Source of the DNA: an uncultured Sulfurovum sp.
GTDB lineage: Bacteria; Campylobacterota; Campylobacteria; Campylobacterales; Sulfurovaceae
Direction of reading: 5' to 3'
Assembly (NCBI GenBank): GCA_902727855.1
Contig: CACVAS010000036.1
Span: 62,001 to 126,000 of the forward strand
DNA: 64,000 bases
Shown here: positions 1-64,000 of the stretch, in pieces
Layout: each line of letters opens with the position of its first letter
Position numbering within the stretch: the first letter of the stretch is position 1
Notes under the pieces: generated by a model
Told to the model about the DNA's origin: nothing
The model's input: only the letters and a program-made list of their open reading frames with translations
Databases searched by the model: none
Translations under genes and position numbers: made by a program

Positions 1-272
1 TTCATCAATAGTTCAAACATACGTTTACGAGGGTGTATAGCCATAGAATCACCCGCAGCTGAAGCAATGTCCTTGATATCCCATCTTGAGATATAAATAC
101 CAGATACATTGGGTGCAACAAGTTTTGCATACAGTGCTTCGGTATAAGATGGATAATCTTGTAAGTCTACCTCTTCATCGGAAGCACACTGTTGTCCGTC
201 CCCTCCAAATTGAGCGAAGTTCTTGTCACTAAAGTTATTAAATTCTTTTCTTAATTCATCTATATCTCTCAT
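1..272 (-). CDS. Conserved unknown protein, C-terminal part cut by window edge
   Basis: Seen: an open minus-strand frame starts with ATG at 272 behind a good ribosome site (GAGGAG about 6 bases upstream) and runs off the left edge after about 90 codons. The peptide is acidic near its start, with no signal peptide, membrane segment or cysteine motif in the visible part. It begins 18 bases after the stop of the preceding unknown gene, so it is probably the seventh gene of the molybdoenzyme operon. I do not recognise the family. The position after TorD and ferredoxin genes suggests, as inference only, an accessory or maturation role. Confidence 0.75.
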   Translation of the reverse strand, partial: MRDIDELRKEFNNFSDKNFAQFGGDGQQCASDEEVDLQDYPSYTEALYAKLVAPNVSGIYISRWDIKDIASAAGDSMAIHPRKRMFELLM

Positions 273-290
273 CTTATACTCCTCATGTCA

Positions 291-758
291 TCATTTAATC
301 AGAAGTGGAATATCATCCACTTCAATGTCCGTATCAAACCATCTGTTTGCTATTAGCATTATTTTTGCAACAAAAAGTATTTGGTCATCTAAAAAAGTTT
401 TGTTTTCAAACAACGCTTCTGAAGCATCCTGCAAACAATAACCATGTACCTTCCCATCGTTAACCTCAATAAAATCTACACGTTCCTCACGAGATGCGCA
501 ATCATCTAAACTGTCACAATAGTGTACAGCCTTTTGTCCAAACTCTCTTTCAATCATCATCTTATCGACTTTTGACTGCCCTACACTGCTCATAGTAAAG
601 TCAAAATGTTCATCTGTAATGTTCAATGCAATGGCTGTAGCATTTTTACTATTATGCTTCATAATCTTGTTAAAATATTTACGCGTGTAGCCAGTTTGCG
701 CATTATGCCCTAAAATAGTACATAAACCCGTGTCTGGCTTTATTTCATGTGGTTGCAC
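291..758 (-). CDS. Conserved unknown protein in molybdoenzyme operon
   Basis: A 155-residue soluble protein. The chosen start is GTG at 758, directly after the TAG of the upstream ferredoxin gene; the stretch GAGAAGGA just before it can act as ribosome site, and the nearby ATG is out of frame. It has no membrane segment and no recognisable metal motif, only scattered cysteines. I do not recognise the family. Back-to-back packing with the ferredoxin and TorD genes implies co-translation and a role tied to the molybdoenzyme, but nothing in the sequence shows the reaction. Confidence 0.7.
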   Translation of the reverse strand: MQPHEIKPDTGLCTILGHNAQTGYTRKYFNKIMKHNSKNATAIALNITDEHFDFTMSSVGQSKVDKMMIEREFGQKAVHYCDSLDDCASREERVDFIEVNDGKVHGYCLQDASEALFENKTFLDDQILFVAKIMLIANRWFDTDIEVDDIPLLIK

Positions 759-1880
759 CTAGTCATCCTTCTCTTCAAGTTTTGCTTTCATCGCCAGTGC
801 ATTTGTGTGTAAGAATATTGCTTCATCTTCCTCTACTAAACATCTTGGACAACTTAATTCACCACCAGTATAAGTAAAATTATTACCACACTCGTTACAA
901 CGTTTTATCGTAAATTTTGCCAAAGTTCTTTGTGTCGTCTCAAAAAACTCTTTAATCTCAAAACTAGGCTGTAACTTAATGGCATCAGGCTCACATACAT
1001 CGTGACAAAGACGACATTTTACACAAAGCATAGAATCAAAATTAATCAATGAAAATTTACCATCTGAACTGAGTGCACCTGTTGGACAAATACGGTAACA
1101 TATCTGACAATTTGTACAGCTATCATCCACATACTTTTGTGACACGAATGAGACATCTTCTTCAGCCAATACTTCAAATATTTCAGGTTTATTAATATGT
1201 TTTAGTGTAGTAAATAGAATCTTTCTTTTATCTGGTAGATGTTTTTCTTTTATCTTGGCAATAGTTGCTCTGTCTAATTGAAATGCTTTTAACTCCTCGG
1301 CCTCCACAGCTTCATCAAAAGACATTTTATGCTTGACAACACCTTTGAGTGAAGCATTACCTAAAAAAGAACGTCTTGAAGTTCTTTCTTCTTCAATATT
1401 TTTCTCTTCTTTTATCTCTTGAGCCTTTTGGCTATTTGTTTCCAAACGCTTGTCACTAAAAGAAGAGAGAACAAAGTTTGCCTCATCAATACGTGCGTCT
1501 ATCTGATCATACAAAATACTCTCAACATCATAGGAAGACATATCTAAGGTTATACTCTCTTCTGATGCCAATGCCAAAGAAATAAGATGCTCTACACTCA
1601 ATACTGAGATACAAGGAACATTAAACTTAGGAGATATAAGTCTGATTTTAGAATCTAAAAATGTAAAGAAAAACTCTGTGGTAGAGAAATCTGAAAGAGA
1701 AAATGCCTCTGTAGGACATACCCCAATACAAGCCGCTGCTTCAACGCCTGTTTTATTAGCAAAAGATGGCAAGTTATCTAAAAGCTGTATAGACTCAGGA
1801 CAAGCATCAACACATTTCGTACACTCTGAAAACTTAGATGTCGCACGTACACACGCTGATAGGTTAAAGTAAAGTGACAT
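759..1880 (-). CDS. 4Fe-4S ferredoxin-type protein with C-terminal zinc ribbon
   Basis: A 373-residue cytoplasmic iron-sulfur protein. Two classical ferredoxin motifs are visible: cysteines at 255/258/261/265 and 286/289/292/296, each followed by Pro or Glu-Pro. A rubredoxin- or zinc-ribbon-like CxxC pair follows at 328/331 and 344/347. The N-terminus holds a further cysteine-rich stretch (residues 10-60) that may bind another cluster. The ATG overlaps the TorD stop (TAATG), showing translational coupling. A ferredoxin beside a TorD chaperone and CISM subunits could deliver electrons or help insert clusters; this is inference. No signal peptide, so it is not the periplasmic FeS subunit, which is encoded separately at 6972-7733. 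Confidence 0.85.
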   Translation of the reverse strand: MSLYFNLSACVRATSKFSECTKCVDACPESIQLLDNLPSFANKTGVEAAACIGVCPTEAFSLSDFSTTEFFFTFLDSKIRLISPKFNVPCISVLSVEHLISLALASEESITLDMSSYDVESILYDQIDARIDEANFVLSSFSDKRLETNSQKAQEIKEEKNIEEERTSRRSFLGNASLKGVVKHKMSFDEAVEAEELKAFQLDRATIAKIKEKHLPDKRKILFTTLKHINKPEIFEVLAEEDVSFVSQKYVDDSCTNCQICYRICPTGALSSDGKFSLINFDSMLCVKCRLCHDVCEPDAIKLQPSFEIKEFFETTQRTLAKFTIKRCNECGNNFTYTGGELSCPRCLVEEDEAIFLHTNALAMKAKLEEKDD

Positions 1881-2548
1881 TATTTTAAAGAGAGCCCACA
1901 GTAGTCTGAAAGCTTTTGGGTAAGGTACTCAAAATCTGAGAGTATAAACTCTAAAGTAAGCTCTGTTCCATCATGATAAAGTGGAGTACGTGACTCTCTT
2001 TTTGCATTAATCAGAAACAACGGTGCCCACTCTAAAAGATGTTCTTTTAAGAAAGCACGTTGCACCTGATACAGTTCACATAAATCATCTTTATTATCTT
2101 CATTAAATGCTTTTAAAGCAGCAACAGACAAGACGTACATAAATTCTAGTTCAACACCAATGTGATCAGGGCTCACAACCCTTGCTTTCTCAAGTTCTAC
2201 ACGAAAGTCAAGTTCATTATACAAATCAAGAACAGGATTAGCTGTACCAGATTCTATCATCTGGTCATCTCTAGTATAGAAAGATTCATAAGGTACTAAA
2301 TGCATCAAAAATAAGTTCGCAAAGTCAACATTGTAGTACTCATCAACAAGTTCTTTTCTTGGTAGTTCATTACGTTTATCCCACTCTTTGTAGTTAGGAA
2401 AAAGTGTTAATAGGGCTTCATCTTTTTCTATCGTATCTAAAAATTTCTCATCTACTTCTACAAGCATCAATCTTGAAATCAATCCATAAATTGCAATACG
2501 ATTTTGTAATTCTATTTTAAGTTCTTCCATTCTATATGATTCTTTCAT
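1880..2548 (-). CDS. TorD/DmsD-family molybdoenzyme chaperone
   Basis: A 222-residue all-helical protein of the TorD family. The family hallmark, a Pro-Asp-His-Ile-Gly patch followed by Glu and Phe, lies near residue 127. TorD proteins bind the twin-arginine signal of a molybdoenzyme and hold it in the cytoplasm until the cofactor is inserted; the expected client is the Tat-signal protein encoded just upstream at 2682-6011. Start choice is open: ATG at 2548 gives 222 residues, a second ATG at 2530 gives 216; neither has a strong ribosome site. The 3' end overlaps the ferredoxin gene by one base. Confidence 0.88.
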   Translation of the reverse strand: MKESYRMEELKIELQNRIAIYGLISRLMLVEVDEKFLDTIEKDEALLTLFPNYKEWDKRNELPRKELVDEYYNVDFANLFLMHLVPYESFYTRDDQMIESGTANPVLDLYNELDFRVELEKARVVSPDHIGVELEFMYVLSVAALKAFNEDNKDDLCELYQVQRAFLKEHLLEWAPLFLINAKRESRTPLYHDGTELTLEFILSDFEYLTQKLSDYCGLSLK

Positions 2549-2628
2549 GTTAAATATTTGGCACTATACCACTTTCAAGATAAATAAACAATAAGACTAT
2601 TAGTTATCTGGGAAATTGTATGAATTAT

Positions 2629-2654
2629 GTAGGGACAGACCTACGTGTCTGCCC
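2629..2654. repeat. GTAGGG-type hairpin repeat, single copy
   Basis: A 26-base imperfect palindrome: GTAGGG, an A bulge, stem CAGAC/GTCTG, then CCC. It has the same plan as the elements at 46180-46272, 49664-49689 and 57649-57747 but a different stem sequence. It lies in the 133-base gap between the molybdoenzyme gene and torD, inside the presumed transcript. Confidence 0.6.
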
Positions 2655-2681
2655 ATATTTACCCTAAGGCATCAAAGAGGT

Positions 2682-5600
2682 TTACCCTTTAATGTTTACT
2701 GAATACGCTTTATCAGATAAAGGCACAGAAGGACGTTTAATATGTTGAGGACGTCTAAGCTTATCATTCGAATCAAGTGGTCTTGTTAACTTATCTCTCC
2801 AAGCTTGATATATTTTCATATTGTTCTCATAATTCACATAGATATCACCAATTTGATCATCTTTTCCTGCTTGCTCAATCACTACTTTTTGGTGCCATGC
2901 ATGGTTACCTGCAATTGGATCTGGATGAGAAGGTGCCACAGCATTTTGCCATGAACCTGAAAGTCCATCCCACCAAATATTATCAAGGTCTTTATTATAC
3001 TGTTTAAATTGCCAAGAGTCTCTATTCTCATCAATACCCGCAATAATACCTTGTGTAGGTTTTAGTGTACCAATTTTACCATCCATTGTCATTTCATACA
3101 ATGGAGTACCCACACCCATAATACCTAATTTATGCTCAAACCCTGGGATTTCTACTGCATTCTTAAGCTTCCATCTACCAGCATGGTGTGAGTTAGCAAG
3201 TACACCTGGCATTGTAGCTTCTGTTGGTACAGCCATAGCAATAAAGTATCCAGATTCAAGACCTGAAACAGTATCTTGAATCGTGACTTTAAGCGAGTCA
3301 CCTCTTTTAATATTATGTTTCTTCGCATCTTGTGTGTTAATCCAAATTGGATTATGGTTTTGTGAAATCTCCATAAGATGTTTTGAATTCACTGAACGTG
3401 TGTGAATATTATATGGCAATCTAAATACCGTATTTAATGCAAATTCATTTTCACCAATCATATGGTCATGGTGTACATGAGAAACAACATGTGTCATTTT
3501 CTTTCTGTCTTCAGCATTCGTAGGATAAATAGGTATAGCATACTCTGGCCATTTCCAGTCTTTAAACCACTCACAGTAGAAGTCAAGTTTTTTAGTCAAT
3601 GTATGGAAACCTTGCATAAGTTCACCATCTACCTCAATACCAATTGCTTTTTCCTTACCATGAGAATCTGTTGCCATTAAGATACCAAACTCATCTTTTT
3701 TAACAGATGCCTCTGGGTATTCATGACCATGAGCAACATAAGAACTACCTACCTTTTTAAGTGGTCTTTCTTGTGGCTTATATATGTTATCTTCTTCTAA
3801 CCAAGTACCTTGATCTCTCATCATCTCATAATTTGGATATTTTGAGTCAGGATAAGCTGCTTTGGCAGTTTTTCTAAGGTTAGGAAGTTTATCAAACGCT
3901 GCTTGATACCACTCTGGAATTGTAACAGCTCTACTTGGATCTTCTTTTGAAGCCCAAAATTTCTTCACACCAAGGCTACCATCTGGATCTACATGGTGCA
4001 CCATGATATTTGCCCAAAACTCTACTTCTTCCCAAATTTCACCAAGACCCGCTTTAACGTGAGCTTCTAAAGTTGCTCTGGTTGGATCTTTTGGCTTCCA
4101 ACCTGTTTTTTCTAATGCAACTCTAAGTGCTGGGTTACGGAAGGACAACCATCTTTTTGGCTCAGTTGCCTCTGAATGCTGATCATGTCTTTCTCCAGCA
4201 AGTCCAACAGGTAATACAAAATCACAATACCAGTTTGTCTCAGACCATGTTGGTGAAAGGTTAAATGACATTTCAATCTTGTCTTCACGCTTAAGTGCTT
4301 CAATCCATCTGAATCCATCCGGGTTAATCCATACTGGGTTATACATACGTGGTACCCATACGGCTATCTTTTCAGGTACATTTAGCCCTTTAGCGTTCCA
4401 TTTATTTCTCCATTCATCATCAAGAAGTAAATGTGGCATAATATGAGACATTTCATAAGAAGAGAGTGGGTACTCTGGTGGCCATGCAATTTCATTCCAA
4501 ACATCTACTTTTGGAGGTCTTTCTCCAGCTTGTGATGCAGCATCACCTTTACCATTGACTGAAATAACATGCCAGTGGTGTAATCCTACACCACCTTTAT
4601 CTCCAGCCATAGCACCACGAAGTACAAATGGTAAGAATGCAGAACGAGCAATCATCCATCCACCTCTGTTACCAATTGGTCCTGCTCTCCAGATGTATGT
4701 TGAAACTCTAGCACCTGCATCGATAAACATGTCATAAAGTTTTTCTACAATACGCTTTTCAATACGACACTCTTCTGCTACAAAGTCAAGTGTATATGGA
4801 GAGTACATTTCAGAAATCATCGTAATGAAATCTTCGTACGTATTGCCCTCTGGTACAGCTTTGATATATTTCTTATCAACAAGTAGTTGAAGATACTCTC
4901 TATCTTTCATGAGGTGTTCCCAGTTTACCCAGTTTTTCACAAAATTGTGATTGACTAGATCTTCACCGTTAAGACCTTTTTCATTAAGAATTCTATTTGC
5001 TAAATACAAGTAGAGAGCTGTCTCAGTACCCGGCCATGTTGGTACCCATAAGTCTGCCAAACCAGCAGAGTTAGAGAGCCTTGGATCCATAACAACAATT
5101 TTTGCACCTTTTTTACGTGCTTCAGCAATACGTCCAGCAGCTTGTTGGAAATAGTGCCCAGCATCTGCAGCGTGAGAAGACTGAAGGAAAATAAGCTTAG
5201 CATTAGACCAATCAGGAGAGTTTCTATCATCATTTGACCATTGAATCGTACCTTGTCTCGCTCCAGCAGAACAGATGTTTGTGTGAGAGTTATACCCATC
5301 ACAACCCATAGAGTGTCCTACACGGTGACCAAATCCATTTTCATTTGGACGTCCAACATGGTGTACAAAAAGTTTTTTAGACATTTCATCACCCACTTTA
5401 AGGGTTTCATTCATCTTCTTACCGATTTTAGCCATTGCCTCATCCCAGGTAGTTCTTACCCACTTACCTTCACCTCTTTTTGAACCGGGTGCTCTCATAA
5501 GAGGGAAAGGAATCCTATCTGGATCATACATTTGAGATTGTGTTGCATACCCTTTTGCACAGTTTCTACCACGGCTTCCTGAGTGTAATGGATTACCCAT

Positions 5601-6011
5601 ATACTTAGTTACCGCAAGCTGTCCACCAGCTTTATAGGTAGAAAGGTCAACCCATGCAGTTAAACCACATGATGCTTCACAGTTTGAACAGGATGTAGGT
5701 ACAAGCATATATTCTGTTGCTTTAATACCATCTGGATTCTCTTCACTCTGTACACCATTTCTTAATGTACCACCACGTTTCCAGTCATCTCCTGAGAGCT
5801 CCGTAAAAGAGTCCCACTCTTCAAGAGGTGGGTAAAACGCAATTGTTTTTGGTGTTGCAGTAAACTTTGTCTCTGCTTGTACTGGTGTTGATACTATCGT
5901 TTCAAATATACCTGCTGCAAGTGTCGCCCCTGCTACAGAATATGCTGTACCCTTAAGAAAGCTTCTTCTACCTTCTATAAAGTTATTGTCATTTTTCATT
6001 GATTTTGTCAT
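2682..6011 (-). CDS. Tat-exported molybdopterin oxidoreductase, catalytic subunit (CISM family)
   Basis: An 1109-residue catalytic subunit of the DMSO-reductase superfamily. The N-terminus carries a twin-arginine signal (RRSFLKG, residues 15-21) followed by an alanine/glycine-rich stretch. A CxxCxxxC...C motif starts near residue 108 and fits the FS0 [4Fe-4S] cluster. Cys247, in an Asn-Ile-Cys context, sits where PsrA/TtrA/ArrA-type enzymes place the Mo-ligating cysteine. Known: such subunits pair with a four-cluster FeS protein and an NrfD anchor, both encoded just upstream. The length is closer to tetrathionate reductase TtrA (about 1020) than to PsrA (about 760). The substrate cannot be read from sequence; polysulfide, tetrathionate, thiosulfate or an As/Se oxyanion are all possible, in either direction. 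Confidence 0.9.
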   Translation of the reverse strand: MTKSMKNDNNFIEGRRSFLKGTAYSVAGATLAAGIFETIVSTPVQAETKFTATPKTIAFYPPLEEWDSFTELSGDDWKRGGTLRNGVQSEENPDGIKATEYMLVPTSCSNCEASCGLTAWVDLSTYKAGGQLAVTKYMGNPLHSGSRGRNCAKGYATQSQMYDPDRIPFPLMRAPGSKRGEGKWVRTTWDEAMAKIGKKMNETLKVGDEMSKKLFVHHVGRPNENGFGHRVGHSMGCDGYNSHTNICSAGARQGTIQWSNDDRNSPDWSNAKLIFLQSSHAADAGHYFQQAAGRIAEARKKGAKIVVMDPRLSNSAGLADLWVPTWPGTETALYLYLANRILNEKGLNGEDLVNHNFVKNWVNWEHLMKDREYLQLLVDKKYIKAVPEGNTYEDFITMISEMYSPYTLDFVAEECRIEKRIVEKLYDMFIDAGARVSTYIWRAGPIGNRGGWMIARSAFLPFVLRGAMAGDKGGVGLHHWHVISVNGKGDAASQAGERPPKVDVWNEIAWPPEYPLSSYEMSHIMPHLLLDDEWRNKWNAKGLNVPEKIAVWVPRMYNPVWINPDGFRWIEALKREDKIEMSFNLSPTWSETNWYCDFVLPVGLAGERHDQHSEATEPKRWLSFRNPALRVALEKTGWKPKDPTRATLEAHVKAGLGEIWEEVEFWANIMVHHVDPDGSLGVKKFWASKEDPSRAVTIPEWYQAAFDKLPNLRKTAKAAYPDSKYPNYEMMRDQGTWLEEDNIYKPQERPLKKVGSSYVAHGHEYPEASVKKDEFGILMATDSHGKEKAIGIEVDGELMQGFHTLTKKLDFYCEWFKDWKWPEYAIPIYPTNAEDRKKMTHVVSHVHHDHMIGENEFALNTVFRLPYNIHTRSVNSKHLMEISQNHNPIWINTQDAKKHNIKRGDSLKVTIQDTVSGLESGYFIAMAVPTEATMPGVLANSHHAGRWKLKNAVEIPGFEHKLGIMGVGTPLYEMTMDGKIGTLKPTQGIIAGIDENRDSWQFKQYNKDLDNIWWDGLSGSWQNAVAPSHPDPIAGNHAWHQKVVIEQAGKDDQIGDIYVNYENNMKIYQAWRDKLTRPLDSNDKLRRPQHIKRPSVPLSDKAYSVNIKG

Positions 6012-6022
6012 CTAATTTCTCC

Positions 6023-6970
6023 TTAACTCATCGGTAGCATTTGTGGAATTTTCAACCATACATCTTTTACAATGAATAGTCCTACCAATGCTAAAAGTGC
6101 TGCTAAATTTAATAATGTTTTATTATCACTCTTCATATTTCCAACAGCAATAAAGAATGGAATAATAAACCCTAAAGTCAATCCAATCCAAAACTTAATA
6201 TTTTGATCACCACCTGCTTGAACAAATGCTAAAACGGCTTCTGCTTCTGCTGATTTAAATGAAAAGAAGTACTCTGACAGATACATAGCGAGTGAAAAGA
6301 ATGTAGCAATTGCGAGAATAAGTGCTAAATCTTTTCTAGCTTCTTTTGTCCATGATCCAGAGAAAAAGATAAGTGCTGATGAACCTGCCATAAGTGCCGC
6401 CCACATCATTTGCATTACCTCTGTTGGTGCTTGCCATAATTCACGTGCTGACGACTGTGCCATAATAATAGCTGTATATGTCGTTACAGGTATAGCCAAA
6501 AATACAATGAAAGGCATTAATTTTTCATAGAGTCCAGCATTATTTCTACCAAACTTAGTCAACAGACAACCTTTAAATGGTACACCTGGGAATCTTGTCC
6601 CAATACCAATAGCTAAAAGGATAGTAATCAATCCTAAGAAAATTGAAGCCAACCATGCACCAACTGTAATTGATGAAGTCCAGTGTGGATGTAAGAAAAT
6701 ATTAATCATTCTATACGGTTGATGTAAATCAATCAGTGTGAAAAATAAAAATACATTTAATGCAATAAATGCAATAAGAGGCATGAGCCATTTTAAGTTT
6801 GGCATATCTTCTTTATTGTGTCTAAACCAAAGGAAAGCTGCCAAAAAGACAACACCTGTTCCAATACTTTTTGCCCACATGTTTACGGTAATAATGCTAC
6901 CCCATACTATACCTTGGATAGGTACATCAAATGTGACTACTGCTTGTGTAGCGTTTATATTTTCTATCAT
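6023..6970 (-). CDS. NrfD/PsrC-type membrane anchor subunit
   Basis: A polytopic membrane protein with about eight hydrophobic segments, of the NrfD/PsrC type that exchanges electrons with the quinone pool. I place the start at ATG 6970 (315 residues): the sequence GAGGGAGGA just upstream is an excellent ribosome site and the ATG sits one base after the FeS-subunit stop. A frame opening at 7009 would overlap that gene by 38 bases and add an unlikely polar head. The catalytic-subunit gene follows after 12 bases. The protein probably anchors the FeS and catalytic subunits on the periplasmic face. Confidence 0.88.
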   Translation of the reverse strand: MIENINATQAVVTFDVPIQGIVWGSIITVNMWAKSIGTGVVFLAAFLWFRHNKEDMPNLKWLMPLIAFIALNVFLFFTLIDLHQPYRMINIFLHPHWTSSITVGAWLASIFLGLITILLAIGIGTRFPGVPFKGCLLTKFGRNNAGLYEKLMPFIVFLAIPVTTYTAIIMAQSSARELWQAPTEVMQMMWAALMAGSSALIFFSGSWTKEARKDLALILAIATFFSLAMYLSEYFFSFKSAEAEAVLAFVQAGGDQNIKFWIGLTLGFIIPFFIAVGNMKSDNKTLLNLAALLALVGLFIVKDVWLKIPQMLPMS

Positions 6971-6971
6971 A

Positions 6972-7733
6972 CTAGTGTCCTCCCTCTTGTTCATGTGTTT
7001 CGTCTGCATCTATAGCTGATTTTATTAAACTATCGTTGCTAAGTTTATCATCATGACCACTAAATGGTGCAAGGAATCTATCTAGTATCCCATGGTTTTT
7101 ATCTCCTACATGCTCTAAGTGAGTAATATCCCCAAATAAAGAGAATCCTTCAATCCTTTGATGTGCAAGAGGGTTAAGTGTCTGATTACCACCACCTACA
7201 TAATAATGATGTGGGTTTGTGTGCTTTTCAGGTTTACGTACTTGAACAGCACCTTTATGCTCCATAATATAGAGTGAAATGTGTGAAGTGTCATCTTCAA
7301 TATCACCAAAGATATTTGCTTCAACTGGACAAGCCACAACACATGCAGGCATCATACCAGACTCAATACGGTGTGCACAATATGTACACTTATCTGCTGT
7401 ATTTGTCTCTGGGTCCATATAGATTGCTCCATAAGGACAAGCCATCATACATCCTGCACAAGCAATACATCTTTCACTATCGATATTTACAATTCCATTT
7501 TCTAAATAATGTAACGCTGATACTGGACAAATACGCTCACATGGTGCATTTTCACAGTGGTTACAACGTAATGGTGTAAATGATCTTCTCGTATCTGGGA
7601 ATACTCCTACATCGATGTATTTAACACGTAAACGCCATGTACTAAGGGGAACTTCATTTTCCACTTTACAAGCAATTTCACAACCTTTACAACCCATACA
7701 TAGGTTAAGGTCAACTAAGAAACCTAGTTTCAT
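6972..7733 (-). CDS. Four-cluster ferredoxin subunit (DmsB/PsrB/TtrB type)
   Basis: A 253-residue electron-transfer subunit, first gene of the operon. Four cysteine groups are visible: near residues 12-22, 57-69, 89-99 and from 117, the arrangement of DmsB/PsrB proteins carrying four [4Fe-4S] clusters between catalytic and membrane subunits. No signal peptide of its own is seen; such subunits are exported by hitch-hiking on the Tat signal of the catalytic partner. After about residue 170 there is a His/Asp-rich tail of roughly 80 residues, longer than usual for DmsB. A strong ribosome site (AAGGAG) precedes the ATG. Confidence 0.9.
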   Translation of the reverse strand: MKLGFLVDLNLCMGCKGCEIACKVENEVPLSTWRLRVKYIDVGVFPDTRRSFTPLRCNHCENAPCERICPVSALHYLENGIVNIDSERCIACAGCMMACPYGAIYMDPETNTADKCTYCAHRIESGMMPACVVACPVEANIFGDIEDDTSHISLYIMEHKGAVQVRKPEKHTNPHHYYVGGGNQTLNPLAHQRIEGFSLFGDITHLEHVGDKNHGILDRFLAPFSGHDDKLSNDSLIKSAIDADETHEQEGGH

Positions 7734-7967
7734 ATTTACTCCTTGGTATTATTTATCTCTTTTAAATAAGATTTTAAATATGCATCCATTTTAATCTATT
7801 GATGGTTAACTTTTAATGAGTTTAGGGTAAAAATATTTGAATTATTATGATTACCTCTAAAATGAGTCATTCTGTATCGAAAATAACAAGAGAAATAGAG
7901 TCAATCTATTGAATGAATGATATAAGTTAGACTGCTGAAACATCATACTTTCCTACAATTTGTACTC
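7734..7967. other. Intergenic region upstream of molybdoenzyme operon
   Basis: 234 AT-rich bases between the divergently read ends of the molybdoenzyme operon (start at 7733) and the DUF255 gene (stop at 7968). The only clear signal is the AAGGAG ribosome site next to 7733. A promoter for the operon must lie here but no convincing -35/-10 pair or operator palindrome stands out, and no small ORF is supported. Confidence 0.4.
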
Positions 7968-10019
7968 TTATTTTCCCCACATCACCTTTTTAGGTTTTTG
8001 CTGGCTTTCTATTTTCATCTTGGCAATGTCGTCAGAGATATCTTTAATGTTTTTTGCACTTGCAAGACATACACCTAGCTTACACGCTATATATTCATCA
8101 TACTGATGTGCTTTTCTTAGTACAAAAGGATGATCGATATGCATAAATTCTTTTATATATTTGTGTAAATCTGACTCTGGTGCTTTAAGTGTTACAACCC
8201 CAAGCTTTTCACGCATCATAAGTGTGACAAAATTTGAAGACTCTTCAAGTCTATTTTTTAAAATATGTGCATGCGAACCAAGCATTCTTTTGCTCTCCTC
8301 ACCTAAGTCCATATCATCATGAATATTCGCAAGTGTTAAAAAAGTATTCAGTAACACAGAAAGTGCAGAGGTATAGTACCTGTCATCAAAGTCTGCCCTC
8401 ACCCTATGCTCTCCCTCATTCATATACCAAATACCTTTTTCTAAAAATAGTTCTTTTGCCTGATATGCAAGCCTAGAAGCGAGTGTAAGATGTTTATTAT
8501 CTAAGGTCACTTGATGTGCTGTTATAAGTGCGTCTATGAGGTAAGCATAGTCTTCAAGTTGTGCTTTTTGCTTTGGTTCATTTGTACCTACTGTTTGATG
8601 ATACAAAGTATTGTTTTTCAACATCAAGTCCAAAAGTGATGCTAAACGTTCGTTAGCAGTTTTTAGATAGCTCTCATCATATTGAGCCATAACAAAAAGT
8701 GTTTTTATCATCATTGCATTCCATGCAGTAATGATTTTTTTATCCATGTAAGGGAGCTCTCTTGGCGTACGAAGCTCTTTAAGATATTTTTTTATTATCT
8801 CGGCCTTAGAAGGTGCAAACTCAGTCATAATGTTTACATGTGAAAACTCACCATCAATGTTTCCATCCATCTCTATAGCAAAGTACTCTAAAGCTTCATC
8901 AATCTCCTCTTCTTCTAGTCCATCTTTCTCAAGCTTATCAAAAATCTCTGTATAATTATAGGTATAGTACTCACCCTCTACACCACTCTTACCTACACTG
9001 TCACTGGCTGAATAATAATGTCCATTTTCCAGGTATTTACATTCCATTAAATCTACCGTGTCTTTGGCAATAGTATAAAATTTCTTCTTCCCGGTTAACC
9101 TATACATTTCTAAATAGACTAAAGACATTTGTGCATTAGCATAAAGAAATTTTTGAAAGTGTGGTATACGCCAATTTTTACCTGAATAGCGAAAAAATCC
9201 ACCCTCAATATGGTCATATATCCCTCTTGTAGACATATTGACAAGTGTCTCTTCTGCCATAGAAAATGCTTTTCTATCACCTGTAGTTTTATATATATTT
9301 AACAATAGTTCTATTTTTGAAGCTTCTGGAAATTTGGTTCTACCTAAATCAAAACCAGCATTCTCAGGATCATACTGTTTTGCTATTTTCTCTACGGTTT
9401 GATTCATAACTTCTTGCAGGGCTATATTCTTTGGAGATGACTCATATGTTTTATATATATTTGCTTTGGCTTTACTAAATGTATCTAACGCTACTTTTAG
9501 TTTATCTTTCTCTTTATAGAGTTTTCCTAGTCTCTTTGATAATTCTATGATACCTTCTACCTTGCCATAGCCATTACGAGGTATATAGGCTGTCATATAA
9601 TACACATCAAGTTCAGGAGTCAAAAAAGCAGAAAGTGGCCAACCGCCTCTTTTACCCTTAAATGCTCGAAAGAGAGTTTGATACTTTTTATCAATATGAG
9701 GAAACTGCTCTTTATCTACTTTGATAGAGATAAAATGCTTATTGAGTACTTCAGCCACTTCTTTATGTTCAAAGCTCTCTTCTTCCATCACATGACACCA
9801 ATGGCATGTACTATACCCAATAGAAAGAAATATAGGTCTATTCAATTTCTTTGCTTTGGCTAGTGTCTCTTTATTCCAAGCATGCCAATCAACAGGATTG
9901 TGTGCATGTCTTTTTAAGTAAGGAGAGCTTTCATGCATCAATAAGTTATTTGCCATTAATGCAGTAAAGCCAAACCATACAATAAATACAAGCTTGAACA
10001 TATAAATCCTTTTATTCAT
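7968..10019 (-). CDS. Thioredoxin-domain protein of DUF255/YyaL (SPATA20) family
   Basis: A 683-residue protein with an N-terminal hydrophobic export signal (about residues 8-23), a thioredoxin-like DUF255 domain with Cys72-His-Trp-Cys75, and a long alpha-barrel region resembling glycosidase folds. This is the two-domain layout of the YyaL/SPATA20 family, whose biochemical role is not established. The signal suggests a periplasmic location, whereas many relatives are cytoplasmic. It lies 27 bases after the porin gene on the same strand. A second small DUF255-like protein is encoded at 12684-13073. Confidence 0.85.
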
Positions 10020-10046
10020 AGTAGGATACAGTATAATATAAAAATA

Positions 10047-11495
10047 TTAAAATAAATAATTTATTTCCATACGAAGTTCATCATAGGAGGGGTTTAGTTT
10101 TTCAAAACCACTGGGTGTAACCATAGTATTTCCTACAACATGTGCATAACGTGTTTTAACATATAAACTTTTATCTAAAAAGGTTTTCGCAAAATCTAAC
10201 GTAAATACAGACGAGTCTGAAGGAACACCCTCTTTATGGTTATCAAAGTCTTGCAATACAAAACGCGAAAGTACTTTAAAATTTGGAATATGTTCAAACT
10301 CATAGTCAAGCTGTACCATGTAAGATTTTGTATTTGCATACCAATTATATTGTCCCATTGCTCTTGTAAAACCTGTAGTAGGAAAACCCCTCCACGGTGC
10401 TATAATATCACCTCTATCCTCAACTTGGGTATGTCCAAATCTCAGTTTAAAATTATCTTGAATGACATCAACTCTTAATCCATACATTTGTGTATCGACA
10501 CTATCAGGATTTGTATATCCAGTGGTCAATGTTTTAATGTTAGCACCACCAATCTTACCTGCACCGTTATCAAGTTGCTTCATATATCGTACGCCAGGTA
10601 CTATCGTCCAGTTCTCTATATCTAGCCTATAGTGTGCTTCTAACATTCCAGAAGAAACCAAATCAGGTACAGAGGTATAGTTTAGTAACAAAGAGAGATT
10701 ACGAAAACTATTATTTTTCATCTCAACAATCATCAGTTTGTCTCTTATACCCAAGTCTTCTAATTTAGAGGAGGTTAATCCTCTATGCATTGCCGCATCA
10801 TCGTTTTCGCTATAACGGGCATAGGCATCTAGACTGTCATCTCCATATGCTAGAACATGATGAAAGTCTGTATGGTCCCTTAACTTCTGTTTTGTCAAAT
10901 ACCCAAGTTTTAACGATGTACCATAAAGAGATTTACTATAATAGGTTAAGCCCTCAAAACTATTAGGTATCATTTTTGTATCATTACTGGCTGTTAAATA
11001 ACTTTCAAACGTTTGACGCCCTGCTTTTAGAGTATGATCATCAAATGTGTACTCTAAATATCCTTGTGCTATCGTATTAAGAGTATTTTTATTTTGATGT
11101 AGTGCATTGTATCTACTCAATAGATCTTTACCCGCTTTATATATATGTACATCAGTAGCTTCTAAACTGCCTAATGCTTGTGTTGTGTATACACCTACAC
11201 CAAATCCAAATCCATTCAAATAAGCACTTCGATAATGAAAGCTAGTTCCCATTCCTGCTATCGCATGATTTTTACGACGATTATCGATTTCATTTTCCCA
11301 CTTAAAACCAAAACTATTGAATCGTAAACGTCCATAAAACATACCCTCAGAGAACATTTCTTCAAGACTAGAAACATCTTCCGGACTCTCTTTATGAAAA
11401 TGAATCATATTACATTTTAAACCATGTTTACATAATCCGTCCTCAGCTTCTAGAACAATAAACAAAGTCATTAACACCAGTAAAATTTTTAACAT
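10047..11495 (-). CDS. OprD-family outer membrane porin
   Basis: A 482-residue protein with a short N-terminal signal peptide (hydrophobic residues 2-16), alternating beta-strand patterns rich in Tyr/Phe/Gly, and a C-terminal phenylalanine, the usual BAM recognition end of outer membrane barrels. Length and composition match OprD-like porins common in Campylobacterota. It probably passes small solutes; specificity cannot be read. A short Cys-containing segment (residues 22-29) just after the signal is unusual for a porin and may form a disulfide. Confidence 0.8.
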   Translation of the reverse strand: MLKILLVLMTLFIVLEAEDGLCKHGLKCNMIHFHKESPEDVSSLEEMFSEGMFYGRLRFNSFGFKWENEIDNRRKNHAIAGMGTSFHYRSAYLNGFGFGVGVYTTQALGSLEATDVHIYKAGKDLLSRYNALHQNKNTLNTIAQGYLEYTFDDHTLKAGRQTFESYLTASNDTKMIPNSFEGLTYYSKSLYGTSLKLGYLTKQKLRDHTDFHHVLAYGDDSLDAYARYSENDDAAMHRGLTSSKLEDLGIRDKLMIVEMKNNSFRNLSLLLNYTSVPDLVSSGMLEAHYRLDIENWTIVPGVRYMKQLDNGAGKIGGANIKTLTTGYTNPDSVDTQMYGLRVDVIQDNFKLRFGHTQVEDRGDIIAPWRGFPTTGFTRAMGQYNWYANTKSYMVQLDYEFEHIPNFKVLSRFVLQDFDNHKEGVPSDSSVFTLDFAKTFLDKSLYVKTRYAHVVGNTMVTPSGFEKLNPSYDELRMEINYLF

Positions 11496-11639
11496 GGTCT
11501 ACTTTTCCTTATAGCTCTAAATCGAGAGATGTACTCATTTTTTGACTTGATTCATTTCATACAAATATAGTGAAATAATCTGCATAAATTTTTTATTTAT
11601 GAAGCATAACTAAATATCTATAAATTCAAACAGGAGAAG

Positions 11640-12659
11640 TTAAATTTTAAAAGAAAAGGTTGAGCCTATGTTTAGTTCACTCTCAATCTCTAGTTCAGAA
11701 TGATGTAAAGTTAAAATACTTTTAACAATAGAAAGTCCCAATCCCATAGAGTTATCCCAATTTTGTGTATCAGAACGATAGAATTTTTTAGTCAATTTAG
11801 AAATATCTTTTGCTAGAACGCCATCACCTTTATCGTGTACAGAAATAATACCTTCCTTGACAGAGACAATCACTTCATCCTTTGAGTACTTCAATGCATT
11901 TTCTATAAGGTTTTTTACTACAATCTCTATGAGTGTTCTATCTGCATCTACCTCATATCTGTTTCCAATAATTTGTATCTCTCTTGTACTATATTTCTCA
12001 AAGAGAGAAAGTTTTACTTCTTCCAATAGTGACATAACATCAAATTTTGTCGGGTGTACATTTGCCTCACCACTTTCAAATTTATTCCATAAAACAAGCC
12101 GGCTTAAGAGTGACTCAATTTTATTACCATTGTTATATATTTTTCCAAGAAACTTTTCTTGTAGTGCAGGTGGGATATGTTTATCTTCTTCTAATGTTTG
12201 TGCATAACCCATGATAGATGCTATAGGATTTCTAAACTCATGAGCGATGGCCGATATCATATCGGCGCGTTGACGGTTTTTAAGTTTAAGCTTTGCATTA
12301 TAACGCTGTTTAACTTCTTCTCTTTTTTTAGACTTTCTAAGTACTTTAATGAGGTTTAGATTTATCTCTTCAAATTCATGTGTAAAAAAATGTGCTTTGT
12401 ACTCTACCTTATCTATTTTAGTCAAGTTTTTAAGATAAGTATTGATAGTCGTTAATTCTTTTTCCATACGCTTTGCACCACGGTATATTGCAAAAATAAA
12501 CATACTAAATGCCATTGCGATTAATAGTAGTACCATATATACAACATATATATCATCTAAAAGTGAAAAAAGAAAGAGTGCAATCAGCAATAAAATACCC
12601 ACCGCCATAGTGACCAGTCTTGCTAAAATATACTCTTTAAAGTGTGGTCTGCTGTGCAT
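11640..12659 (-). CDS. Orphan membrane sensor histidine kinase
   Basis: A 339-residue kinase. Two hydrophobic helices lie at about residues 14-33 and 37-58 with almost no periplasmic loop between them, so it likely senses within the membrane or cytoplasm. A coiled linker (about 60-130) leads to a HisKA domain with phospho-accepting His140 in an H-E-F-R-N-P box, then an HATPase_c domain (N box near 250, G boxes near 280 and 305-315). No response regulator is adjacent, which is unusual. The periplasmic thioredoxin gene ends 25 bases upstream, so they may be co-transcribed. Confidence 0.87.
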   Translation of the reverse strand: MHSRPHFKEYILARLVTMAVGILLLIALFLFSLLDDIYVVYMVLLLIAMAFSMFIFAIYRGAKRMEKELTTINTYLKNLTKIDKVEYKAHFFTHEFEEINLNLIKVLRKSKKREEVKQRYNAKLKLKNRQRADMISAIAHEFRNPIASIMGYAQTLEEDKHIPPALQEKFLGKIYNNGNKIESLLSRLVLWNKFESGEANVHPTKFDVMSLLEEVKLSLFEKYSTREIQIIGNRYEVDADRTLIEIVVKNLIENALKYSKDEVIVSVKEGIISVHDKGDGVLAKDISKLTKKFYRSDTQNWDNSMGLGLSIVKSILTLHHSELEIESELNIGSTFSFKI

Positions 12660-12683
12660 TAAACTCTCTTTATTACTTCAAAA

Positions 12684-13073
12684 TTATTTTGATTTTCTTT
12701 CAACATCATTTAAATATGCATTAAAATCTTCGACATTAAAATACCCAATGACCTCTTCTACAACTGTTTTATCTGATTTCATAAAAAAGACAGTAGGAGC
12801 ACCATGCACCTTAGGCAACTTTGACATTTCACTTTTGTCACTACGCATCACTTTCACTAGAGCATATTTTTCAATTCTCTTTGTAATACGCTCATCTAAG
12901 AGTGTACGTTCTTTCATCTTGCTACACCATCCACAATACTCACTCTCAACCATAACCATAACCAATGTATTCTCTGATTGTGCCTTTGTAAATGCTGTAG
13001 CTATATCTTTTTCCCAATCAAGAGAAAAAAGCATACTTGATAATACAAATATAGCCAATACTATTTTTTTCAT
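12684..13073 (-). CDS. Small exported thioredoxin-like protein
   Basis: 129 residues: an N-terminal signal peptide (hydrophobic 4-17) and a thioredoxin fold with Cys47-Gly-Trp-Cys50 and a Pro near 93 that fits the cis-proline loop. Proteins like this reduce or isomerise periplasmic disulfides, including those of cytochrome maturation, but the partner is not evident. GGAGA just upstream supports the ATG. It is followed by the histidine kinase gene on the same strand. Confidence 0.82.
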   Translation of the reverse strand: MKKIVLAIFVLSSMLFSLDWEKDIATAFTKAQSENTLVMVMVESEYCGWCSKMKERTLLDERITKRIEKYALVKVMRSDKSEMSKLPKVHGAPTVFFMKSDKTVVEEVIGYFNVEDFNAYLNDVERKSK

Positions 13074-13103
13074 TTTATCTCCTTCATACTATTAAAATCT
13101 CTG

Positions 13104-14201
13104 TTATTTAAATTGTGTCATCAAGTCTTTAAATACTGCATAAAGACTCTCTACTTCTTTAATGGACGTTCGTTCATTTGCTGCATGTATGGTATCATTA
13201 ATCACACCAAATTCTACAACATCAATACCAAATGCCCCCATAAACCTTGCATCACTTGTCCCTCCAGCCGTGGAGAGTTTTGTCTTTTTCTTTGTGACAT
13301 TTTCAATACTTGTTTGCAATTTTTTTACAATTTGAGAATCTCTTTTTGTCACAAAAGGGTAAGAGCCTTGTGTTAACGCTAAATCAAAATTTAAACCTTG
13401 AAGTACCTCATCAATATGTTGTCTTATCGTTTCTTGCGTTGTTTTTGTTGAATTACGTACATTAAACATAATCTTTAATTCACTAGGTGTAACATTGGTA
13501 ACTTCCATACCTCCACGTACATCAGTAATAACCATTTGTGAAGGTGCAAAGTTCTCATCGCCATTGTCTAGGTTTACCCCTGCAATCTTTTCTAATAATG
13601 GTGCGAGTTGATGTACAGGGTTGATAGCTTTTTCAGGGTATGCAGCATGTCCCTGCTTTCCATGGATGGTTAAATACCCATTAATTGAACCTCTACGGCC
13701 TATTTTAATGGCATCTCCAAACTCACTTTCACATGTAGGCTCTGCTACAAGACAATAGTCTGGTAACATATTCTTTTCTTTCAAATATTCAAGCATAACA
13801 ACCGTGCCGTACTTCGCATCACCCTCTTCATCTGAAGTTAGTAACAAAGAGAGCGTACCGTTGAATGCTTCAACATCTTTACACGTTTGTACAAAAGCGG
13901 CTACACCAGATTTCATATCTTGTGTACCTCTAGCGTAGATGTTACCCTCTTTAATGAGAGGGACAAAAGGGTTTGTATCCCATCCTTTTCCTGCAGGAAC
14001 AACATCAAGGTGCCCAGCAAAACATACATGATCACCTTCGCCAAACTTCTTTTGAAGAAAAAGGTTTGTTACCCCTTCTTTATTAACATACATTGCTTCA
14101 AAGTCTCCAAGGTACTCTTCTATAAATTTAATTGAACCTGCATCATCAGGTGTGAGTGATTTAAAACTTAAAAGCTTTAACAAAAGATCAACGACATTCA
14201 T
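13104..14201 (-). CDS. dapE: Succinyl-diaminopimelate desuccinylase
   Basis: 365 residues, a full-length M20-family zinc hydrolase. The metal-binding His-Leu-Asp motif is in the Ala-Gly-His-Leu-Asp-Val stretch near residue 63, followed by an Asp in Gly-Thr-Gln-Asp-Met near 96 and an Asp-Glu-Glu motif near 131. The Gly-Gly-Thr-Ser-Asp-Ala motif near 315 is typical of DapE. It removes succinate from N-succinyl-LL-diaminopimelate in lysine and peptidoglycan synthesis. The esterase gene ends 32 bases upstream on the same strand. Confidence 0.93.
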   Translation of the reverse strand: MNVVDLLLKLLSFKSLTPDDAGSIKFIEEYLGDFEAMYVNKEGVTNLFLQKKFGEGDHVCFAGHLDVVPAGKGWDTNPFVPLIKEGNIYARGTQDMKSGVAAFVQTCKDVEAFNGTLSLLLTSDEEGDAKYGTVVMLEYLKEKNMLPDYCLVAEPTCESEFGDAIKIGRRGSINGYLTIHGKQGHAAYPEKAINPVHQLAPLLEKIAGVNLDNGDENFAPSQMVITDVRGGMEVTNVTPSELKIMFNVRNSTKTTQETIRQHIDEVLQGLNFDLALTQGSYPFVTKRDSQIVKKLQTSIENVTKKKTKLSTAGGTSDARFMGAFGIDVVEFGVINDTIHAANERTSIKEVESLYAVFKDLMTQFK

Positions 14202-14233
14202 AACTATTACCCATTTCTTTTAAAATTTTTTAT

Positions 14234-14785
14234 CTAAAGTTTGCTATCAAAGTTTTCTATCATAGAAAGGTAATCATCAATATTTTCAAAACGATGATTT
14301 CCACCTACTTCAATAACAACACGATGTTTATTATAGAGTGATTGTGCTTTAGTATAATCTAAGACTTCATCTGCGCTTTGTAAAAGCAATAGATATTGTC
14401 CATTCTTTGGCTCTACAGCTAAAGGGATTAACGCTTCCAAATATTTTTCTTTAAAATCAAATGGAACATTATCACAAAACCTTTTTTGCATACCTACATA
14501 ACTGACAAGTGTTTTCCAAGGCTGTGTCGATGGATTAATAAGCACTGCCTTTAACCCAAACTTTTCAGCCAAATACGTAGCATAAAATCCACCCAACGAT
14601 GAACCTATAAGAAGTACATCATCTAAATCTTCAAGCAATGTTTCAATAGATTCAATTGCCTTATTCGGGGAAGGGTCTAAATCTGGGCAAAGTACATTGT
14701 TCTCACCAAAATATTTTTTCAATGTTGTAGACTTATTGCCTACACCACATGAAGCAAAACCGTGTAAGTAGAGTATTGTTCTCAT
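14234..14785 (-). CDS. YqiA-type alpha/beta-hydrolase (UPF0227 esterase)
   Basis: A 183-residue alpha/beta-hydrolase. It opens with an Ile-Leu-Tyr-Leu-His-Gly-Phe motif, has a Gly-Ser-Ser-Leu-Gly-Gly nucleophile elbow near residue 69 and a late His in Gly-Gly-Asn-His-Arg-Phe that fits the catalytic triad; this pattern is the YqiA family. I set the start at ATG 14785, one base after the rhodanese stop. A longer frame to 14827 would overlap that gene by 41 bases and add an atypical head. The substrate is unknown (short-chain esters are typical). Confidence 0.82.
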   Translation of the reverse strand: MRTILYLHGFASCGVGNKSTTLKKYFGENNVLCPDLDPSPNKAIESIETLLEDLDDVLLIGSSLGGFYATYLAEKFGLKAVLINPSTQPWKTLVSYVGMQKRFCDNVPFDFKEKYLEALIPLAVEPKNGQYLLLLQSADEVLDYTKAQSLYNKHRVVIEVGGNHRFENIDDYLSMIENFDSKL

Positions 14786-14786
14786 A

Positions 14787-15137
14787 TTATCTATTGATAT
14801 CACCACGATACGAGACAATACCACCATAATGGTTAATCACACTTTTATGTCCACTTTTAGCAAAAATATTTTGTACCTGTCCACTTCTATTACCTGTACG
14901 ACAAGTAAATATCACTGTTTTATCTTCTACTTCATGAAAAAAGTCTTTGGCCCACTGCTCGAACATTGAAGTGGGCTTGAGTAGATCGGCACCTTTTATA
15001 TGTCCCATTTCAAACTCCATATCTTCTCTTACATCTACCAAAAGAAAATTGACTTTTCCCATCTCTCTTGCCTCAAGTAAAGATTGAAGCTCTACAGAGT
15101 TTACATCTCTTTTTTCCAATAATGCCTGCACTAACAT
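14787..15137 (-). CDS. Rhodanese-like sulfurtransferase
   Basis: 116 residues, a single rhodanese domain. The active-site loop is Cys79-Arg-Thr-Gly-Asn-Arg-Ser-Gly, and an Asp-Val-Arg-Glu motif lies near residue 35, as in sulfurtransferases that carry a persulfide on cysteine. No signal peptide, so it is cytoplasmic. A ribosome site AGAGGA precedes the ATG. It is one base from the esterase gene downstream, indicating an operon. In a sulfur-metabolising host it may handle sulfane sulfur, but this is inference. Confidence 0.85.
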   Translation of the reverse strand: MLVQALLEKRDVNSVELQSLLEAREMGKVNFLLVDVREDMEFEMGHIKGADLLKPTSMFEQWAKDFFHEVEDKTVIFTCRTGNRSGQVQNIFAKSGHKSVINHYGGIVSYRGDINR

Positions 15138-15212
15138 TCCTCTTACTATAAAAATAAGGATGAATTATAGTAATTTATGATTATTATTTCCTTAGCTTAC
15201 TTTATTTAAGCT

Positions 15213-15578
15213 CTAATTCGATTTTTCTGCTATCTTAGCTAACTGTTCTTCTTTATACTCAGGGGTACAAAAAATTTGGCAATGACAAATACCAGTTTCA
15301 GGTATCTCTTTTTCTATGGCTGGTTTACATGGGCATATGCGCTCATCTGTACTTTTGAATTTACCTTCTTTATCCGGATCAGGCTCTACCATAAAACAAG
15401 GGCAAAAACGTTTACCATAAAGCAATTTATGGCGTGCTAGTCCCATAGAGACACCTTCATTGACATCATCATTTGGACCATACACCCAACCTTTACTTTC
15501 ACAGACTTTATCTGTAAATTTTTCTGTTTTTTCCATTTCAGCTTTAAACGCATCTGAATTCATATCTATTTGTTGCAT
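15213..15578 (-). CDS. Ferredoxin-thioredoxin reductase catalytic-subunit-like FeS protein
   Basis: 121 residues with the cysteine pattern of the FTR catalytic (beta) chain: FCPC near residue 68, CPC near 91, CHC near 106, and the Pro-Glu-Tyr that follows. In plants and cyanobacteria FTR uses a [4Fe-4S] cluster and an adjacent disulfide to reduce thioredoxin with electrons from ferredoxin. Many anaerobes and microaerophiles carry such a chain without the variable subunit, and no FTR alpha chain is seen here. AAGGAG precedes the ATG. It is divergent from gatC. Confidence 0.87.
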   Translation of the reverse strand: MQQIDMNSDAFKAEMEKTEKFTDKVCESKGWVYGPNDDVNEGVSMGLARHKLLYGKRFCPCFMVEPDPDKEGKFKSTDERICPCKPAIEKEIPETGICHCQIFCTPEYKEEQLAKIAEKSN

Positions 15579-15667
15579 GACTTGTTCTCCTTATATGTTT
15601 CTTTAAGAGTAGTTATATCTAAACAAAATTAATATATAATGAGTAAAATATTTAATAAAGGCAACAC

Positions 15668-15958
15668 ATGCAAATTGATGATGCTGTTTTAGCAAAATTA
15701 GAAAAACTTTCTCACTTACGTGTAGATGAGAGCAAAAAAGATGAAATTAAAGAGCAACTTTCAGGGATTTTAAACTATATTGAAAACCTTAATGAACTAA
15801 ATACAGATACACTTTCATCTTCTTTTTCTACACTTGAAGGTGGAACACCATTACGTGAAGACACACCTAGAGAGTCAACAACTATTCCACAAGATATCTT
15901 GTCTCATGCACCAAACAGCACAGATGACTTCTTTATTGTGCCAGCAATTATCGAATAG
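15668..15958 (+). CDS. gatC: Asp-tRNA(Asn)/Glu-tRNA(Gln) amidotransferase subunit C
   Basis: 96 residues, the usual length of GatC, with a conserved N-terminal leucine-rich helix and the Pro-Leu-Arg-Glu-Asp motif near residue 57. GatC holds GatA and GatB together; the complex amidates mischarged Glu-tRNA(Gln) and Asp-tRNA(Asn). gatA and gatB are not adjacent, as is common in Campylobacterota. A TATAAT box lies at 15635-15640. First gene of a plus-strand run (gatC, pilT, cvpA, fur-like, lysS). Confidence 0.92.
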   Translation: MQIDDAVLAKLEKLSHLRVDESKKDEIKEQLSGILNYIENLNELNTDTLSSSFSTLEGGTPLREDTPRESTTIPQDILSHAPNSTDDFFIVPAIIE

Positions 15959-15998
15959 AACGATTTTACAATATTATAATAAAATATGAGGAAAAAAC

Positions 15999-17063
15999 AT
16001 GGCCGCATTTGATATAAAAAAACTACTGCAAAGTGTTGTTGCATATGGAGCTTCAGACTTACACCTTGTAAGTAGATCTGAGCCTCAAATACGTTTAGAT
16101 GGCGTACTCAAAGCTGTCAATCTGCCAAAGCTCACTGGTGATGAGATTGAAGAGATGTGTTATGCTCTCATAACAGAGAAACAAAAGCAGTACTTTGAAG
16201 AACATGATGAACTCGACTTTGCACTCTTCCTTCCAAATATAGGTCGTTTTAGAGCGAACTATTACCGTGCTTTAGGTGATGTTGGTGCTGCATTTAGGGT
16301 TATTCCTATTGATGTACCCTCACTAGACGATTTAGGTGCGCCACAAATTTATAAAAAACTTGTTCAAAGAGAGAAGGGTCTCATTTTAGTAACCGGTCCC
16401 ACCGGTTCTGGTAAATCGACCACACTTGCTGCCATGCTCAATGAAATAAACCTCAATGAACATAAACATATTGTGACAGTAGAAGACCCAGTGGAATTTA
16501 TACACCAAAATAAAAAATGTGTCTTTTCTCATAGAGGAGTAGGAGAAGATACGCGTAGCTTTGCTACAGCATTAAAGTTTGCCATGCGTCAAGACCCCGA
16601 TATAATTCTTATTGGGGAGATGAGAGATAAAGAAACTATTGAAGCAGCACTCACTGCCGCAGAGACAGGACACCTCGTTTTTGGTACCCTTCACACCTCT
16701 TCAGCACCTGGTACTATCAACCGTATTATTGATGTATTTACAGGAGATGAACAACCACAAATTAGAGCGATGATATCTTCATCGTTAGTAGCAGTCATAG
16801 CACAAGCACTCCTCCCCAAAATAGATGGTGGACGTGTCGCAGCATCTGAAATACTTCTCACTAACCATGCTATTTCCAATCTTATAAGAGAGGACAAGGT
16901 ACACCAAATTTACTCACAAATGCAACTAGGTCAAACAGACAGTGGTATGCAAACACAAACACAAGCTCTACTCAAATACGTTCAATCTGGTAAAATTTCA
17001 AGAGAGACTGCACTTCAATATGCCAATAAAGCAGATGAAGTCAAAAAAGCACTTATGTACTAA
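15999..17063 (+). CDS. pilT: PilT-type twitching motility ATPase
   Basis: 354 residues with the full PilT layout: an N-terminal PAS-like domain, Walker A GPTGSGKS at residues 133-140, a Walker B region in an Ile-Leu-Ile-Gly-Glu-Met-Arg context (Asp boxes near 190-210), and a His box near 225-230. The AIRNLIRE-like motif of PilT appears as Ala-Ile-Ser-Asn-Leu-Ile-Arg-Glu near 290, which favours PilT over PilB. It powers type IV pilus retraction. No other pilus genes are in the window, so it may serve a remote pilus or a competence system. Confidence 0.9.
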   Translation: MAAFDIKKLLQSVVAYGASDLHLVSRSEPQIRLDGVLKAVNLPKLTGDEIEEMCYALITEKQKQYFEEHDELDFALFLPNIGRFRANYYRALGDVGAAFRVIPIDVPSLDDLGAPQIYKKLVQREKGLILVTGPTGSGKSTTLAAMLNEINLNEHKHIVTVEDPVEFIHQNKKCVFSHRGVGEDTRSFATALKFAMRQDPDIILIGEMRDKETIEAALTAAETGHLVFGTLHTSSAPGTINRIIDVFTGDEQPQIRAMISSSLVAVIAQALLPKIDGGRVAASEILLTNHAISNLIREDKVHQIYSQMQLGQTDSGMQTQTQALLKYVQSGKISRETALQYANKADEVKKALMY

Positions 17064-17110
17064 AAGTCTTTTTAGATACAATTACAAAAATAGAAATAAG
17101 GACAAATAAC

Positions 17111-17758
17111 ATGGAAAACTTATCACTGGCAGACTTTACATACTTCGATATGGCAATAGCAGCAATCATCTTACTCTTGGCTATTAAAGGGTTCTTGCAT
17201 GGTTTTATTAAGGAACTTTTTAGTCTTGTAGGTCTTGTTGGTGGTGTCTATTTTGCATCGCGTCTCTCTGAAGATGCTGCTGCTTTTATTGATACTAATT
17301 TTTTACACCTTGAAAACACCTCTTTACTCAAACTTATTGGATTTATCTCTATACTTATTATTATTTGGCTTTCTGCTACTATCATAGGTGCCATTATTGC
17401 AAAAATAACTTCTGGAAAAGAGGTTGGTTTTTTTAGTAGAGTCTTTGGGTTTGTAACTTCTGGACTTAAATACTTTCTTATTTTTGGGCTTATCTTTACT
17501 GCACTCTCCAACGTAAAACTTGTCAAAGACAATCTTGGAGACTATGTTAAAGACTCAATTTTGTACCCTCATCTAACGACTGCTGGGGCATATCTCATCA
17601 ATCTTGATGAAAATACACAAATCAATGAAACAGCAACAACGACAATAGATACTGTTGAGAAAAACATAGAAAAAGCTGTAGATACAACTCAAGAGGCTGC
17701 CACTGAAGTACAAGATACCGTTATAACACCAGATAGTATAAATACTGAACGTAACTAG
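17111..17758 (+). CDS. CvpA family membrane protein
   Basis: 215 residues with four hydrophobic segments in the first 145 residues (about 12-30, 35-50, 70-95, 110-130) and a polar, Thr/Glu-rich C-terminal tail. The N-terminal pattern around residues 10-45, with Gly-Phe-Leu-His-Gly-Phe, fits CvpA, named for colicin V production but now linked more widely to envelope homeostasis. It is co-directional with fur-like, 8 bases apart, suggesting co-transcription. Confidence 0.82.
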   Translation: MENLSLADFTYFDMAIAAIILLLAIKGFLHGFIKELFSLVGLVGGVYFASRLSEDAAAFIDTNFLHLENTSLLKLIGFISILIIIWLSATIIGAIIAKITSGKEVGFFSRVFGFVTSGLKYFLIFGLIFTALSNVKLVKDNLGDYVKDSILYPHLTTAGAYLINLDENTQINETATTTIDTVEKNIEKAVDTTQEAATEVQDTVITPDSINTERN

Positions 17759-17766
17759 GTTCTACC

Positions 17767-18204
17767 ATGATAACATATGAACAACTTTTAGAAAAATTTA
17801 AAGCTATTTTAAAAAACAATACTTTAAAATTTACTAAACAAAGAGAATTAATTTTAAAATTTCTCTATGAAAATGATGAACACTATACACCTGAAGATAT
17901 TTATACCCTTTTAAAAGAGGAACACCCTGAGATTAATATAGGTATAGCAACAGTCTATCGTACACTTACACTTCTTGAAGAATCCAGTATCGCTTCTTCC
18001 ATCTCTTTTGGCGTACAAGGTAAAAAATATGAACTTGGACTCAAAAAACATCATGATCATCTTATCTGTACCCAATGTAATAATATTATAGAATTCTTCG
18101 ATGACATTATTGAAGAAAGACAAGAAGAGATAGCCAAAAAATTTAATTTTCAAATGACAGACCACACGATGAAAATCATAGGTTTATGCGAAAACTGCCA
18201 ATAG
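17767..18204 (+). CDS. Fur-family metalloregulator
   Basis: 145 residues, the size of Fur-family regulators. A winged-helix DNA-binding domain (to about residue 85) is followed by a metal-binding domain with His-His-Asp-His near 95-98 and structural zinc cysteines 101/104 and 141/144. It could be Fur (iron), PerR (peroxide) or Zur; the HHDH motif is shared by all three. Placement directly before lysS and after cvpA resembles the fur-lysS order of Campylobacter, which favours Fur. Confidence 0.87.
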   Translation: MITYEQLLEKFKAILKNNTLKFTKQRELILKFLYENDEHYTPEDIYTLLKEEHPEINIGIATVYRTLTLLEESSIASSISFGVQGKKYELGLKKHHDHLICTQCNNIIEFFDDIIEERQEEIAKKFNFQMTDHTMKIIGLCENCQ

Positions 18205-18216
18205 GAGCAACCCCCT

Positions 18217-19872
18217 TTGATATTTGACAATCAATACATTCAAGAGCGTATTAAAAAGACGCAAACACTAAGAGATATGGGTATAAACCCTTACCCAAAC
18301 CAAGTACAAAAAGGTACGCTTTCAAGTACTTTTTTAAATGACTGTGCCTATGTGCATGATTTAATAGTAGACGAAGGTGAGATGAAGCAAGACAAAACAA
18401 AGTCTGTAACACTCACTGGGCGTATGAAGTTTGTACGAATCATGGGAAAAGCTGCTTTTGCCAAAATAGAAGACTCCGAAGGTTTAGTACAGCTCTACTT
18501 TAACCGTGATGACCTTCCTGAAGGTTACTACAATGATGTCGTAAAAAAACTTTTTGAAGTAGGAGATATTATAGAGGCAAAAGGTTACCCTTTTGTTACA
18601 GGAACAGGTGAACTTACTCTACACTGTTTAGAAGTAAACCTTGTCACCAAAGCTGTCTCTCCTTTACCAGAAAAATTTCATGGTATCCAAGATCAAGAGA
18701 TTAAATACAGACAACGTTACCTCGATATGATTATGGATGCACAAGTCAAAGATAGATTTGTACTACGTTCAAAGATCGTCTCTAGTATTAGAAGATTTTT
18801 TGAAGACAAAGGTTTTTTAGAAGTTGAAACACCTATGATGCACCCTATTCCTGGTGGGGCAAATGCAAAACCATTTACAACACACCATAATGCCTTGGGT
18901 GTAGACAGATACTTGAGAATTGCTCCAGAGCTCTACCTTAAAAAACTCATTGTTGGTGGTATGGAAGCTGTTTTTGAAATAAACAGAAACTTTAGAAATG
19001 AAGGTATAGATGCCACGCACAACCCAGAGTTTACCTCTATAGAATTCTACTGGGCTTACAAAACCTACATAGAGCTTATGGAAGTTACCGAAGAGTTATT
19101 TGACTACCTTTTTGATAATTTAGGACTGGCTAGAATACTACCTTATGGAGACTTCGAAATAAACTTTGATACGCCATTTGCCAAAGTGTCATGGGAAGAC
19201 TCCATTGTAGACATAGGAGGCGTACCAAGAGACATTGTCACCAATAAAGATGCAGGACTTGCTTACTTAAAAGAGCGCAATCTTAAAACCAATGAAAACT
19301 GGACACTAGGCTATGTACAAGCTGAACTTTTTGATGAGTTTGTTGAAGCTAAACTCATTAACCCTACTTTTATCACGGACTACCCTGTAGATATCTCTCC
19401 ACTGGCACGTAGAAACGATGAAAACCCTGAAGTCACTGAACGTTTCGAACTTTTTATGGCAGGTAAAGAGATAGCCAATGGTTTTTCTGAACTCAATGAC
19501 CCTATCGATCAGTATGAACGGTTTAAGGGGCAAGTAGATGCCAAAGAAGCCACTGGTGATGATGAATCTATGCACATGGATACAGACTTTGTTAGAGCCC
19601 TCAGCTACGGTATGACACCCACAGCCGGAGAAGGTATAGGTATAGACAGACTTGTGATGATGCTCACCAATCAACATACCATTCGTGATGTACTACTCTT
19701 CCCAGCCATGAGACCAGAAGTTGTTCAAGAAACACCAAAAGTAGATGCAGCTACACAATGTAAAAAATGTGGACATGATGTAGCAGAAGAGCTCAAACCT
19801 GCTAAAAAAGGTAAAGGGATGTTCTGTAAAGATGGGGCTGCCTGTAAACAAAGGGTTTCTGAGAGAACGTAG
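18217..19872 (+). CDS. lysS: Lysyl-tRNA synthetase, class II, with extra C-terminal Cys motif
   Basis: 551 residues. An OB-fold anticodon-binding domain (about 60-150) leads to class II motifs 1-3; motif 3, with Gly-Ile-Gly-Ile-Asp-Arg, is near residue 475. It charges tRNA(Lys). The start is TTG at 18217 with AGGAG 10 bases upstream; no in-frame ATG precedes the conserved region. After the usual end near residue 500 there is a tail with Cys515/518 and Cys537/543, a zinc-ribbon-like addition absent from typical LysS of about 500 residues. It closes the plus-strand run after the Fur-family gene. Confidence 0.93.
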   Translation: MIFDNQYIQERIKKTQTLRDMGINPYPNQVQKGTLSSTFLNDCAYVHDLIVDEGEMKQDKTKSVTLTGRMKFVRIMGKAAFAKIEDSEGLVQLYFNRDDLPEGYYNDVVKKLFEVGDIIEAKGYPFVTGTGELTLHCLEVNLVTKAVSPLPEKFHGIQDQEIKYRQRYLDMIMDAQVKDRFVLRSKIVSSIRRFFEDKGFLEVETPMMHPIPGGANAKPFTTHHNALGVDRYLRIAPELYLKKLIVGGMEAVFEINRNFRNEGIDATHNPEFTSIEFYWAYKTYIELMEVTEELFDYLFDNLGLARILPYGDFEINFDTPFAKVSWEDSIVDIGGVPRDIVTNKDAGLAYLKERNLKTNENWTLGYVQAELFDEFVEAKLINPTFITDYPVDISPLARRNDENPEVTERFELFMAGKEIANGFSELNDPIDQYERFKGQVDAKEATGDDESMHMDTDFVRALSYGMTPTAGEGIGIDRLVMMLTNQHTIRDVLLFPAMRPEVVQETPKVDAATQCKKCGHDVAEELKPAKKGKGMFCKDGAACKQRVSERT

Positions 19873-20005
19873 AGTTTAAATAGGTATCTCCTTCAAATCA
19901 TTACCCCATATTAAAACCTTATCAAAATTATGTATTTTATAAGATATTAATGAGAAGCTTGTCTTTTCATTAACTGGAACTACTACACAACAAAAGACCA
20001 TCAAT

Positions 20006-20054
20006 TTGACAAATTCCCAAAAAGTAAGTAATATAGTATTACTAAAGTAATTAC
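20006..20054 (+). promoter_or_regulatory. Promoter and operator of first RHH/MazF module
   Basis: TTGACA (20006-20011), a 17-base spacer and TAATAT (20029-20034) form a near-consensus promoter. A perfect 6-bp inverted repeat GTAATATAGTATTAC (20028-20042) covers the -10, and GTAATTAC (20047-20054) lies just downstream. These are natural sites for autorepression by the ribbon-helix-helix antitoxin. Confidence 0.65.
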
Positions 20055-20056
20055 AT

Positions 20057-20311
20057 ATGGAGTATACTATGAAAACTATCACACTAAAAACAGATGATAC
20101 TTTTTTTAATAAAGTTACCAACCTCTCAAAACATCTCCACATGAGTAAAAGTGAGCTGATACGTAAATCTGTCATAGAATATGAAAACTATATCAAGAAA
20201 CAGGCACTCAAAGAACAAATTAAAGAATCATCAATGCGTGTACGTGTATCTAATAAAGCTATAATCAAAGATTTTGACGAGACAAATTCTGATGGACTAA
20301 CAGATGTTTGA
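20057..20311 (+). CDS. Ribbon-helix-helix antitoxin of MazF-type module
   Basis: 84 residues. The N-terminal 45 residues fit a CopG/Arc-type ribbon-helix-helix domain (a short beta strand then a helix with Leu-Ser-Lys and Ser-Lys-Ser-Glu). The polar, charged tail is the usual toxin-binding part. The gene overlaps the MazF-like toxin by 8 bases. It likely represses the promoter at 20006-20042. Confidence 0.85.
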   Translation: MEYTMKTITLKTDDTFFNKVTNLSKHLHMSKSELIRKSVIEYENYIKKQALKEQIKESSMRVRVSNKAIIKDFDETNSDGLTDV

Positions 20312-20648
20312 TAGAGGGAGTATTTACTTAGCAAAACTATATCCTTCGAAAGGAAGTGAAGTGGGGAAAACGATACCTGTGCTTGTCATGCAGACCAATA
20401 TGCTAAATCATATTGGACATACAACGGTCATTATAGTGCCATTGACTACACAGTGTATAGACAATGCCTACCCTTTGCGTTTTCCCATACATAAACGAGA
20501 GCAACTTAAACAAACATCCGACTTACTTTGTGACCAACTTAGAGCTATAGACATCAATCGTTTAACACCTACAAAAATAGCATCACTCACAAACGAGGAG
20601 ATACTTTCTGTTGAATTACAAATTCAAATCGTGTTAGGTTTTGAATAA
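20304..20648 (+). CDS. MazF/PemK-family mRNA interferase toxin
   Basis: 114 residues of the PemK/MazF fold: an Arg-Gly-Ser-Ile-Tyr start strand, Gly-Ser-Glu-Val-Gly-Lys, and Val-Pro-Leu-Thr-Thr, the conserved nucleic-acid-binding strand. MazF enzymes cut mRNA at short motifs unless bound by antitoxin. Its paralogue is at 30887-31228. The 3' end overlaps a possible TTG of the pseudouridine synthase; the ATG chosen for that gene lies 28 bases further on. Confidence 0.87.
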   Translation: MFDRGSIYLAKLYPSKGSEVGKTIPVLVMQTNMLNHIGHTTVIIVPLTTQCIDNAYPLRFPIHKREQLKQTSDLLCDQLRAIDINRLTPTKIASLTNEEILSVELQIQIVLGFE

Positions 20649-20676
20649 ATCAAATGTGTCTGTCAAATTGAAAATA

Positions 20677-21249
20677 ATGAATACAACAAAAACTGACTCA
20701 AAAGTACTCCTAGCACTCAATAAACCCAAGGGTTATGTAGTCACACGCTCTGACGAACGTGGGCGGAAAACAGTGTATGACCTTTTGCCTGACTGGGCTT
20801 TTGATGAGGGCTGGATGCCCATTGGACGGCTTGATTTGGAGTCCAAAGGGCTTTTGTTATTTACCACTAACGGTAAGGTGGGCAATGTTTTAACCAAACC
20901 TGGTGGGTGCCAAAAGGTGTACAAAATCTGGGTGAGAGGTCATGTGACAGATGCACATATAGCATTAGCCAAAAAAGGTGTAGTAAGTAAGGGTGAGCTA
21001 CTCAAAGCACTTGTCGTAGAAAAGATAGGTAGGGGTGGTGCCAAAACTAAACTCAAAATAATCATTAATGAGGGTAAAAATAGACATATCCGCCGTCTTT
21101 TTGGAGCTATGAGCGACCCTAAGTTTGGAACACCTTTAAAGGTTCTAGAATTAAAGCGAGTGAGTATTGGGAGTTTTAAACTAAGCATAGAAAGTGGTAA
21201 ATGGCAATTTCTTACAGTAGAAGAAGAGCAAATGCTCCTTAACTTCTAG
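20677..21249 (+). CDS. RsuA/RluE-family pseudouridine synthase
   Basis: 190 residues from ATG 20677. The catalytic Gly-Arg-Leu-Asp-Leu-Glu-Ser motif places the nucleophile at Asp53 and is followed by Gly-Leu-Leu-Leu-Phe-Thr-Thr, typical of RsuA-type rRNA enzymes; late in the protein lies Arg-His-Ile-Arg-Arg-Leu-Phe. There is no N-terminal S4 domain, as in RluE. A TTG at 20641 would add 12 residues but overlaps the toxin gene, so I prefer the ATG. The 3' end overlaps the convergent djlA-like gene by 11 bases. Target base unknown. Confidence 0.85.
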   Translation: MNTTKTDSKVLLALNKPKGYVVTRSDERGRKTVYDLLPDWAFDEGWMPIGRLDLESKGLLLFTTNGKVGNVLTKPGGCQKVYKIWVRGHVTDAHIALAKKGVVSKGELLKALVVEKIGRGGAKTKLKIIINEGKNRHIRRLFGAMSDPKFGTPLKVLELKRVSIGSFKLSIESGKWQFLTVEEEQMLLNF

Positions 21250-22045
21250 CTTCTTTTATAATATTATAGGCTTGGTTTATCTCTTGCATTTTAGCCGTAG
21301 CTTCTTCTATATACGCTGCATCTTTTTCTTGTGATATCATAATGTCTGGATGGTACTCACGTACAAGGTTTCTATAGATCTTTTTAATGTTATTCATGTC
21401 ATCACCTGCATTCACACCTAACAAAGCATAGGCTTCATCCATACTCATGGACTGAGGCTGACCTTTTTTCATGTTTTCAAACTTTTGTAACATCGCATTA
21501 TATTCACTAGGTAAAATGTTTAATGCAAGCACTATCTCACGTAGTACCTTGTCTTCACTTGTACTAAGACCATCATCTACAAAAGCAAGTTGTATTAAAA
21601 ACTCTACAAACTGTCTACGCTTTAAGCGACTTCTTCCAAGTAAATTGTTTAATGAGTCTGCAACTTCTTTGGTGTCACTTAGTCTTTCTTTTTCTTCATT
21701 AAATATCTCTTTTAAAATGCCTCTTGTTTTTTCTTTTTCATTAAAGATTTTAGAGATGTCATCAAACATCATACTTATTAGTTGTGCTTCTAGTTCACTG
21801 ACACGCCCATCTGCCTTAGCAACCTTTGCCACTAGTGCAATGAAGTGACCTATCTCGCTCTGCCTAAATAACGCTTTAGAACCCGACAGCTTATTTAGCT
21901 GTTTTCTAGCATACACCTTATAGAGTCTAAATGCCACATATAAAGAGGCTATCACACTCAGTGTTACAAATATATTGACAATAAATATATAATAAAGCGC
22001 TACTAATATGACTGCTAAAATGAGCCATTTTTTAATTTTAATCAT
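21239..22045 (-). CDS. DjlA-like membrane J-domain protein
   Basis: 268 residues: one or two N-terminal hydrophobic helices (about 8-45), a TerB-like helical domain (about 60-190), and a C-terminal J-domain with the His-Pro-Asp tripeptide at residues 232-234. This order is that of DjlA, which recruits DnaK to the membrane. Sequence is lower in similarity across the TerB part. Convergent with the pseudouridine synthase. The 176-base gap to glyA holds no other gene. Confidence 0.84.
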   Translation of the reverse strand: MIKIKKWLILAVILVALYYIFIVNIFVTLSVIASLYVAFRLYKVYARKQLNKLSGSKALFRQSEIGHFIALVAKVAKADGRVSELEAQLISMMFDDISKIFNEKEKTRGILKEIFNEEKERLSDTKEVADSLNNLLGRSRLKRRQFVEFLIQLAFVDDGLSTSEDKVLREIVLALNILPSEYNAMLQKFENMKKGQPQSMSMDEAYALLGVNAGDDMNNIKKIYRNLVREYHPDIMISQEKDAAYIEEATAKMQEINQAYNIIKEARS

Positions 22046-22221
22046 TCTGTGTCCATCTAGTAAAAATTTTAGCTATTTTAGCCAATTTTTTGTTTATTCA
22101 CTCTGTTATGGCTATCTCAGTCGAAAATATCAATATATCTTTTAGACAAACAAATTCATAACAATTTCAGATGAAATTCGCTATAAATACATATTAACTA
22201 TTTTCCATATTAAGGAACCCT

Positions 22222-23472
22222 ATGTCATACGAAATAGAATCATTTGACCCAGAGATATTTGCAGCCATTGAAAACGAAAGAGAAAGACAAACAGATCACC
22301 TTGAAATGATTGCTTCTGAAAACTTTACACTTCCTGCCGTGATGGAAGCAATGGGTTCAGTGTTTACAAACAAATACGCTGAGGGGTACCCATATAAACG
22401 TTACTATGGCGGATGTGAATTTGCTGATGTTGTAGAACAGCTGGCTATTGACAGAGCGTGTGAACTATTTGACTGTAATTATGCAAATGTGCAACCTCAC
22501 TCAGGAAGTCAAGCAAACGGTGCAGTATATGCAGCGCTTCTTAAAGCTGGAGAAAAAATACTAGGTATGGATTTAAGCCATGGTGGACACTTAACACATG
22601 GAAGTAAACCAAGTTTTTCTGGTAAAAACTACTCTTCATTTACGTATGGTGTAGAACTTGATGGTCGTATTAACTATGATGAAGTCATGAGAATAGCAAA
22701 AACGGTACAACCTAAAATCATTGTTTGTGGTGCTTCTGCTTATGCAAGAGAGATAGACTTTAAAAAGTTTAGAGAAATAGCTGACACGGTAGGTGCTATA
22801 CTTTTTGCAGACATCGCTCACATCGCTGGACTTGTATGTGCAGGGGAACACCCTAGCCCATTCCCTTACGCAGATGTCGTGACAACAACCACACACAAAA
22901 CCCTTCGTGGTCCTCGTGGTGGTATGATTATGACTAACGATGAAGATGTTGCTAAAAAAGTAAACTCTGCAATCTTTCCTGGACTTCAAGGTGGCCCATT
23001 GGTTCACGTTGTTGCAGCGAAAGCTGTAGGCTTCAAATATAACCTAAGTGATGAGTGGAAAGTCTATGCAAAGCAAGTCAAAGCAAATGCTTCTGTACTT
23101 GCAGACGTACTGATGAAAAGGGGATATGATGTCGTCTCTGATGGTACAGACAACCACCTTGTTCTTGTAAGCTTTTTAAACAAAGACTTTTCTGGTAAAG
23201 ATGCTGATGCTGCTCTTGGTAATGCAGGTATCACTGTTAATATGAACACTGTACCAGGTGAGACAAGAAGTCCATTTGTTACTTCAGGAGTACGTATAGG
23301 TTCGCCAGCACTTACAAGTCGTGGTATGAAGGAGAAAGAGTTTGAACTCATTGCAAATAAAATTGCAGATGTGCTTGATAACATTAATGATACTGCACTT
23401 CAAGCGAGTATCAAAGATGAGATGAAAACATTAGCACAAAATTTTGTTATCTATCAAAAATCAATTTATTAA
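22222..23472 (+). CDS. glyA: Serine hydroxymethyltransferase
   Basis: 416 residues, full length. The PLP lysine is Lys226 in Thr-Thr-Thr-Thr-His-Lys-Thr, and Leu-Glu-Met-Ile-Ala-Ser-Glu-Asn sits near residues 27-34. The enzyme converts serine and tetrahydrofolate to glycine and methylene-tetrahydrofolate. AAGGA lies before the ATG. It heads the glyA-DUF1882-...-SPOR-...-aroE block conserved in Campylobacter (Cj0402-Cj0405 order) and Helicobacter. Confidence 0.96.
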
Positions 23473-23475
23473 GTA

Positions 23476-23970
23476 TTGAAGGTTTTTAACTTAGAGCTAT
23501 TTGATAGCCACTACTATATTAAACACTCTACGATTGTTGAACAGATACAGTTTAACAATCGTACATTTTATGCTAAGTTTGAACGCATAAATGAGCCACT
23601 TACACCCTTACTTCTCAAACAACATTTTGATAAGCAATACACGATTGCTGTACCATTACTCCAAAATAACCACACAAACTATCTTGTCATAGACTATAAA
23701 GGTGAAGAGCACCAACGATTCTACCATCTTGTACAACATCTATTTAAGACATTAGATATCACACGTTATCATATCTATCAAGGGAAGACTGAAGAGCGTT
23801 TACGTGTATTTATAGAGGTAGATACGCTTAAACTAGAAGAAGCAGATGAAAAGCTCCAAAAAATCTCTGATGCACTCAAACAAAAAATGGTAAAAAAGTG
23901 GAAATGCTTACCCTCTATTTCACTACCTGAAGCGTATAATATTGTGACTCTTCCCTATGCAGAAATTTAA
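23476..23970 (+). CDS. DUF1882-family protein
   Basis: 164 residues, soluble, aromatic-rich, without metal or signal motifs. It directly follows glyA (3-base gap) in the same place as Cj0403 and HP0184, so I assign the family from position as well as length and composition. Start appears to be TTG at 23476; no strong ribosome site is seen, and translation may be coupled to glyA. Function is unknown. Confidence 0.7.
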   Translation: MKVFNLELFDSHYYIKHSTIVEQIQFNNRTFYAKFERINEPLTPLLLKQHFDKQYTIAVPLLQNNHTNYLVIDYKGEEHQRFYHLVQHLFKTLDITRYHIYQGKTEERLRVFIEVDTLKLEEADEKLQKISDALKQKMVKKWKCLPSISLPEAYNIVTLPYAEI

Positions 23971-24029
23971 CCAACGGCTCCATTATCATAACTACGGTAC
24001 AATAACTTCAAATTAAAAAATGGATAAAA

Positions 24030-27000
24030 ATGTTTGAAAAACTACTAAGATTCTTCGTTAATAATAGTCGTCTGAACTATTTTCTCTTTATCTTTGTATT
24101 TCTTATAGGTATTGTGCTTTATACAAAAACCCCTAAAGAGATATTCCCCTCATTTGAGTTAGATATGGTCTCTATCAATGGAAACTATACGGGTGCTTCC
24201 ATTGACATGCTTGATAAAATGGCAGTTAGAGAGATAGAGTCTGGATTAAAGAACATCGATGGCATCGATAAAATGACCACAGTGATCTCTGCTGGTAAAT
24301 TTAACATCATCTTAGAACTTGAAAAACGTGTCAACAAATACAATACAGCTGAAAAAGCAAAAGACGCCATTGCGTTAACCAAACAATACTTACCTTCAGA
24401 TATGGATGAGCCAACAGTGCGTGTGCTTGACATTAAGCGTGATCTTATGCGTGTTGCTATTTCATCTAACACCATCTCTCATGGAGAGCTTATTGCTGCT
24501 GCAAATAGACTCAAAGACAAAGTAACCCTTCTTAATAATATTGCTGAAGTTGAAATTTTTGGTGATTCAGACAAATACTATGATATACGTATCCATAGTG
24601 ATAAAATACGTGCACTTGGGCTAGATGAAAGTGCTGCAGTATCTGCGCTCTCGGGGCTCTCGTATATCTTCCCTATAGGTACTATAGAAGACCAAAAAGA
24701 TGGACACTACTATATCTCAACATATAATGGTCCAAAAGATGCCAAAGCGATGCTTGAGAGTCAAATAAAAGTACTTGGTAAAGTGCTCTACCTCAAAGAC
24801 ATAGCTACGGTGGAAAAGCGATATGAAGATACGGCTACTTTATACTCAATAGATACCAAATTTGCGGTAAATCTCTCCATAAAACAGAGTAATATTGGTA
24901 ATGCCATCGAACTCGAAAAAGAGATTAGTCATTTAGTAAGTGAGTCGAACTTAGAAAATCAAGACATTGACTTTATTATTCATGATAATAAATCTGAGGC
25001 TATTAAAGATCGTCTTAATATTGTGATATCCAATATCCTATTAGGACTAATTTTAATTGCCCTATTGGTAACACTACTTATAAACAAACGTATGTCGTTT
25101 ATTATCTCATTAGGTATTCCTACTTCATTTGTGATGGGTGCAGCCTATCTCTACTTCTCAGGATATACAATCAATATGATATCACTCATTGGTGTACTTA
25201 TTGCTCTTGGTATCATCGTTGATGATGCCATTGTAGTGAGTGAAAATATCCAACAACATATAGAAGAAGGTATGGAACCCAAAGAAGCTGCTGTAGTGGG
25301 AGCAAAAGAGATGTTCATGCCTGTGACTATTGCTTCTATGACCACACTTTTTGCATTTATCCCTGCACTTATGTTGTCAGGTACTATGGGAGAGGTCATT
25401 AAACTTATCCCTATTGCAGTAGCTGTATTGGTCTTCGCATCACTCATAGAGTCTTTTATCTTTTTACCTATCCATGCAGCACATATACTTAAAAAAGAGC
25501 AGAAAACAACCTCTTGGGAGGGAGTAAACCGTATCTATTCTTCGGTTATTCATTTTTTTATGCGATATAAAAAAACATTTTTACTACTCTTTGTCATACT
25601 GGTACCACTCTTTATTATTTTAGGAATCAAAGCAAGTAAGTTTCAGCTCTTCCCAACTTTTGATGCAAGTACCACAAACATCACACTCAAAGCCAATGTC
25701 AATACCAAGACAGAAGAGACTATCACCTATCTTAAAGCCATAGAAAAAGATCTCTATGACAATAAAGAAAAGTTCTATCTTAAGCATATAGGCTCTGTTG
25801 CAGGATCAAGACGAGATGCCGCAGGTAACTCAGAAACCTACCCCTATGTTGGCTACATGACTATAGAGTTTCAAAAGCTAAAAGCTCAGAACTTTGTCGA
25901 TAAATTCATCACTCCGACACTTAGTTTTTACTATGATGAAGAGGGTCGTACCCGTGAAGACAAATCTGTTGTCCTTGCCAAAAAACTACGAGAATTCATA
26001 GAGGCCCAAAACTACAAAGAACGTTTTAATCTTACTGATCTTTCAATAGTAGAAAGAAAAGTAGGACCTGTAAAATCAGATATTAAAATAGGTCTTATTT
26101 CCAATGATAACCAAAAAATCATGCAATATTCAGAAGAGATAAAAACTGCTCTTCTCAACATAGATGGTATTGTATCAGTCAATGATTCGATGAACTATGG
26201 GATGGATGAGATAAAACTTAAAATCAATGCGTATGGTGAATCATTAGGTCTCAATGAACAAACATTAGGACTGTTACTTTCGAACTTTTATCTAGAAAAA
26301 CGTATGGCATTTGCATTTGATAGTTTTGATTTGTTAGAGCTTAAAATAAAATCTGTCCAAAAAGACTCTCTTGAAAAACTTAAAACTTTTCAAATTAAAC
26401 TTGATAATGAAGAGTTTGTTATGCTCAAAGATGTTGTCTCATTCAATATTATTAAATCTTTTGAAAAGATCATCAAAGATTCTGCGGCCAAAAACTTCTA
26501 TGTGTATGCCAATGTCAACAGTAAAACAATTACAGCTTCCCAAACACTTCTCAAAATAGATACTATTCTCGAGAAAGCCAAAAAAGATGGCGTTCACATT
26601 ATTCTTAAAGGTGAAGCAGAAAAAAATAAAGAGCTAAAAAATGATATGTTAGCCGCAAGTGGTGTAGCACTCATGCTTATTATGATTTCTCTACTTTATC
26701 TCTTTAACTCCTTTAGAGAAACTTTTATGATGTTATCAGTCATCCCATTTGCATTTTTGGGTGTTCTTATGGGGCACTTTGCTCTTGGCATCAACCTCTC
26801 CATGCCTTCTATTATAGGAATGCTTGGGCTTTCTGGAGTTGTGATTAATGACGGTATCATTATGGTCATGAACCTGAAAAAAGCACGTAATATGGAAGAG
26901 ATATTCTTCTACGCATCAAAGAGATTCAGACCTATTATTTTAACGTCTATCACCACACTCATAGGTCTTAGTTCACTGGTATTTTTTCCTACTGGACAAG

Positions 27001-27134
27001 CGACTATCTTCCAGCCAATGGCTATTTCACTTGGATTTGGGCTTGCTTGGGGAACAGTACTAAACCTGCTCTATCTCCCTGTACTCTATACTATTCTTAA
27101 TCAGAAAAAACTAAGGACAGAGGCCATAAATTAG
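24030..27134 (+). CDS. RND-family efflux pump permease, solitary
   Basis: 1034 residues with the full RND plan: TM1 near residues 14-31, a large periplasmic loop, a block of five or six helices (about 335-490), a further helix near 515, a second large loop, and closing helices from about 870. Gly-Ile-Ile-Val-Asp-Asp-Ala carries the paired aspartates of the proton relay in TM4. It resembles multidrug or heavy-metal exporters of the AcrB/CusA class. No membrane-fusion or outer-membrane partner is adjacent, which is unusual. It splits the ancestral DUF1882-SPOR neighbour pair. Confidence 0.87.
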   Translation: MFEKLLRFFVNNSRLNYFLFIFVFLIGIVLYTKTPKEIFPSFELDMVSINGNYTGASIDMLDKMAVREIESGLKNIDGIDKMTTVISAGKFNIILELEKRVNKYNTAEKAKDAIALTKQYLPSDMDEPTVRVLDIKRDLMRVAISSNTISHGELIAAANRLKDKVTLLNNIAEVEIFGDSDKYYDIRIHSDKIRALGLDESAAVSALSGLSYIFPIGTIEDQKDGHYYISTYNGPKDAKAMLESQIKVLGKVLYLKDIATVEKRYEDTATLYSIDTKFAVNLSIKQSNIGNAIELEKEISHLVSESNLENQDIDFIIHDNKSEAIKDRLNIVISNILLGLILIALLVTLLINKRMSFIISLGIPTSFVMGAAYLYFSGYTINMISLIGVLIALGIIVDDAIVVSENIQQHIEEGMEPKEAAVVGAKEMFMPVTIASMTTLFAFIPALMLSGTMGEVIKLIPIAVAVLVFASLIESFIFLPIHAAHILKKEQKTTSWEGVNRIYSSVIHFFMRYKKTFLLLFVILVPLFIILGIKASKFQLFPTFDASTTNITLKANVNTKTEETITYLKAIEKDLYDNKEKFYLKHIGSVAGSRRDAAGNSETYPYVGYMTIEFQKLKAQNFVDKFITPTLSFYYDEEGRTREDKSVVLAKKLREFIEAQNYKERFNLTDLSIVERKVGPVKSDIKIGLISNDNQKIMQYSEEIKTALLNIDGIVSVNDSMNYGMDEIKLKINAYGESLGLNEQTLGLLLSNFYLEKRMAFAFDSFDLLELKIKSVQKDSLEKLKTFQIKLDNEEFVMLKDVVSFNIIKSFEKIIKDSAAKNFYVYANVNSKTITASQTLLKIDTILEKAKKDGVHIILKGEAEKNKELKNDMLAASGVALMLIMISLLYLFNSFRETFMMLSVIPFAFLGVLMGHFALGINLSMPSIIGMLGLSGVVINDGIIMVMNLKKARNMEEIFFYASKRFRPIILTSITTLIGLSSLVFFPTGQATIFQPMAISLGFGLAWGTVLNLLYLPVLYTILNQKKLRTEAIN

Positions 27135-27173
27135 CCTAAGCGACTCTATATACATAAATATGATATAATCATC

Positions 27174-27179
27174 TTAAAA
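27174..27179 (+). promoter_or_regulatory. -10 box of SPOR-trpE genes
   Basis: A perfect TATAAT in an AT-rich stretch, 25 bases before the ATG at 27204, without a clear -35, as is common for sigma70 promoters in this phylum. Confidence 0.4.
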
Positions 27180-27203
27180 TTATATCTTGGAGACTTTACC
27201 TAC

Positions 27204-28007
27204 ATGAATGACCATAAACTTGATGATTTGATCATTGACAATATCGACCCTAAAAACTCTAAAACAAAAAGCTTTTTAACCATTATAGCTTTAGCGATTG
27301 TTGTGCTTATTGTTGCGATTATATTAACTAAAATTATTTTAAAAGACCCGAATGAAAACTTTGCTTTAGAAGATCAAAATGTTGAACTCATTAGCCCAGA
27401 ATTAACCTTGACACATGCATCAAAAAAAGAAAGTTCAAATGATTTATCATTAAAAGAGACCCAAGTAAAGAAACCTAATATTGCAGATAATGAAGCTAGC
27501 TCTGAAGCAGAAAATAACTCCATAAAAGACAGTAACACAAACCCTTCTACATCTCAAGTTGATACTAAACTTGAAGCAGAACAAAAAGAAAAAGAACGTA
27601 GAGAAAAAGAGCTTGCAAAAAAAGAGCTTGAAGAAAAAAGAGCTGAAGAAGAACGTCTACTTAAAGAAGCAGAGCAGAAAAAAGTAGACGAACAAAATCG
27701 TTTAGAACAAAAACGCTTAGCAGAAAAAGAATTAGCAGAAAAAGCTCGATTAGAAAAAGAAAAAGCTGCAGCCCTAAAAGCAAATAGTGGTTACTTTATT
27801 CAAGTAGGGTCTTTTTCTAAAACACCTAGTAGTCGTTTTTTATCTGTCATTACAAGTAGTGGTTTTAACTACAAGATTACAGAACCTTCCTCTTCTGGTA
27901 TAAAAAAACTACTCATTGGGCCTTATGGTAGCCAAGCACAAGCACAAAGTGAACTCCCACGGGTACAAGACCGTATCAATAAAAGTGCATTTGTGATTAA
28001 GAAGTAA
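27204..28007 (+). CDS. SPOR-domain membrane protein
   Basis: 267 residues: a short cytoplasmic head, a single transmembrane helix (about 25-47), a long Lys/Glu/Ala-rich coiled stretch (about 125-190), and a C-terminal SPOR domain (about 191-267). SPOR domains bind denuded septal peptidoglycan, so it probably acts at division. Placement matches Cj0404 between DUF1882 and aroE. It is followed 4 bases later by trpE. Confidence 0.85.
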   Translation: MNDHKLDDLIIDNIDPKNSKTKSFLTIIALAIVVLIVAIILTKIILKDPNENFALEDQNVELISPELTLTHASKKESSNDLSLKETQVKKPNIADNEASSEAENNSIKDSNTNPSTSQVDTKLEAEQKEKERREKELAKKELEEKRAEEERLLKEAEQKKVDEQNRLEQKRLAEKELAEKARLEKEKAAALKANSGYFIQVGSFSKTPSSRFLSVITSSGFNYKITEPSSSGIKKLLIGPYGSQAQAQSELPRVQDRINKSAFVIKK

Positions 28008-28011
28008 AAAC

Positions 28012-29418
28012 ATGCATAAAACATTACTTTTTGACCAACTTACTCCTGTAGCACTCTATGGACAGTTAAAAGAGCTTTTTCCAAATGATATTACGATGCT
28101 CTTTGAGTCTGTTGTCAATACAAGTGATGGTAACTTTTCCTTCATTACCATTGGTGCACAAGAACGATTGAGTTATAAAGACAATACTACCACATACACC
28201 GACAATATTGGCAAGGTAAAAAACCTTAAAGAGAGTCCTTTTGACTTTTTAAAAAATTATTATAATAGTATAGATAAAGAAGCGTATAAACGAACTACCA
28301 AAGAGGTTGGCTTCTCTTTTGTAGATGGATTTATTGGGTTCATCGCCTATGACATGGTAAAAGTGTTTGAACCCACGCTGGAAGAGAGTATGAATACTTT
28401 AGAAGACCCTCTCAATACACCAGACCTTGATTTGGTACGCCCTCAAATTATCATTGCATACTCCCATAAATCAGCAAAACTAACACTCATACTCAATGAC
28501 GAACGCATGAGTAAGGGATTTGAATCTGTTGAAAACATTTTACATAGTTCTTGTATGCCAATGCCTCTAAAGGCTGTCAAACTAGAGGGTGAAGGTCGCT
28601 TTAGCATAGATGAAGAACGTTTTAAAAGACTTGTAGATGAGTCTAAAGAAAACATACGCTCAGGTGATGTCTTTCAACTACTCCTAGCAAATAGATATAC
28701 CCAAAAAGGTCAAATAGACCCACTAAGCTTTTACAGAGTCTTACGCTCAAAAAACCCTTCTCCTTACCTCTTTTTACTTGACTATGAAGATTTCTCTATT
28801 TGTGGCTCTAGCCCAGAGGTGATGGTGCGTTTAACAGAAGGTGAAATACTCCTTCGCCCCATAGCAGGGACGCGTAAACGTGGTAAAAATGCCATAAGAG
28901 ACAAAGAGTTAGAGCAAGAGATGCTTGATGACCCTAAAGAGTGTGCTGAGCACCTTATGTTAGTAGACCTTGGACGTAATGATGTTGGACGTGTTGCCAA
29001 AACAGGTACGGTAGAAGTCACTGATATGATGCGTGTTGAGAAGTACTCACACGTCATGCACATGGTCTCAGATGTAGAAGCGCACCTTGAAGAAGGAAAA
29101 GATATGTTTGACCTCTTTGCAGCCACCTTTACAGCCGGTACCATGACAGGCGCACCAAAAATAGAAGCTATGAAACTCATAGCCAACTATGAGAAACTCA
29201 AACGTGGTTTCTACTCAGGTGCAGTTGGTTACTTTGCCTTTGACGGTAACATGGACTCCTCTATAGCCATAAGAACCTCACTCATCAAACCTAACAGCAT
29301 TACCCTACAAGCAGGTGCAGGCATCGTTGCTGACTCTAAACCAGAGCTAGAGTACCTAGAAGTAGAAAACAAACTTGGCGCACTACTTGCCACACTTAAA
29401 GAGATGGAGAGTCTTTAA
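28012..29418 (+). CDS. trpE: Anthranilate synthase component I
   Basis: 468 residues, chorismate-binding family. Pro283-Ile-Ala-Gly-Thr is the diagnostic patch: TrpE has Ala here, while PabB has the catalytic lysine (Pro-Ile-Lys-Gly-Thr). A Phe-Glu-Ser with downstream Ser-Phe near residue 31 fits the Leu-Leu-Glu-Ser tryptophan-feedback element. TrpE makes anthranilate from chorismate and ammonia or glutamine. No trpG, trpD or pabA is adjacent, so the operon is dispersed. A PabB role cannot be excluded. Confidence 0.78.
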   Translation: MHKTLLFDQLTPVALYGQLKELFPNDITMLFESVVNTSDGNFSFITIGAQERLSYKDNTTTYTDNIGKVKNLKESPFDFLKNYYNSIDKEAYKRTTKEVGFSFVDGFIGFIAYDMVKVFEPTLEESMNTLEDPLNTPDLDLVRPQIIIAYSHKSAKLTLILNDERMSKGFESVENILHSSCMPMPLKAVKLEGEGRFSIDEERFKRLVDESKENIRSGDVFQLLLANRYTQKGQIDPLSFYRVLRSKNPSPYLFLLDYEDFSICGSSPEVMVRLTEGEILLRPIAGTRKRGKNAIRDKELEQEMLDDPKECAEHLMLVDLGRNDVGRVAKTGTVEVTDMMRVEKYSHVMHMVSDVEAHLEEGKDMFDLFAATFTAGTMTGAPKIEAMKLIANYEKLKRGFYSGAVGYFAFDGNMDSSIAIRTSLIKPNSITLQAGAGIVADSKPELEYLEVENKLGALLATLKEMESL

Positions 29419-29465
29419 ACTTCTTCTCATCTTTATTTCAATACTTAAATCCTTCTACATAATGA

Positions 29466-29834
29466 CTATGGAGCCATACAGTCAACATCTTTCATCCCTT
29501 TTTTATACCATGGATACCCTTTTACTGTAAATGTATTGTCTCCATAGACATACGGTATCCACCACCACTTCATCTTAATCTCAGCATCTGTTAAAAACTC
29601 TGCACAACTTTTTGAAAGTGCATCTCTGAGAGCATCATCAATCATAGGTCTTATTTTATCTGGAATGACAATATACATTTTAGCAACATCTTTGCCTGTA
29701 ACTTTATTATCGCCTTGTACATATGTTTGTGTGAAATCAATATTTTTGGTGCTTATGACACCGTATGTTCCATACTTATAGGTACACCCTACATTAATAA
29801 ACATAAAGATGATAAGTATCAAATATTTCTTCAT
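29466..29834 (-). CDS. Small lipoprotein of unknown function
   Basis: 122 residues: a signal peptide (hydrophobic 4-15) ending in a lipobox Val-Gly-Cys17, followed by an aromatic-rich mature domain with a WWW run near residue 92 and a cysteine pair (residues 76 and 119) that could form a disulfide. Similar small lipoproteins occur in Campylobacterota, but I do not recognise a named family. Convergent with trpE. Confidence 0.7.
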   Translation of the reverse strand: MKKYLILIIFMFINVGCTYKYGTYGVISTKNIDFTQTYVQGDNKVTGKDVAKMYIVIPDKIRPMIDDALRDALSKSCAEFLTDAEIKMKWWWIPYVYGDNTFTVKGYPWYKKGMKDVDCMAP

Positions 29835-29916
29835 TATTATCCTTTAACTTTTATCTCATATGTTCGCTTAACAGATTCAATTGTATGTGAAAATACTTTG
29901 TATAATATTAAGAATT

Positions 29917-30378
29917 TTAGTCTGGTCTATTTTTTGAGTTCAACTTTAAACCAACATCATAAATTATTTCAAATAATGTATTATATTTTGTTTGCTCCCA
30001 TTGATTTACTTCATGATCATAAAACCATATTTCATCTAAGCAAATATTATTAAAAATTTTAAAACCATAAAAATCTCCAACTTCATTATCCGAAAACAAA
30101 ATAAATCCTTTACTTATATTGTTATATTTCTGATTAATTTTTAACAAATTAAATTCACTATCTTTCCAAAGTGAATATATGATTTGAAAAGCAAAGTCTC
30201 CAACTGAGAAATTTGACACAAGACACTTGTATGATTTAGGCAATATTATTCCTAACTTTTGTTCTGCTATAGTTATATCTTCATCTTTTGCTTTATAAGG
30301 CTCAGTTAAACTAAACCAATCTGGTCGTGCTAACATTTCATTTTTAATTTTATTTACAAATTCATTACATCCACTCAT
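29917..30378 (-). CDS. SMI1/KNR4-family immunity protein
   Basis: 153 residues with the SMI1/KNR4 fold pattern: early Trp-Phe, Ile-Ala-Glu-Gln-Lys-Leu-Gly-Ile-Leu-Leu-Pro-Lys-Ser-Tyr in the first third, then Val-Gly-Asp-Phe and Gly-Phe-Ile-Leu-Phe. Such proteins neutralise polymorphic toxins. The toxin remnant with an LHH nuclease motif lies directly upstream (30408-30845), which makes this its cognate immunity gene. Very AT-rich compared with neighbours, suggesting transfer. Confidence 0.82.
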   Translation of the reverse strand: MSGCNEFVNKIKNEMLARPDWFSLTEPYKAKDEDITIAEQKLGIILPKSYKCLVSNFSVGDFAFQIIYSLWKDSEFNLLKINQKYNNISKGFILFSDNEVGDFYGFKIFNNICLDEIWFYDHEVNQWEQTKYNTLFEIIYDVGLKLNSKNRPD

Positions 30379-30407
30379 TATTTAACTCCTTCTATTGATA
30401 TACTCTA

Positions 30408-30845
30408 TTAACGAGCACCCATTTCTTGTGCTCTATACCACCAGTGTAATTCTCTGTCTGATTGTCTCATATTAGCTGTAACTCCTTGGTTATATTTATT
30501 GGGATGTAAATTTGGAGTTCCTAGATGGTATTCTGAGGGTAATTCATCAATACCTGAACCAGGCATTTGTCCACGATGGTGCAAATGAGGACTACCTAGA
30601 TCTCGGGGAGATTTTCCCCATAACCCTCGTTTCAAATCACTAATACTCCAAGGTCCTTGTATTCTTACTCCTGCTGAATACTCAAATGCCTTTCCTCCAG
30701 CCTTGCCACCCAACGCCGTAGCACCAAGTAACCCAGCAGCATACCATCCACCAATATCCCCATTATAATACTGATACCCCACATCAACCACACCACCGAT
30801 GTTGGTATAGGTAAATGCTTCATAAGTATACGCTAAATATGTTGA
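30408..30845 (-). pseudogene. Truncated polymorphic toxin, C-terminal LHH nuclease module
   Basis: The frame is open from 30845 (a TAA lies at 30846-30848) to the stop at 30408, with no convincing start codon; GTG at 30791 gives 127 residues. A Gly/Ala-rich pretoxin-like region precedes Leu-His-His-Arg-Gly, the hallmark of HNH/ENDO VII nucleases of the LHH type, and a further His near the C-terminus. Full toxins of this kind sit at the end of large RHS or secreted proteins; the rest is missing, and only about 40 bases separate the open frame from the MazF module. I read it as an orphan tip left after truncation, with its immunity gene downstream. Confidence 0.72.
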
Positions 30846-30886
30846 TTATATACATTAGAATGAGAGATGGAGAGTTTTTACTCTTC

Positions 30887-31228
30887 CTACCCAATCACTT
30901 CATCAAAAAAACCCTTTATTGCTTTCATTTCTTGATCTGTTAAGATAGCCAGTTTTTCTAGTAATCTACCGTTATCGATAGCTCTTACTTGTGCAATAAT
31001 GACATCCGAATCTTCTCTCAATTTTTCTCTTTTTTGTACCCTCATTCTAAGTGGTTCAGCATCATCTACCAAAGAAGTTGTAAGAGGTAACACTATAGTA
31101 GTAGGATATTCACTTTCATTAAGTTCATTGGTTTGAAATATCAATACAGGTCGTATTTTTCCTACTTCATTACTTTTTTTAACAGGATTTAAGTTAGCAA
31201 GCCAAACTTCACCTCTATATGCCATCAC
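30887..31228 (-). CDS. MazF/PemK-family toxin, second copy
   Basis: 113 residues of MazF type: Tyr-Arg-Gly-Glu-Val-Trp-Leu-Ala, Glu-Val-Gly-Lys-Ile-Arg-Pro-Val-Leu and Pro-Leu-Thr-Thr are family landmarks. It is paralogous to the toxin at 20304-20648. The gene overlaps its antitoxin by 14 bases. It lies next to the truncated toxin at 30408-30845. Confidence 0.88.
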   Translation of the reverse strand: MMAYRGEVWLANLNPVKKSNEVGKIRPVLIFQTNELNESEYPTTIVLPLTTSLVDDAEPLRMRVQKREKLREDSDVIIAQVRAIDNGRLLEKLAILTDQEMKAIKGFFDEVIG

Positions 31229-31442
31229 TTAGTGTAACCTCAAACTCTTTGTTTAAAGATTTATCTATTTTCTTCACTTTCTCTACGGCTGAAAGCATTT
31301 TAGACTTTTTATCAGACTCTATATTTTTAGCATAAAATTCTATGGCATCTCTAATGACATCACTCTTTTTTTTATGGAGTGAGTGCGATAACTGATTAAG
31401 TTTATCACTCAACACATCATCAAGTCGTACAGTTGCTGTCAT
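31215..31442 (-). CDS. Ribbon-helix-helix antitoxin, second MazF module
   Basis: 75 residues. A short N-terminal beta strand (Thr-Val-Arg-Leu-Asp) leads into a helix-turn-helix pair with Lys-Lys-Ser-Asp-Val, the RHH pattern; the charged C-terminal third should bind the toxin. It overlaps mazF-like by 14 bases. The promoter upstream carries a palindrome almost equal to that of the first module. Confidence 0.85.
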   Translation of the reverse strand: MTATVRLDDVLSDKLNQLSHSLHKKKSDVIRDAIEFYAKNIESDKKSKMLSAVEKVKKIDKSLNKEFEVTLSDGI

Positions 31443-31462
31443 GTGTATCCTTTTTGTATTTT

Positions 31463-31501
31463 GTAATACAGTATTATATCATACGTATTTTAGTTTGTCA
31501 A
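31463..31501 (-). promoter_or_regulatory. Consensus promoter and operator of second RHH/MazF module
   Basis: On the minus strand TTGACA (31501-31496), a 17-base spacer and TATAAT (31478-31473) match the sigma70 consensus exactly. The inverted repeat GTAATACAGTATTAT (plus-strand reading, 31463-31477) overlaps the -10. It differs at two positions from the palindrome of the first module at 20028-20042. Confidence 0.7.
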
Positions 31502-31523
31502 TAATCTGTATTAGTCCATATGT

Positions 31524-31552
31524 TTGATAATAGTTTAGAATTTATGTATAAT
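31524..31552 (+). promoter_or_regulatory. Promoter of aroE
   Basis: TTGATA (31524-31529), 17-base spacer, TATAAT (31547-31552), 28 bases before the aroE ATG at 31580. It lies just upstream of the oppositely oriented antitoxin promoter. Confidence 0.5.
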
Positions 31553-31579
31553 CCATCACTATAAATATATGGAACAATC

Positions 31580-32377
31580 ATGAAACAACTCTTTGCTATC
31601 TTCGGTAACCCTGTCTCACACTCTAAATCACCTCTTATGCATAACCTTACCTTTAAAGGGTTAGGTTATGATAGTTGCTATGTACGTTATTTGTTAAAAG
31701 ATGGAAGTAAACTCAAAGAGACATTTTTTGCTTTGAGTCTCAAAGGTATTAACATCACCGTACCCCATAAAGAACATGCTTTTAATGCCTGTGATGTATT
31801 AGACCCTTTTGCTCAAAAAATTGGTGTCGTAAACACCATTGTTGAACGTGAGGGAAAACTCCATGGCTACAACACTGATGCCCCTGGTTTTCTTAAAGCC
31901 ATAGCTGAATTTAAAGACGTTAAAACTGTACTTTTTTTAGGTGCAGGTGGTACTGCACAGTCCACTTCAAGCATCTTACGTGATGAAAAATATGAAGTCA
32001 CCCTACTTAACAGAAGTGAAGGTCGTTTAGAGAAATACAACAATGATGGTTTTGAAACCTATACCTTTGAGACATTTGTACCTAAGGCTTATGACCTTGT
32101 TATAAACATGACATCCGCTGGGCTAGAAGATGACAGTCTGCCTGCACCTCAAGCATTGTTAGATGGAGTCATTCCGAAGGCTAAAGCGTGTGTAGATGTC
32201 ATCTACGGAAAAGAGACGCCTTTTTTGAAACTGGCAAAAAGTCATAACAAACCTACTAAAGATGGCTCAGACATGTTACTCTATCAAGGTATCATTGCCT
32301 TTGAACATTTCACCAACTATGCCTATAGTTTTGAAGAGATAAAGCCCCATATGCAACAAGCGTTTGACTTCAATTAA
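31580..32377 (+). CDS. aroE: Shikimate dehydrogenase
   Basis: 265 residues, full length. Ser-His-Ser-Lys-Ser-Pro near residue 14 and Asn-Ile-Thr-Val-Pro-His-Lys near 56-62 bind shikimate (the Lys is catalytic), Asn-Thr-Asp near 99 completes the site, and a Gly-Ala-Gly-Gly-Thr nucleotide-binding loop is near 120. It reduces 3-dehydroshikimate with NADPH. It corresponds to Cj0405, the last gene of the conserved glyA block, here displaced by the accessory patch at 29466-31442. Confidence 0.94.
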   Translation: MKQLFAIFGNPVSHSKSPLMHNLTFKGLGYDSCYVRYLLKDGSKLKETFFALSLKGINITVPHKEHAFNACDVLDPFAQKIGVVNTIVEREGKLHGYNTDAPGFLKAIAEFKDVKTVLFLGAGGTAQSTSSILRDEKYEVTLLNRSEGRLEKYNNDGFETYTFETFVPKAYDLVINMTSAGLEDDSLPAPQALLDGVIPKAKACVDVIYGKETPFLKLAKSHNKPTKDGSDMLLYQGIIAFEHFTNYAYSFEEIKPHMQQAFDFN

Positions 32378-32418
32378 CCTTTTATCATTAAAATATGACT
32401 ACTATATCAGGAGTAACA

Positions 32419-33090
32419 ATGATAAATATTTTAATGATAGAAGACGATCCTGAATTTGCAGAGCTCTTAGCTGAATATTTGGCCCAATATGACATCAAAA
32501 TTACCAATTTTGAAGACCCTTACTTAGGTTTGAGTGCTGGGGTAAAAAAATACGATTTACTCATACTCGACTTAACACTTCCTGGCATGGATGGTCTAGA
32601 AGTCTGTGAAGAGGTGGTACGTAAATATGATATACCTATTATTATCTCTTCAGCACGTTCAGACATACAAGATAAACTTGACGGCTTTGAAATAGGTGCA
32701 GATGACTACCTACCAAAACCTTATGATCCTAAAGAGATGTATGCAAGAATCACCTCTTTGCTACGCAGGTACTCAAAATCAAAAGACAGTGACAAGAGTA
32801 TTTCACCTAAAAGTGATTTTGAATTTAAGGGGGATACACTCTATTTTAAAAAAGTTGCACTTTCACTCACCCCTGCAGAGTTTGAGGTACTTTCACTCTT
32901 AGTAAAACATATAGGTATCACACAATCAAGAGAACAAATTATAAACACAGCAGGTACCATGAGTATTGACTCTCAGGGGAAAAGCTTAGATGTCATCATC
33001 TCTAAAATACGTACCAAATTAGGAGAGCATAACCCCGAAGATAGTAAGCGTATACAAGCAGTACGTGGTGTAGGCTACAAACTAGTATGA
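32419..33090 (+). CDS. OmpR-family response regulator (ArsR-like)
   Basis: 223 residues from ATG 32419, chosen because CAGGAG lies just upstream and Met-Ile-Asn-Ile-Leu begins the receiver fold. Phosphoacceptor Asp51 follows acidic residues 8-10; the C-terminal half is a winged helix. The gene overlaps the kinase by 4 bases. With its kinase it resembles HP0166/HP0165 (ArsRS) of Helicobacter, an acid- and metal-responsive pair, but the signal here is unknown. Confidence 0.87.
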   Translation: MINILMIEDDPEFAELLAEYLAQYDIKITNFEDPYLGLSAGVKKYDLLILDLTLPGMDGLEVCEEVVRKYDIPIIISSARSDIQDKLDGFEIGADDYLPKPYDPKEMYARITSLLRRYSKSKDSDKSISPKSDFEFKGDTLYFKKVALSLTPAEFEVLSLLVKHIGITQSREQIINTAGTMSIDSQGKSLDVIISKIRTKLGEHNPEDSKRIQAVRGVGYKLV

Positions 33091-34277
33091 TAACGTCATT
33101 ACGTTCTAAGATACGTATTGTTTTTTCACTCACACTTATACTGCTCGCAGCTCTTTTTGTCTTTGCCATTAAATATGACCAACATAAAATAGAAGAACGT
33201 AATATTGCCCAAGAGCATGCTATATCACATTATTTGTATACTTACTTTCTTAAACATGGAAGTATAGATGAAGCCTACCTTGATGCACAAAATGTCTCCC
33301 TCATTACAGACAAAGGTCGCCTCGTTAAAATGAGACGGCTTTTTACAGATAAAGAAGGGAAACTAAAACACTATGATGTAATGAATGTACATTTAAAACG
33401 TATTATTATTATCAATAATGACCGCTTTCAACTTATTTTAGAAAATAAAAATAAAAATCCATTCCCACTTAAACGTGTACTTATTTTTTCGACTGTTTTT
33501 ATACTCATCGTACTTTTATATATGTGGATTATGAAAAGTTTCAAGCCACTCTCTGAGCTTAAACAAAAAATAAAAACTTTTTCCAAAGGAAATTTGGACA
33601 TAGACTGTAAAAGTGATAAAAAAGATGAGATAGCCGAAGTAGCCAATGAATTTGACCACTCTGTCACCATGATACGTGAATTACTTCACTCTAGACAACT
33701 TTTTTTACGTGCCATTATGCATGAACTTAAAACCCCCATAGCAAAAGGTAGACTTGTCTCTGAGATGCTAGATGACGAGAGAAATAAAGCACGTATGCAT
33801 ACAATATTTGAAAGACTCAATCTACTCATAGATGAGTTTGCAAAAATAGAGAAGATTACCTCTAAAAACTTTGACTTGACCATCAAACCTTACAAAATGT
33901 CAGACCTTCTTGAAGCAAGTATAGATATGCTTATGATTGACTCTCCTAAACACCTAATAGATACAAAAATTATCCATGACTATACGGTCAATGTAGATTT
34001 TGAACTCTTTACACTTGTGATTAAAAACTTACTAGACAATGCCATAAAATATAGTATTGACAAAAAGATAGAAGTGGTTTTGGACAATCATATTTTACAA
34101 ATTATTAATAGTGCCAAACCACTGACTGAGCCATTGGAAAACTACTTTAAACCATTTCACACATCCAAGAAAGGTCTTGGCTTAGGTCTTTATATTGTTA
34201 AAAGTATTTTAGATATTCATAAAAAAGAGTTGGGGTACATACATAAAAATAAAAAGAATATATTTACAATCGTATAA
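33087..34277 (+). CDS. ArsS-like sensor histidine kinase
   Basis: 396 residues: TM1 about 12-29, a short periplasmic sensor domain (about 30-130), TM2 about 131-148, a HAMP-like linker, HisKA with His212 in Ile-Met-His-Glu-Leu-Lys-Thr-Pro, and a compact HATPase domain ending close to the C-terminus. The H-box flank is typical of ArsS of Campylobacterota. Start overlaps the regulator stop. The C-terminus is short, so the final ATP-lid region may be reduced. Confidence 0.87.
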   Translation: MITSLRSKIRIVFSLTLILLAALFVFAIKYDQHKIEERNIAQEHAISHYLYTYFLKHGSIDEAYLDAQNVSLITDKGRLVKMRRLFTDKEGKLKHYDVMNVHLKRIIIINNDRFQLILENKNKNPFPLKRVLIFSTVFILIVLLYMWIMKSFKPLSELKQKIKTFSKGNLDIDCKSDKKDEIAEVANEFDHSVTMIRELLHSRQLFLRAIMHELKTPIAKGRLVSEMLDDERNKARMHTIFERLNLLIDEFAKIEKITSKNFDLTIKPYKMSDLLEASIDMLMIDSPKHLIDTKIIHDYTVNVDFELFTLVIKNLLDNAIKYSIDKKIEVVLDNHILQIINSAKPLTEPLENYFKPFHTSKKGLGLGLYIVKSILDIHKKELGYIHKNKKNIFTIV

Positions 34278-34293
34278 ACCTAATTGTAGTAAA

Positions 34294-34321
34294 AGTAGAG
34301 CATAACTATAGGTGCTCTACT
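34294..34321 (-). terminator. Stem-loop terminator downstream of DAHP synthase gene
   Basis: Perfect 8-bp stem AGTAGAGC/GCTCTACT with a 12-base loop; on the minus strand it is followed by TTTTAC. It lies between the convergent kinase and DAHP synthase genes. Confidence 0.5.
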
Positions 34322-34329
34322 GAGTAAAC

Positions 34330-35673
34330 TTATGCTTTTTTGATGGTATCAGAAAGCATAAATGAAAGTTCTAAAGCTTGAGAAGCATTTAGTCTTGGAT
34401 CACACTGCGTATGGTAACGGCTCGCAAGTCCTTCAGCTGTAATAGCACAAGAAGTACTCCCTGTACACTCTGTAACATCATTTCCTGTCATCTCTAAGTG
34501 TATACCTGCACCAACCGTACCCATCTCTTTATGGATAGCAAAGAACTGTTCTACCTCAGAAAGAATGTTATCAAAATCTCTTGTTTTAAACCCACTAGAA
34601 GACTTTTCAACATTTCCATGCATAGGGTCACAAGACCACACAACATTTAATCCAGCATCTCTTACTTTTTTGAGTAATGCAGGAAAATACTCTCGAATCT
34701 TACTCGCACCCATACGGACAATAAGATTTAGTCTCCCCTCTTCATTGTCAGGGTTTAAAGCTTGAATTAACTCAATCAATTCATCTTCACCCATGGTAGG
34801 TCCTACTTTACACCCAATAGGGTTTTGAATCCCTCTAAAGTACTCAATGTGTGCTTCACTAAGATCTCTAGTTCTATCACCTATCCAAAGCATATGTGCA
34901 GAACAATCGTAGTAATCACCTGTTTCTGTGTCTTGGCGTGTTAGTGCTTCTTCATAGTTTAACAGTAACGCTTCATGAGAGGTATAAAGTGTTGTTTGAT
35001 GAAGCTGTGGCATCACATCAGAAGTCAATCCACACGCAGCCATAAAATTCATTGCATGATCAATCTTGTCACTTAACTCATCATATTTAACACCTAATGG
35101 GTTGTCTTTAATAAAATCTAAGTTCCACTGATGTACTTTATTTAAATCAGCTAAACCACCACGTGAAAATGCACGTAAGAGGTTTAATGTAGCTGCAGAC
35201 TGATTGTAGGCTTTTAACATATTTTTAGGGTTAGGTATACGTGCTTCTTCATTAAATTCAATGCCGTTGATAATATCACCCCGGTATGAGGGTAATGATA
35301 CACCATCAACTTCTTCAAAATCAGAAGAGCGTGGTTTTGCAAACTGCCCAGCAATACGCCCTACTTTCACTACCGGTTTACCTGTAGAGTACATCAAAAC
35401 CATGTTCATTTGAAGCATGAGTTTAAAAAGGTTTTTAATATTTTGCGCGTTAAAATCACTAAAACTTTCTGCACAATCTCCACCTTGAAGTAAAAAAGCT
35501 TCGCCACGCCCTGCCGCTGCTAATTTCTCCTTTAATTTTCTTGCCTCACCTGCAAAAATAAGTGGCGGGTATGTACTTAATGTTTTTTCTACCTCATTAA
35601 GAAGGTCTTGGTCTTGGTATGTTGGTTGTTGCTTTATGGGAAATTCTCTCCAGCTACTTGGTGTCCAACTCAT
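34330..35673 (-). CDS. aroF: Class II 3-deoxy-7-phosphoheptulonate synthase
   Basis: 447 residues, the plant-like class II DAHP synthase usual in Campylobacterota. Landmarks: Gly-Gly-Asp-Cys-Ala-Glu near residue 66 (metal-binding Cys), Gly-Gln-Phe-Ala-Lys-Pro-Arg near 108, Trp-Ile-Gly-Asp-Arg-Thr-Arg in the second half, Trp-Ser-Cys-Asp-Pro-Met-His-Gly-Asn near 345 (metal-binding His). It condenses phosphoenolpyruvate and erythrose 4-phosphate, the first shikimate step. Symbol use varies (aroF, aroG, aroH). Confidence 0.93.
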   Translation of the reverse strand: MSWTPSSWREFPIKQQPTYQDQDLLNEVEKTLSTYPPLIFAGEARKLKEKLAAAGRGEAFLLQGGDCAESFSDFNAQNIKNLFKLMLQMNMVLMYSTGKPVVKVGRIAGQFAKPRSSDFEEVDGVSLPSYRGDIINGIEFNEEARIPNPKNMLKAYNQSAATLNLLRAFSRGGLADLNKVHQWNLDFIKDNPLGVKYDELSDKIDHAMNFMAACGLTSDVMPQLHQTTLYTSHEALLLNYEEALTRQDTETGDYYDCSAHMLWIGDRTRDLSEAHIEYFRGIQNPIGCKVGPTMGEDELIELIQALNPDNEEGRLNLIVRMGASKIREYFPALLKKVRDAGLNVVWSCDPMHGNVEKSSSGFKTRDFDNILSEVEQFFAIHKEMGTVGAGIHLEMTGNDVTECTGSTSCAITAEGLASRYHTQCDPRLNASQALELSFMLSDTIKKA

Positions 35674-35821
35674 AGTGTATCCTTACTGCAGGCATTTCTG
35701 CCCAAAAATTAAATTCAATGATTATATCTGAAAAATGATGAAAAAGTAAGTGGGTGCTTCCAATGAAAAAAAATTTGAATAAAATTGGTAACAATTTTGT
35801 TATTTTTAAGAAAAAATATGC

Positions 35822-35851
35822 CTATTCACATGGTGAATAACTTGTGAATAA
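35822..35851. other. Cluster of three DnaA-box-like 9-mers
   Basis: CTATTCACA (plus, 35822-35830), TTATTCACC (minus, 35840-35832) and TTATTCACA (minus, 35851-35843) occur within 30 bases and also create the palindrome TATTCACATGGTGAATA. They lie in a 237-base gap after cmoA. They resemble TTATCCACA-type DnaA boxes. No dnaA or other origin gene is near, so an origin is not claimed. Confidence 0.3.
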
Positions 35852-35860
35852 CTCATATTA

Positions 35861-35886
35861 AAAAATGAAACCCGTGTTTACGGGCT
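35861..35886 (-). terminator. Rho-independent terminator after cmoA
   Basis: On the minus strand a 5-bp stem CCCGT/ACGGG with a 4-base loop is followed by TTTCATTTTT. It lies 25 bases beyond the cmoA stop. Confidence 0.6.
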
Positions 35887-35910
35887 TTGTTAACTTTCAC
35901 AACTTGTTCA

Positions 35911-36651
35911 CTATTTTTTCACTACAAAGGTCACAAAATTAGACCACTGAAAAACTGTCTCAATTTTTGTAAATCCAGCATCTTTACACATTTGTATATT
36001 TTCTTTAATGGTGAAAGGAATGAGCACATTTTCAAGTGCTTCACGTTTTTGTGCTATCTCATACTCGCTATAACCTTGCTCTTTTTTATATGCGTAATAG
36101 ATATCTATCATATGTTTATCTAAGACTTTATCTTCAAAGATAATTTTTTCAGAAAAAATGAACATACCATCATCATTGAGTCCATTAAAAAGCTTCTTCA
36201 CTAGCTCCAAACGCTGTATAGGGCGTATAAACTGTAGTGTATAGTTTGCCACAATAATATCTTCTTCTTTGTACTCATACTCTAACATATCTGCGAATTC
36301 TAGCTCTATCTCTGCACCAAATGCCTGACATTTTTGCTCTGCTCTGTCTAACATGGCTTGAGAGTTATCAAGTCCTTTAAGTCTTAACGGTACTGATGCT
36401 TTAGAGTGAAGGTCTAACAAAAACTTTGCTGTAGAGGAGCCTAAATCAAGTACTTTCATATCCTCTTTTTGCTCTGCTAAAATGAGTGCAATGACTAACT
36501 TTCGCACCTCATCATAAAAAGGTACCGAACGTGAGAGCATATCATCAAAAACAGAAGCCACGGCTTCGTCAAATTCAAACTTCTTACTTATCTTTTTAGA
36601 AAAAACTTTATCTTCTTGCAAAGCCGTGTCCTTATTATATATTTCCGCCAT
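35911..36651 (-). CDS. cmoA: Carboxy-SAM synthase
   Basis: 246 residues. A Val-Leu-Asp-Leu-Gly-Ser-Ser-Thr-Ala motif near residue 70 is the SAM-binding loop, and Arg-Ser-Val-Pro-Phe-Tyr near 41-46 is typical of CmoA. It makes carboxy-SAM from SAM and prephenate for wobble-uridine modification (cmo5U) of tRNA. The first 19 residues are unlike usual CmoA starts; a divergent copy of the usual start lies upstream at 36745-36796, so the present N-terminus may be an improvised one. No cmoB is adjacent. Confidence 0.88.
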
Positions 36652-36796
36652 TAGACAGAAGTCCTACATGGCTACACTCCGTTCCGACCACTTCGGTTCC
36701 AAAGCTACAGACAACAAACTCTTGTTGTCTGTATACGCTTTTCACATCAAACTCAAATTTTTTACTGATTTTTTCTGTGAATACTTTATCTTTCAT
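36635..36796 (-). pseudogene. Remnant of a second CmoA N-terminus with embedded repeat
   Basis: A 53-codon frame from ATG 36796 begins Met-Lys-Asp-Lys-Val-Phe and matches the cmoA N-terminal stretch Asp-Lys-Val-Phe ... Ile-Ser-Lys-Lys-Phe-Glu-Phe-Asp for 17 residues, with many synonymous differences, then leaves homology exactly where the repeat at 36683-36744 begins and stops at 36635, overlapping the intact cmoA start in another frame. I read it as the broken start of an older or foreign cmoA allele. Confidence 0.7.
36683..36744. repeat. Dispersed 60-bp hairpin repeat, copy A
   Basis: Contains a perfect 12-bp stem (36706-36717 with 36722-36733, 4-base loop). Outer parts GGTTCC-A-AAGCTA and ACGCTT-T-TCA match copy B at 41893-41950, while the hairpin core differs. 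It separates the CmoA remnant from intact cmoA. Confidence 0.65.
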
Positions 36797-36829
36797 AGTG
36801 CCATTCTACCAAAAACTTCCTCTAAGACT

Positions 36830-37171
36830 CTATTCCATCTCTAAACTCATCAAATACATCTCTTCACCATCAATAACAGAAACATCTGTACTTTCACAAT
36901 GTAGGCATTGGTAACGTACTTCACTTTGTTCACTCTCTTTTTTGCAGACATTACAATGGAGTTTAAGATCTTGTAGGTTCATAACAAACTCCGCCCCATC
37001 ACAGACAGTCTTCTCTTTAAAAGTCTCAAAGGCTGTTTCAAGCAGATGGGGTTCTACCCCACTGAGTTTACCTATCTTTGTGACTACTTTTACCACTTTA
37101 CTTGCATCATTTGCCTTTGCATGACTTTCACACTGTTCAAGTAATGCTTGTACTATAGAGTATTCATGCAT
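36830..37171 (-). CDS. hypA: Hydrogenase nickel chaperone HypA
   Basis: 113 residues. Met-His-Glu-Tyr-Ser at the start holds the nickel-binding His2, and two CxxC pairs (Cys73/76 and Cys88/91) bind structural zinc. HypA hands nickel to the hydrogenase large subunit together with HypB. The frame follows hypE after 3 bases. Confidence 0.94.
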   Translation of the reverse strand: MHEYSIVQALLEQCESHAKANDASKVVKVVTKIGKLSGVEPHLLETAFETFKEKTVCDGAEFVMNLQDLKLHCNVCKKESEQSEVRYQCLHCESTDVSVIDGEEMYLMSLEME

Positions 37172-37174
37172 GGG

Positions 37175-38173
37175 TTAACATATCCTTGGTAAGAGTTCAC
37201 CTTTTGGCAGATCAAGGTAACGACTGCTTCCATAAGGTGAATGAAGTATCACTTTACCCTCTTTTTTCATACTCACTGCTCCAATGACAGTTGCTTTTTT
37301 TGTAGTTTCAAGTTTTTGTAGTGTCTCTATGGCTAACGGTGCATCTTTTGCAGGTAGTGCCAGAATACATGTTCCTTCATTGGCAAAATCAAACGCCTCA
37401 AAACCAAACAGCTCACAGATACCCTGCACTGCTTCATCTACAGGTACACTTTTCTCTTCTATCTCAATACACACAGCGCTTTGTTCTGCCCATTCATTGA
37501 GTACAGCAGAAAGTCCACCTCTTGTTGCATCTCGCAATGCAGAGATATTCACATTGCTCTCAATCAATGCATCAACTGCTGGCCACAAGGTCGCACAGTC
37601 ACTCTCTAGGTTACCTGTAATGCCCAACCCTTCACGTTCCATCAAGATAGCCGCACCATGTCTGCCTACATCCCCAGAAACGATGATGACATCACCTTCT
37701 TGTAGGTTATTGGCTGAGATGCCCTCTTTTTGTATCTCCCCTATGCCTGATGTGTTGATAAATATCTTATCTACTGCACCTTTGGGAACCACTTTTGTAT
37801 CTCCACAAACAATCTTCGCCGCAGAGTGTTCAAGTTCTTTTGCCATTGACTTCACTATGGTCTCCAAGTCATCAAACGCAAACCCCTCTTCTATCATAAA
37901 CGCTGTACTCAAGTAAAGTGGTTTTGCCCCCATCATCGCAAGGTCATTAACCGTACCAGCGATGGCAAGTTTACCGATGTCTCCACCACTAAAGAAGATA
38001 GGACTCACCGTAAAACTATCGGTGGTAAATGCTATCTTACCTTCTACTTCCAACACAGCAGCATCTTCAGCTGCGATGAGTATATCATTGGAAAAATAGC
38101 GATAAAACAAATCATGGATCAAACTGTTCGTCTCTTCTCCACCACCACCATGGCTTAGTTGTATCTGCTTCAT
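37175..38173 (-). CDS. hypE: Carbamoyl dehydratase HypE
   Basis: 332 residues with the PurM-like fold: an N-terminal His-Gly-Gly-Gly-Gly motif, Asp-Asp/Ala-Ala metal-binding loops, and the C-terminal Pro-Arg-Ile-Cys end whose cysteine accepts the carbamoyl group from HypF and is dehydrated to thiocyanate. Full length and intact. It overlaps the RhuM gene by 4 bases, so the inserted pair is translated as part of the operon. Confidence 0.95.
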   Translation of the reverse strand: MKQIQLSHGGGGEETNSLIHDLFYRYFSNDILIAAEDAAVLEVEGKIAFTTDSFTVSPIFFSGGDIGKLAIAGTVNDLAMMGAKPLYLSTAFMIEEGFAFDDLETIVKSMAKELEHSAAKIVCGDTKVVPKGAVDKIFINTSGIGEIQKEGISANNLQEGDVIIVSGDVGRHGAAILMEREGLGITGNLESDCATLWPAVDALIESNVNISALRDATRGGLSAVLNEWAEQSAVCIEIEEKSVPVDEAVQGICELFGFEAFDFANEGTCILALPAKDAPLAIETLQKLETTKKATVIGAVSMKKEGKVILHSPYGSSRYLDLPKGELLPRIC

Positions 38174-39168
38174 GTTTTGCCTTTCTGCTCTTTTAACATC
38201 TTAGCTGTACCAGCAATCTGTTTTATAAAATCCTCTTCAACTTTAGAGAGTTCATTTTTTGTTTTTTCTTTATATGATAAGTATTCTTCATTTGCTTTTT
38301 CAAGTGCTTTATCGTGACTAATTTTACCTGCATGGTTCAATATGTCTTTCCCAGTCATCTTTAAAAAGTCATCAAGTTTCTCTATCCAATTTTGCATATA
38401 CATTGGGTTTTGATCTAAGGCTTGGATTTCTGCTATTTCTATATAGGCGGTAACCATTCGATTCAATAGGTTTAATTCATCTTCATTCAAATAATTTTTA
38501 GCGATGCTTGTCTCTTGTTTTGTTGGTTTTGTGCCTTTAAAACTTGTAAGTCCCATATATGGCTTTTCACTGTCAACTCTTTGATACACTACCTCTGCTG
38601 CTGTATTGCCGTGAACTGCCCAGTGCATTTTATTTTGCACTGTTTGAAAAAACTGTACAGAAGTCTCTGATTTTGCATCATAGTCAATGCTAGTAGCATA
38701 AATATCAAGTACTTTTCGCCAAAACACTTTTTCTGAGGAACGTATATCACGAATACGTGCCAATAGTTCTTCAAAATAATTACCTCCACCAGCCTCTTTA
38801 AGTAATTCATCATTCATAGTAAACCCTTTTACTATGTACTCTCTAAGTCGTCCTGTTGCCCATTGGCGGAATTTTGTGCCTTGAAGTGATTTTACTCTAT
38901 ATCCTACAGATATTATGACATCAAGATTATAAAAATTAGTAGGTTTAGTAGAAAAATCGGAATTTCCGATTTTTCTCATGCTAGTATCTTTTTCAAGCTC
39001 GTTATCTCTATAAATATTTAAAATATGTTCATTAATCGTTGAACGGCTTTTTTGAAATAACTCTGCCATCTGTTCAATTGTAAGCCATACTGTTTCATCT
39101 TCAAGTCTTGTTTGGATCTTTGTTTGTCCATCTTCCGTTTGGTAAATTAGGATATTTGAATTAGTCAT
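38170..39168 (-). CDS. RhuM-family protein
   Basis: 332 residues of the RhuM (virulence RhuM) family. The N-terminal helix-turn-helix-like part carries Val-Trp-Leu-Thr ... Met-Ala-Glu-Leu-Phe and later Tyr-Asn-Leu-Asp-Val-Ile-Ile-Ser-Val-Gly-Tyr-Arg-Val; then Phe-Arg-Gln-Trp-Ala. The C-terminal third is helical. Known: RhuM-like genes were first named from a Salmonella pathogenicity island and are often found near mobile or restriction loci; the biochemical role is unclear. It sits inside the hyp operon, overlapping both neighbours (4 bases with hypE, 8 with 39161-40321). Confidence 0.85.
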   Translation of the reverse strand: MTNSNILIYQTEDGQTKIQTRLEDETVWLTIEQMAELFQKSRSTINEHILNIYRDNELEKDTSMRKIGNSDFSTKPTNFYNLDVIISVGYRVKSLQGTKFRQWATGRLREYIVKGFTMNDELLKEAGGGNYFEELLARIRDIRSSEKVFWRKVLDIYATSIDYDAKSETSVQFFQTVQNKMHWAVHGNTAAEVVYQRVDSEKPYMGLTSFKGTKPTKQETSIAKNYLNEDELNLLNRMVTAYIEIAEIQALDQNPMYMQNWIEKLDDFLKMTGKDILNHAGKISHDKALEKANEEYLSYKEKTKNELSKVEEDFIKQIAGTAKMLKEQKGKT

Positions 39169-40321
39169 TAGATTCCCTATCCTTTTTATTGTTATCTGCT
39201 TTTATAAATTTTTTTTTAATCTCTCTTCGTAATATTTGAATCTGTTCATTTTGAGCTTTGTTTTGTTTTATCAATACCTCAGTTAGTTTTTCTAGTTTTG
39301 AGTTTGTTTCAATAATGGAAAACTGAATGTTTTCATTGGTTTTAATCAGTAGATCAGAACCATTATCATGCCATACAGAATATGTAAATGCTATAGCTGT
39401 GATTAACGTTGACAAAACTGTTAAAATGATAATAATCTTTGTAAAAGTTAAGTTTTTTTGTGAATTTTGATTAGCGGAATCACTGGAGGTTTTAAGTTCA
39501 CTAGCTATCTGAACCTGCGTCTTATATACTTCTTCCATGAACGATACCGTCTGCTTCTCAGCTTCAATCATCAAATCTATTTTTGATGATAAATCTTTAA
39601 ATGGCGCTAATCGCCGTTTTTCTTGATCTTGTATCTGTTTAGAAAAATCATAGTCAAACTTTGGAAATGTAGAGTCTAAATTTTCAAACGATACAGCTTC
39701 TGAATTAAAGGACGTAGCCATTTCACCTATACTTCTAAAAGAATCAAAACTACTCTTTAATGATTCTCCCATTCCTATTGTTTTTAAAATATCACTAGAT
39801 AGTCCTGATGAAAAAGAAGAGAACATTTTTCTTGCTAGTTCATGATCTTTTTTATGCCTTTCCAATACCAGTCTATATACATACTCAATATAGGATTCGT
39901 TATCTTGTCTTAACAAAGATTCATCAATTTCTTCTTTTAAATATATTACAGGTGTAGCATCTTCTTTTTTTGAACTGCTTTTCCACTCCTTATAGAAAGA
40001 TGAATGCTCCTCAATGAAAAGTTTAGCAATCTCCTCAAGCTCATCTTTCGACAATTTATTTATATCCTCGCTCTTTAGTGTATATTCTTCTGGTCGCTCT
40101 AATTCTTCTCCAACTAAATCTTGCTTCAAATGTACAAAGAAAGGCAAATAACGTTTAAAAAACTCTTTACTTTCTAGTTCTTCCAGTTTCCTGCCAAGCT
40201 TCTTCTCTATTCCAATTATTTCTTTAACTCGAACTTTAAATAAATATAAATCACCTATAGAGGTCTGAATATTAGTAAATGATTTAGTACTTGTTCTGAG
40301 TTTCTTTATATCAACTGCCAT
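39161..40321 (-). CDS. Unknown coiled-coil protein with one C-terminal membrane helix
   Basis: 386 residues, unrecognised. Seen: charged, Lys/Glu-rich helical body with heptad-like stretches (about 30-75, 95-120, 215-275), a single hydrophobic helix near 294-316, and a strongly basic helical tail (330-386). GAGAGGA directly precedes the ATG. It overlaps the RhuM gene by 8 bases, so the two form a unit with its own AT-rich leader (40322-40436). The layout suggests a membrane-tethered partner of RhuM, but the function cannot be inferred. Relation to pore-type effectors is conceivable, not shown. Confidence 0.72.
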   Translation of the reverse strand: MAVDIKKLRTSTKSFTNIQTSIGDLYLFKVRVKEIIGIEKKLGRKLEELESKEFFKRYLPFFVHLKQDLVGEELERPEEYTLKSEDINKLSKDELEEIAKLFIEEHSSFYKEWKSSSKKEDATPVIYLKEEIDESLLRQDNESYIEYVYRLVLERHKKDHELARKMFSSFSSGLSSDILKTIGMGESLKSSFDSFRSIGEMATSFNSEAVSFENLDSTFPKFDYDFSKQIQDQEKRRLAPFKDLSSKIDLMIEAEKQTVSFMEEVYKTQVQIASELKTSSDSANQNSQKNLTFTKIIIILTVLSTLITAIAFTYSVWHDNGSDLLIKTNENIQFSIIETNSKLEKLTEVLIKQNKAQNEQIQILRREIKKKFIKADNNKKDRESND

Positions 40322-40436
40322 ACTTTTCCTCTCATAAGTTTTGTTCGTAATATATCTTTCATATATACTTAATAGTTTATATACTATTTTTTATAGTTAT
40401 TTTCTATAATATCACCCTACTAATCAATACATTCTA

Positions 40437-41558
40437 TCAAACCTCACCATACCGATAATAAGCATTACAAGCCCCTTCAGAACTCACCATACAAGACCCC
40501 ACAGGTGTGTTAGGTGTGCAGGCCGTGCCAAATACCCTACAGTCATTTGGTTTAGCAAGTCCTTTGAGGATAGTCCCACAGATGCAAAGTTTATGGTCAT
40601 CTATAGGTTCTGTGGGCAAGATGTCTGCAAATATTTTTTCTGCATCATATTTGGCATACTGCTCTCTTAGTACTAGTGCACTGTGAGGAATGTCACCTAT
40701 ACCGCGCCAACGAAAATGTACACGCGGTTCCATGAATTTATCTATCATTGCTTGTGCTTTGACATTACCTTCTAAGGTCACAGACCTACTATACTGAATC
40801 TCCATTTCACAACGATTTTCATTTTTCTGTTTAAGTATCATCAAAATACTCTGCATCACATCTACCGGTTCAAAACCACTGACTACCACTGGCGTAGCGT
40901 AGTTTTTAGGTAAAGACTCATAAATTTTAGCGCCGGAGATGACACTCACATGTGCTGGTCCGATAAAAGCATTGATCTGTGCTTGACCATCTGCCATGAT
41001 GGCATCTACGGCAGGTGGTACAAGTACATGATTGATGTGAAAATAGAGATTGCTAATACCACGTTTTTCCATCTGTTCCAAAACGGCTGCTGTCATAGGC
41101 GTAGTGGTCTCAAACCCTATGGCAAAGAAAATGACCTTTTTATCAAGATTTTCAAGTGCTATTTTTATGGCATCTAAAGGTGAGTAAAGTGCTCTAATGT
41201 CATAGCCATTTGCACGCTCTACTGCCAAAGAACTTTTAGAACCTGGTACACGTATCATATCTCCAAGTGTGAGTAAAATGCTGTCTTCTACATGTGCGAG
41301 TGCTATGGCATGGTCTATACGCTCTTTAGGCATAATGCACACAGGACAACCAGGCCCATGTATGAAGTCGATGTTCTTTGGAAGTAACTGCTTCAGTCCA
41401 TACTTCATAATAGTATGCGTATGTCCACCACACACTTCCATGATCTTTAACGGTTCTTTTAAGTGTTTTGCTTCTTCATTGATAGCCCATGCTAACGCTT
41501 TGATGGTGTCGGGATCACGAAAACCATTATAAAGATCTTTTAACTCAAGTTCGCTCAT
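40437..41558 (-). CDS. hypD: Hydrogenase maturation protein HypD
   Basis: 373 residues. Landmarks: Cys-Gly-Gly-His near residue 42, Gly-Cys-Pro-Val-Cys near 70, and late cysteines at Cys-Ile-Cys-Gly, Thr-Ala-Cys-Thr-Pro and Gly-Ser-Cys-Met that hold the [4Fe-4S] cluster. HypD with HypC builds the Fe(CN)2CO unit. It overlaps hypC by 4 bases, showing coupling. Confidence 0.95.
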   Translation of the reverse strand: MSELELKDLYNGFRDPDTIKALAWAINEEAKHLKEPLKIMEVCGGHTHTIMKYGLKQLLPKNIDFIHGPGCPVCIMPKERIDHAIALAHVEDSILLTLGDMIRVPGSKSSLAVERANGYDIRALYSPLDAIKIALENLDKKVIFFAIGFETTTPMTAAVLEQMEKRGISNLYFHINHVLVPPAVDAIMADGQAQINAFIGPAHVSVISGAKIYESLPKNYATPVVVSGFEPVDVMQSILMILKQKNENRCEMEIQYSRSVTLEGNVKAQAMIDKFMEPRVHFRWRGIGDIPHSALVLREQYAKYDAEKIFADILPTEPIDDHKLCICGTILKGLAKPNDCRVFGTACTPNTPVGSCMVSSEGACNAYYRYGEV

Positions 41559-41842
41559 CCCTCGCCTCGAGCATCACAGTTATCATCCTCTTCTATGACC
41601 TGCCGTCGTTCTTCCTCTTCCATGGCTTCGAGCATCTCTTTGTAGACTTCTAAACTCTGTAGTGCTTCTGCTTCGTCTATCTTATTCATAGCAAACCCCA
41701 CATGAATGAGTATATAATCGCCTATGTCTACCACGTCAGGCATCAAGTCAAGACTTACCTGCCGTTTAATGCCCATGGTATCAACTGTAGCCATATTGTC
41801 TTCATCTATCTCAACTATTTTTGACGGTATAGAAAGACACAT
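41555..41842 (-). CDS. hypC: Hydrogenase maturation chaperone HypC
   Basis: 95 residues from ATG 41842. Met-Cys-Leu-Ser-Ile-Pro at the start supplies the essential Cys2, exposed after methionine removal. A longer reading frame from 41890 would bury this cysteine, so it is rejected. HypC carries the iron-cyanide-CO precursor between HypD and the large subunit. It has an acidic tail of about 25 residues. The spacer to hypB contains the hairpin repeat copy B. Confidence 0.94.
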   Translation of the reverse strand: MCLSIPSKIVEIDEDNMATVDTMGIKRQVSLDLMPDVVDIGDYILIHVGFAMNKIDEAEALQSLEVYKEMLEAMEEEERRQVIEEDDNCDARGEG

Positions 41843-41892
41843 AAAAAATCCTTTTTTATCATTTAGTCTCCGACGTCGGTGCATAAGCACAA

Positions 41893-41950
41893 CGACTCTG
41901 GTTCCGAAGCTAACAACGTGAAACTATTCACCTTGTCTAAACGCTTCTCA
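41893..41950. repeat. Dispersed hairpin repeat, copy B
   Basis: Shares GGTTCC-G-AAGCTA and ACGCTT-C-TCA borders with copy A. The inner hairpin (41913-41936) pairs ACAA/TTGT and GTGAA/TTCAC with one mismatch and a 4-base loop. On the minus strand it begins inside hypB and supplies its last codons and stop, then fills the hypB-hypC spacer. Confidence 0.6.
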
Positions 41951-42719
41951 TACTTCGTTTAAATTCAATCCACTCTATGACTTTTTGTATACTTGCATCA
42001 TCTTTGGTATTGACCTCTAAAATGTCAACGTTAGGTTTGATTTTTCTTGCTTCTGTTTTTTCATGCTCAATGTCATAGTCAAAATGAGGCAACAGATCTG
42101 TTTTGGTGATGAGAATCAAGTCAGCCTTGGCAAACATCACTGGATACTTTTCTATCTTATCTCCGCCTTCAGGAATGGAGACTAGGACAATGTTCAGATG
42201 TGTACCCACATCATAAGAGGCAGGACACACAAGGTTTCCTACATTTTCTACAAAACAGACATCTAGGTCTGTAAGAGGCATAGCATGTAGACCTTTATGC
42301 ACCATAAAAGCATCTAGGTGACAGGCAGAACCTGTTTGTATCTGAAAGGCGGGTATCCCTTTTGCTTTGATGCGGTCTGCATCACGACTTGTCTCCAGGT
42401 CACCTTCAATCACACCAAACTTGAACTTCGCCAAATCTGCCATTTTTTCAAGCAGTGCCGTCTTTCCAGACCCTGGAGAACTCATGAGGTTTATTGCCAG
42501 TACCCCATGACTGTCAAAATGACTACGGTTATGCCCAGCTTCATGGTCATTTTTATCTAATATCTTACTAATGACTGCTATGGTTTTAGTGTCATTGAGT
42601 TGAGGGTTATGATGTAAATGTTCATGTGCTTTTTGGTGTGTGTGAGAATGTTCCTCCTCACCTTCATGTGTGTGTGCTACAGCACCTTCTGTTATACTAC
42701 ATCCGCAATCTGTACACAT
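41937..42719 (-). CDS. hypB: Nickel GTPase HypB
   Basis: 260 residues. An N-terminal Cys-x-x-Cys-Gly-Cys motif and a His-rich segment (about 15-38) store nickel; the GTPase core has the P-loop Ser-Ser-Pro-Gly-Ser-Gly-Lys-Thr near residue 80, Asp/Glu switch and Thr-Lys-Thr-Asp near 205. HypB drives nickel transfer with HypA. The last residues (Met-Arg-Ser-Val) are encoded by repeat copy B. Confidence 0.94.
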   Translation of the reverse strand: MCTDCGCSITEGAVAHTHEGEEEHSHTHQKAHEHLHHNPQLNDTKTIAVISKILDKNDHEAGHNRSHFDSHGVLAINLMSSPGSGKTALLEKMADLAKFKFGVIEGDLETSRDADRIKAKGIPAFQIQTGSACHLDAFMVHKGLHAMPLTDLDVCFVENVGNLVCPASYDVGTHLNIVLVSIPEGGDKIEKYPVMFAKADLILITKTDLLPHFDYDIEHEKTEARKIKPNVDILEVNTKDDASIQKVIEWIEFKRSMRSV

Positions 42720-42728
42720 CTCTTTCTC

Positions 42729-43373
42729 CTACCCTACTAATATGTTTGTTCCAACTACCAGTGAAATGATTCCTGCAGCCGTAAACGCTCTTCTTACATT
42801 TGTAAGGTTTCCTAAGAAGTTTTGATTGATATAAAGCATCACAATACCAAATAGACCAAAGATCAACATCACACCCAGTGTAAATGCGCCTACCATCATA
42901 AAGTCCACTTGCGCACCTTGTACTACACCAAGGGTAATGAGCATACCTCTCACGCCTCCAGCACCCATAAGAAGCCCTAATGTCAGTGACGAACTTTTGG
43001 CTACCGCATCACCCTCATGCTCATGTGATTTCCCAAACCAGATGTGGATGTGTTGTTTACCTTCATGTTCGTGTGTACGAAGCTGTATGCGATTTGCATA
43101 GACCATATAGAATAGGTAAAGTCCCATCGCTATGATAACCGTAGCTGAAATGACATCACCATACGATAGTATCTCTTCTGAGATAGAGATACTCTGAAGC
43201 ACTTTTGCAAAGATAAAAAGACTCACCCCATGCCCTATGGCAAAAAGTGCGGTGATCATAAATGTCTTTTGCTTGTTCTTCCCTATGGAAAAGTCTGCAA
43301 TCGCCGTAAGATGGTCAGGTCCAAAGGCATGAAGCACACCATACCAAAATACTAAAAGTAGTGATAACTCCAT
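42729..43373 (-). CDS. NiCoT/UreH-like nickel permease
   Basis: 214 residues with six hydrophobic segments. His-Ala-Phe-Gly-Pro-Asp-His near residue 15-21 is the HX4DH signature of nickel/cobalt transporters. A His-rich loop (about 98-118) lies between segments, as in RcnA/NiCoT-type proteins. Location just before hypB fits delivery of nickel for hydrogenase. Direction (uptake or efflux) is not certain; the hyp context favours uptake. Confidence 0.83.
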   Translation of the reverse strand: MELSLLLVFWYGVLHAFGPDHLTAIADFSIGKNKQKTFMITALFAIGHGVSLFIFAKVLQSISISEEILSYGDVISATVIIAMGLYLFYMVYANRIQLRTHEHEGKQHIHIWFGKSHEHEGDAVAKSSSLTLGLLMGAGGVRGMLITLGVVQGAQVDFMMVGAFTLGVMLIFGLFGIVMLYINQNFLGNLTNVRRAFTAAGIISLVVGTNILVG

Positions 43374-43484
43374 TTTCTCTCCTTAAAATAAATACATATT
43401 TACTATGATAGTCTTTAAACATTATGTACGTATTAAAAAAATCATTTCTACTCTATTTTAAGGACTAAAAAGTATACTCTTATT

Positions 43485-44108
43485 ATGAAATGTATCTATT
43501 GTGATCACCCTTATACCTATCTACTAGGAGACGATCAACGTAAGTGCGGAAACTGCAAGAGAAAATTTAGCCAAAAAAAGCTAGAACGTGAAGCAAAACT
43601 CTTCACACATTTTAAAAATGGGAACACTGCCAGAGAGACTGCCCTAAATACCAAAATGCACTTTTCCACCGTGCAAAAGTACTTTGAAAAATTTAGAAGA
43701 AACCTTGCACTAGAAGCAGATACCCTCTACAGGGACAATGCCCACAGAGTCACTGGGTATGACGAGTATCTCTACCTCCCAAAAAGTCTTAAAATAGAAG
43801 AAAACATACACAAATTACAGCACTTTCTTACCCTCTCTTATGATAGCAAGGTCTATAACCTCATGATGCCACGTGCAAGGGCAATGCCCTTAGAAGATGA
43901 CGAAGAAAAAGAAAATAAACTCAGACTCAAGTACCTCAAATTCAATAAAGTAGCTAAACACTCTACAGCACAGTCCACCATCACAAATTTTTGGGACTAT
44001 TTTGAGGCATTCATATTACAGTACAAGGGAGTAAGTGATGAACAATTTATCTTTTATCTGAAAGAAGCAGAGTGGCGGTTTAATACGATTAGCAACATAT
44101 CGTCTTAG
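43485..44108 (+). CDS. Transposase-derived zinc-ribbon protein (IS1595-like remnant)
   Basis: 207 residues. Cys3/Cys6 and Cys21/Cys24 form an N-terminal zinc ribbon, followed by a helix-turn-helix (about 48-75). The C-terminus has a Phe-Trp ... Glu-Trp-Arg-Phe-Asn end like IS1595/ISXO2 transposases. I see no clear DDE catalytic centre, and no terminal inverted repeats were found around it. It reads divergently from the nickel permease (111 bases). It could be a domesticated DNA-binding protein, possibly a regulator of the nickel genes, which is inference. Confidence 0.6.
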   Translation: MKCIYCDHPYTYLLGDDQRKCGNCKRKFSQKKLEREAKLFTHFKNGNTARETALNTKMHFSTVQKYFEKFRRNLALEADTLYRDNAHRVTGYDEYLYLPKSLKIEENIHKLQHFLTLSYDSKVYNLMMPRARAMPLEDDEEKENKLRLKYLKFNKVAKHSTAQSTITNFWDYFEAFILQYKGVSDEQFIFYLKEAEWRFNTISNISS

Positions 44109-44364
44109 ATAACACATTCAAGAAGAAAAGAATGCGTTTAGATTTTCCAAGTAATTGCCTAAGAAGTTGCATAGTTTTCATGAGTACAGATACTTTCCAT
44201 AAAACTGATAAAAAAGAAGTGAAAATATGACACCTACGTATATTCAGTTGAAATAGTCAACTATTTTTTGTATACTACACGATAATTTACAAAAGGGTTG
44301 GAGGATCTTTTATACCTCTAATAACGAAGTATATTTCACTATCAAAAAACAAATAGGAGAAAAA
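44109..44364. other. Intergenic leader upstream of hupE pair
   Basis: 256 AT-rich bases. It holds the stem-loop at 44246-44262 and, near the hupE start, a second small stem GAGG/CCTC (44299-44318) before the ribosome site AGGAG at 44356-44360. An unsupported 32-codon frame opens at 44132. No riboswitch was recognised. Confidence 0.4.
44246..44269 (+). terminator. Stem-loop with T-run
   Basis: AGTTGA/TCAACT with a 5-base loop (44246-44262) followed by ATTTTTTG. Likely terminates transcripts from the transposase-derived gene before hupE. Confidence 0.5.
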
Positions 44365-44958
44365 ATGAATACTCGAAACTTTTCATCTCTGGTGATTTTA
44401 ACACTCTTCATGGCTTACACTTCTACCGTAAGCGCACATGAAAGTACAGGTATCAGTGGAGGCTTTATTAGTGGTTTTCTCCACCCAATTCTTGGTTGGG
44501 ATCATGTCGTAGCAATGGTTGCCGTTGGATTGTGGGGAGCATTTTTAGGCAAACCTGCAATCTGGGTTCTCCCAGTCATTTTTCCTCTGGTTATGGCTTT
44601 TGGTGGAGCACTTGGTGTCATAGGTGTGCCAATTCCGGCAGTAGAAACGGGTATTGCCGCATCTGCTCTCGTGTTGGGTATTATGGTTGCTTTTGCAGTC
44701 CGTCCACCTATATGGGTCGCAGGAGTCATAGTTGGTGCTTTTGCCATTTTTCACGGTCATGCACACGGTACAGAATTGCCAAATTCGGCAAATCCATTGG
44801 CATATAGCGTCGGATTTGTTTTATCTACAGGCTTACTTCATTTGTTGGGTATTGCTTTTGGTCTGCTGGTACACTGGCCTGCTGGAAAAATCGCTGTTCG
44901 AGTTGGCGGTGGATTGATTGCACTTGCTGGAGTTGGTTTCCTTGCCGGTATCCTATGA
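44365..44958 (+). CDS. HupE/UreJ-family nickel transporter, first copy
   Basis: 197 residues: a signal-like first helix, then about six hydrophobic segments. His-Pro-Ile-Leu-Gly-Trp-Asp-His near residue 41 is the HupE motif (HPxxGxDH), and a second His cluster with His-Gly-His-Ala-His lies near 131. HupE proteins import nickel for hydrogenase. Base use is visibly more GC-rich than the neighbouring genes, suggesting transfer. AGGAG precedes the ATG. It overlaps the second copy by 4 bases. Confidence 0.86.
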   Translation: MNTRNFSSLVILTLFMAYTSTVSAHESTGISGGFISGFLHPILGWDHVVAMVAVGLWGAFLGKPAIWVLPVIFPLVMAFGGALGVIGVPIPAVETGIAASALVLGIMVAFAVRPPIWVAGVIVGAFAIFHGHAHGTELPNSANPLAYSVGFVLSTGLLHLLGIAFGLLVHWPAGKIAVRVGGGLIALAGVGFLAGIL

Positions 44959-45554
44959 ACATAAATAGCTTTGCTACTATTTTTCTCTTAGCTTTGGTAT
45001 CTACCCAACCAGCACTGGCACATAGCCCCATACAAGGTATAGGTGATTTTTACAATGGTCTTTTACATCCTATTTTAGTGCCAGCCCATCTACTACTGTT
45101 AGTGGCGATTGGTTTCTTTGGAGGGCAACAAGGGCTAGATAGGGTTAAACCCGTATTAGGTATGTTTACTTTAGCCACTGTCGCAGGGCTCATCATTGCA
45201 TGGTTTTCCATCAGCATTGAATTCGAAATTTTTATTTTGATTTTATCTGCTGTTATAGGCTTATTAATCGTCATAAAGCCCAAAGTTTCATTATTTTGGT
45301 GCGGGCTTATAGCCCTACTAGCTGGTTTCCTCCTAGGCATAGATTCTGCCCAAGAGGCACTTTCGGGTAAAGATAAATTGGTTACTTTATTTGGCACTAG
45401 CATCGGAATAAACCTCTTGGCTCTTTACTCAATCGGGTTTGCCGATTATTTCAACAAAAAAGCATGGCAACAAATTGGCATACGTATCATAGGGTCTTGG
45501 GTTTCCGCAAGCGCGTTACTGGTTCTAGCGTTATCTTTTTCATCCCAAGCCTAA
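44955..45554 (+). CDS. HupE/UreJ-family protein, divergent second copy
   Basis: 199 residues with a signal-like start and six hydrophobic segments. The first motif is His-Pro-Ile-Leu-Val-Pro-Ala-His, so the Asp that precedes the second His in copy 1 is missing. The pair therefore may form a two-component (hetero-oligomeric) transporter rather than two equal pumps. Translationally coupled to copy 1. Confidence 0.78.
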   Translation: MNINSFATIFLLALVSTQPALAHSPIQGIGDFYNGLLHPILVPAHLLLLVAIGFFGGQQGLDRVKPVLGMFTLATVAGLIIAWFSISIEFEIFILILSAVIGLLIVIKPKVSLFWCGLIALLAGFLLGIDSAQEALSGKDKLVTLFGTSIGINLLALYSIGFADYFNKKAWQQIGIRIIGSWVSASALLVLALSFSSQA

Positions 45555-45610
45555 AGAAGCAGAAGGCGCTTTAAGATCAGACAAGACTTTACAAATCATT
45601 AGAAAAAAGT

Positions 45611-45637
45611 TATACTTGTACAATATGTTGAACATAT
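45611..45637 (+). promoter_or_regulatory. Promoter/operator of yefM-yoeB
   Basis: TATACT (45611-45616) could be the -10. Two palindromes follow: TTGTACAA (45616-45623), containing the TGTACA core known for YefM operators, and ATATGTTGAACATAT (45623-45637). GGAG lies before the ATG at 45649. The -35 is unclear. Confidence 0.6.
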
Positions 45638-45648
45638 AAGGAGTCTCT

Positions 45649-45903
45649 ATGACTGTAGTCAATTATACAGAAGCCCGTAACAATTTTAAGTCCATTCTTG
45701 ACAATGTTGTCAATGATGCGGACTATACCATCATCAACAGACGTGATGCTGAAGATGCTGTAGTCATGTCTCTTGAATATTTCAATGCCATGCAAGAGAC
45801 TCTACACCTACTCAAATCTCCTGCGAATGTTGCACACTTAGAAAAGTCTATAACCCAATACAAAGCAGGAAAAGCAGAAAGTCATAAGCTACTAGATGAG
45901 TAA
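45649..45903 (+). CDS. yefM: Phd/YefM-family antitoxin
   Basis: 84 residues. Thr-Glu-Ala-Arg-Asn-Asn-Phe near the start and Arg-Asp-Ala-Glu-Asp-Ala-Val-Val-Met-Ser near 37 fit YefM. It is the DNA-binding antitoxin. It overlaps yoeB by 8 bases. The upstream palindromes are its probable operator. Confidence 0.9.
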   Translation: MTVVNYTEARNNFKSILDNVVNDADYTIINRRDAEDAVVMSLEYFNAMQETLHLLKSPANVAHLEKSITQYKAGKAESHKLLDE

Positions 45904-46159
45904 ACTACTACTCACTTGGACAGCAGAGGCATGGAAAGACTACCTCCACTGGCAAACACAAGCTAAAAAGACCTTAAAACGTATCAATAAACTCATCGAA
46001 GCAACGTTACGTGACCCATTTGAAGGCATAGGCAAACCTGAGGCATTAAAGGAGAATTTATCTGGTTTTCACTCACGACGCATAGATGATACACATCGTT
46101 TGGTCTATGCAGTGGAAGCAACACAAATTGTCATCATCTCATGTAGACATCATTATTAG
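45896..46159 (+). CDS. yoeB: YoeB-type mRNA interferase toxin
   Basis: 87 residues, the normal YoeB size. Trp-Lys-Asp-Tyr near residue 13, Gly-Lys-Pro-Glu-Ala-Leu-Lys near 45, Arg-Leu-Val-Tyr near 68 and the terminal Arg-His-His-Tyr are YoeB hallmarks (His/Tyr at the end are catalytic). It cleaves mRNA at ribosomes. It lies beside the hupE pair. Confidence 0.92.
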   Translation: MSKLLLTWTAEAWKDYLHWQTQAKKTLKRINKLIEATLRDPFEGIGKPEALKENLSGFHSRRIDDTHRLVYAVEATQIVIISCRHHY

Positions 46160-46179
46160 CCAATGCCACAACCATTTTT

Positions 46180-46272
46180 GGTGTTGTGAGGACACAACAC
46201 CCTACATTCTCTCATGCAACCAAAATGTATTTCACACAATTTAGCTGTAGGGTGTTGTCTCCCGACAACACC
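46180..46272. repeat. Paired GTAGGG hairpin element
   Basis: Two 27-base arms, 46180-46206 and 46246-46272, are inverted copies with 24 matches. Each arm is itself a hairpin (GTGTTGT/ACAACAC) next to a CCCTAC end. The spacer is 39 bases. It sits between yoeB and the ATPase pair; MITE-like, but no coding. Confidence 0.65.
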
Positions 46273-46388
46273 TTCTAACCCCAATACGCGACTTAATACT
46301 AAATTTTTATTTATTCAAGACTAAAAAGTTCAATATTTTCAATCTAGACACTTGTTCTTTCTATGTTTTGTTAAATATATTAGTTTAT

Positions 46389-46907
46389 TTATTTCAATAA
46401 ATCAAAAAGGGTCTGTTCTCCTTTTTGGATATTAGAAACCCTTCTATACTCATATATGCTTTTAAGTAATTTATCTATATCAGAAAAATAATCTTTGACA
46501 AAATCATAATTTTTTACTTTACTAAACTTTAATTTCATTTTGCAAAATTCGCTTGGTTTCATTTTAGATTTATTAAATTCATTATATTTATCTTCATGAA
46601 AAATAATTAACATTTCAATTTCAGGAGCAGTAATAATATTAATTACATCAATTTTATCTACATATGCTTTACTCAAATTGAAATTTTCTCTCCTCGAATC
46701 CAATATTCTTAATACAGTTATTTTTTCTTTAAACCCTTTTCTTAAATAGGTTTTCTCAAAATTTTTAGCACTTCTACACCGAATTATCTCTTCTTCCAGT
46801 AATTGTTCAGTTTTAAAAACAAGCTCATTAGAATCTAATAGTAACTCCATTATAGCTTGCTCTGCAGAACCTTCACAAATACATGCTACATAGCCATCTA
46901 AATTCAT
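46389..46907 (-). CDS. Toprim-like small protein of ATPase pair (candidate defence)
   Basis: 172 residues. Cys-Glu-Gly-Ser-Ala-Glu-Gln near residue 11 resembles the Glu-Gly-x-x-Glu start of Toprim/RloB-like folds, and Thr-Ala-Pro-Glu-Ile-Glu-Met-Leu later fits the second acidic site. No metal cysteine motif. The gene starts 2 bases after the ATPase stop, so the two form one unit. Genes of this pairing are often antiphage systems, but the exact family is unknown. Confidence 0.6.
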   Translation of the reverse strand: MNLDGYVACICEGSAEQAIMELLLDSNELVFKTEQLLEEEIIRCRSAKNFEKTYLRKGFKEKITVLRILDSRRENFNLSKAYVDKIDVINIITAPEIEMLIIFHEDKYNEFNKSKMKPSEFCKMKLKFSKVKNYDFVKDYFSDIDKLLKSIYEYRRVSNIQKGEQTLFDLLK

Positions 46908-46909
46908 AA

Positions 46910-48079
46910 TTATTCACCAAATTTAATTAGTGCTTTTTTAAAATCTATAAAAGATTCATAGGCTGGTACAGTACCTTGTAAATATCCACTTTGATATACT
47001 TCACTTTTTTTGATATCATTACGTTTCAATATATTAGAAAGATTATCAACACTAATTCCACCATTATTTCTTGTGATGTAAATATTATCATTTCTTTCGA
47101 ATTCATCCAATAATTCAGGATAATGTGTAGATAATAAAATAACAGCACCTTTTTTATTTACTTTATGATTCATAAAAAACCTAACTAATGTAGCTGCAAG
47201 TTCTTTATTAAAATGATTTTCAATCTCATCAATAATTAAATACCCACCTTTAGCTAAGACTATCATGGCATTAATAAAGACATTAATTCCTTTTATTGTT
47301 CCAGATGATAAATATTTTTCCAATTCAACTGGTGAGTTCATTAAAATTTCTTCTTTATCTTTAAATTTCAACCTGATTTCAATATCTTTCTCTTCTTTTT
47401 CAATATCAGATTTCAAATATTCAATACTTGAATCTAAAAATGTTATCAATTCCTGTGGAAAATCCCCTAAAACCCTAATAAAATTTATATTAGTCCAATT
47501 AATTAAATCCTCAAAATAAATTTGGGTATGGTTCTTTTTATTCAAAGATATCATAATACTAACATCATCAGGTAAGTACTCTTCATCACCTTTTCTTATT
47601 TGAATTGGTTTTAAATCTACAAAGTCAAATGTACTTTTTTTTGTTTTAATACTTTTGATACTTTTACTCCATAATTGCTCATTTTCAATAACAAATTTAT
47701 TTTCAATTTTATCACTAAATTCATTTATTATTATTGTTGTTTTTAACCTATATATAGAGTCTGATAATATACTAAAATAAATATCAAAAACAATTCTATC
47801 TTTTCCTATTAAACCATTTAATATATCATTGTTTTTTATGTTACTTATAGATTTATTATTAAGCATTTCAATTACGAAAGAAATCACTTTTAGTGTTGTT
47901 GTTTTACCTGATGCATTAATTCCAACAAATGCGATTGCATTGTTCTGGTGAATTTGTGGGGATATTTTATATAGCATTTCACTTTTATCATTTCTAACAC
48001 GTTGTGTAGTAGTAAAATCAATTACCAAATCATTAGGAAACAATTTAAGACCACTTGCCATTATTTTTAATATTTTCAT
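46910..48079 (-). CDS. AAA/SMC-like ATPase (candidate defence)
   Basis: 389 residues from ATG 48079, which follows AAAGGAG; a start at 48109 would add 10 residues. Walker A Gly-Ile-Asn-Ala-Ser-Gly-Lys-Thr-Thr lies near residue 56, Walker B in Leu-Ile-Ile-Asp-Glu-Ile-Glu-Asn near 305, and Ser-Thr-His-Tyr-Pro-Glu near 345, typical of the AAA_21/OLD-type ATPase class seen in phage defence. It is very AT-rich. With the Toprim-like partner it resembles ATPase-Toprim systems (PARIS, Gabija), but proteins are shorter and not identical in layout. Confidence 0.75.
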   Translation of the reverse strand: MKILKIMASGLKLFPNDLVIDFTTTQRVRNDKSEMLYKISPQIHQNNAIAFVGINASGKTTTLKVISFVIEMLNNKSISNIKNNDILNGLIGKDRIVFDIYFSILSDSIYRLKTTIIINEFSDKIENKFVIENEQLWSKSIKSIKTKKSTFDFVDLKPIQIRKGDEEYLPDDVSIMISLNKKNHTQIYFEDLINWTNINFIRVLGDFPQELITFLDSSIEYLKSDIEKEEKDIEIRLKFKDKEEILMNSPVELEKYLSSGTIKGINVFINAMIVLAKGGYLIIDEIENHFNKELAATLVRFFMNHKVNKKGAVILLSTHYPELLDEFERNDNIYITRNNGGISVDNLSNILKRNDIKKSEVYQSGYLQGTVPAYESFIDFKKALIKFGE

Positions 48080-48146
48080 AACTTCCAAATCTCCTTTTAA
48101 CACACACAATAAGTAATTAATCTTAGTAATAATATATCATATAAAC

Positions 48147-48194
48147 AAAAAAAGTAATCTTAAAACGTACAACATGTTTTAAAATTACTTTTTT
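48147..48194 (-). terminator. Long hairpin downstream of hypF
   Basis: Inverted arms AAAAAAGTAAT/ATTACTTTTTT with inner TTAAAAC/GTTTTAA make an almost continuous 18-bp stem, T-tailed on both strands. It lies between hypF and the ATPase gene and should stop hydABCDE-hypF transcription. Confidence 0.6.
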
Positions 48195-48284
48195 AAAAAT
48201 CAGGGAATTATGTCTATTAAAAGAACAACACACTCAGTTTCAAAACCTTATAGAATATATAATGTTTCTAATCTTTCTTAAAAA

Positions 48285-50552
48285 TCAAGAACTATCTAAA
48301 AAATATGCCACCTGCCCAAGAGCAACCCCTCCATCATTCGGAGGAATAGCATTGGAGATGACAGCCTCAGGAAATCTCTTAAGTACAAGACCCAAAAGCA
48401 CCCTATTTTGAAACACGCCACCACTGAGAACCATAGGTAAATCATACGGCTCATATACCTTAACTATCATCTCTACTAAAGTATGGAAAAACTTTGAGGT
48501 AGAGACAGTAGTATCTGTCTCAGAGAGCATCGCTTCTACTATAGGTAAGATGTTTATCTTCCCCTCTTCCATGCTAAAGTCATAATGCTCTTGCACACTA
48601 CCATCGTACAGCTCTTCAAGGAGCATACCACTCTCCCCCTCAAAGCTCATCACTTGTATGACACCTAGCAGTGAAGCTACGGCATCAAAGAGTCTTCCTA
48701 CCGAGGAGCTTAGTGGTGCATTAAGTCCTTTTTGCCATGCGAGGTAGTGGGTTTTGAGTTCTACATTATTAAAAGCTTGTATAGTTGCATTACCTGATAG
48801 GTGACTGAGCTTGTCGAAGTCCAATACCTCTTCACCATAGAGGTCAAACAGCAAAGAAAGTGCCACACGTCTTGGCTCTTTGATGGCTTTGGCACCGCCT
48901 AGTAGTTTGAAGTACTTAAGATGTGCCACACGTTCAAACCCAGTGTAGTCACACACCATAAACTCACCACCCCACAAGTTTCCATCGTCTCCATACCCAG
49001 TACCATCAAATACCACACCAAACACTTTACCTCTAAGTTTTTTTTCTGCCATCACACCTAAGATATGCGCATAGTGGTGTTGTACTTCGACACGCTCAGT
49101 CGCCGGTGTAGTATTAGGTTCCTGATCCTGTCGAAGGATGGCATACTTTGTACTCTCATAGTTTGGGTGTTTATCATGGGCTATAAGCGTTGGGTTAAAA
49201 CTGTAGATGCGTTCAAGAGACTCTATGTTCTTTCTAAAGTATTCTATTGACTCTATGGAGTCCAAGTCTCCAATGTGAGGAGAGAGGATGACTTGATTAT
49301 CAAACCCTATGGCTACCGTACTCTTTTGGTTGGCACCCAAGGCTAGTACATGTTCACTCAGTGGCTTTGCTAGGCTGATACTAGCAGGGGCATACCCTCT
49401 TGCACGACGTAAGATGACTTCTTGACCCCCCACCACCATCACCACTGAGTCATCACACCCATTGACTATGACGCGGTTGTGCGCTAACACATAGTCATAC
49501 ACTCCTTGGAGTTTCTCTAAAGATTCTAGGTTGGTACAGATGGGTTCGTCCGTCACGTTCGCAGACGTAGCAACCAGTGGTCTTTGAAGTTCATCTAAAA
49601 GTAATAGATGTAGTGGTGTGTAGGGAAGGAAGAGTCCTAACCTAGAAATATTGGGGGCAATCTGTAGGGGCAATCCCTCGTGGTTGCCCTTGGATTGCAA
49701 CAAAACAATTGGTCTCTCTTTAGAAGTCAATAACCTCTCTTCATGTTGAGAAAGCTCAGCAAATTTCCCAGCCATCTGTATGTCTCTGACCATCACGGCA
49801 AAAGGTTTACTTGGTCTTCTTTTTCTTTGGCGAAGTGTTTCTATAGCCTCTGCATTGGTAGCATCACACATGAGGTGGTAACCGCCTACCCCTTTCACTG
49901 CTACAATGTTACCTTCTTTGAGTAGCTCTGCAACTTTTTCTACTCCTCTAGGTTTTTCTAGCACATTGCCTTGGTTATCTCGTAGTTCTAGTGTAGGACC
50001 ACACTCATAACACCCTATGGGTTGTGCATGGTAGCGTCTGTCTAGTGGATTAGAGTACTCCTCTTTACACACCTCACACATCTTAAAAAACTTCATAGAG
50101 GTATGTACCCTGTCATAAGGAAGGTCGTAGATGATAGAGTAACGTACCCCACATTGTGTACAAGTTATAAATGGATATTTATAGCGTCGATTGGTCGGGT
50201 CAAAAAGTTCTTCTTCACACTGGCTACATACACTCACATCTGGTGGGATGCGTACAGTCACTTCTCCTTCATCTTCAGTGCTGATGATCTGAAAGTCATC
50301 AAAAGAGATGGTGTCTATCTGTGTGGTGGTTAGTTTGTCTATACTTGCAAGTGGGGGAAGTTCTTCTTTGATGGCTAGTACAAATGTCTCTAACAGGGTC
50401 TCTGTGGTGGTGATGACTATCTCTACGCCATGGGTGCCATTAAGTACGGTACCTTTAAGTGCATATCTGCCTGCCAGTGTGTAGATGAAAGGACGAAATC
50501 CTACACCTTGTACGGTGCCTTCCATGCATATCTTATAAGTAGAAGGTTCCAT
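48285..50552 (-). CDS. hypF: Carbamoyltransferase HypF with repeat-encoded segments
   Basis: 755 residues. Order: acylphosphatase domain (1-90; Gly-Val-Gly-Phe-Arg-Pro near 18), HypF zinc fingers (CxxC pairs about 109-175), YrdC-like domain (about 200-390), Kae1-like carbamoyltransferase (about 395-755) with Val-Gln-His-His-Tyr-Ala-His metal residues and Ser-Gly-Gly-Val-Phe-Gln-Asn. It carbamoylates HypE from carbamoyl phosphate. Odd: three stretches of its coding DNA match dispersed repeats (48803-48822, 49085-49141, 49664-49689) and encode small insertions; the reading frame stays open. It is the last gene after hydE. Confidence 0.93.
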   Translation of the reverse strand: MEPSTYKICMEGTVQGVGFRPFIYTLAGRYALKGTVLNGTHGVEIVITTTETLLETFVLAIKEELPPLASIDKLTTTQIDTISFDDFQIISTEDEGEVTVRIPPDVSVCSQCEEELFDPTNRRYKYPFITCTQCGVRYSIIYDLPYDRVHTSMKFFKMCEVCKEEYSNPLDRRYHAQPIGCYECGPTLELRDNQGNVLEKPRGVEKVAELLKEGNIVAVKGVGGYHLMCDATNAEAIETLRQRKRRPSKPFAVMVRDIQMAGKFAELSQHEERLLTSKERPIVLLQSKGNHEGLPLQIAPNISRLGLFLPYTPLHLLLLDELQRPLVATSANVTDEPICTNLESLEKLQGVYDYVLAHNRVIVNGCDDSVVMVVGGQEVILRRARGYAPASISLAKPLSEHVLALGANQKSTVAIGFDNQVILSPHIGDLDSIESIEYFRKNIESLERIYSFNPTLIAHDKHPNYESTKYAILRQDQEPNTTPATERVEVQHHYAHILGVMAEKKLRGKVFGVVFDGTGYGDDGNLWGGEFMVCDYTGFERVAHLKYFKLLGGAKAIKEPRRVALSLLFDLYGEEVLDFDKLSHLSGNATIQAFNNVELKTHYLAWQKGLNAPLSSSVGRLFDAVASLLGVIQVMSFEGESGMLLEELYDGSVQEHYDFSMEEGKINILPIVEAMLSETDTTVSTSKFFHTLVEMIVKVYEPYDLPMVLSGGVFQNRVLLGLVLKRFPEAVISNAIPPNDGGVALGQVAYFLDSS
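48803..48822. repeat. TTCGACA/TCAG palindromic repeat half inside hypF
   Basis: Reads TTCGACAAGCTCAG on the coding strand and encodes Phe-Asp-Lys-Leu-Ser. Related halves are at 49085-49106 and 49121-49141. Such TTCGACA..TCAG sequences are, from memory, a frequent dispersed repeat in other bacterial genomes. Confidence 0.5.
49085..49141. repeat. Inverted TTCGACA/TCAG repeat pair inside hypF
   Basis: Two 15-base arms (CTTCGACACGCTCAG and the inverse CTGATCCTGTCGAAG; 13 of 15 match when inverted) flank about 21 bases. On the coding strand the pair encodes a segment from about Leu-Arg-Gln-Asp-Gln to Ala-Thr-Glu-Arg-Val-Glu, just before the metal-binding His-His-Tyr-Ala-His of the Kae1 domain. 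Confidence 0.65.
49664..49689. repeat. GTAGGG-type hairpin repeat inside hypF
   Basis: GTAGGG, stem GGGCAA/TTGCCC plus CC/GG with a short loop: the same plan as 2629-2654. Read on the coding strand it encodes about nine residues (Gly-Asn-His-Glu-Gly-Leu-Pro-Leu) in the YrdC-like domain of HypF without breaking the frame. Confidence 0.6.
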
Positions 50553-50632
50553 GTACTACATTCTCCTTGCCAATGGGAAGTTCTTATTCACCCATAGCTT
50601 GTATTCTACCATACACAGACAAATTGCAATAT

Positions 50633-52444
50633 TTATACTTCACTACCAAGGGTTATGGCTCCCAATGTAACATTGGCACCATCCACACTCAAACGCTCAT
50701 TTCTATAGATAGGATAGTTCACACTCAACGCATTGTAGGTACGCATGAGTAGCTGACGGTTTTCAAAGAGTCCACCACTGAGCGTGACCCCTTCTGTACC
50801 AATATTTGCATCAGCATCTTCTGCCTGTTGTGCTAAGAAATCGGCCAAAGAGTCTATAAATCCAAAACTTAAAAGATAATCATCAAGTCCAGCAAGCTTA
50901 AAACTCATGGCTGAACGAATGGCAAGCCGACTATCTAACTGGTATCCTTCTTCAGTAGCAATGACCTTATAGTCAATACGTGGCCCAGATTTCCCTCCAA
51001 ATTCTATGGCAGTGGCTTCTAGTACTTCACAAGATTTCATAGCATCATCACCCTCGTAAAGTCCTATGAATGAAGCAGCCATCGCCCAAACCTTAGTGAC
51101 ATCAGAGATATCTGTATGATGAATAAACTGTTGTCTTTCTATCTTTTCATAAAGTTCAGGAAAAGCATTTTTAAAGTTTTGAACTAACCGTGTTCCCCCT
51201 TCATCCATACCTTCAATAGCTCTTAACATATCACGTTGTTGGATGATATCTTCATCCCTAAAAAGCACCATCGGTGTATACCCTATCTTTTTTGAAAAAG
51301 AAAAGATATGTGACTGATACGCACGGCTAAGGTGTATACCACACAAAGATTTACCCTCTAGTTGATGTTCCACTACAACAGAACGCTGAGCTGCATGGGC
51401 CGATTCAAAAGATATGGCATTTTTTTCTTGTATTTTTTCACTGTTGGCAACATAACGAATAAAAGGTTTATCTTTTAAGTCAATGTTTCTATCTACATGT
51501 AATCCATGGCTATTTCCAAAGGCTTGAAAAGCATCATATGCACAAAATGAAGGGTTTTTCAAGCGCATAGAAACATGACATGGCAACATGTCACGCCCTT
51601 GTTTGATAATAAGATGCTCTTCTAACGCAGATGCCACACGAAGTGTCGGTATTTTATCACTAAAGACAGCATCGATACCTTTATTTTTGAGAGCTATAGA
51701 AAATGCTAAAGTGATCTTGTCATCAGGAAAAAAGAGTGGATAAAAAGGATCTTCAAGTTCTTGTTCCACGCGAAACATTAACTTAGGTTTTAAACGTATG
51801 GAGGGTTTTTCTACCATCATTAAAGCATCTAACTCTCCTTGGGTAATAAGAAAGTTTTTAGATAACTCTGTAGGGTTACAATACAAAACCCCTTCTAGTT
51901 CAACTGTTTTTTCATCTAATAGCGAAAAATGTCTTACTCCATTATACGTAGGAAGTGTGATTTCACCTTGCTTGATTAAAACCTCTGCTGCTTGATTAAA
52001 AAATGTTTCTGCTGTTGATGCAACAATATTGGTTACTGAGATGAGTTCTTTTAAACTAAGTGATGTACCACTAAACCCACAAACATTACATGGATTAAAA
52101 GGATTAAGTGAAGATACAACATGCTCTTGACATTCAGGACAGTAAGGCACTTTAAAAGGAGTAGAAGCATCTAATAGTTGTAAAACTACTTTTTCTTCAT
52201 CCTCTTCTTTATCTACCGCTTCTATCTTATAATCTTTTAAAAAAAGTGATTGTGGCACAAGTGAAGATATTTGCTCTGCCAGTGTTTCAAGCGTAGGCTG
52301 ATCTCCAGAAGCTTCTATCGTATACGTATGTCCCTCACTATAAAGACGAAGAGAAGTGTCAGAGCTCTCTTCAATACGTTTTAACAGCCGTGTAAAAAGT
52401 CCATTGTCATGGATGTATTCAAATTTAAACGCTATATGCATCAA
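50633..52444 (-). CDS. hydE: HydE hydrogenase accessory protein, HypF-like
   Basis: 603 residues, the fifth hyd gene as in Wolinella and H. pylori, where hydE is needed for active enzyme. Seen: a zinc-finger pair (Cys-Pro-Glu-Cys and Cys-Asn-Val-Cys near residues 101-119), a stretch like the HypF YrdC region (Glu-Lys-Pro-Ser-Ile), and a Kae1-like end with Ser-Gly-Gly-Leu-Phe-Glu-Asn, parallel to HypF. It lacks the acylphosphatase head and the His-His-Tyr-Ala-His metal site, so it is a degenerate HypF paralogue and probably non-catalytic. It overlaps hydD by 20 bases. Confidence 0.85.
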   Translation of the reverse strand: MMHIAFKFEYIHDNGLFTRLLKRIEESSDTSLRLYSEGHTYTIEASGDQPTLETLAEQISSLVPQSLFLKDYKIEAVDKEEDEEKVVLQLLDASTPFKVPYCPECQEHVVSSLNPFNPCNVCGFSGTSLSLKELISVTNIVASTAETFFNQAAEVLIKQGEITLPTYNGVRHFSLLDEKTVELEGVLYCNPTELSKNFLITQGELDALMMVEKPSIRLKPKLMFRVEQELEDPFYPLFFPDDKITLAFSIALKNKGIDAVFSDKIPTLRVASALEEHLIIKQGRDMLPCHVSMRLKNPSFCAYDAFQAFGNSHGLHVDRNIDLKDKPFIRYVANSEKIQEKNAISFESAHAAQRSVVVEHQLEGKSLCGIHLSRAYQSHIFSFSKKIGYTPMVLFRDEDIIQQRDMLRAIEGMDEGGTRLVQNFKNAFPELYEKIERQQFIHHTDISDVTKVWAMAASFIGLYEGDDAMKSCEVLEATAIEFGGKSGPRIDYKVIATEEGYQLDSRLAIRSAMSFKLAGLDDYLLSFGFIDSLADFLAQQAEDADANIGTEGVTLSGGLFENRQLLMRTYNALSVNYPIYRNERLSVDGANVTLGAITLGSEV

Positions 52445-52973
52445 GTGCCCTAAATGAATTTGGAAGAATCGCTTGCATATCTATCTCAGCTTTTTTCATG
52501 GCTTTAATGTTTAGCGTTTGCAAATAATCTAAAAGTGTTTGCTCCATGAGTGGGACAGCCTCTGCCACACCCTCAGAAAGGGAAAACTCTGTAGCCTCTA
52601 TGACTGTAGGAACCACACCCATAATCATCGTAGAAGGACGGTCACCTGCTAAATCCATCATATTGAGTGTTTGTAACATCTCAACTTCATGGGCACTCCC
52701 TTGCCAATCTACCGCGTCAGGCACAGCGTCAAAGTCAAAAAAATAGACTTCTCCTGCGTTCACACCTTTAGCATTAATGGTATCAATAATTATAAGATGG
52801 TCATACCCCACAATGATAGGAATAAGTCTCTGTGCCAGTGTACCACCATCGACTATGTCAATATCATGTTCTCCCTTAAAGTCATACTTTTCACCCATAT
52901 ACTTGATGAAATGCACACCAATGCCTTCATCTCCAAAAAGAAGATTACCAATACCTAGGACTAATATTTTCAC
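52425..52973 (-). CDS. hydD: Hydrogenase large-subunit endopeptidase HydD
   Basis: 182 residues of the HyaD/HybD family. Gly-Ile-Gly-Asn-Leu near the start and the nickel-sensing Glu/Asp residues (Glu17 in Gly-Asp-Glu-Gly-Ile-Gly; Asp near 63 in Ile-Ile-Asp-Thr) are in place. It removes the C-terminal tail of HydB after nickel insertion. The ATG overlaps hydC by 4 bases. Confidence 0.93.
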   Translation of the reverse strand: MKILVLGIGNLLFGDEGIGVHFIKYMGEKYDFKGEHDIDIVDGGTLAQRLIPIIVGYDHLIIIDTINAKGVNAGEVYFFDFDAVPDAVDWQGSAHEVEMLQTLNMMDLAGDRPSTMIMGVVPTVIEATEFSLSEGVAEAVPLMEQTLLDYLQTLNIKAMKKAEIDMQAILPNSFRALDAYSV

Positions 52974-53689
52974 TTATCGTCTTCTTTTTTCTCATTATCT
53001 TTTTTATCTTCATCTTTTTTTAGATGATAGTCATACCCTGTAAACATCACATCCAATGCGCCATGCTTAAAGCGAATAGCAGACCAAATCACCAAATAGA
53101 TATGAATGGGGATAAAAATCAAATATCCCCACATCGTAATATGATGGATATAACGTACATTTGCAAGTCCACCCATCCACGCTTCAAGCACACGCATAGA
53201 GTCATATAACAAACCACCCACACCTTGATGATAGACATGGACATAAAGTATAAGTCCTGTCACTGACGCCACGACAACTAAAACCATAATGGCAAAGTAG
53301 GTCAGAAATTGTAAAGGACCATAAAAACCTTTTTTACGCAATTCTCCTATAAAAAAATATGACTTCAATTGTGTAATCCAAGACTTTATACTAAAAACAT
53401 CTTTAAGTGAACGTAATTCTCCCTCACTGTCTTTGCCAAAAAAGAACAGATAAATTCTAAGCATCCCAGAAGAAATCAAAATAAATCCTAAAATAATATG
53501 CCAATTTGTCCACTCGGCATAAAGAAGTTTATCGGTTGAACCTTCAGGTGAAAGAAATGGATCTGCTATGTAAAAACCGGTAATAATTAACCCTGTGATA
53601 ACTAAAGCACGTATCCAGTGTAAAATCCTATTACCACTACTGTAGACAAAATCTGGGTGGTCTGAGGTATATTTTTCTTCTTGTCCCAT
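52970..53689 (-). CDS. hydC: Hydrogenase b-type cytochrome subunit HydC
   Basis: 239 residues with four transmembrane helices (about 26-45, 65-85, 125-150, 180-205) and heme-b histidines in His-Trp-Ile-Arg near 24, His-Ile-Ile-Leu near 65, a late Tyr-Ile-His-His and Ile-His-Ile-Tyr. It passes electrons from HydA to menaquinone. The tail is Lys/Asp/Glu-rich. Confidence 0.94.
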   Translation of the reverse strand: MGQEEKYTSDHPDFVYSSGNRILHWIRALVITGLIITGFYIADPFLSPEGSTDKLLYAEWTNWHIILGFILISSGMLRIYLFFFGKDSEGELRSLKDVFSIKSWITQLKSYFFIGELRKKGFYGPLQFLTYFAIMVLVVVASVTGLILYVHVYHQGVGGLLYDSMRVLEAWMGGLANVRYIHHITMWGYLIFIPIHIYLVIWSAIRFKHGALDVMFTGYDYHLKKDEDKKDNEKKEDDK

Positions 53690-53730
53690 ATTTACTCCTT
53701 CTCATACATTTTAAAAATCTGTTTTACGTG

Positions 53731-55449
53731 CTAACAAGCAGCACCACTACTCATAGGGTTGACTTTAAATTCGCTAAGCTCCGTACCCTTCATATCCATC
53801 ACATGTACAGAACATGACATACATGGATCAAACGAATGAATGACCCTTAGTACTTCTAGTGGCTTTTTAGGATCTTCAAGTTTTAACCCAACTAAAGATG
53901 CTTCGTATGGTCCAATGGTTCCATTGGCATCTATGGGGCCAGCATTCCATGTAGTAGGCACCACTGCTTGATAATTCTCAATCAAGCCATTCTTTATGCG
54001 CACCCAATGACTAAGTGTTCCACGAGGCACTTCACCAATGAAACGTCCCGTATACTCTTTATCTGGATCTATCTCAAATTTGGTATAGGTACTGTCGTCT
54101 GTTTTTAAATTCTCTATTAATGAGTCAAAAATCGTAATCGCATTATCTGAAATGAGTTTGGTTTGTAACATACGTGCTGCGGTACGTCCTAATGTTGTAA
54201 AAAGTGCACCAACTGGTAAACCTGTACGTTTAAGAAAACCTCCTACTTCAGCCTGAACTTTTTCATTGCCTCTAGCATAGTTTACAAGTAGACAGGAGAG
54301 TGGTCCAACTTCCATCGCTTCACTATCATAACGTGGTGCTTTTACCCAAGAATATTTTGCATTTTCATCAATGATTTTTGCCTCACCATTCACTGTGTCA
54401 CCATCTATAAAACCAGTATAGTCAGGATCAGTGACACCATCATACGGTTGTAGTGGTTTTGTACCTTTATACCAAGCATGTGTCACATCTTCTTCTATCT
54501 TCATATCATCTATGTCAAACACTTGACTCAAGTCACCATCTTTGATGTATCCACTTTGAAAAAGATGCTCTGTACGGTTAAGCATAAATGCTTCACCTGC
54601 CATGAAGTTTTTCACGCCTACGCCACCAAGTACGGTCTCTTCGGCACCATATGCTTCTGCAGCCATCACGATATCTGCTTGATACGCACGGTCAATAAAA
54701 TCTTTAACTATTTTATATTTCTCTCTCCACTGAGAGAGTCTTGTAGGACTTAGTATGTCACGCACACATGTCACACCGCCCACCACAAGACTTTGAGGAT
54801 GTGGCTGTTTCGCACCAAAAATGGCAAACATCTGTGCTGCTACACGTTGTACTTCAAGTGCTTTTAAGTAGTGAGAAAGTGCGATAAGGTTTTGCTCTGG
54901 TGAAAACTTATAGGTGCCATTACCCCAATACGCATTGGCAAATGGCCCAAGTTGTCCTTTATCTACAAATGTTTTTACACGCTGTTGTACAGCTTTAAGT
55001 TCATCCGTACCCGTTGCAATTGGTAAATCTGCATATTTAAACGCCAACTTTGATGCTTTTTCAGGGTCAGCACTGAGTGCTGAGACTACATCGACCCAAT
55101 CAAGTCCATGGAGATGATAAAAATGTACCACATGGTCATGCATATAGAGTGAGGCATTAAGCAGTGAACGAACCAACTTCGCATTATACGGTGCCTCTAC
55201 ACCTAAAGCATCTTCTACGGCCTCTACACCTGCCTTATAGTGTGAATAGGTACATACCCCACAAATACGCTGTGCCATAAGTCCTGCATCACGAGGATCA
55301 CGCCCTTTTAAAATAAGTTCTATCCCTCTCCATAGCGTGGAGGAGGAGTAGGCTTTTTGCACTACATTATTCTCATCTACCTCAACTTCAATACGTAGAT
55401 GCCCTTCAATTCTTGTTATTGGATCAATTACTACACGTCTGTTAGCCAT
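53731..55449 (-). CDS. hydB: NiFe-hydrogenase large subunit HydB
   Basis: 572 residues, group 1 uptake type. The N-terminal nickel motif Arg-Ile-Cys-Gly-Val-Cys near residue 61 and the C-terminal Asp-Pro-Cys-Met-Ser-Cys-Ser-Val-His bind the active site. A 23-residue tail after that His should be removed by HydD. It lies 3 bases after hydA. It splits H2 in the periplasm. Confidence 0.97.
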   Translation of the reverse strand: MANRRVVIDPITRIEGHLRIEVEVDENNVVQKAYSSSTLWRGIELILKGRDPRDAGLMAQRICGVCTYSHYKAGVEAVEDALGVEAPYNAKLVRSLLNASLYMHDHVVHFYHLHGLDWVDVVSALSADPEKASKLAFKYADLPIATGTDELKAVQQRVKTFVDKGQLGPFANAYWGNGTYKFSPEQNLIALSHYLKALEVQRVAAQMFAIFGAKQPHPQSLVVGGVTCVRDILSPTRLSQWREKYKIVKDFIDRAYQADIVMAAEAYGAEETVLGGVGVKNFMAGEAFMLNRTEHLFQSGYIKDGDLSQVFDIDDMKIEEDVTHAWYKGTKPLQPYDGVTDPDYTGFIDGDTVNGEAKIIDENAKYSWVKAPRYDSEAMEVGPLSCLLVNYARGNEKVQAEVGGFLKRTGLPVGALFTTLGRTAARMLQTKLISDNAITIFDSLIENLKTDDSTYTKFEIDPDKEYTGRFIGEVPRGTLSHWVRIKNGLIENYQAVVPTTWNAGPIDANGTIGPYEASLVGLKLEDPKKPLEVLRVIHSFDPCMSCSVHVMDMKGTELSEFKVNPMSSGAAC

Positions 55450-55452
55450 AAT

Positions 55453-56598
55453 CTACCCCTCCTTCTCATCATTCTTATTCATAAAAATACTTGCCACTGC
55501 ATGTGCCCCTATACCTACAACCGTTGCAGTTAAAAGTGTGGTACCTATCTTATCAACCGTGGCATTAAGACCCATCACAAGGTGTGACTGTATAGGTTTT
55601 TCCAGTGGCCCCATGGTATCCCAGAAGTCTGGTTCTGAACATCCCATACATCCGTGCCCTGCACCTATGGGCCAGTTAACATGCTGGTTAAACCGCTCCG
55701 TTGAACAGTTGTTAAAGGTATATGGTCCTTTACACCCTTGTTTATAGAGACACCATCCATCTTTTGCACCATCATCACCAAAGGTCTCTACAAACTCTCC
55801 GGCATCAAAGTGCCCACGTCTTTCACACAAGTCATGTATACGGTTACCATAGGCCCATTTTGGACGACTATAACGGTCAAGCGCAGGGAGTGTACCAAAG
55901 AGTAAATAGTGCATGAGTGTACCCACAATGTTTGATGCACTTGGCGGACAACCCGGCACATTAATCACTGGTTGAGAAACAACCTTATCTACTCCCTTAG
56001 CGCCTGTAGGATTGGGAGCAGCCGCTTGGATACCACCAAAACTAGAACAAGTACCTATGGAGAAAATAGCAGCCGCATCTTTAGCCGCAGCAGTTACCAC
56101 ATCGAGTCCAGTTCTACCATGAGCACCCAATGTCAAGTATTGACCATTATTCGCTGTTGGTACACCACCTTCCACAAGTAAGACATAACGTCCTTTATAC
56201 TTCTCTAAAGCATTGTCAAGGTTTTCTTCTGCTTGCCAACCTGCAGCTGCCATGAGTGTTTCATGGTACTCAAGAGAGATATAATCAAAAATAAGAGAAT
56301 CAATCGTAGGAGCATCAGAACGAATGAGTGACTCACTACATCCTGTACACTCCGCCATATGTAGCCACACAAGAGGTACACGGTCTGCAAGTTTTGCAGC
56401 TTCTGCGAACAAAGGAGTAAATTGTGTGGGTAGAGCAAGCATTGCTGTGACACCTGCTGCCCACTTCATGAAATCACGTCGTTCTATACCTCTATCTTCA
56501 AGCATCTGTTCAACTGACTCTTCCTTTATAGAAGGTAATTCAGACAACGCCTTCACACGTTTCTTTGCTTTCTCAAATAATGCATCAAATCCACTCAT
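55453..56598 (-). CDS. hydA: NiFe-hydrogenase small subunit HydA
   Basis: 381 residues with a Tat signal (Arg-Arg-Asp-Phe-Met-Lys near 40-45) behind an unusually long hydrophilic head, then the FeS core: Glu-Cys-Thr-Gly-Cys-Ser-Glu near 83-89 (proximal cluster), further cysteines through the C-terminal half for medial and distal clusters, and a C-terminal hydrophobic anchor (about 350-372). It carries the three FeS clusters from HydB to HydC. A strong AAGGAG precedes the ATG. Confidence 0.96.
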   Translation of the reverse strand: MSGFDALFEKAKKRVKALSELPSIKEESVEQMLEDRGIERRDFMKWAAGVTAMLALPTQFTPLFAEAAKLADRVPLVWLHMAECTGCSESLIRSDAPTIDSLIFDYISLEYHETLMAAAGWQAEENLDNALEKYKGRYVLLVEGGVPTANNGQYLTLGAHGRTGLDVVTAAAKDAAAIFSIGTCSSFGGIQAAAPNPTGAKGVDKVVSQPVINVPGCPPSASNIVGTLMHYLLFGTLPALDRYSRPKWAYGNRIHDLCERRGHFDAGEFVETFGDDGAKDGWCLYKQGCKGPYTFNNCSTERFNQHVNWPIGAGHGCMGCSEPDFWDTMGPLEKPIQSHLVMGLNATVDKIGTTLLTATVVGIGAHAVASIFMNKNDEKEG

Positions 56599-56640
56599 AA
56601 TTACTCCTTTTGACTTCTTATCTTCAAGTATAGCACTTTT
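56599..56640 (-). promoter_or_regulatory. Promoter region of hydABCDE
   Basis: On the minus strand a TATACT box (56632-56627) lies about 29 bases before the hydA ATG, with AAGGAG at the ribosome site. No distinct -35 is visible; upstream DNA is strongly AT-rich with short palindromes (TTATAA...TTATAA), possibly a regulator site. Confidence 0.4.
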
Positions 56641-56822
56641 ATAATAAAAATTATAAGTTTTAATTAAGAGTAAATTTATCTGATTAAATGTATTATTGAG
56701 CTACAGCTTAGGTTGAAATGTGAGATTTTGAGTAGGGTAATACAGTAGTAATGTTGATACATAGTTAAAAATAAAAACCCATACCTCCATCCCTTAGTAT
56801 CAATATGGCGAATGTTATCTCA

Positions 56823-57638
56823 TTAGCCTATGGAAGATAACAGCTCTTTACTTACTCTAATGTCTTCTGTTATTTGTCTTTTGAGTCTATCTAAACTATC
56901 AAACTTTTTATTTTCTCTTATAAAGGCTATAAATGTTACTTTTAACATACCACTCATCACCCCTATATCATCACCTATCACATGGGTTTCTACTGCGTAA
57001 TGACCATCAGTACTTACACGATGCCCTAAAAAGCTTACAGAGTCTTTCCACTCCCCCTCTACCAATGTACGTGTTGCATAGACACCATCTAAAGGAAGTT
57101 GATACTCTTTCACTGCTAAGTTAAGTGTTGCCACAAGTTCATTCTTTCCTAGTCCTTGCCCAGAAATAATCTCACCTTCTATACTATAACTACGTCCTAG
57201 TAACCTATTTGCCATGACAAGGTTACCCTCACGTAAATACGCTTTAATCGTACGAGAATGTACCGATACTCCCTCTATAGACACTTCCTCCACTATCTCT
57301 ACTTTACCGTCAAATAAGTCTTGTAAAGTCTTGGCATTGCCTGCTTTGTTTTTACCAAAGCCAAAGTCATACCCCACCACTATCTGTTCAAGTTGTGGGA
57401 AGTCTGTTTTAAGTTTCTCTACAAATGCTTCAGGTGTTAAACCCTTAATCACATCAAAATGGTAAAAACAACATACTTTAGATGTAAAGTGAGAACGCTT
57501 ATACCCAGGTGTCAAGTACCCACCATTACGCTCTATGATGACCAGTGCATCTGCTTTTTCTGCGAGTGTCTGATGTGCGATATGTAAGCCATCAAACGAA
57601 CCAATGGCTATGGATTTTATACTGTTTCTGTATTTCAA
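56823..57638 (-). CDS. ribF: Bifunctional riboflavin kinase/FAD synthetase
   Basis: 271 residues. N-terminal nucleotidyltransferase part has Gly-Ser-Phe-Asp-Gly-Leu-His near residue 13; the C-terminal kinase part has Gly-Leu-Gly near 162 and later a Pro-Leu-Asp-Gly-Val-Tyr motif. It makes FMN and FAD from riboflavin. Start is TTG at 57638 with GGAGA 6 bases upstream; the ribosome site directly abuts the repeat at 57649-57747, so the element may influence translation. Confidence 0.9.
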   Translation of the reverse strand: MKYRNSIKSIAIGSFDGLHIAHQTLAEKADALVIIERNGGYLTPGYKRSHFTSKVCCFYHFDVIKGLTPEAFVEKLKTDFPQLEQIVVGYDFGFGKNKAGNAKTLQDLFDGKVEIVEEVSIEGVSVHSRTIKAYLREGNLVMANRLLGRSYSIEGEIISGQGLGKNELVATLNLAVKEYQLPLDGVYATRTLVEGEWKDSVSFLGHRVSTDGHYAVETHVIGDDIGVMSGMLKVTFIAFIRENKKFDSLDRLKRQITEDIRVSKELLSSIG

Positions 57639-57648
57639 TTATATCTCC

Positions 57649-57747
57649 GTAGGGTGCGTTTGCTAACGCACCTTTATGTAAGCCTTTTGGCGAATCTTAT
57701 ATTTTGTCAAAATTTTATCACATGGTGCGTTGGCAAACGCACCCTAC
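57649..57747. repeat. Paired GTAGGG hairpin element between tlyA and ribF
   Basis: Two 24-base inverted arms (57649-57672 and 57724-57747; 23 of 24 match) each form a TGCGTT/AACGCA hairpin beside a GTAGGG end, spacer 51 bases. The right arm supplies the TAG stop codon of tlyA; the left arm abuts the ribF ribosome site. Same plan as 46180-46272. Confidence 0.75.
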
Positions 57748-58457
57748 GCTTTCTTAAAATGGTAAAGGTACTCTTGGTTACCCTCTTTACCCTGAACTTG
57801 TGAGAATGCTTGATACTGCTCATCCCAACCCAACTTCTTAACCTCTGCTTCAAACGCTTCTTTACGTCTAGCGATGGTATCTAGGTCTTGCACCACACCC
57901 TTAGAGTCACGCTTCACATCTTTACCCACTTCAAACTGTGGCTTGTAAAGGATGATGATGTCTGTACCTTTAGCCACCAAAGCATCCATAGCATCTGTTA
58001 TTTGTAAAATAGAGATAAACGACACATCACACGTCACAAGATCAAAAGACGCATTACTTTTAAAGTCACGGATGTCTGTCTCTTCATGTAATGTCAGTCT
58101 CTCTTCAGCACGTAAAGAGATGTGCAGTTGGTCTGTACCCACATCTACACAGTCAAGACTCTTTACACCATTTTCAAGTACTATCTGTGCAAAGCCACCG
58201 GTACTAGAGCCCACATCTAAAGCTCTTTTACCCTCAAAGTCCATCGTATACTCAGCCAAGAAATTTTCCAACTTTCTACCAGCACGGGAAACATAAAACT
58301 TAGTGTCTTCTACTTCTACTAAAGTGTTTTCATCTACTTTTGCAGAAGCCTTTGCCTTCTTACCATCTACCATGACATGTCCTGCTTTTATAGCATCATT
58401 GGCACGGTTACGGCTCTCAAAGTAACCCTCGTCTACTAGGTATTTGTCTAATCTCAT
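57744..58457 (-). CDS. tlyA: TlyA-family 2'-O-methyltransferase (hemolysin-like)
   Basis: 237 residues: N-terminal S4 RNA-binding domain (about 1-60) and an FtsJ-like methyltransferase with Ala-Leu-Asp-Val-Gly-Ser-Ser-Thr-Gly near residue 80 for SAM. TlyA methylates rRNA (C1409/C1920 in other species). The start overlaps a small CcdA-like ORF (TAATG). Its stop codon is provided by the repeat. Confidence 0.88.
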   Translation of the reverse strand: MRLDKYLVDEGYFESRNRANDAIKAGHVMVDGKKAKASAKVDENTLVEVEDTKFYVSRAGRKLENFLAEYTMDFEGKRALDVGSSTGGFAQIVLENGVKSLDCVDVGTDQLHISLRAEERLTLHEETDIRDFKSNASFDLVTCDVSFISILQITDAMDALVAKGTDIIILYKPQFEVGKDVKRDSKGVVQDLDTIARRKEAFEAEVKKLGWDEQYQAFSQVQGKEGNQEYLYHFKKA

Positions 58458-58615
58458 TAAAATCTCCTATATGCATCAGAAAATAAACCTTCTCTTTGTA
58501 TACGTTCATTTTGCTTATCGATAGCTTCTTTATATTCTTTAAGCCATTCCTGTACTTTTTTAGCAGTTGACACTTTTTCAGTTTTAATACTATTCTCTTT
58601 TTTTACGTTTTTCAT
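58457..58615 (-). CDS. Orphan CcdA-like antitoxin (small ORF)
   Basis: 52 residues, too short for standard ORF cut-offs. It ends Glu-Gly-Leu ... Tyr-Arg-Arg-Phe after a run of Glu/Lys helices with Gln-Glu-Trp-Leu, very like the toxin-binding tail of CcdA antitoxins. No CcdB is next to it. It starts 6 bases after the PIN toxin stop and overlaps tlyA by one base with an AGGAG inside, so tlyA may be translated by coupling. The DNA-binding N-terminus of CcdA is short or absent. Confidence 0.6.
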   Translation of the reverse strand: MKNVKKENSIKTEKVSTAKKVQEWLKEYKEAIDKQNERIQREGLFSDAYRRF

Positions 58616-58620
58616 TCATC

Positions 58621-59022
58621 TCATTTTAAAAAATTTTCATAATTTACTATTTTGACACCACAATCTACAAACTTTTTGTCACTTGATATCACACACTCAC
58701 AATGATATGAACTGGCACAGAAACACTGCAAGGTATCTTCCAAATCACTATTGTTATCTAAAGCAAACACAAGTGCTTTAGTCACAACTTCTTTGCCGTA
58801 AGGCACAATCATCCATTCTTCTTGTATAGTTTGAAAAAATTTCAAGGTTGTACTTTTATTTTTAGCGATATAATAAATAGTACTCAGCATATCTTCACTA
58901 ATGACTATCTCATAATTATTTAAAAGTAAATACGTTAAAAGTTCCTTCGATTTTAAATGGTTTTTTCTCTCTTCTATCAAGATATCGAGTACAATATTTG
59001 TATCAAGAAATACTCTATTCAC
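58621..59022 (-). CDS. PIN-domain toxin (VapC-like)
   Basis: 133 residues with the PIN acidic triad: Asp7 in Phe-Leu-Asp-Thr-Asn, a central acidic residue near 40-44 (Ile-Ser-Glu-Asp), and Asp near 92-96 in Ser-Asp-Leu-Glu-Asp. PIN ribonucleases cut tRNA or rRNA. It overlaps its antitoxin by 8 bases. Class (VapC or other PIN) is not certain. Confidence 0.85.
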   Translation of the reverse strand: MNRVFLDTNIVLDILIEERKNHLKSKELLTYLLLNNYEIVISEDMLSTIYYIAKNKSTTLKFFQTIQEEWMIVPYGKEVVTKALVFALDNNSDLEDTLQCFCASSYHCECVISSDKKFVDCGVKIVNYENFLK

Positions 59023-59308
59023 TATATTTTTCTTTCGCTATCGTTTCACGTATCTCTTTTGCATCTTTATCTTGAAATCTTTCTTCAACCTTGACAGCGC
59101 CAGCAAATTTCATTATTTTATCTAATTTCTTCTGTTTCTCTTTAGCCAATTTCTGCTCTAAAAATGCCTTCACCTCATCTGCATATTTTGCAGAGATAAA
59201 CACACCTTTGTACTCATGCGACTTTCTGTCTTCTATGTCTATATAGTCATACTCGGAAAACATACTACCATTTCGAGTAAGTTCTCTTATACTCATAGTT
59301 GTTGTCAT
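59015..59308 (-). CDS. Antitoxin of PIN module
   Basis: 97 residues. An N-terminal beta-strand-rich part (Arg-Glu-Leu-Thr-Arg-Asn) and a Lys/Glu-rich helical tail fit an antitoxin, but the DNA-binding fold is not a classic one I recognise. It overlaps the PIN gene by 8 bases and has a strong promoter at 59335-59363. Confidence 0.72.
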   Translation of the reverse strand: MTTTMSIRELTRNGSMFSEYDYIDIEDRKSHEYKGVFISAKYADEVKAFLEQKLAKEKQKKLDKIMKFAGAVKVEERFQDKDAKEIRETIAKEKYSE

Positions 59309-59334
59309 TTTATATCCTTTATCGTCATATGTCT

Positions 59335-59363
59335 ATTGTAGCGTACTATTATTATGTTGTCAA
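59335..59363 (-). promoter_or_regulatory. Promoter of PIN antitoxin-toxin module
   Basis: On the minus strand TTGACA (59363-59358), a 17-base spacer, TACAAT (59340-59335). A CATATG palindrome lies just downstream. Confidence 0.65.
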
Positions 59364-59376
59364 AGTTTTCATAATG

Positions 59377-59946
59377 TCAAAAAACCCTAAAGTGGTCCAC
59401 TATCTCATACGCTCTCAAGACATCTTCTTCCACTGCACCTCTACCGATGTTATGAATAATCAGGGGGTCACCATGTTCGTTACGGTTATGAGAGCAGATA
59501 CCTATGTGGTCGAGTATCTTCTTTTTCCCTTTTAACTTCCACACTACGATGTCACCAGGTTTAAACGCATCCTTGACTCTATAGCCTCTTGAGAGTAAGT
59601 ATGCCTGAATGTTCTTCACACGTCTATGGTCGATGTTCGGGTCAAGCTTGTCTGTATAGTAAAGCCCTTTATAACGCTCAGGGGTTTTACCCTTATCTTT
59701 GTAGATACGCTCTTGCAAATCTATCTTCACCCCACGAAACGCACGCACCACTACATCAGTACATACACCTTTAGAAAGTGGTATGTCACCCATCGGGTAT
59801 TTTAAAGTTCTATACTCAGGGTTATAGGTGAGTGTTTTACCTATTTGGTTTTGGGCGGATTTTATGAAAGTGTCGTTTGTTGTTGCGAACAGTGATGCAC
59901 TTAACAATAATATGACAAAAATAAATTTCAAATCTAACCCTTTCAA
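59377..59946 (-). CDS. DUF1287 exported NlpC/P60-like protein
   Basis: 189 residues with an N-terminal signal (hydrophobic 7-21). Gly-Val-Cys-Thr-Asp near residue 61 is the catalytic-cysteine context of DUF1287, with Leu-Asp-His-Ile-Gly-Ile later for the catalytic His. The fold is related to cell-wall amidases (NlpC/P60/YiiX). It is likely periplasmic; substrate unknown. Confidence 0.86.
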   Translation of the reverse strand: MKGLDLKFIFVILLLSASLFATTNDTFIKSAQNQIGKTLTYNPEYRTLKYPMGDIPLSKGVCTDVVVRAFRGVKIDLQERIYKDKGKTPERYKGLYYTDKLDPNIDHRRVKNIQAYLLSRGYRVKDAFKPGDIVVWKLKGKKKILDHIGICSHNRNEHGDPLIIHNIGRGAVEEDVLRAYEIVDHFRVF

Positions 59947-59958
59947 TTAATAAACTTC

Positions 59959-60837
59959 TTAATATGTTTGTACGCCAAATTTTAATAGCATCTTTGGCAA
60001 CACATCATCTAAATCTATAATATCTTTATCTGTCAATTCTATGAGTTTAAAATTATACTTTTCATAAATAGCTTTTTTAGTTTCTTTTCGTTTAGCATAT
60101 TTAGGGTCATTTTCTAATCCCCAATATTCTATGTATACTTTACCCGTTGGTATATAAAAGTCACAATATACTTCCTCTTCTATGGGAAGTCTTCTCTCAT
60201 AGGCATGTACAATTTCTGCCATATATAACCAATTATCTATTAACATCTCCGCTTTACTTCTAACCATGTGACCATCTGTAGAACGATGTGTCGCTTTAAA
60301 CTTTTCTCTAAAGTTTGTATTATTGGAGTTTTTCTCTTGAGACACTTCTAATTCCTCAGTATCACCAACCATGTCTTTCATTACCGCTAAAAATGCTTTA
60401 TGCCTAAAAATAGATTCACTCCATACAACATAAGGAATACCATCTTTAGCATTCTCCTTCTGGATACCACTATTTTGTGTACCAAGTTTTGTAATTGTCC
60501 AACCTTTTAAATACTTTTCAATCAAACCTATTTCAGATAAAATCATATTTATTTTACGTGCAGAAAGATTGTACTTTGATGCTATTTTAGTAGAACTAAA
60601 AAACTCTTTTCCTTGTGTCACCAATTTATTTGGTATTTCAATATTCTCGTCCCAAACAATATACTTACCATAGGTTTTATGTTCTTTTATTTCCCCACTT
60701 TTACTAATACCTAATTCTGTAAGAATATACTCATCTGCTTCCCTAACAATAAACTTTGCTGCTAAAAGCATTTCATCTAATTGATACTTAGTAATACCCA
60801 TTTTTTTAGATAATGCCGTAGTAGATACCTTTTTCAT
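59959..60837 (-). CDS. Unknown HTH protein with a PD-(D/E)XK nuclease-like C-terminus
   Basis: 292 residues. Two short helix-turn-helix-like repeats form the N-terminal half (about 1-45 and 75-120). The C-terminal part reads Arg-Ser-Lys-Ala-Glu, then Cys-Asp-Phe-Tyr-Ile and Tyr-Ile-Glu-Tyr-Trp-Gly, an E...D...E layout of Vsr/PD-(D/E)XK nucleases. GGGAGGGA precedes the ATG. It could be a restriction or repair enzyme; family not identified. Confidence 0.7.
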   Translation of the reverse strand: MKKVSTTALSKKMGITKYQLDEMLLAAKFIVREADEYILTELGISKSGEIKEHKTYGKYIVWDENIEIPNKLVTQGKEFFSSTKIASKYNLSARKINMILSEIGLIEKYLKGWTITKLGTQNSGIQKENAKDGIPYVVWSESIFRHKAFLAVMKDMVGDTEELEVSQEKNSNNTNFREKFKATHRSTDGHMVRSKAEMLIDNWLYMAEIVHAYERRLPIEEEVYCDFYIPTGKVYIEYWGLENDPKYAKRKETKKAIYEKYNFKLIELTDKDIIDLDDVLPKMLLKFGVQTY

Positions 60838-60859
60838 TTTATTAATTCCCTCCCCATTT

Positions 60860-62806
<1,947 letters not shown>

Positions 62807-62813
62807 TTACTTC

Positions 62814-63083
62814 TCAATTAAATATTTGGGAATGTGTGCCAATTCTGGCTAAATATACTGTACCCATTTCTATTTTATACACTAGCAATAAATCGCCAGA
62901 TATATGTAATTCTCTATAGTCATGCCAGGTGCCATTTAGGCTATGGTCACGAGCTTCTTTGGGTAATACTTTTTCATTTAACAAGTGTTCCAAATAGACT
63001 ACATACTTTGAATAATGTTGATTAGAAAATTTTAATTTTGCTATATCTCTTTTAAAAATTTTTGTTCTTTCTAGTTCAAGCAT
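62814..63083 (-). CDS. YafQ/RelE-type mRNA interferase toxin
   Basis: 89 residues of the RelE superfamily, YafQ-like: Trp-His-Asp-Tyr-Arg-Glu-Leu-His-Ile near residue 51 and Thr-His-Ser-Gln-Ile-Phe near the end. It cleaves mRNA. It overlaps its RelB/DinJ antitoxin by 13 bases and lies 8 bases before ligA on the same strand. Confidence 0.87.
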   Translation of the reverse strand: MLELERTKIFKRDIAKLKFSNQHYSKYVVYLEHLLNEKVLPKEARDHSLNGTWHDYRELHISGDLLLVYKIEMGTVYLARIGTHSQIFN

Positions 63084-63334
63084 TGTTTAGCTTCTGATTT
63101 TAATTGTTCCAATGTAACTTTCTCAGCTACACCATTGTCAATTTCTCGCATAGACTCTAATGTCTCTTCATTAGGGATTTTTAGTTCAAAAGGTATGCCT
63201 CTTTCCCTTTTTATGCTCTTCATAAACATCGTAATCGCCTGTGAAGTACTGAGTCCTATTTCAGAAAGTATTTTCTCAACATCTTCTTTCAAATCTTCAT
63301 CTATTCTAGCTCTTACAGTTGCATCTAATGCCAT
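63071..63334 (-). CDS. RelB/DinJ-family antitoxin
   Basis: 87 residues. An RHH-type N-terminus (Thr-Val-Arg-Ala-Arg-Ile-Asp ... Leu-Ser-Thr-Ser-Gln-Ala-Ile) and a charged tail fit RelB/DinJ. It overlaps the toxin by 13 bases and has its own promoter upstream. Confidence 0.87.
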   Translation of the reverse strand: MALDATVRARIDEDLKEDVEKILSEIGLSTSQAITMFMKSIKRERGIPFELKIPNEETLESMREIDNGVAEKVTLEQLKSEAKQCLN

Positions 63335-63354
63335 GATACATCCTTTTTAAATTT

Positions 63355-63384
63355 ATTGTAGCACAAAAAGGCTACAGGTGTCAA
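63355..63384 (-). promoter_or_regulatory. Promoter and operator of RelB-YafQ module
   Basis: On the minus strand TTGACA (63384-63379), an 18-base spacer, TACAAT (63360-63355). The inverted repeat TGTAGC/GCTACA (63357-63376, 8-base spacer) covers the spacer and -10. Confidence 0.65.
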
Positions 63385-63417
63385 TATTATAAACCTACAA
63401 CACTACATAATAATGCA

Positions 63418-64000
63418 TTACATTTCTAAAAATTCTTCTACTATGTCTACCACTTTGTCTATGCCTACGGTGGCCTTGTTGTAAATGCGTGTTTTAAAGT
63501 GCCTATCTATATATTCGTCTACATCTAGGTTTAAAATAACCGAGTTTTCTACATTTTGTGCAATATAGGCTGTGTCTATCACTTGCCCACTTGTGCCTAT
63601 CACTATAACCATATCTGCATGGTGGTAGAGTTCTCTTAAATGTTCATAGGCTGGGGCTGCTTCACCAAACATGACAACATTATGACGTACATCATCACTT
63701 GTACATGCCGGACACGTTTTACCCTTTTGGGCACTGTACCCAACAAAAAAGACTTCTTCACAACTTTCACAGCGTAAGTCAGTCAATGTACCATGTAAGT
63801 GTATCACCTCATCACACCCTGCTTTTTCTAACATGTTATCTACATTTTGTGTAAGCATCACTATGTTGTCACTATGTCTGGCTTTTAGTTTAGCCAGTTC
63901 TATGTGTGCACGGTTGGGCTCTTTGTGTTCAATGTCTGCACGTCTAGCATCATAAAAGTCTGAAACTTTTTGACGGTCACGTTGCCAACCTTGAACTGAA
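63418..64000 (-). CDS. cobB: Sir2-family NAD-dependent deacylase, N-terminus beyond window
   Basis: The frame is open from the window edge to 63418 (about 193 codons visible). Thr-Gln-Asn-Val-Asp near 150 codons from the end, His-Leu-His-Gly-Thr (catalytic His) and the zinc cysteines Cys-x-x-Cys ... Cys-x-x-Cys identify a sirtuin. It removes acyl groups from lysine with NAD. The reported ATG at 63861 is internal; real N-terminal residues with Gly-Trp-Gln-Arg-Asp-Arg-Gln lie upstream and the start is outside the window. Confidence 0.9.
   Translation of the reverse strand, partial: SVQGWQRDRQKVSDFYDARRADIEHKEPNRAHIELAKLKARHSDNIVMLTQNVDNMLEKAGCDEVIHLHGTLTDLRCESCEEVFFVGYSAQKGKTCPACTSDDVRHNVVMFGEAAPAYEHLRELYHHADMVIVIGTSGQVIDTAYIAQNVENSVILNLDVDEYIDRHFKTRIYNKATVGIDKVVDIVEEFLEM

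Follow-up and report, generated by a model that had tools for sequence, protein, structure and literature searches.

Palindromic repeats that are translated as part of a protein are best known from Rickettsia and, beyond that, as a minority among REPs, judging by the consulted portions of PMC2229807 and PMC3733652. The Rickettsia palindromic elements (RPEs) are dispersed palindromic repeats that lie in frame in genes for conserved proteins (excerpts of PMC2229807 and PMC3733652), and in Rickettsia they measure 105-146 bp (excerpt of PMC2229807). Among REPs, the GTAG and CGTC types include short members that are translated within ORFs, with tRNA synthetase genes among their hosts; Sulfurovum NBC37-1 is listed as a host of both types, and two Xanthomonas recB genes carry different REPs at about the same site (excerpts of PMC3733652). 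The main text of that paper mentions neither hypF nor hydrogenase, and its consulted portion describes no heptamers within genes and no loop common to several families. In the literature searched, which covered few subscription papers, four 14-mers of the repeat core described below had no match, nothing related to the peptides PEPVEG, LRQAQG, FDKLRT, and LSLSKG was found, and the portions seen held no case of several repeat families sharing one loop. Intragenic REPs are thus already in print (excerpts of PMC3733652), and the extension presented here is the occurrence of unrelated repeats in the same loops of hypF, alaS, and murG.

The locus lies in a stretch of 64,000 nucleotides (the window) from an uncultured Sulfurovum sp., whose genome assembly comprises 3.1 Mb in 170 contigs with an estimated contamination of about 9%. 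The gene hypF (48285-50552, minus strand) encodes a carbamoyltransferase HypF of 755 aa, which scores 788 bits against the NCBIfam hypF equivalog TIGR00143 (cut-off 466) and contains the Pfam domains Acylphosphatase, zf-HYPF, Sua5_yciO_yrdC, HypF_C, and HypF_C_2. Its closest named relatives are metagenome bins (Sulfurovum sp., Campylobacteraceae, and similar) with an identity of at most 72%. The gene belongs to a run on the minus strand that encodes an adjoining HypF-like protein with a partial Kae1-like C-terminal subdomain (50633-52444; Pfam HypF_C_2, E 1.1e-9; no match in the NCBIfam search), a hydrogenase maturation protease (52425-52973; Pfam HycI), a hydrogenase cytochrome b subunit (52970-53689; Pfam Ni_hydr_CYTB), and the large (53731-55449; Pfam NiFeSe_Hases) and small (55453-56598; Pfam Oxidored_q6 and NiFe_hyd_SSU_C) subunits of a NiFe hydrogenase. 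Weak HypF-like matches at most a few kb from hypF, on the same contig, occur in at least ten related genomes.

Site A of this gene (49085-49136, minus strand) is a pair of inverted REP arms of the CTTCGACANGCTCAG type, with CTTCGACACGCTCAG at 49085-49099 (plus strand) and CTGATCCTGTCGAAG at 49122-49136. The arms are 87% complementary, lie 22 nt apart, span 52 bp in total, and are translated as LRQDQEPNTTPATERVE. A previous inspection of the letters alone (the sequence-only reading) had recognized the TTCGACA-type inverted pair and its first arm, both of which the arm alignment bears out; the second arm had been placed at 49127-49141, five bases off. The pair finishes in codon 490, immediately upstream of the invariant Q491, H492, H493, and H496 of the QHHYAH motif, in agreement with the claimed position just before the metal-binding histidines, these residues being the expected metal ligands. 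Site C (48798-48819, minus strand) comprises a single REP arm (48805-48819), translated as FDKLS within a 7-residue insertion. Its 14-base core at 48805-48818 (minus strand) corresponds to the third copy suspected near 48803-48822, and the 22-nt stretch 48798-48819 repeats 49115-49136 at 82%. Site B (49664-49689, minus strand) holds the GTAGGGG hairpin GTAGGGGCAATCCCTCGTGGTTGCCC, exactly where it had been located before, with a stem of 49668-49673 and 49684-49689 and the translation GNHEGLP. Site D (49950-49985, minus strand), a hairpin turn near residues 190-200, carries heptamer arrays or hairpins in relatives; no repeat was seen there in the window gene. A single uninterrupted frame of 755 codons spans hypF, repeats included, and the three REP arms are translated as LRQDQ, ERVE, and FDKLS, so that both the open HypF frame and the use of the motif in three frames or orientations hold as claimed.

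The GTAG element represents a different repeat family from the TTCGACA element. At site B, GTAG stands outside the stem at one end and is followed by a 6-bp stem, as in GTAG REPs (stem 6-13 bp), and the stems of this superfamily and of the copies found here change in pairs (by eye). The TTCGACA core, in contrast, shows no GTAG tag and does not clearly resemble the CGTC families. Its 29 copies in this genome, inspected by eye, do not show GTAG. TGTC, which is among the variants of the CGTC tag (excerpt of PMC3733652), does occur in the core, without the AT-starting stem that follows it in that description.

In an AlphaFold2 model of the window HypF (50-row alignment, mean pLDDT 91.3), the elements are predicted to fall within loops or at their margins. 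The helix 466-477 would end with the first arm of site A, and the rest of the site would form the loop that leads to strand 486-490 and the QHHYAH motif. Site B is modelled as the loop between strands 282-287 and 304-308, site C at the end of helix 560-577, and site D as a hairpin turn near 192-197. Averaged over ten residues, the confidence drops to 75-76 (site A), 74 (site C), and 81 (site B), and is lower still (67) at residues 91-100, which contain no repeat. Alignment of solved HypF chains reveals gaps at site A in 3vth, 4g9i, and 3tsp, and at site C in 3vth and 3tsp.

That the TTCGACA motif is a dispersed repeat, as the sequence-only reading had proposed, is confirmed by the genome-wide count: the 14-base core TTCGACANGCTCAG has 29 exact matches, its reversed control none. 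With up to three mismatches, the window alone yields 14 matches against 10.8 expected, and 22 of 100 shuffles reach 14; only exact and near-exact core matches stand out above chance. The 15-base form CTTCGACANGCTCAG was found in 23 of 80 genomes, all of the same genus (controls 0), and in none of 31 genomes of other genera. Inverted pairs are common among the copies, and by eye the bases flanking the core covary (CCC/GGG, GAC/GTC, GGC/GCC). Weak, mostly partial matches to the pair in 60 records of a plasmid collection, most frequently from Sphingobium (13), suggest that the motif is not restricted to the Sulfurovum-like genus. Ten core matches lie within 5.4 kb at G000:C30:53078-58452, some of them in hsdR, hsdM (type I restriction), and radC, and two loci on G000:C170 (L028, L029) contain the further repeat-like stretches GAGCGGAGTCGAAATG and CATTCCCGCGGAGGCGGGA beside the REP, stretches that are presumably widespread. 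Matches to the GTAG hairpin occur in 24 of 80 genomes (one control match); it is rare in this genome, with 2 matches to each of two patterns, and commoner in several related genomes. GTCGGGG hairpins were detected in 16 of 80 genomes (controls 0) and AATTAGG heptamer arrays, with at most two mismatches, in 31 of 80 (one control match). The matches to these three families all fall within the genus, save one heptamer match.

For comparison of the loops, HypF loci of 29 relatives, drawn from matches in 52 of 80 genomes, were aligned. A second set of 40 rows consisted of the window, 15 of the first 29 loci, and the nearer 32 in another set of 66 loci, minus 7 duplicates and the frameshifted L150; L043 and L150 contain stops (written X), and L042 has ambiguous bases. 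The limits of loops A, B, and D were drawn once the data had been inspected, and their contents were assigned by eye except for exact patterns and a period-7 detector. The REP pair at site A is shared by the window and two of the other rows (L037, L102). The same loop carries GTAG-type hairpins in L106 and L131 and heptamer arrays or their relics in L039, L040, L041/L116, L104, L113, L118, L127, L162, and L163; L033 and L111 look heptamer-like and were scored as plain, and the remaining rows are plain. Site B holds GTAG-type hairpins in the window, L033, L035, L046, L102, L104, and L106, the element thus standing at the orthologous place in several relatives, and heptamers in L039, L041/L116, and L118; some rows initially scored as plain (L103, L121) have GTCGGG-type hairpins. 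L113 and L131 carry there a palindrome of about 60 bp (GGTCAGGTGATTCATGATT...) in open frame, and L127 has one element (GGAATCGGAGGCTTYAGCCCCGA) in open frame at both sites B and C, which at C is different from and longer than that of the window. At site C, the 7 extra residues are peculiar to the window: no further HypF row that covers the site in either alignment has them. REP cores with at most two mismatches number 10 in the HypF rows against a mean of 1.0; eight of them lie at sites A and C, and the other two look like chance. Twelve period-7 arrays were detected, and none arose when the sequences were shuffled synonymously 20 times; because the masked columns of L116 and L041 are identical, 10 of the arrays are distinct. 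The insertions or loop replacements are absent from most of the relatives read, and in this respect, too, the sequence-only reading holds; of the two outcomes that it had named as refuting, neither came about.

The TTCGACA element therefore resembles RPEs, as had been suggested, in being dispersed, palindromic, in frame, and absent from most relatives. The likeness, drawn by description, does not extend to length, the elements here being either a pair of 52 bp or one arm of 15 nt, versus 105-146 bp in RPEs (excerpt of PMC2229807). The heptamer arrays have a parallel of their own. Bacterial heptamer tandem repeats are known as the STRR of cyanobacteria, which are likewise dispersed seven-base direct repeats. 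Those described here are mostly outside long ORFs (2 of 27 places inside); in contrast to STRR, some occupy, in frame, enzyme loops that REPs also use.

Two pairs of close relatives show how loop contents change. The sisters L102 and L103 are identical at 631 of 670 core residues and at 29 of 63 loop residues; L102 has a REP at A and a GTAG hairpin at B, L103 neither. By eye, about 30 loop bases are swapped for the REP, and GAAGTCC is common to the right end of the REP and the host sequence. At site A, the two rows differ by an exchange of the resident loop rather than by an insertion with a clean empty counterpart. The core dN/dS is 0.034/0.299 for this pair and 0.058/0.393 for L118/L121, indicating that the genes are still under constraint. 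On a HypF tree of 38 rows with the loop columns masked (L162 and L163 were left out as too short; all trees are quick ones), the states at site A need 3 changes for REP, 2 for GTAG, and 5 for heptamers, and all states at site B need 12, GTCGGG types being counted as plain. A single clade of the three hypF rows with REP is rejected (p-AU 4e-5).

The sequence-only reading had placed the emphasis on hypF and its metal site. The position before the histidines stands; the focus does not, since the same REP lies inside alaS, murG, dnaX, radC, pdxA, dxs, metG, cysS, carB, and others (in this genome, G014, or G044), and further in hsdR, hsdM, a DUF1302 gene, a uvrD-like gene, anmK, an FAD oxidoreductase gene, hisH, and folC. 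In the alaS set (30 loci from 49 genomes with matches; L191 was dropped as a wrong ORF), 29 rows were compared, and the loop after GGQVGD contains a REP in three of them, one copy being decayed, a GTCGGG-type hairpin in another three (one an exact pattern match), and a heptamer array in six (5 by the detector). Its states require 10 changes, and the REP rows as one clade are rejected (p-AU 1e-68). The murG set comprised 30 loci from 48 genomes, L209 lacking the region. In this genome, a REP pair lies close to the N-terminus of MurG, and in or beside the same insertion L221 and L222 carry detected heptamer arrays and L216 similar repeats (by eye). For dxs (30 loci from 77 genomes plus L253), a REP was found in 3 of 31 rows, again rejected as one clade (p 9e-5). 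The prediction, made before the dxs result was seen, that other families occur in this loop failed: by eye, the 28 rows without REP have no heptamer array and no GTAG or GTCGGG hairpin. In L353, L338, and L357 (dxs of G013, G041, and G022), the plain loop VAELVE(V/A) is encoded by DNA equal or similar to the right arm of the REP (GTGGCTGAGCTTGTCGAAG), and the CTTCGACANGCTCAG core matches at G013:C77:19054 and G041:C4:18888 are such plain dxs loops; this DNA is either a relic half-element or a chance match usable as a landing site. When five further genes of two REP-bearing genomes were compared, the site was common to four (ACC deaminase-like, dnaX, DUF1302, pdxA), and for the fifth, hsdR, the REP site of this genome has no counterpart in G014. 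The ACC deaminase-like ORFs belong to no Pfam family and reach NCBIfam models below cut-off only; the Pfam search with L231 gave no match.

How often the families lie inside genes was estimated from ORFs defined from stop to stop rather than from gene calls, a place being inside when it lies in an ORF of at least 200 aa and 15 aa from either end; places near the ends of stretches were excluded. REPs lie inside at 10 of 17 places in this genome (random positions 72%), 10 of 21 in G014 (20 stretches; 71%), 8 of 18 in G044 (19 stretches; 66%), and 15 of 26 among the 30 loci of the 15-base core search, which overlap the other sets (70%). For the three genomes taken together, the count is 28 of 56 places versus 746 of 1062 random positions (p 0.003), which indicates some depletion. 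REPs are nevertheless less depleted in ORFs than the three other families, with heptamers inside at 2 of 27 places (random 74%), GTAG at 6 of 26 (80%), and GTCGGG at 2 of 9 (79%). Five of the six frames of the core are free of stops, so most in-frame entries are translatable. Among 67 distinct arms inside long ORFs, the frames LRQAQ (18), STSSV (20), and ELVE (23) account for 61, FDKLS and LSLSK for three each, and the stop frame for none; the bias is significant in one orientation by chi-square (p 0.002) and in the other by a binomial test (p 9e-5), the arms of a pair not being independent. Site C uses the rare FDKLS frame.

The segments in hypF are quite probably short dispersed selfish repeats that entered the gene and are tolerated at loops with an open hydrophilic frame. 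The TTCGACA element is a REP-type palindrome, frequently a pair of inverted arms. Its copies would have entered hypF in or beside loops and left an open hydrophilic reading frame, and natural selection would purge copies in structured parts or in a greasy frame. Judged from sequence, HypF is presumably made and active and the insertion neutral, the inserted peptide being a passenger. Tolerant loops would collect other repeat families in other species, their contents turning over. As a guess, movement may rely on copying by a transposase, with the GAAGTC end providing microhomology. The genome has 8 matches to Y1 transposases, 7 of them above cut-off. Around the 8 loci, no core with at most two mismatches and no GTAG hairpin was found, the latter being a difference from the GTAG superfamily; one core match with three mismatches lies at 1 of 8 loci, and a RAYT flanked by the repeat was seen at 0 of 8. 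For the Y1 loci of this genome, a RAYT as the mover was rejected on these grounds. Counted against the reading as selfish repeats are the depletion of REPs in ORFs, the loop replacement between L102 and L103, the rare FDKLS frame at site C, the lack of a hairpin excess over whole genes, the failed dxs prediction, and the missing core at the Y1 loci.

A different account, possible though somewhat improbable, agrees on the nature of the segments and departs from the preferred reading on recurrence only: the repeat loops would have arisen on one or a few occasions, and short gene-conversion tracts would then have carried them from species to species. In favour of such swapping, none of hypF, alaS, and dxs has its REP-bearing rows in a single clade, the differences between the nearly identical L102 and L103 are concentrated mainly in the loops, and the window and L102 agree in stem variant and reading frame at site A. 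It fits less well with genomes whose sites often hold one family (L041 and L118 have heptamers at both A and D, and by eye at B) or with the single element at B and C of L127, which fits genome-specific repeat activity. The REP at site C is moreover seen in the window row only, and a comparison of L118 with L121 indicates by eye that the heptamer array at site D has grown in place from about two copies.

It is quite unlikely that the repeats are kept for a function as nucleic acid, i.e. as a DNA or mRNA hairpin, for protein binding, or for translational pausing between domains, with the peptide as a by-product. In favour of such a function are the paired variation of GTAG hairpin stems (by eye) and the strong fold of an intact REP pair from this genome (z -8.1). 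The hypF pair, however, folds less well (z -3.9; a 60-nt stretch of site A including flanks gives z -3.87), the same loops are filled by heptamer arrays in other species, and the frame bias acts at the protein level. Single REP arms fold no better than shuffles, 38 nt of site B including the flank reach z -2.05 (12 of 200 shuffles are equally good), and a local folding scan shows a weak peak at site B alone, 6 of 72 windows having z < -2.5. A hairpin excess as a general signal was rejected, as whole hypF genes of the 40 rows contain 58 hairpins versus 58.8 in synonymous shuffles. That the repeats have been co-opted as a source of useful loop variation in HypF and other enzymes is highly improbable, for although the same loops are hit repeatedly in several enzymes, one loop is filled by unrelated peptides of differing length and is plain in many rows.

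Beyond the reading as tolerated selfish repeats, it is a tentative and rather doubtful extension that certain loops of housekeeping enzymes in Sulfurovum-like bacteria are standing landing pads, which unrelated families enter, where they replace one another, and which they leave within the time that separates close species. Heptamer arrays, REPs, and hairpins may share an entry route, e.g. repeat- or microhomology-guided loop replacement. In this Sulfurovum-like genus, a REP family lies inside long ORFs at about half of its places (three genomes), which presents selfish DNA as a possible supplier of protein segments. Enzymes that occur naturally in two versions, one carrying an insertion and one lacking it, make the question of whether such a peptide is neutral, costly, or useful directly testable. 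If the loops do serve as landing pads, the sequence of a protein loop would be determined by the selfish repeats that are active in a given genome.
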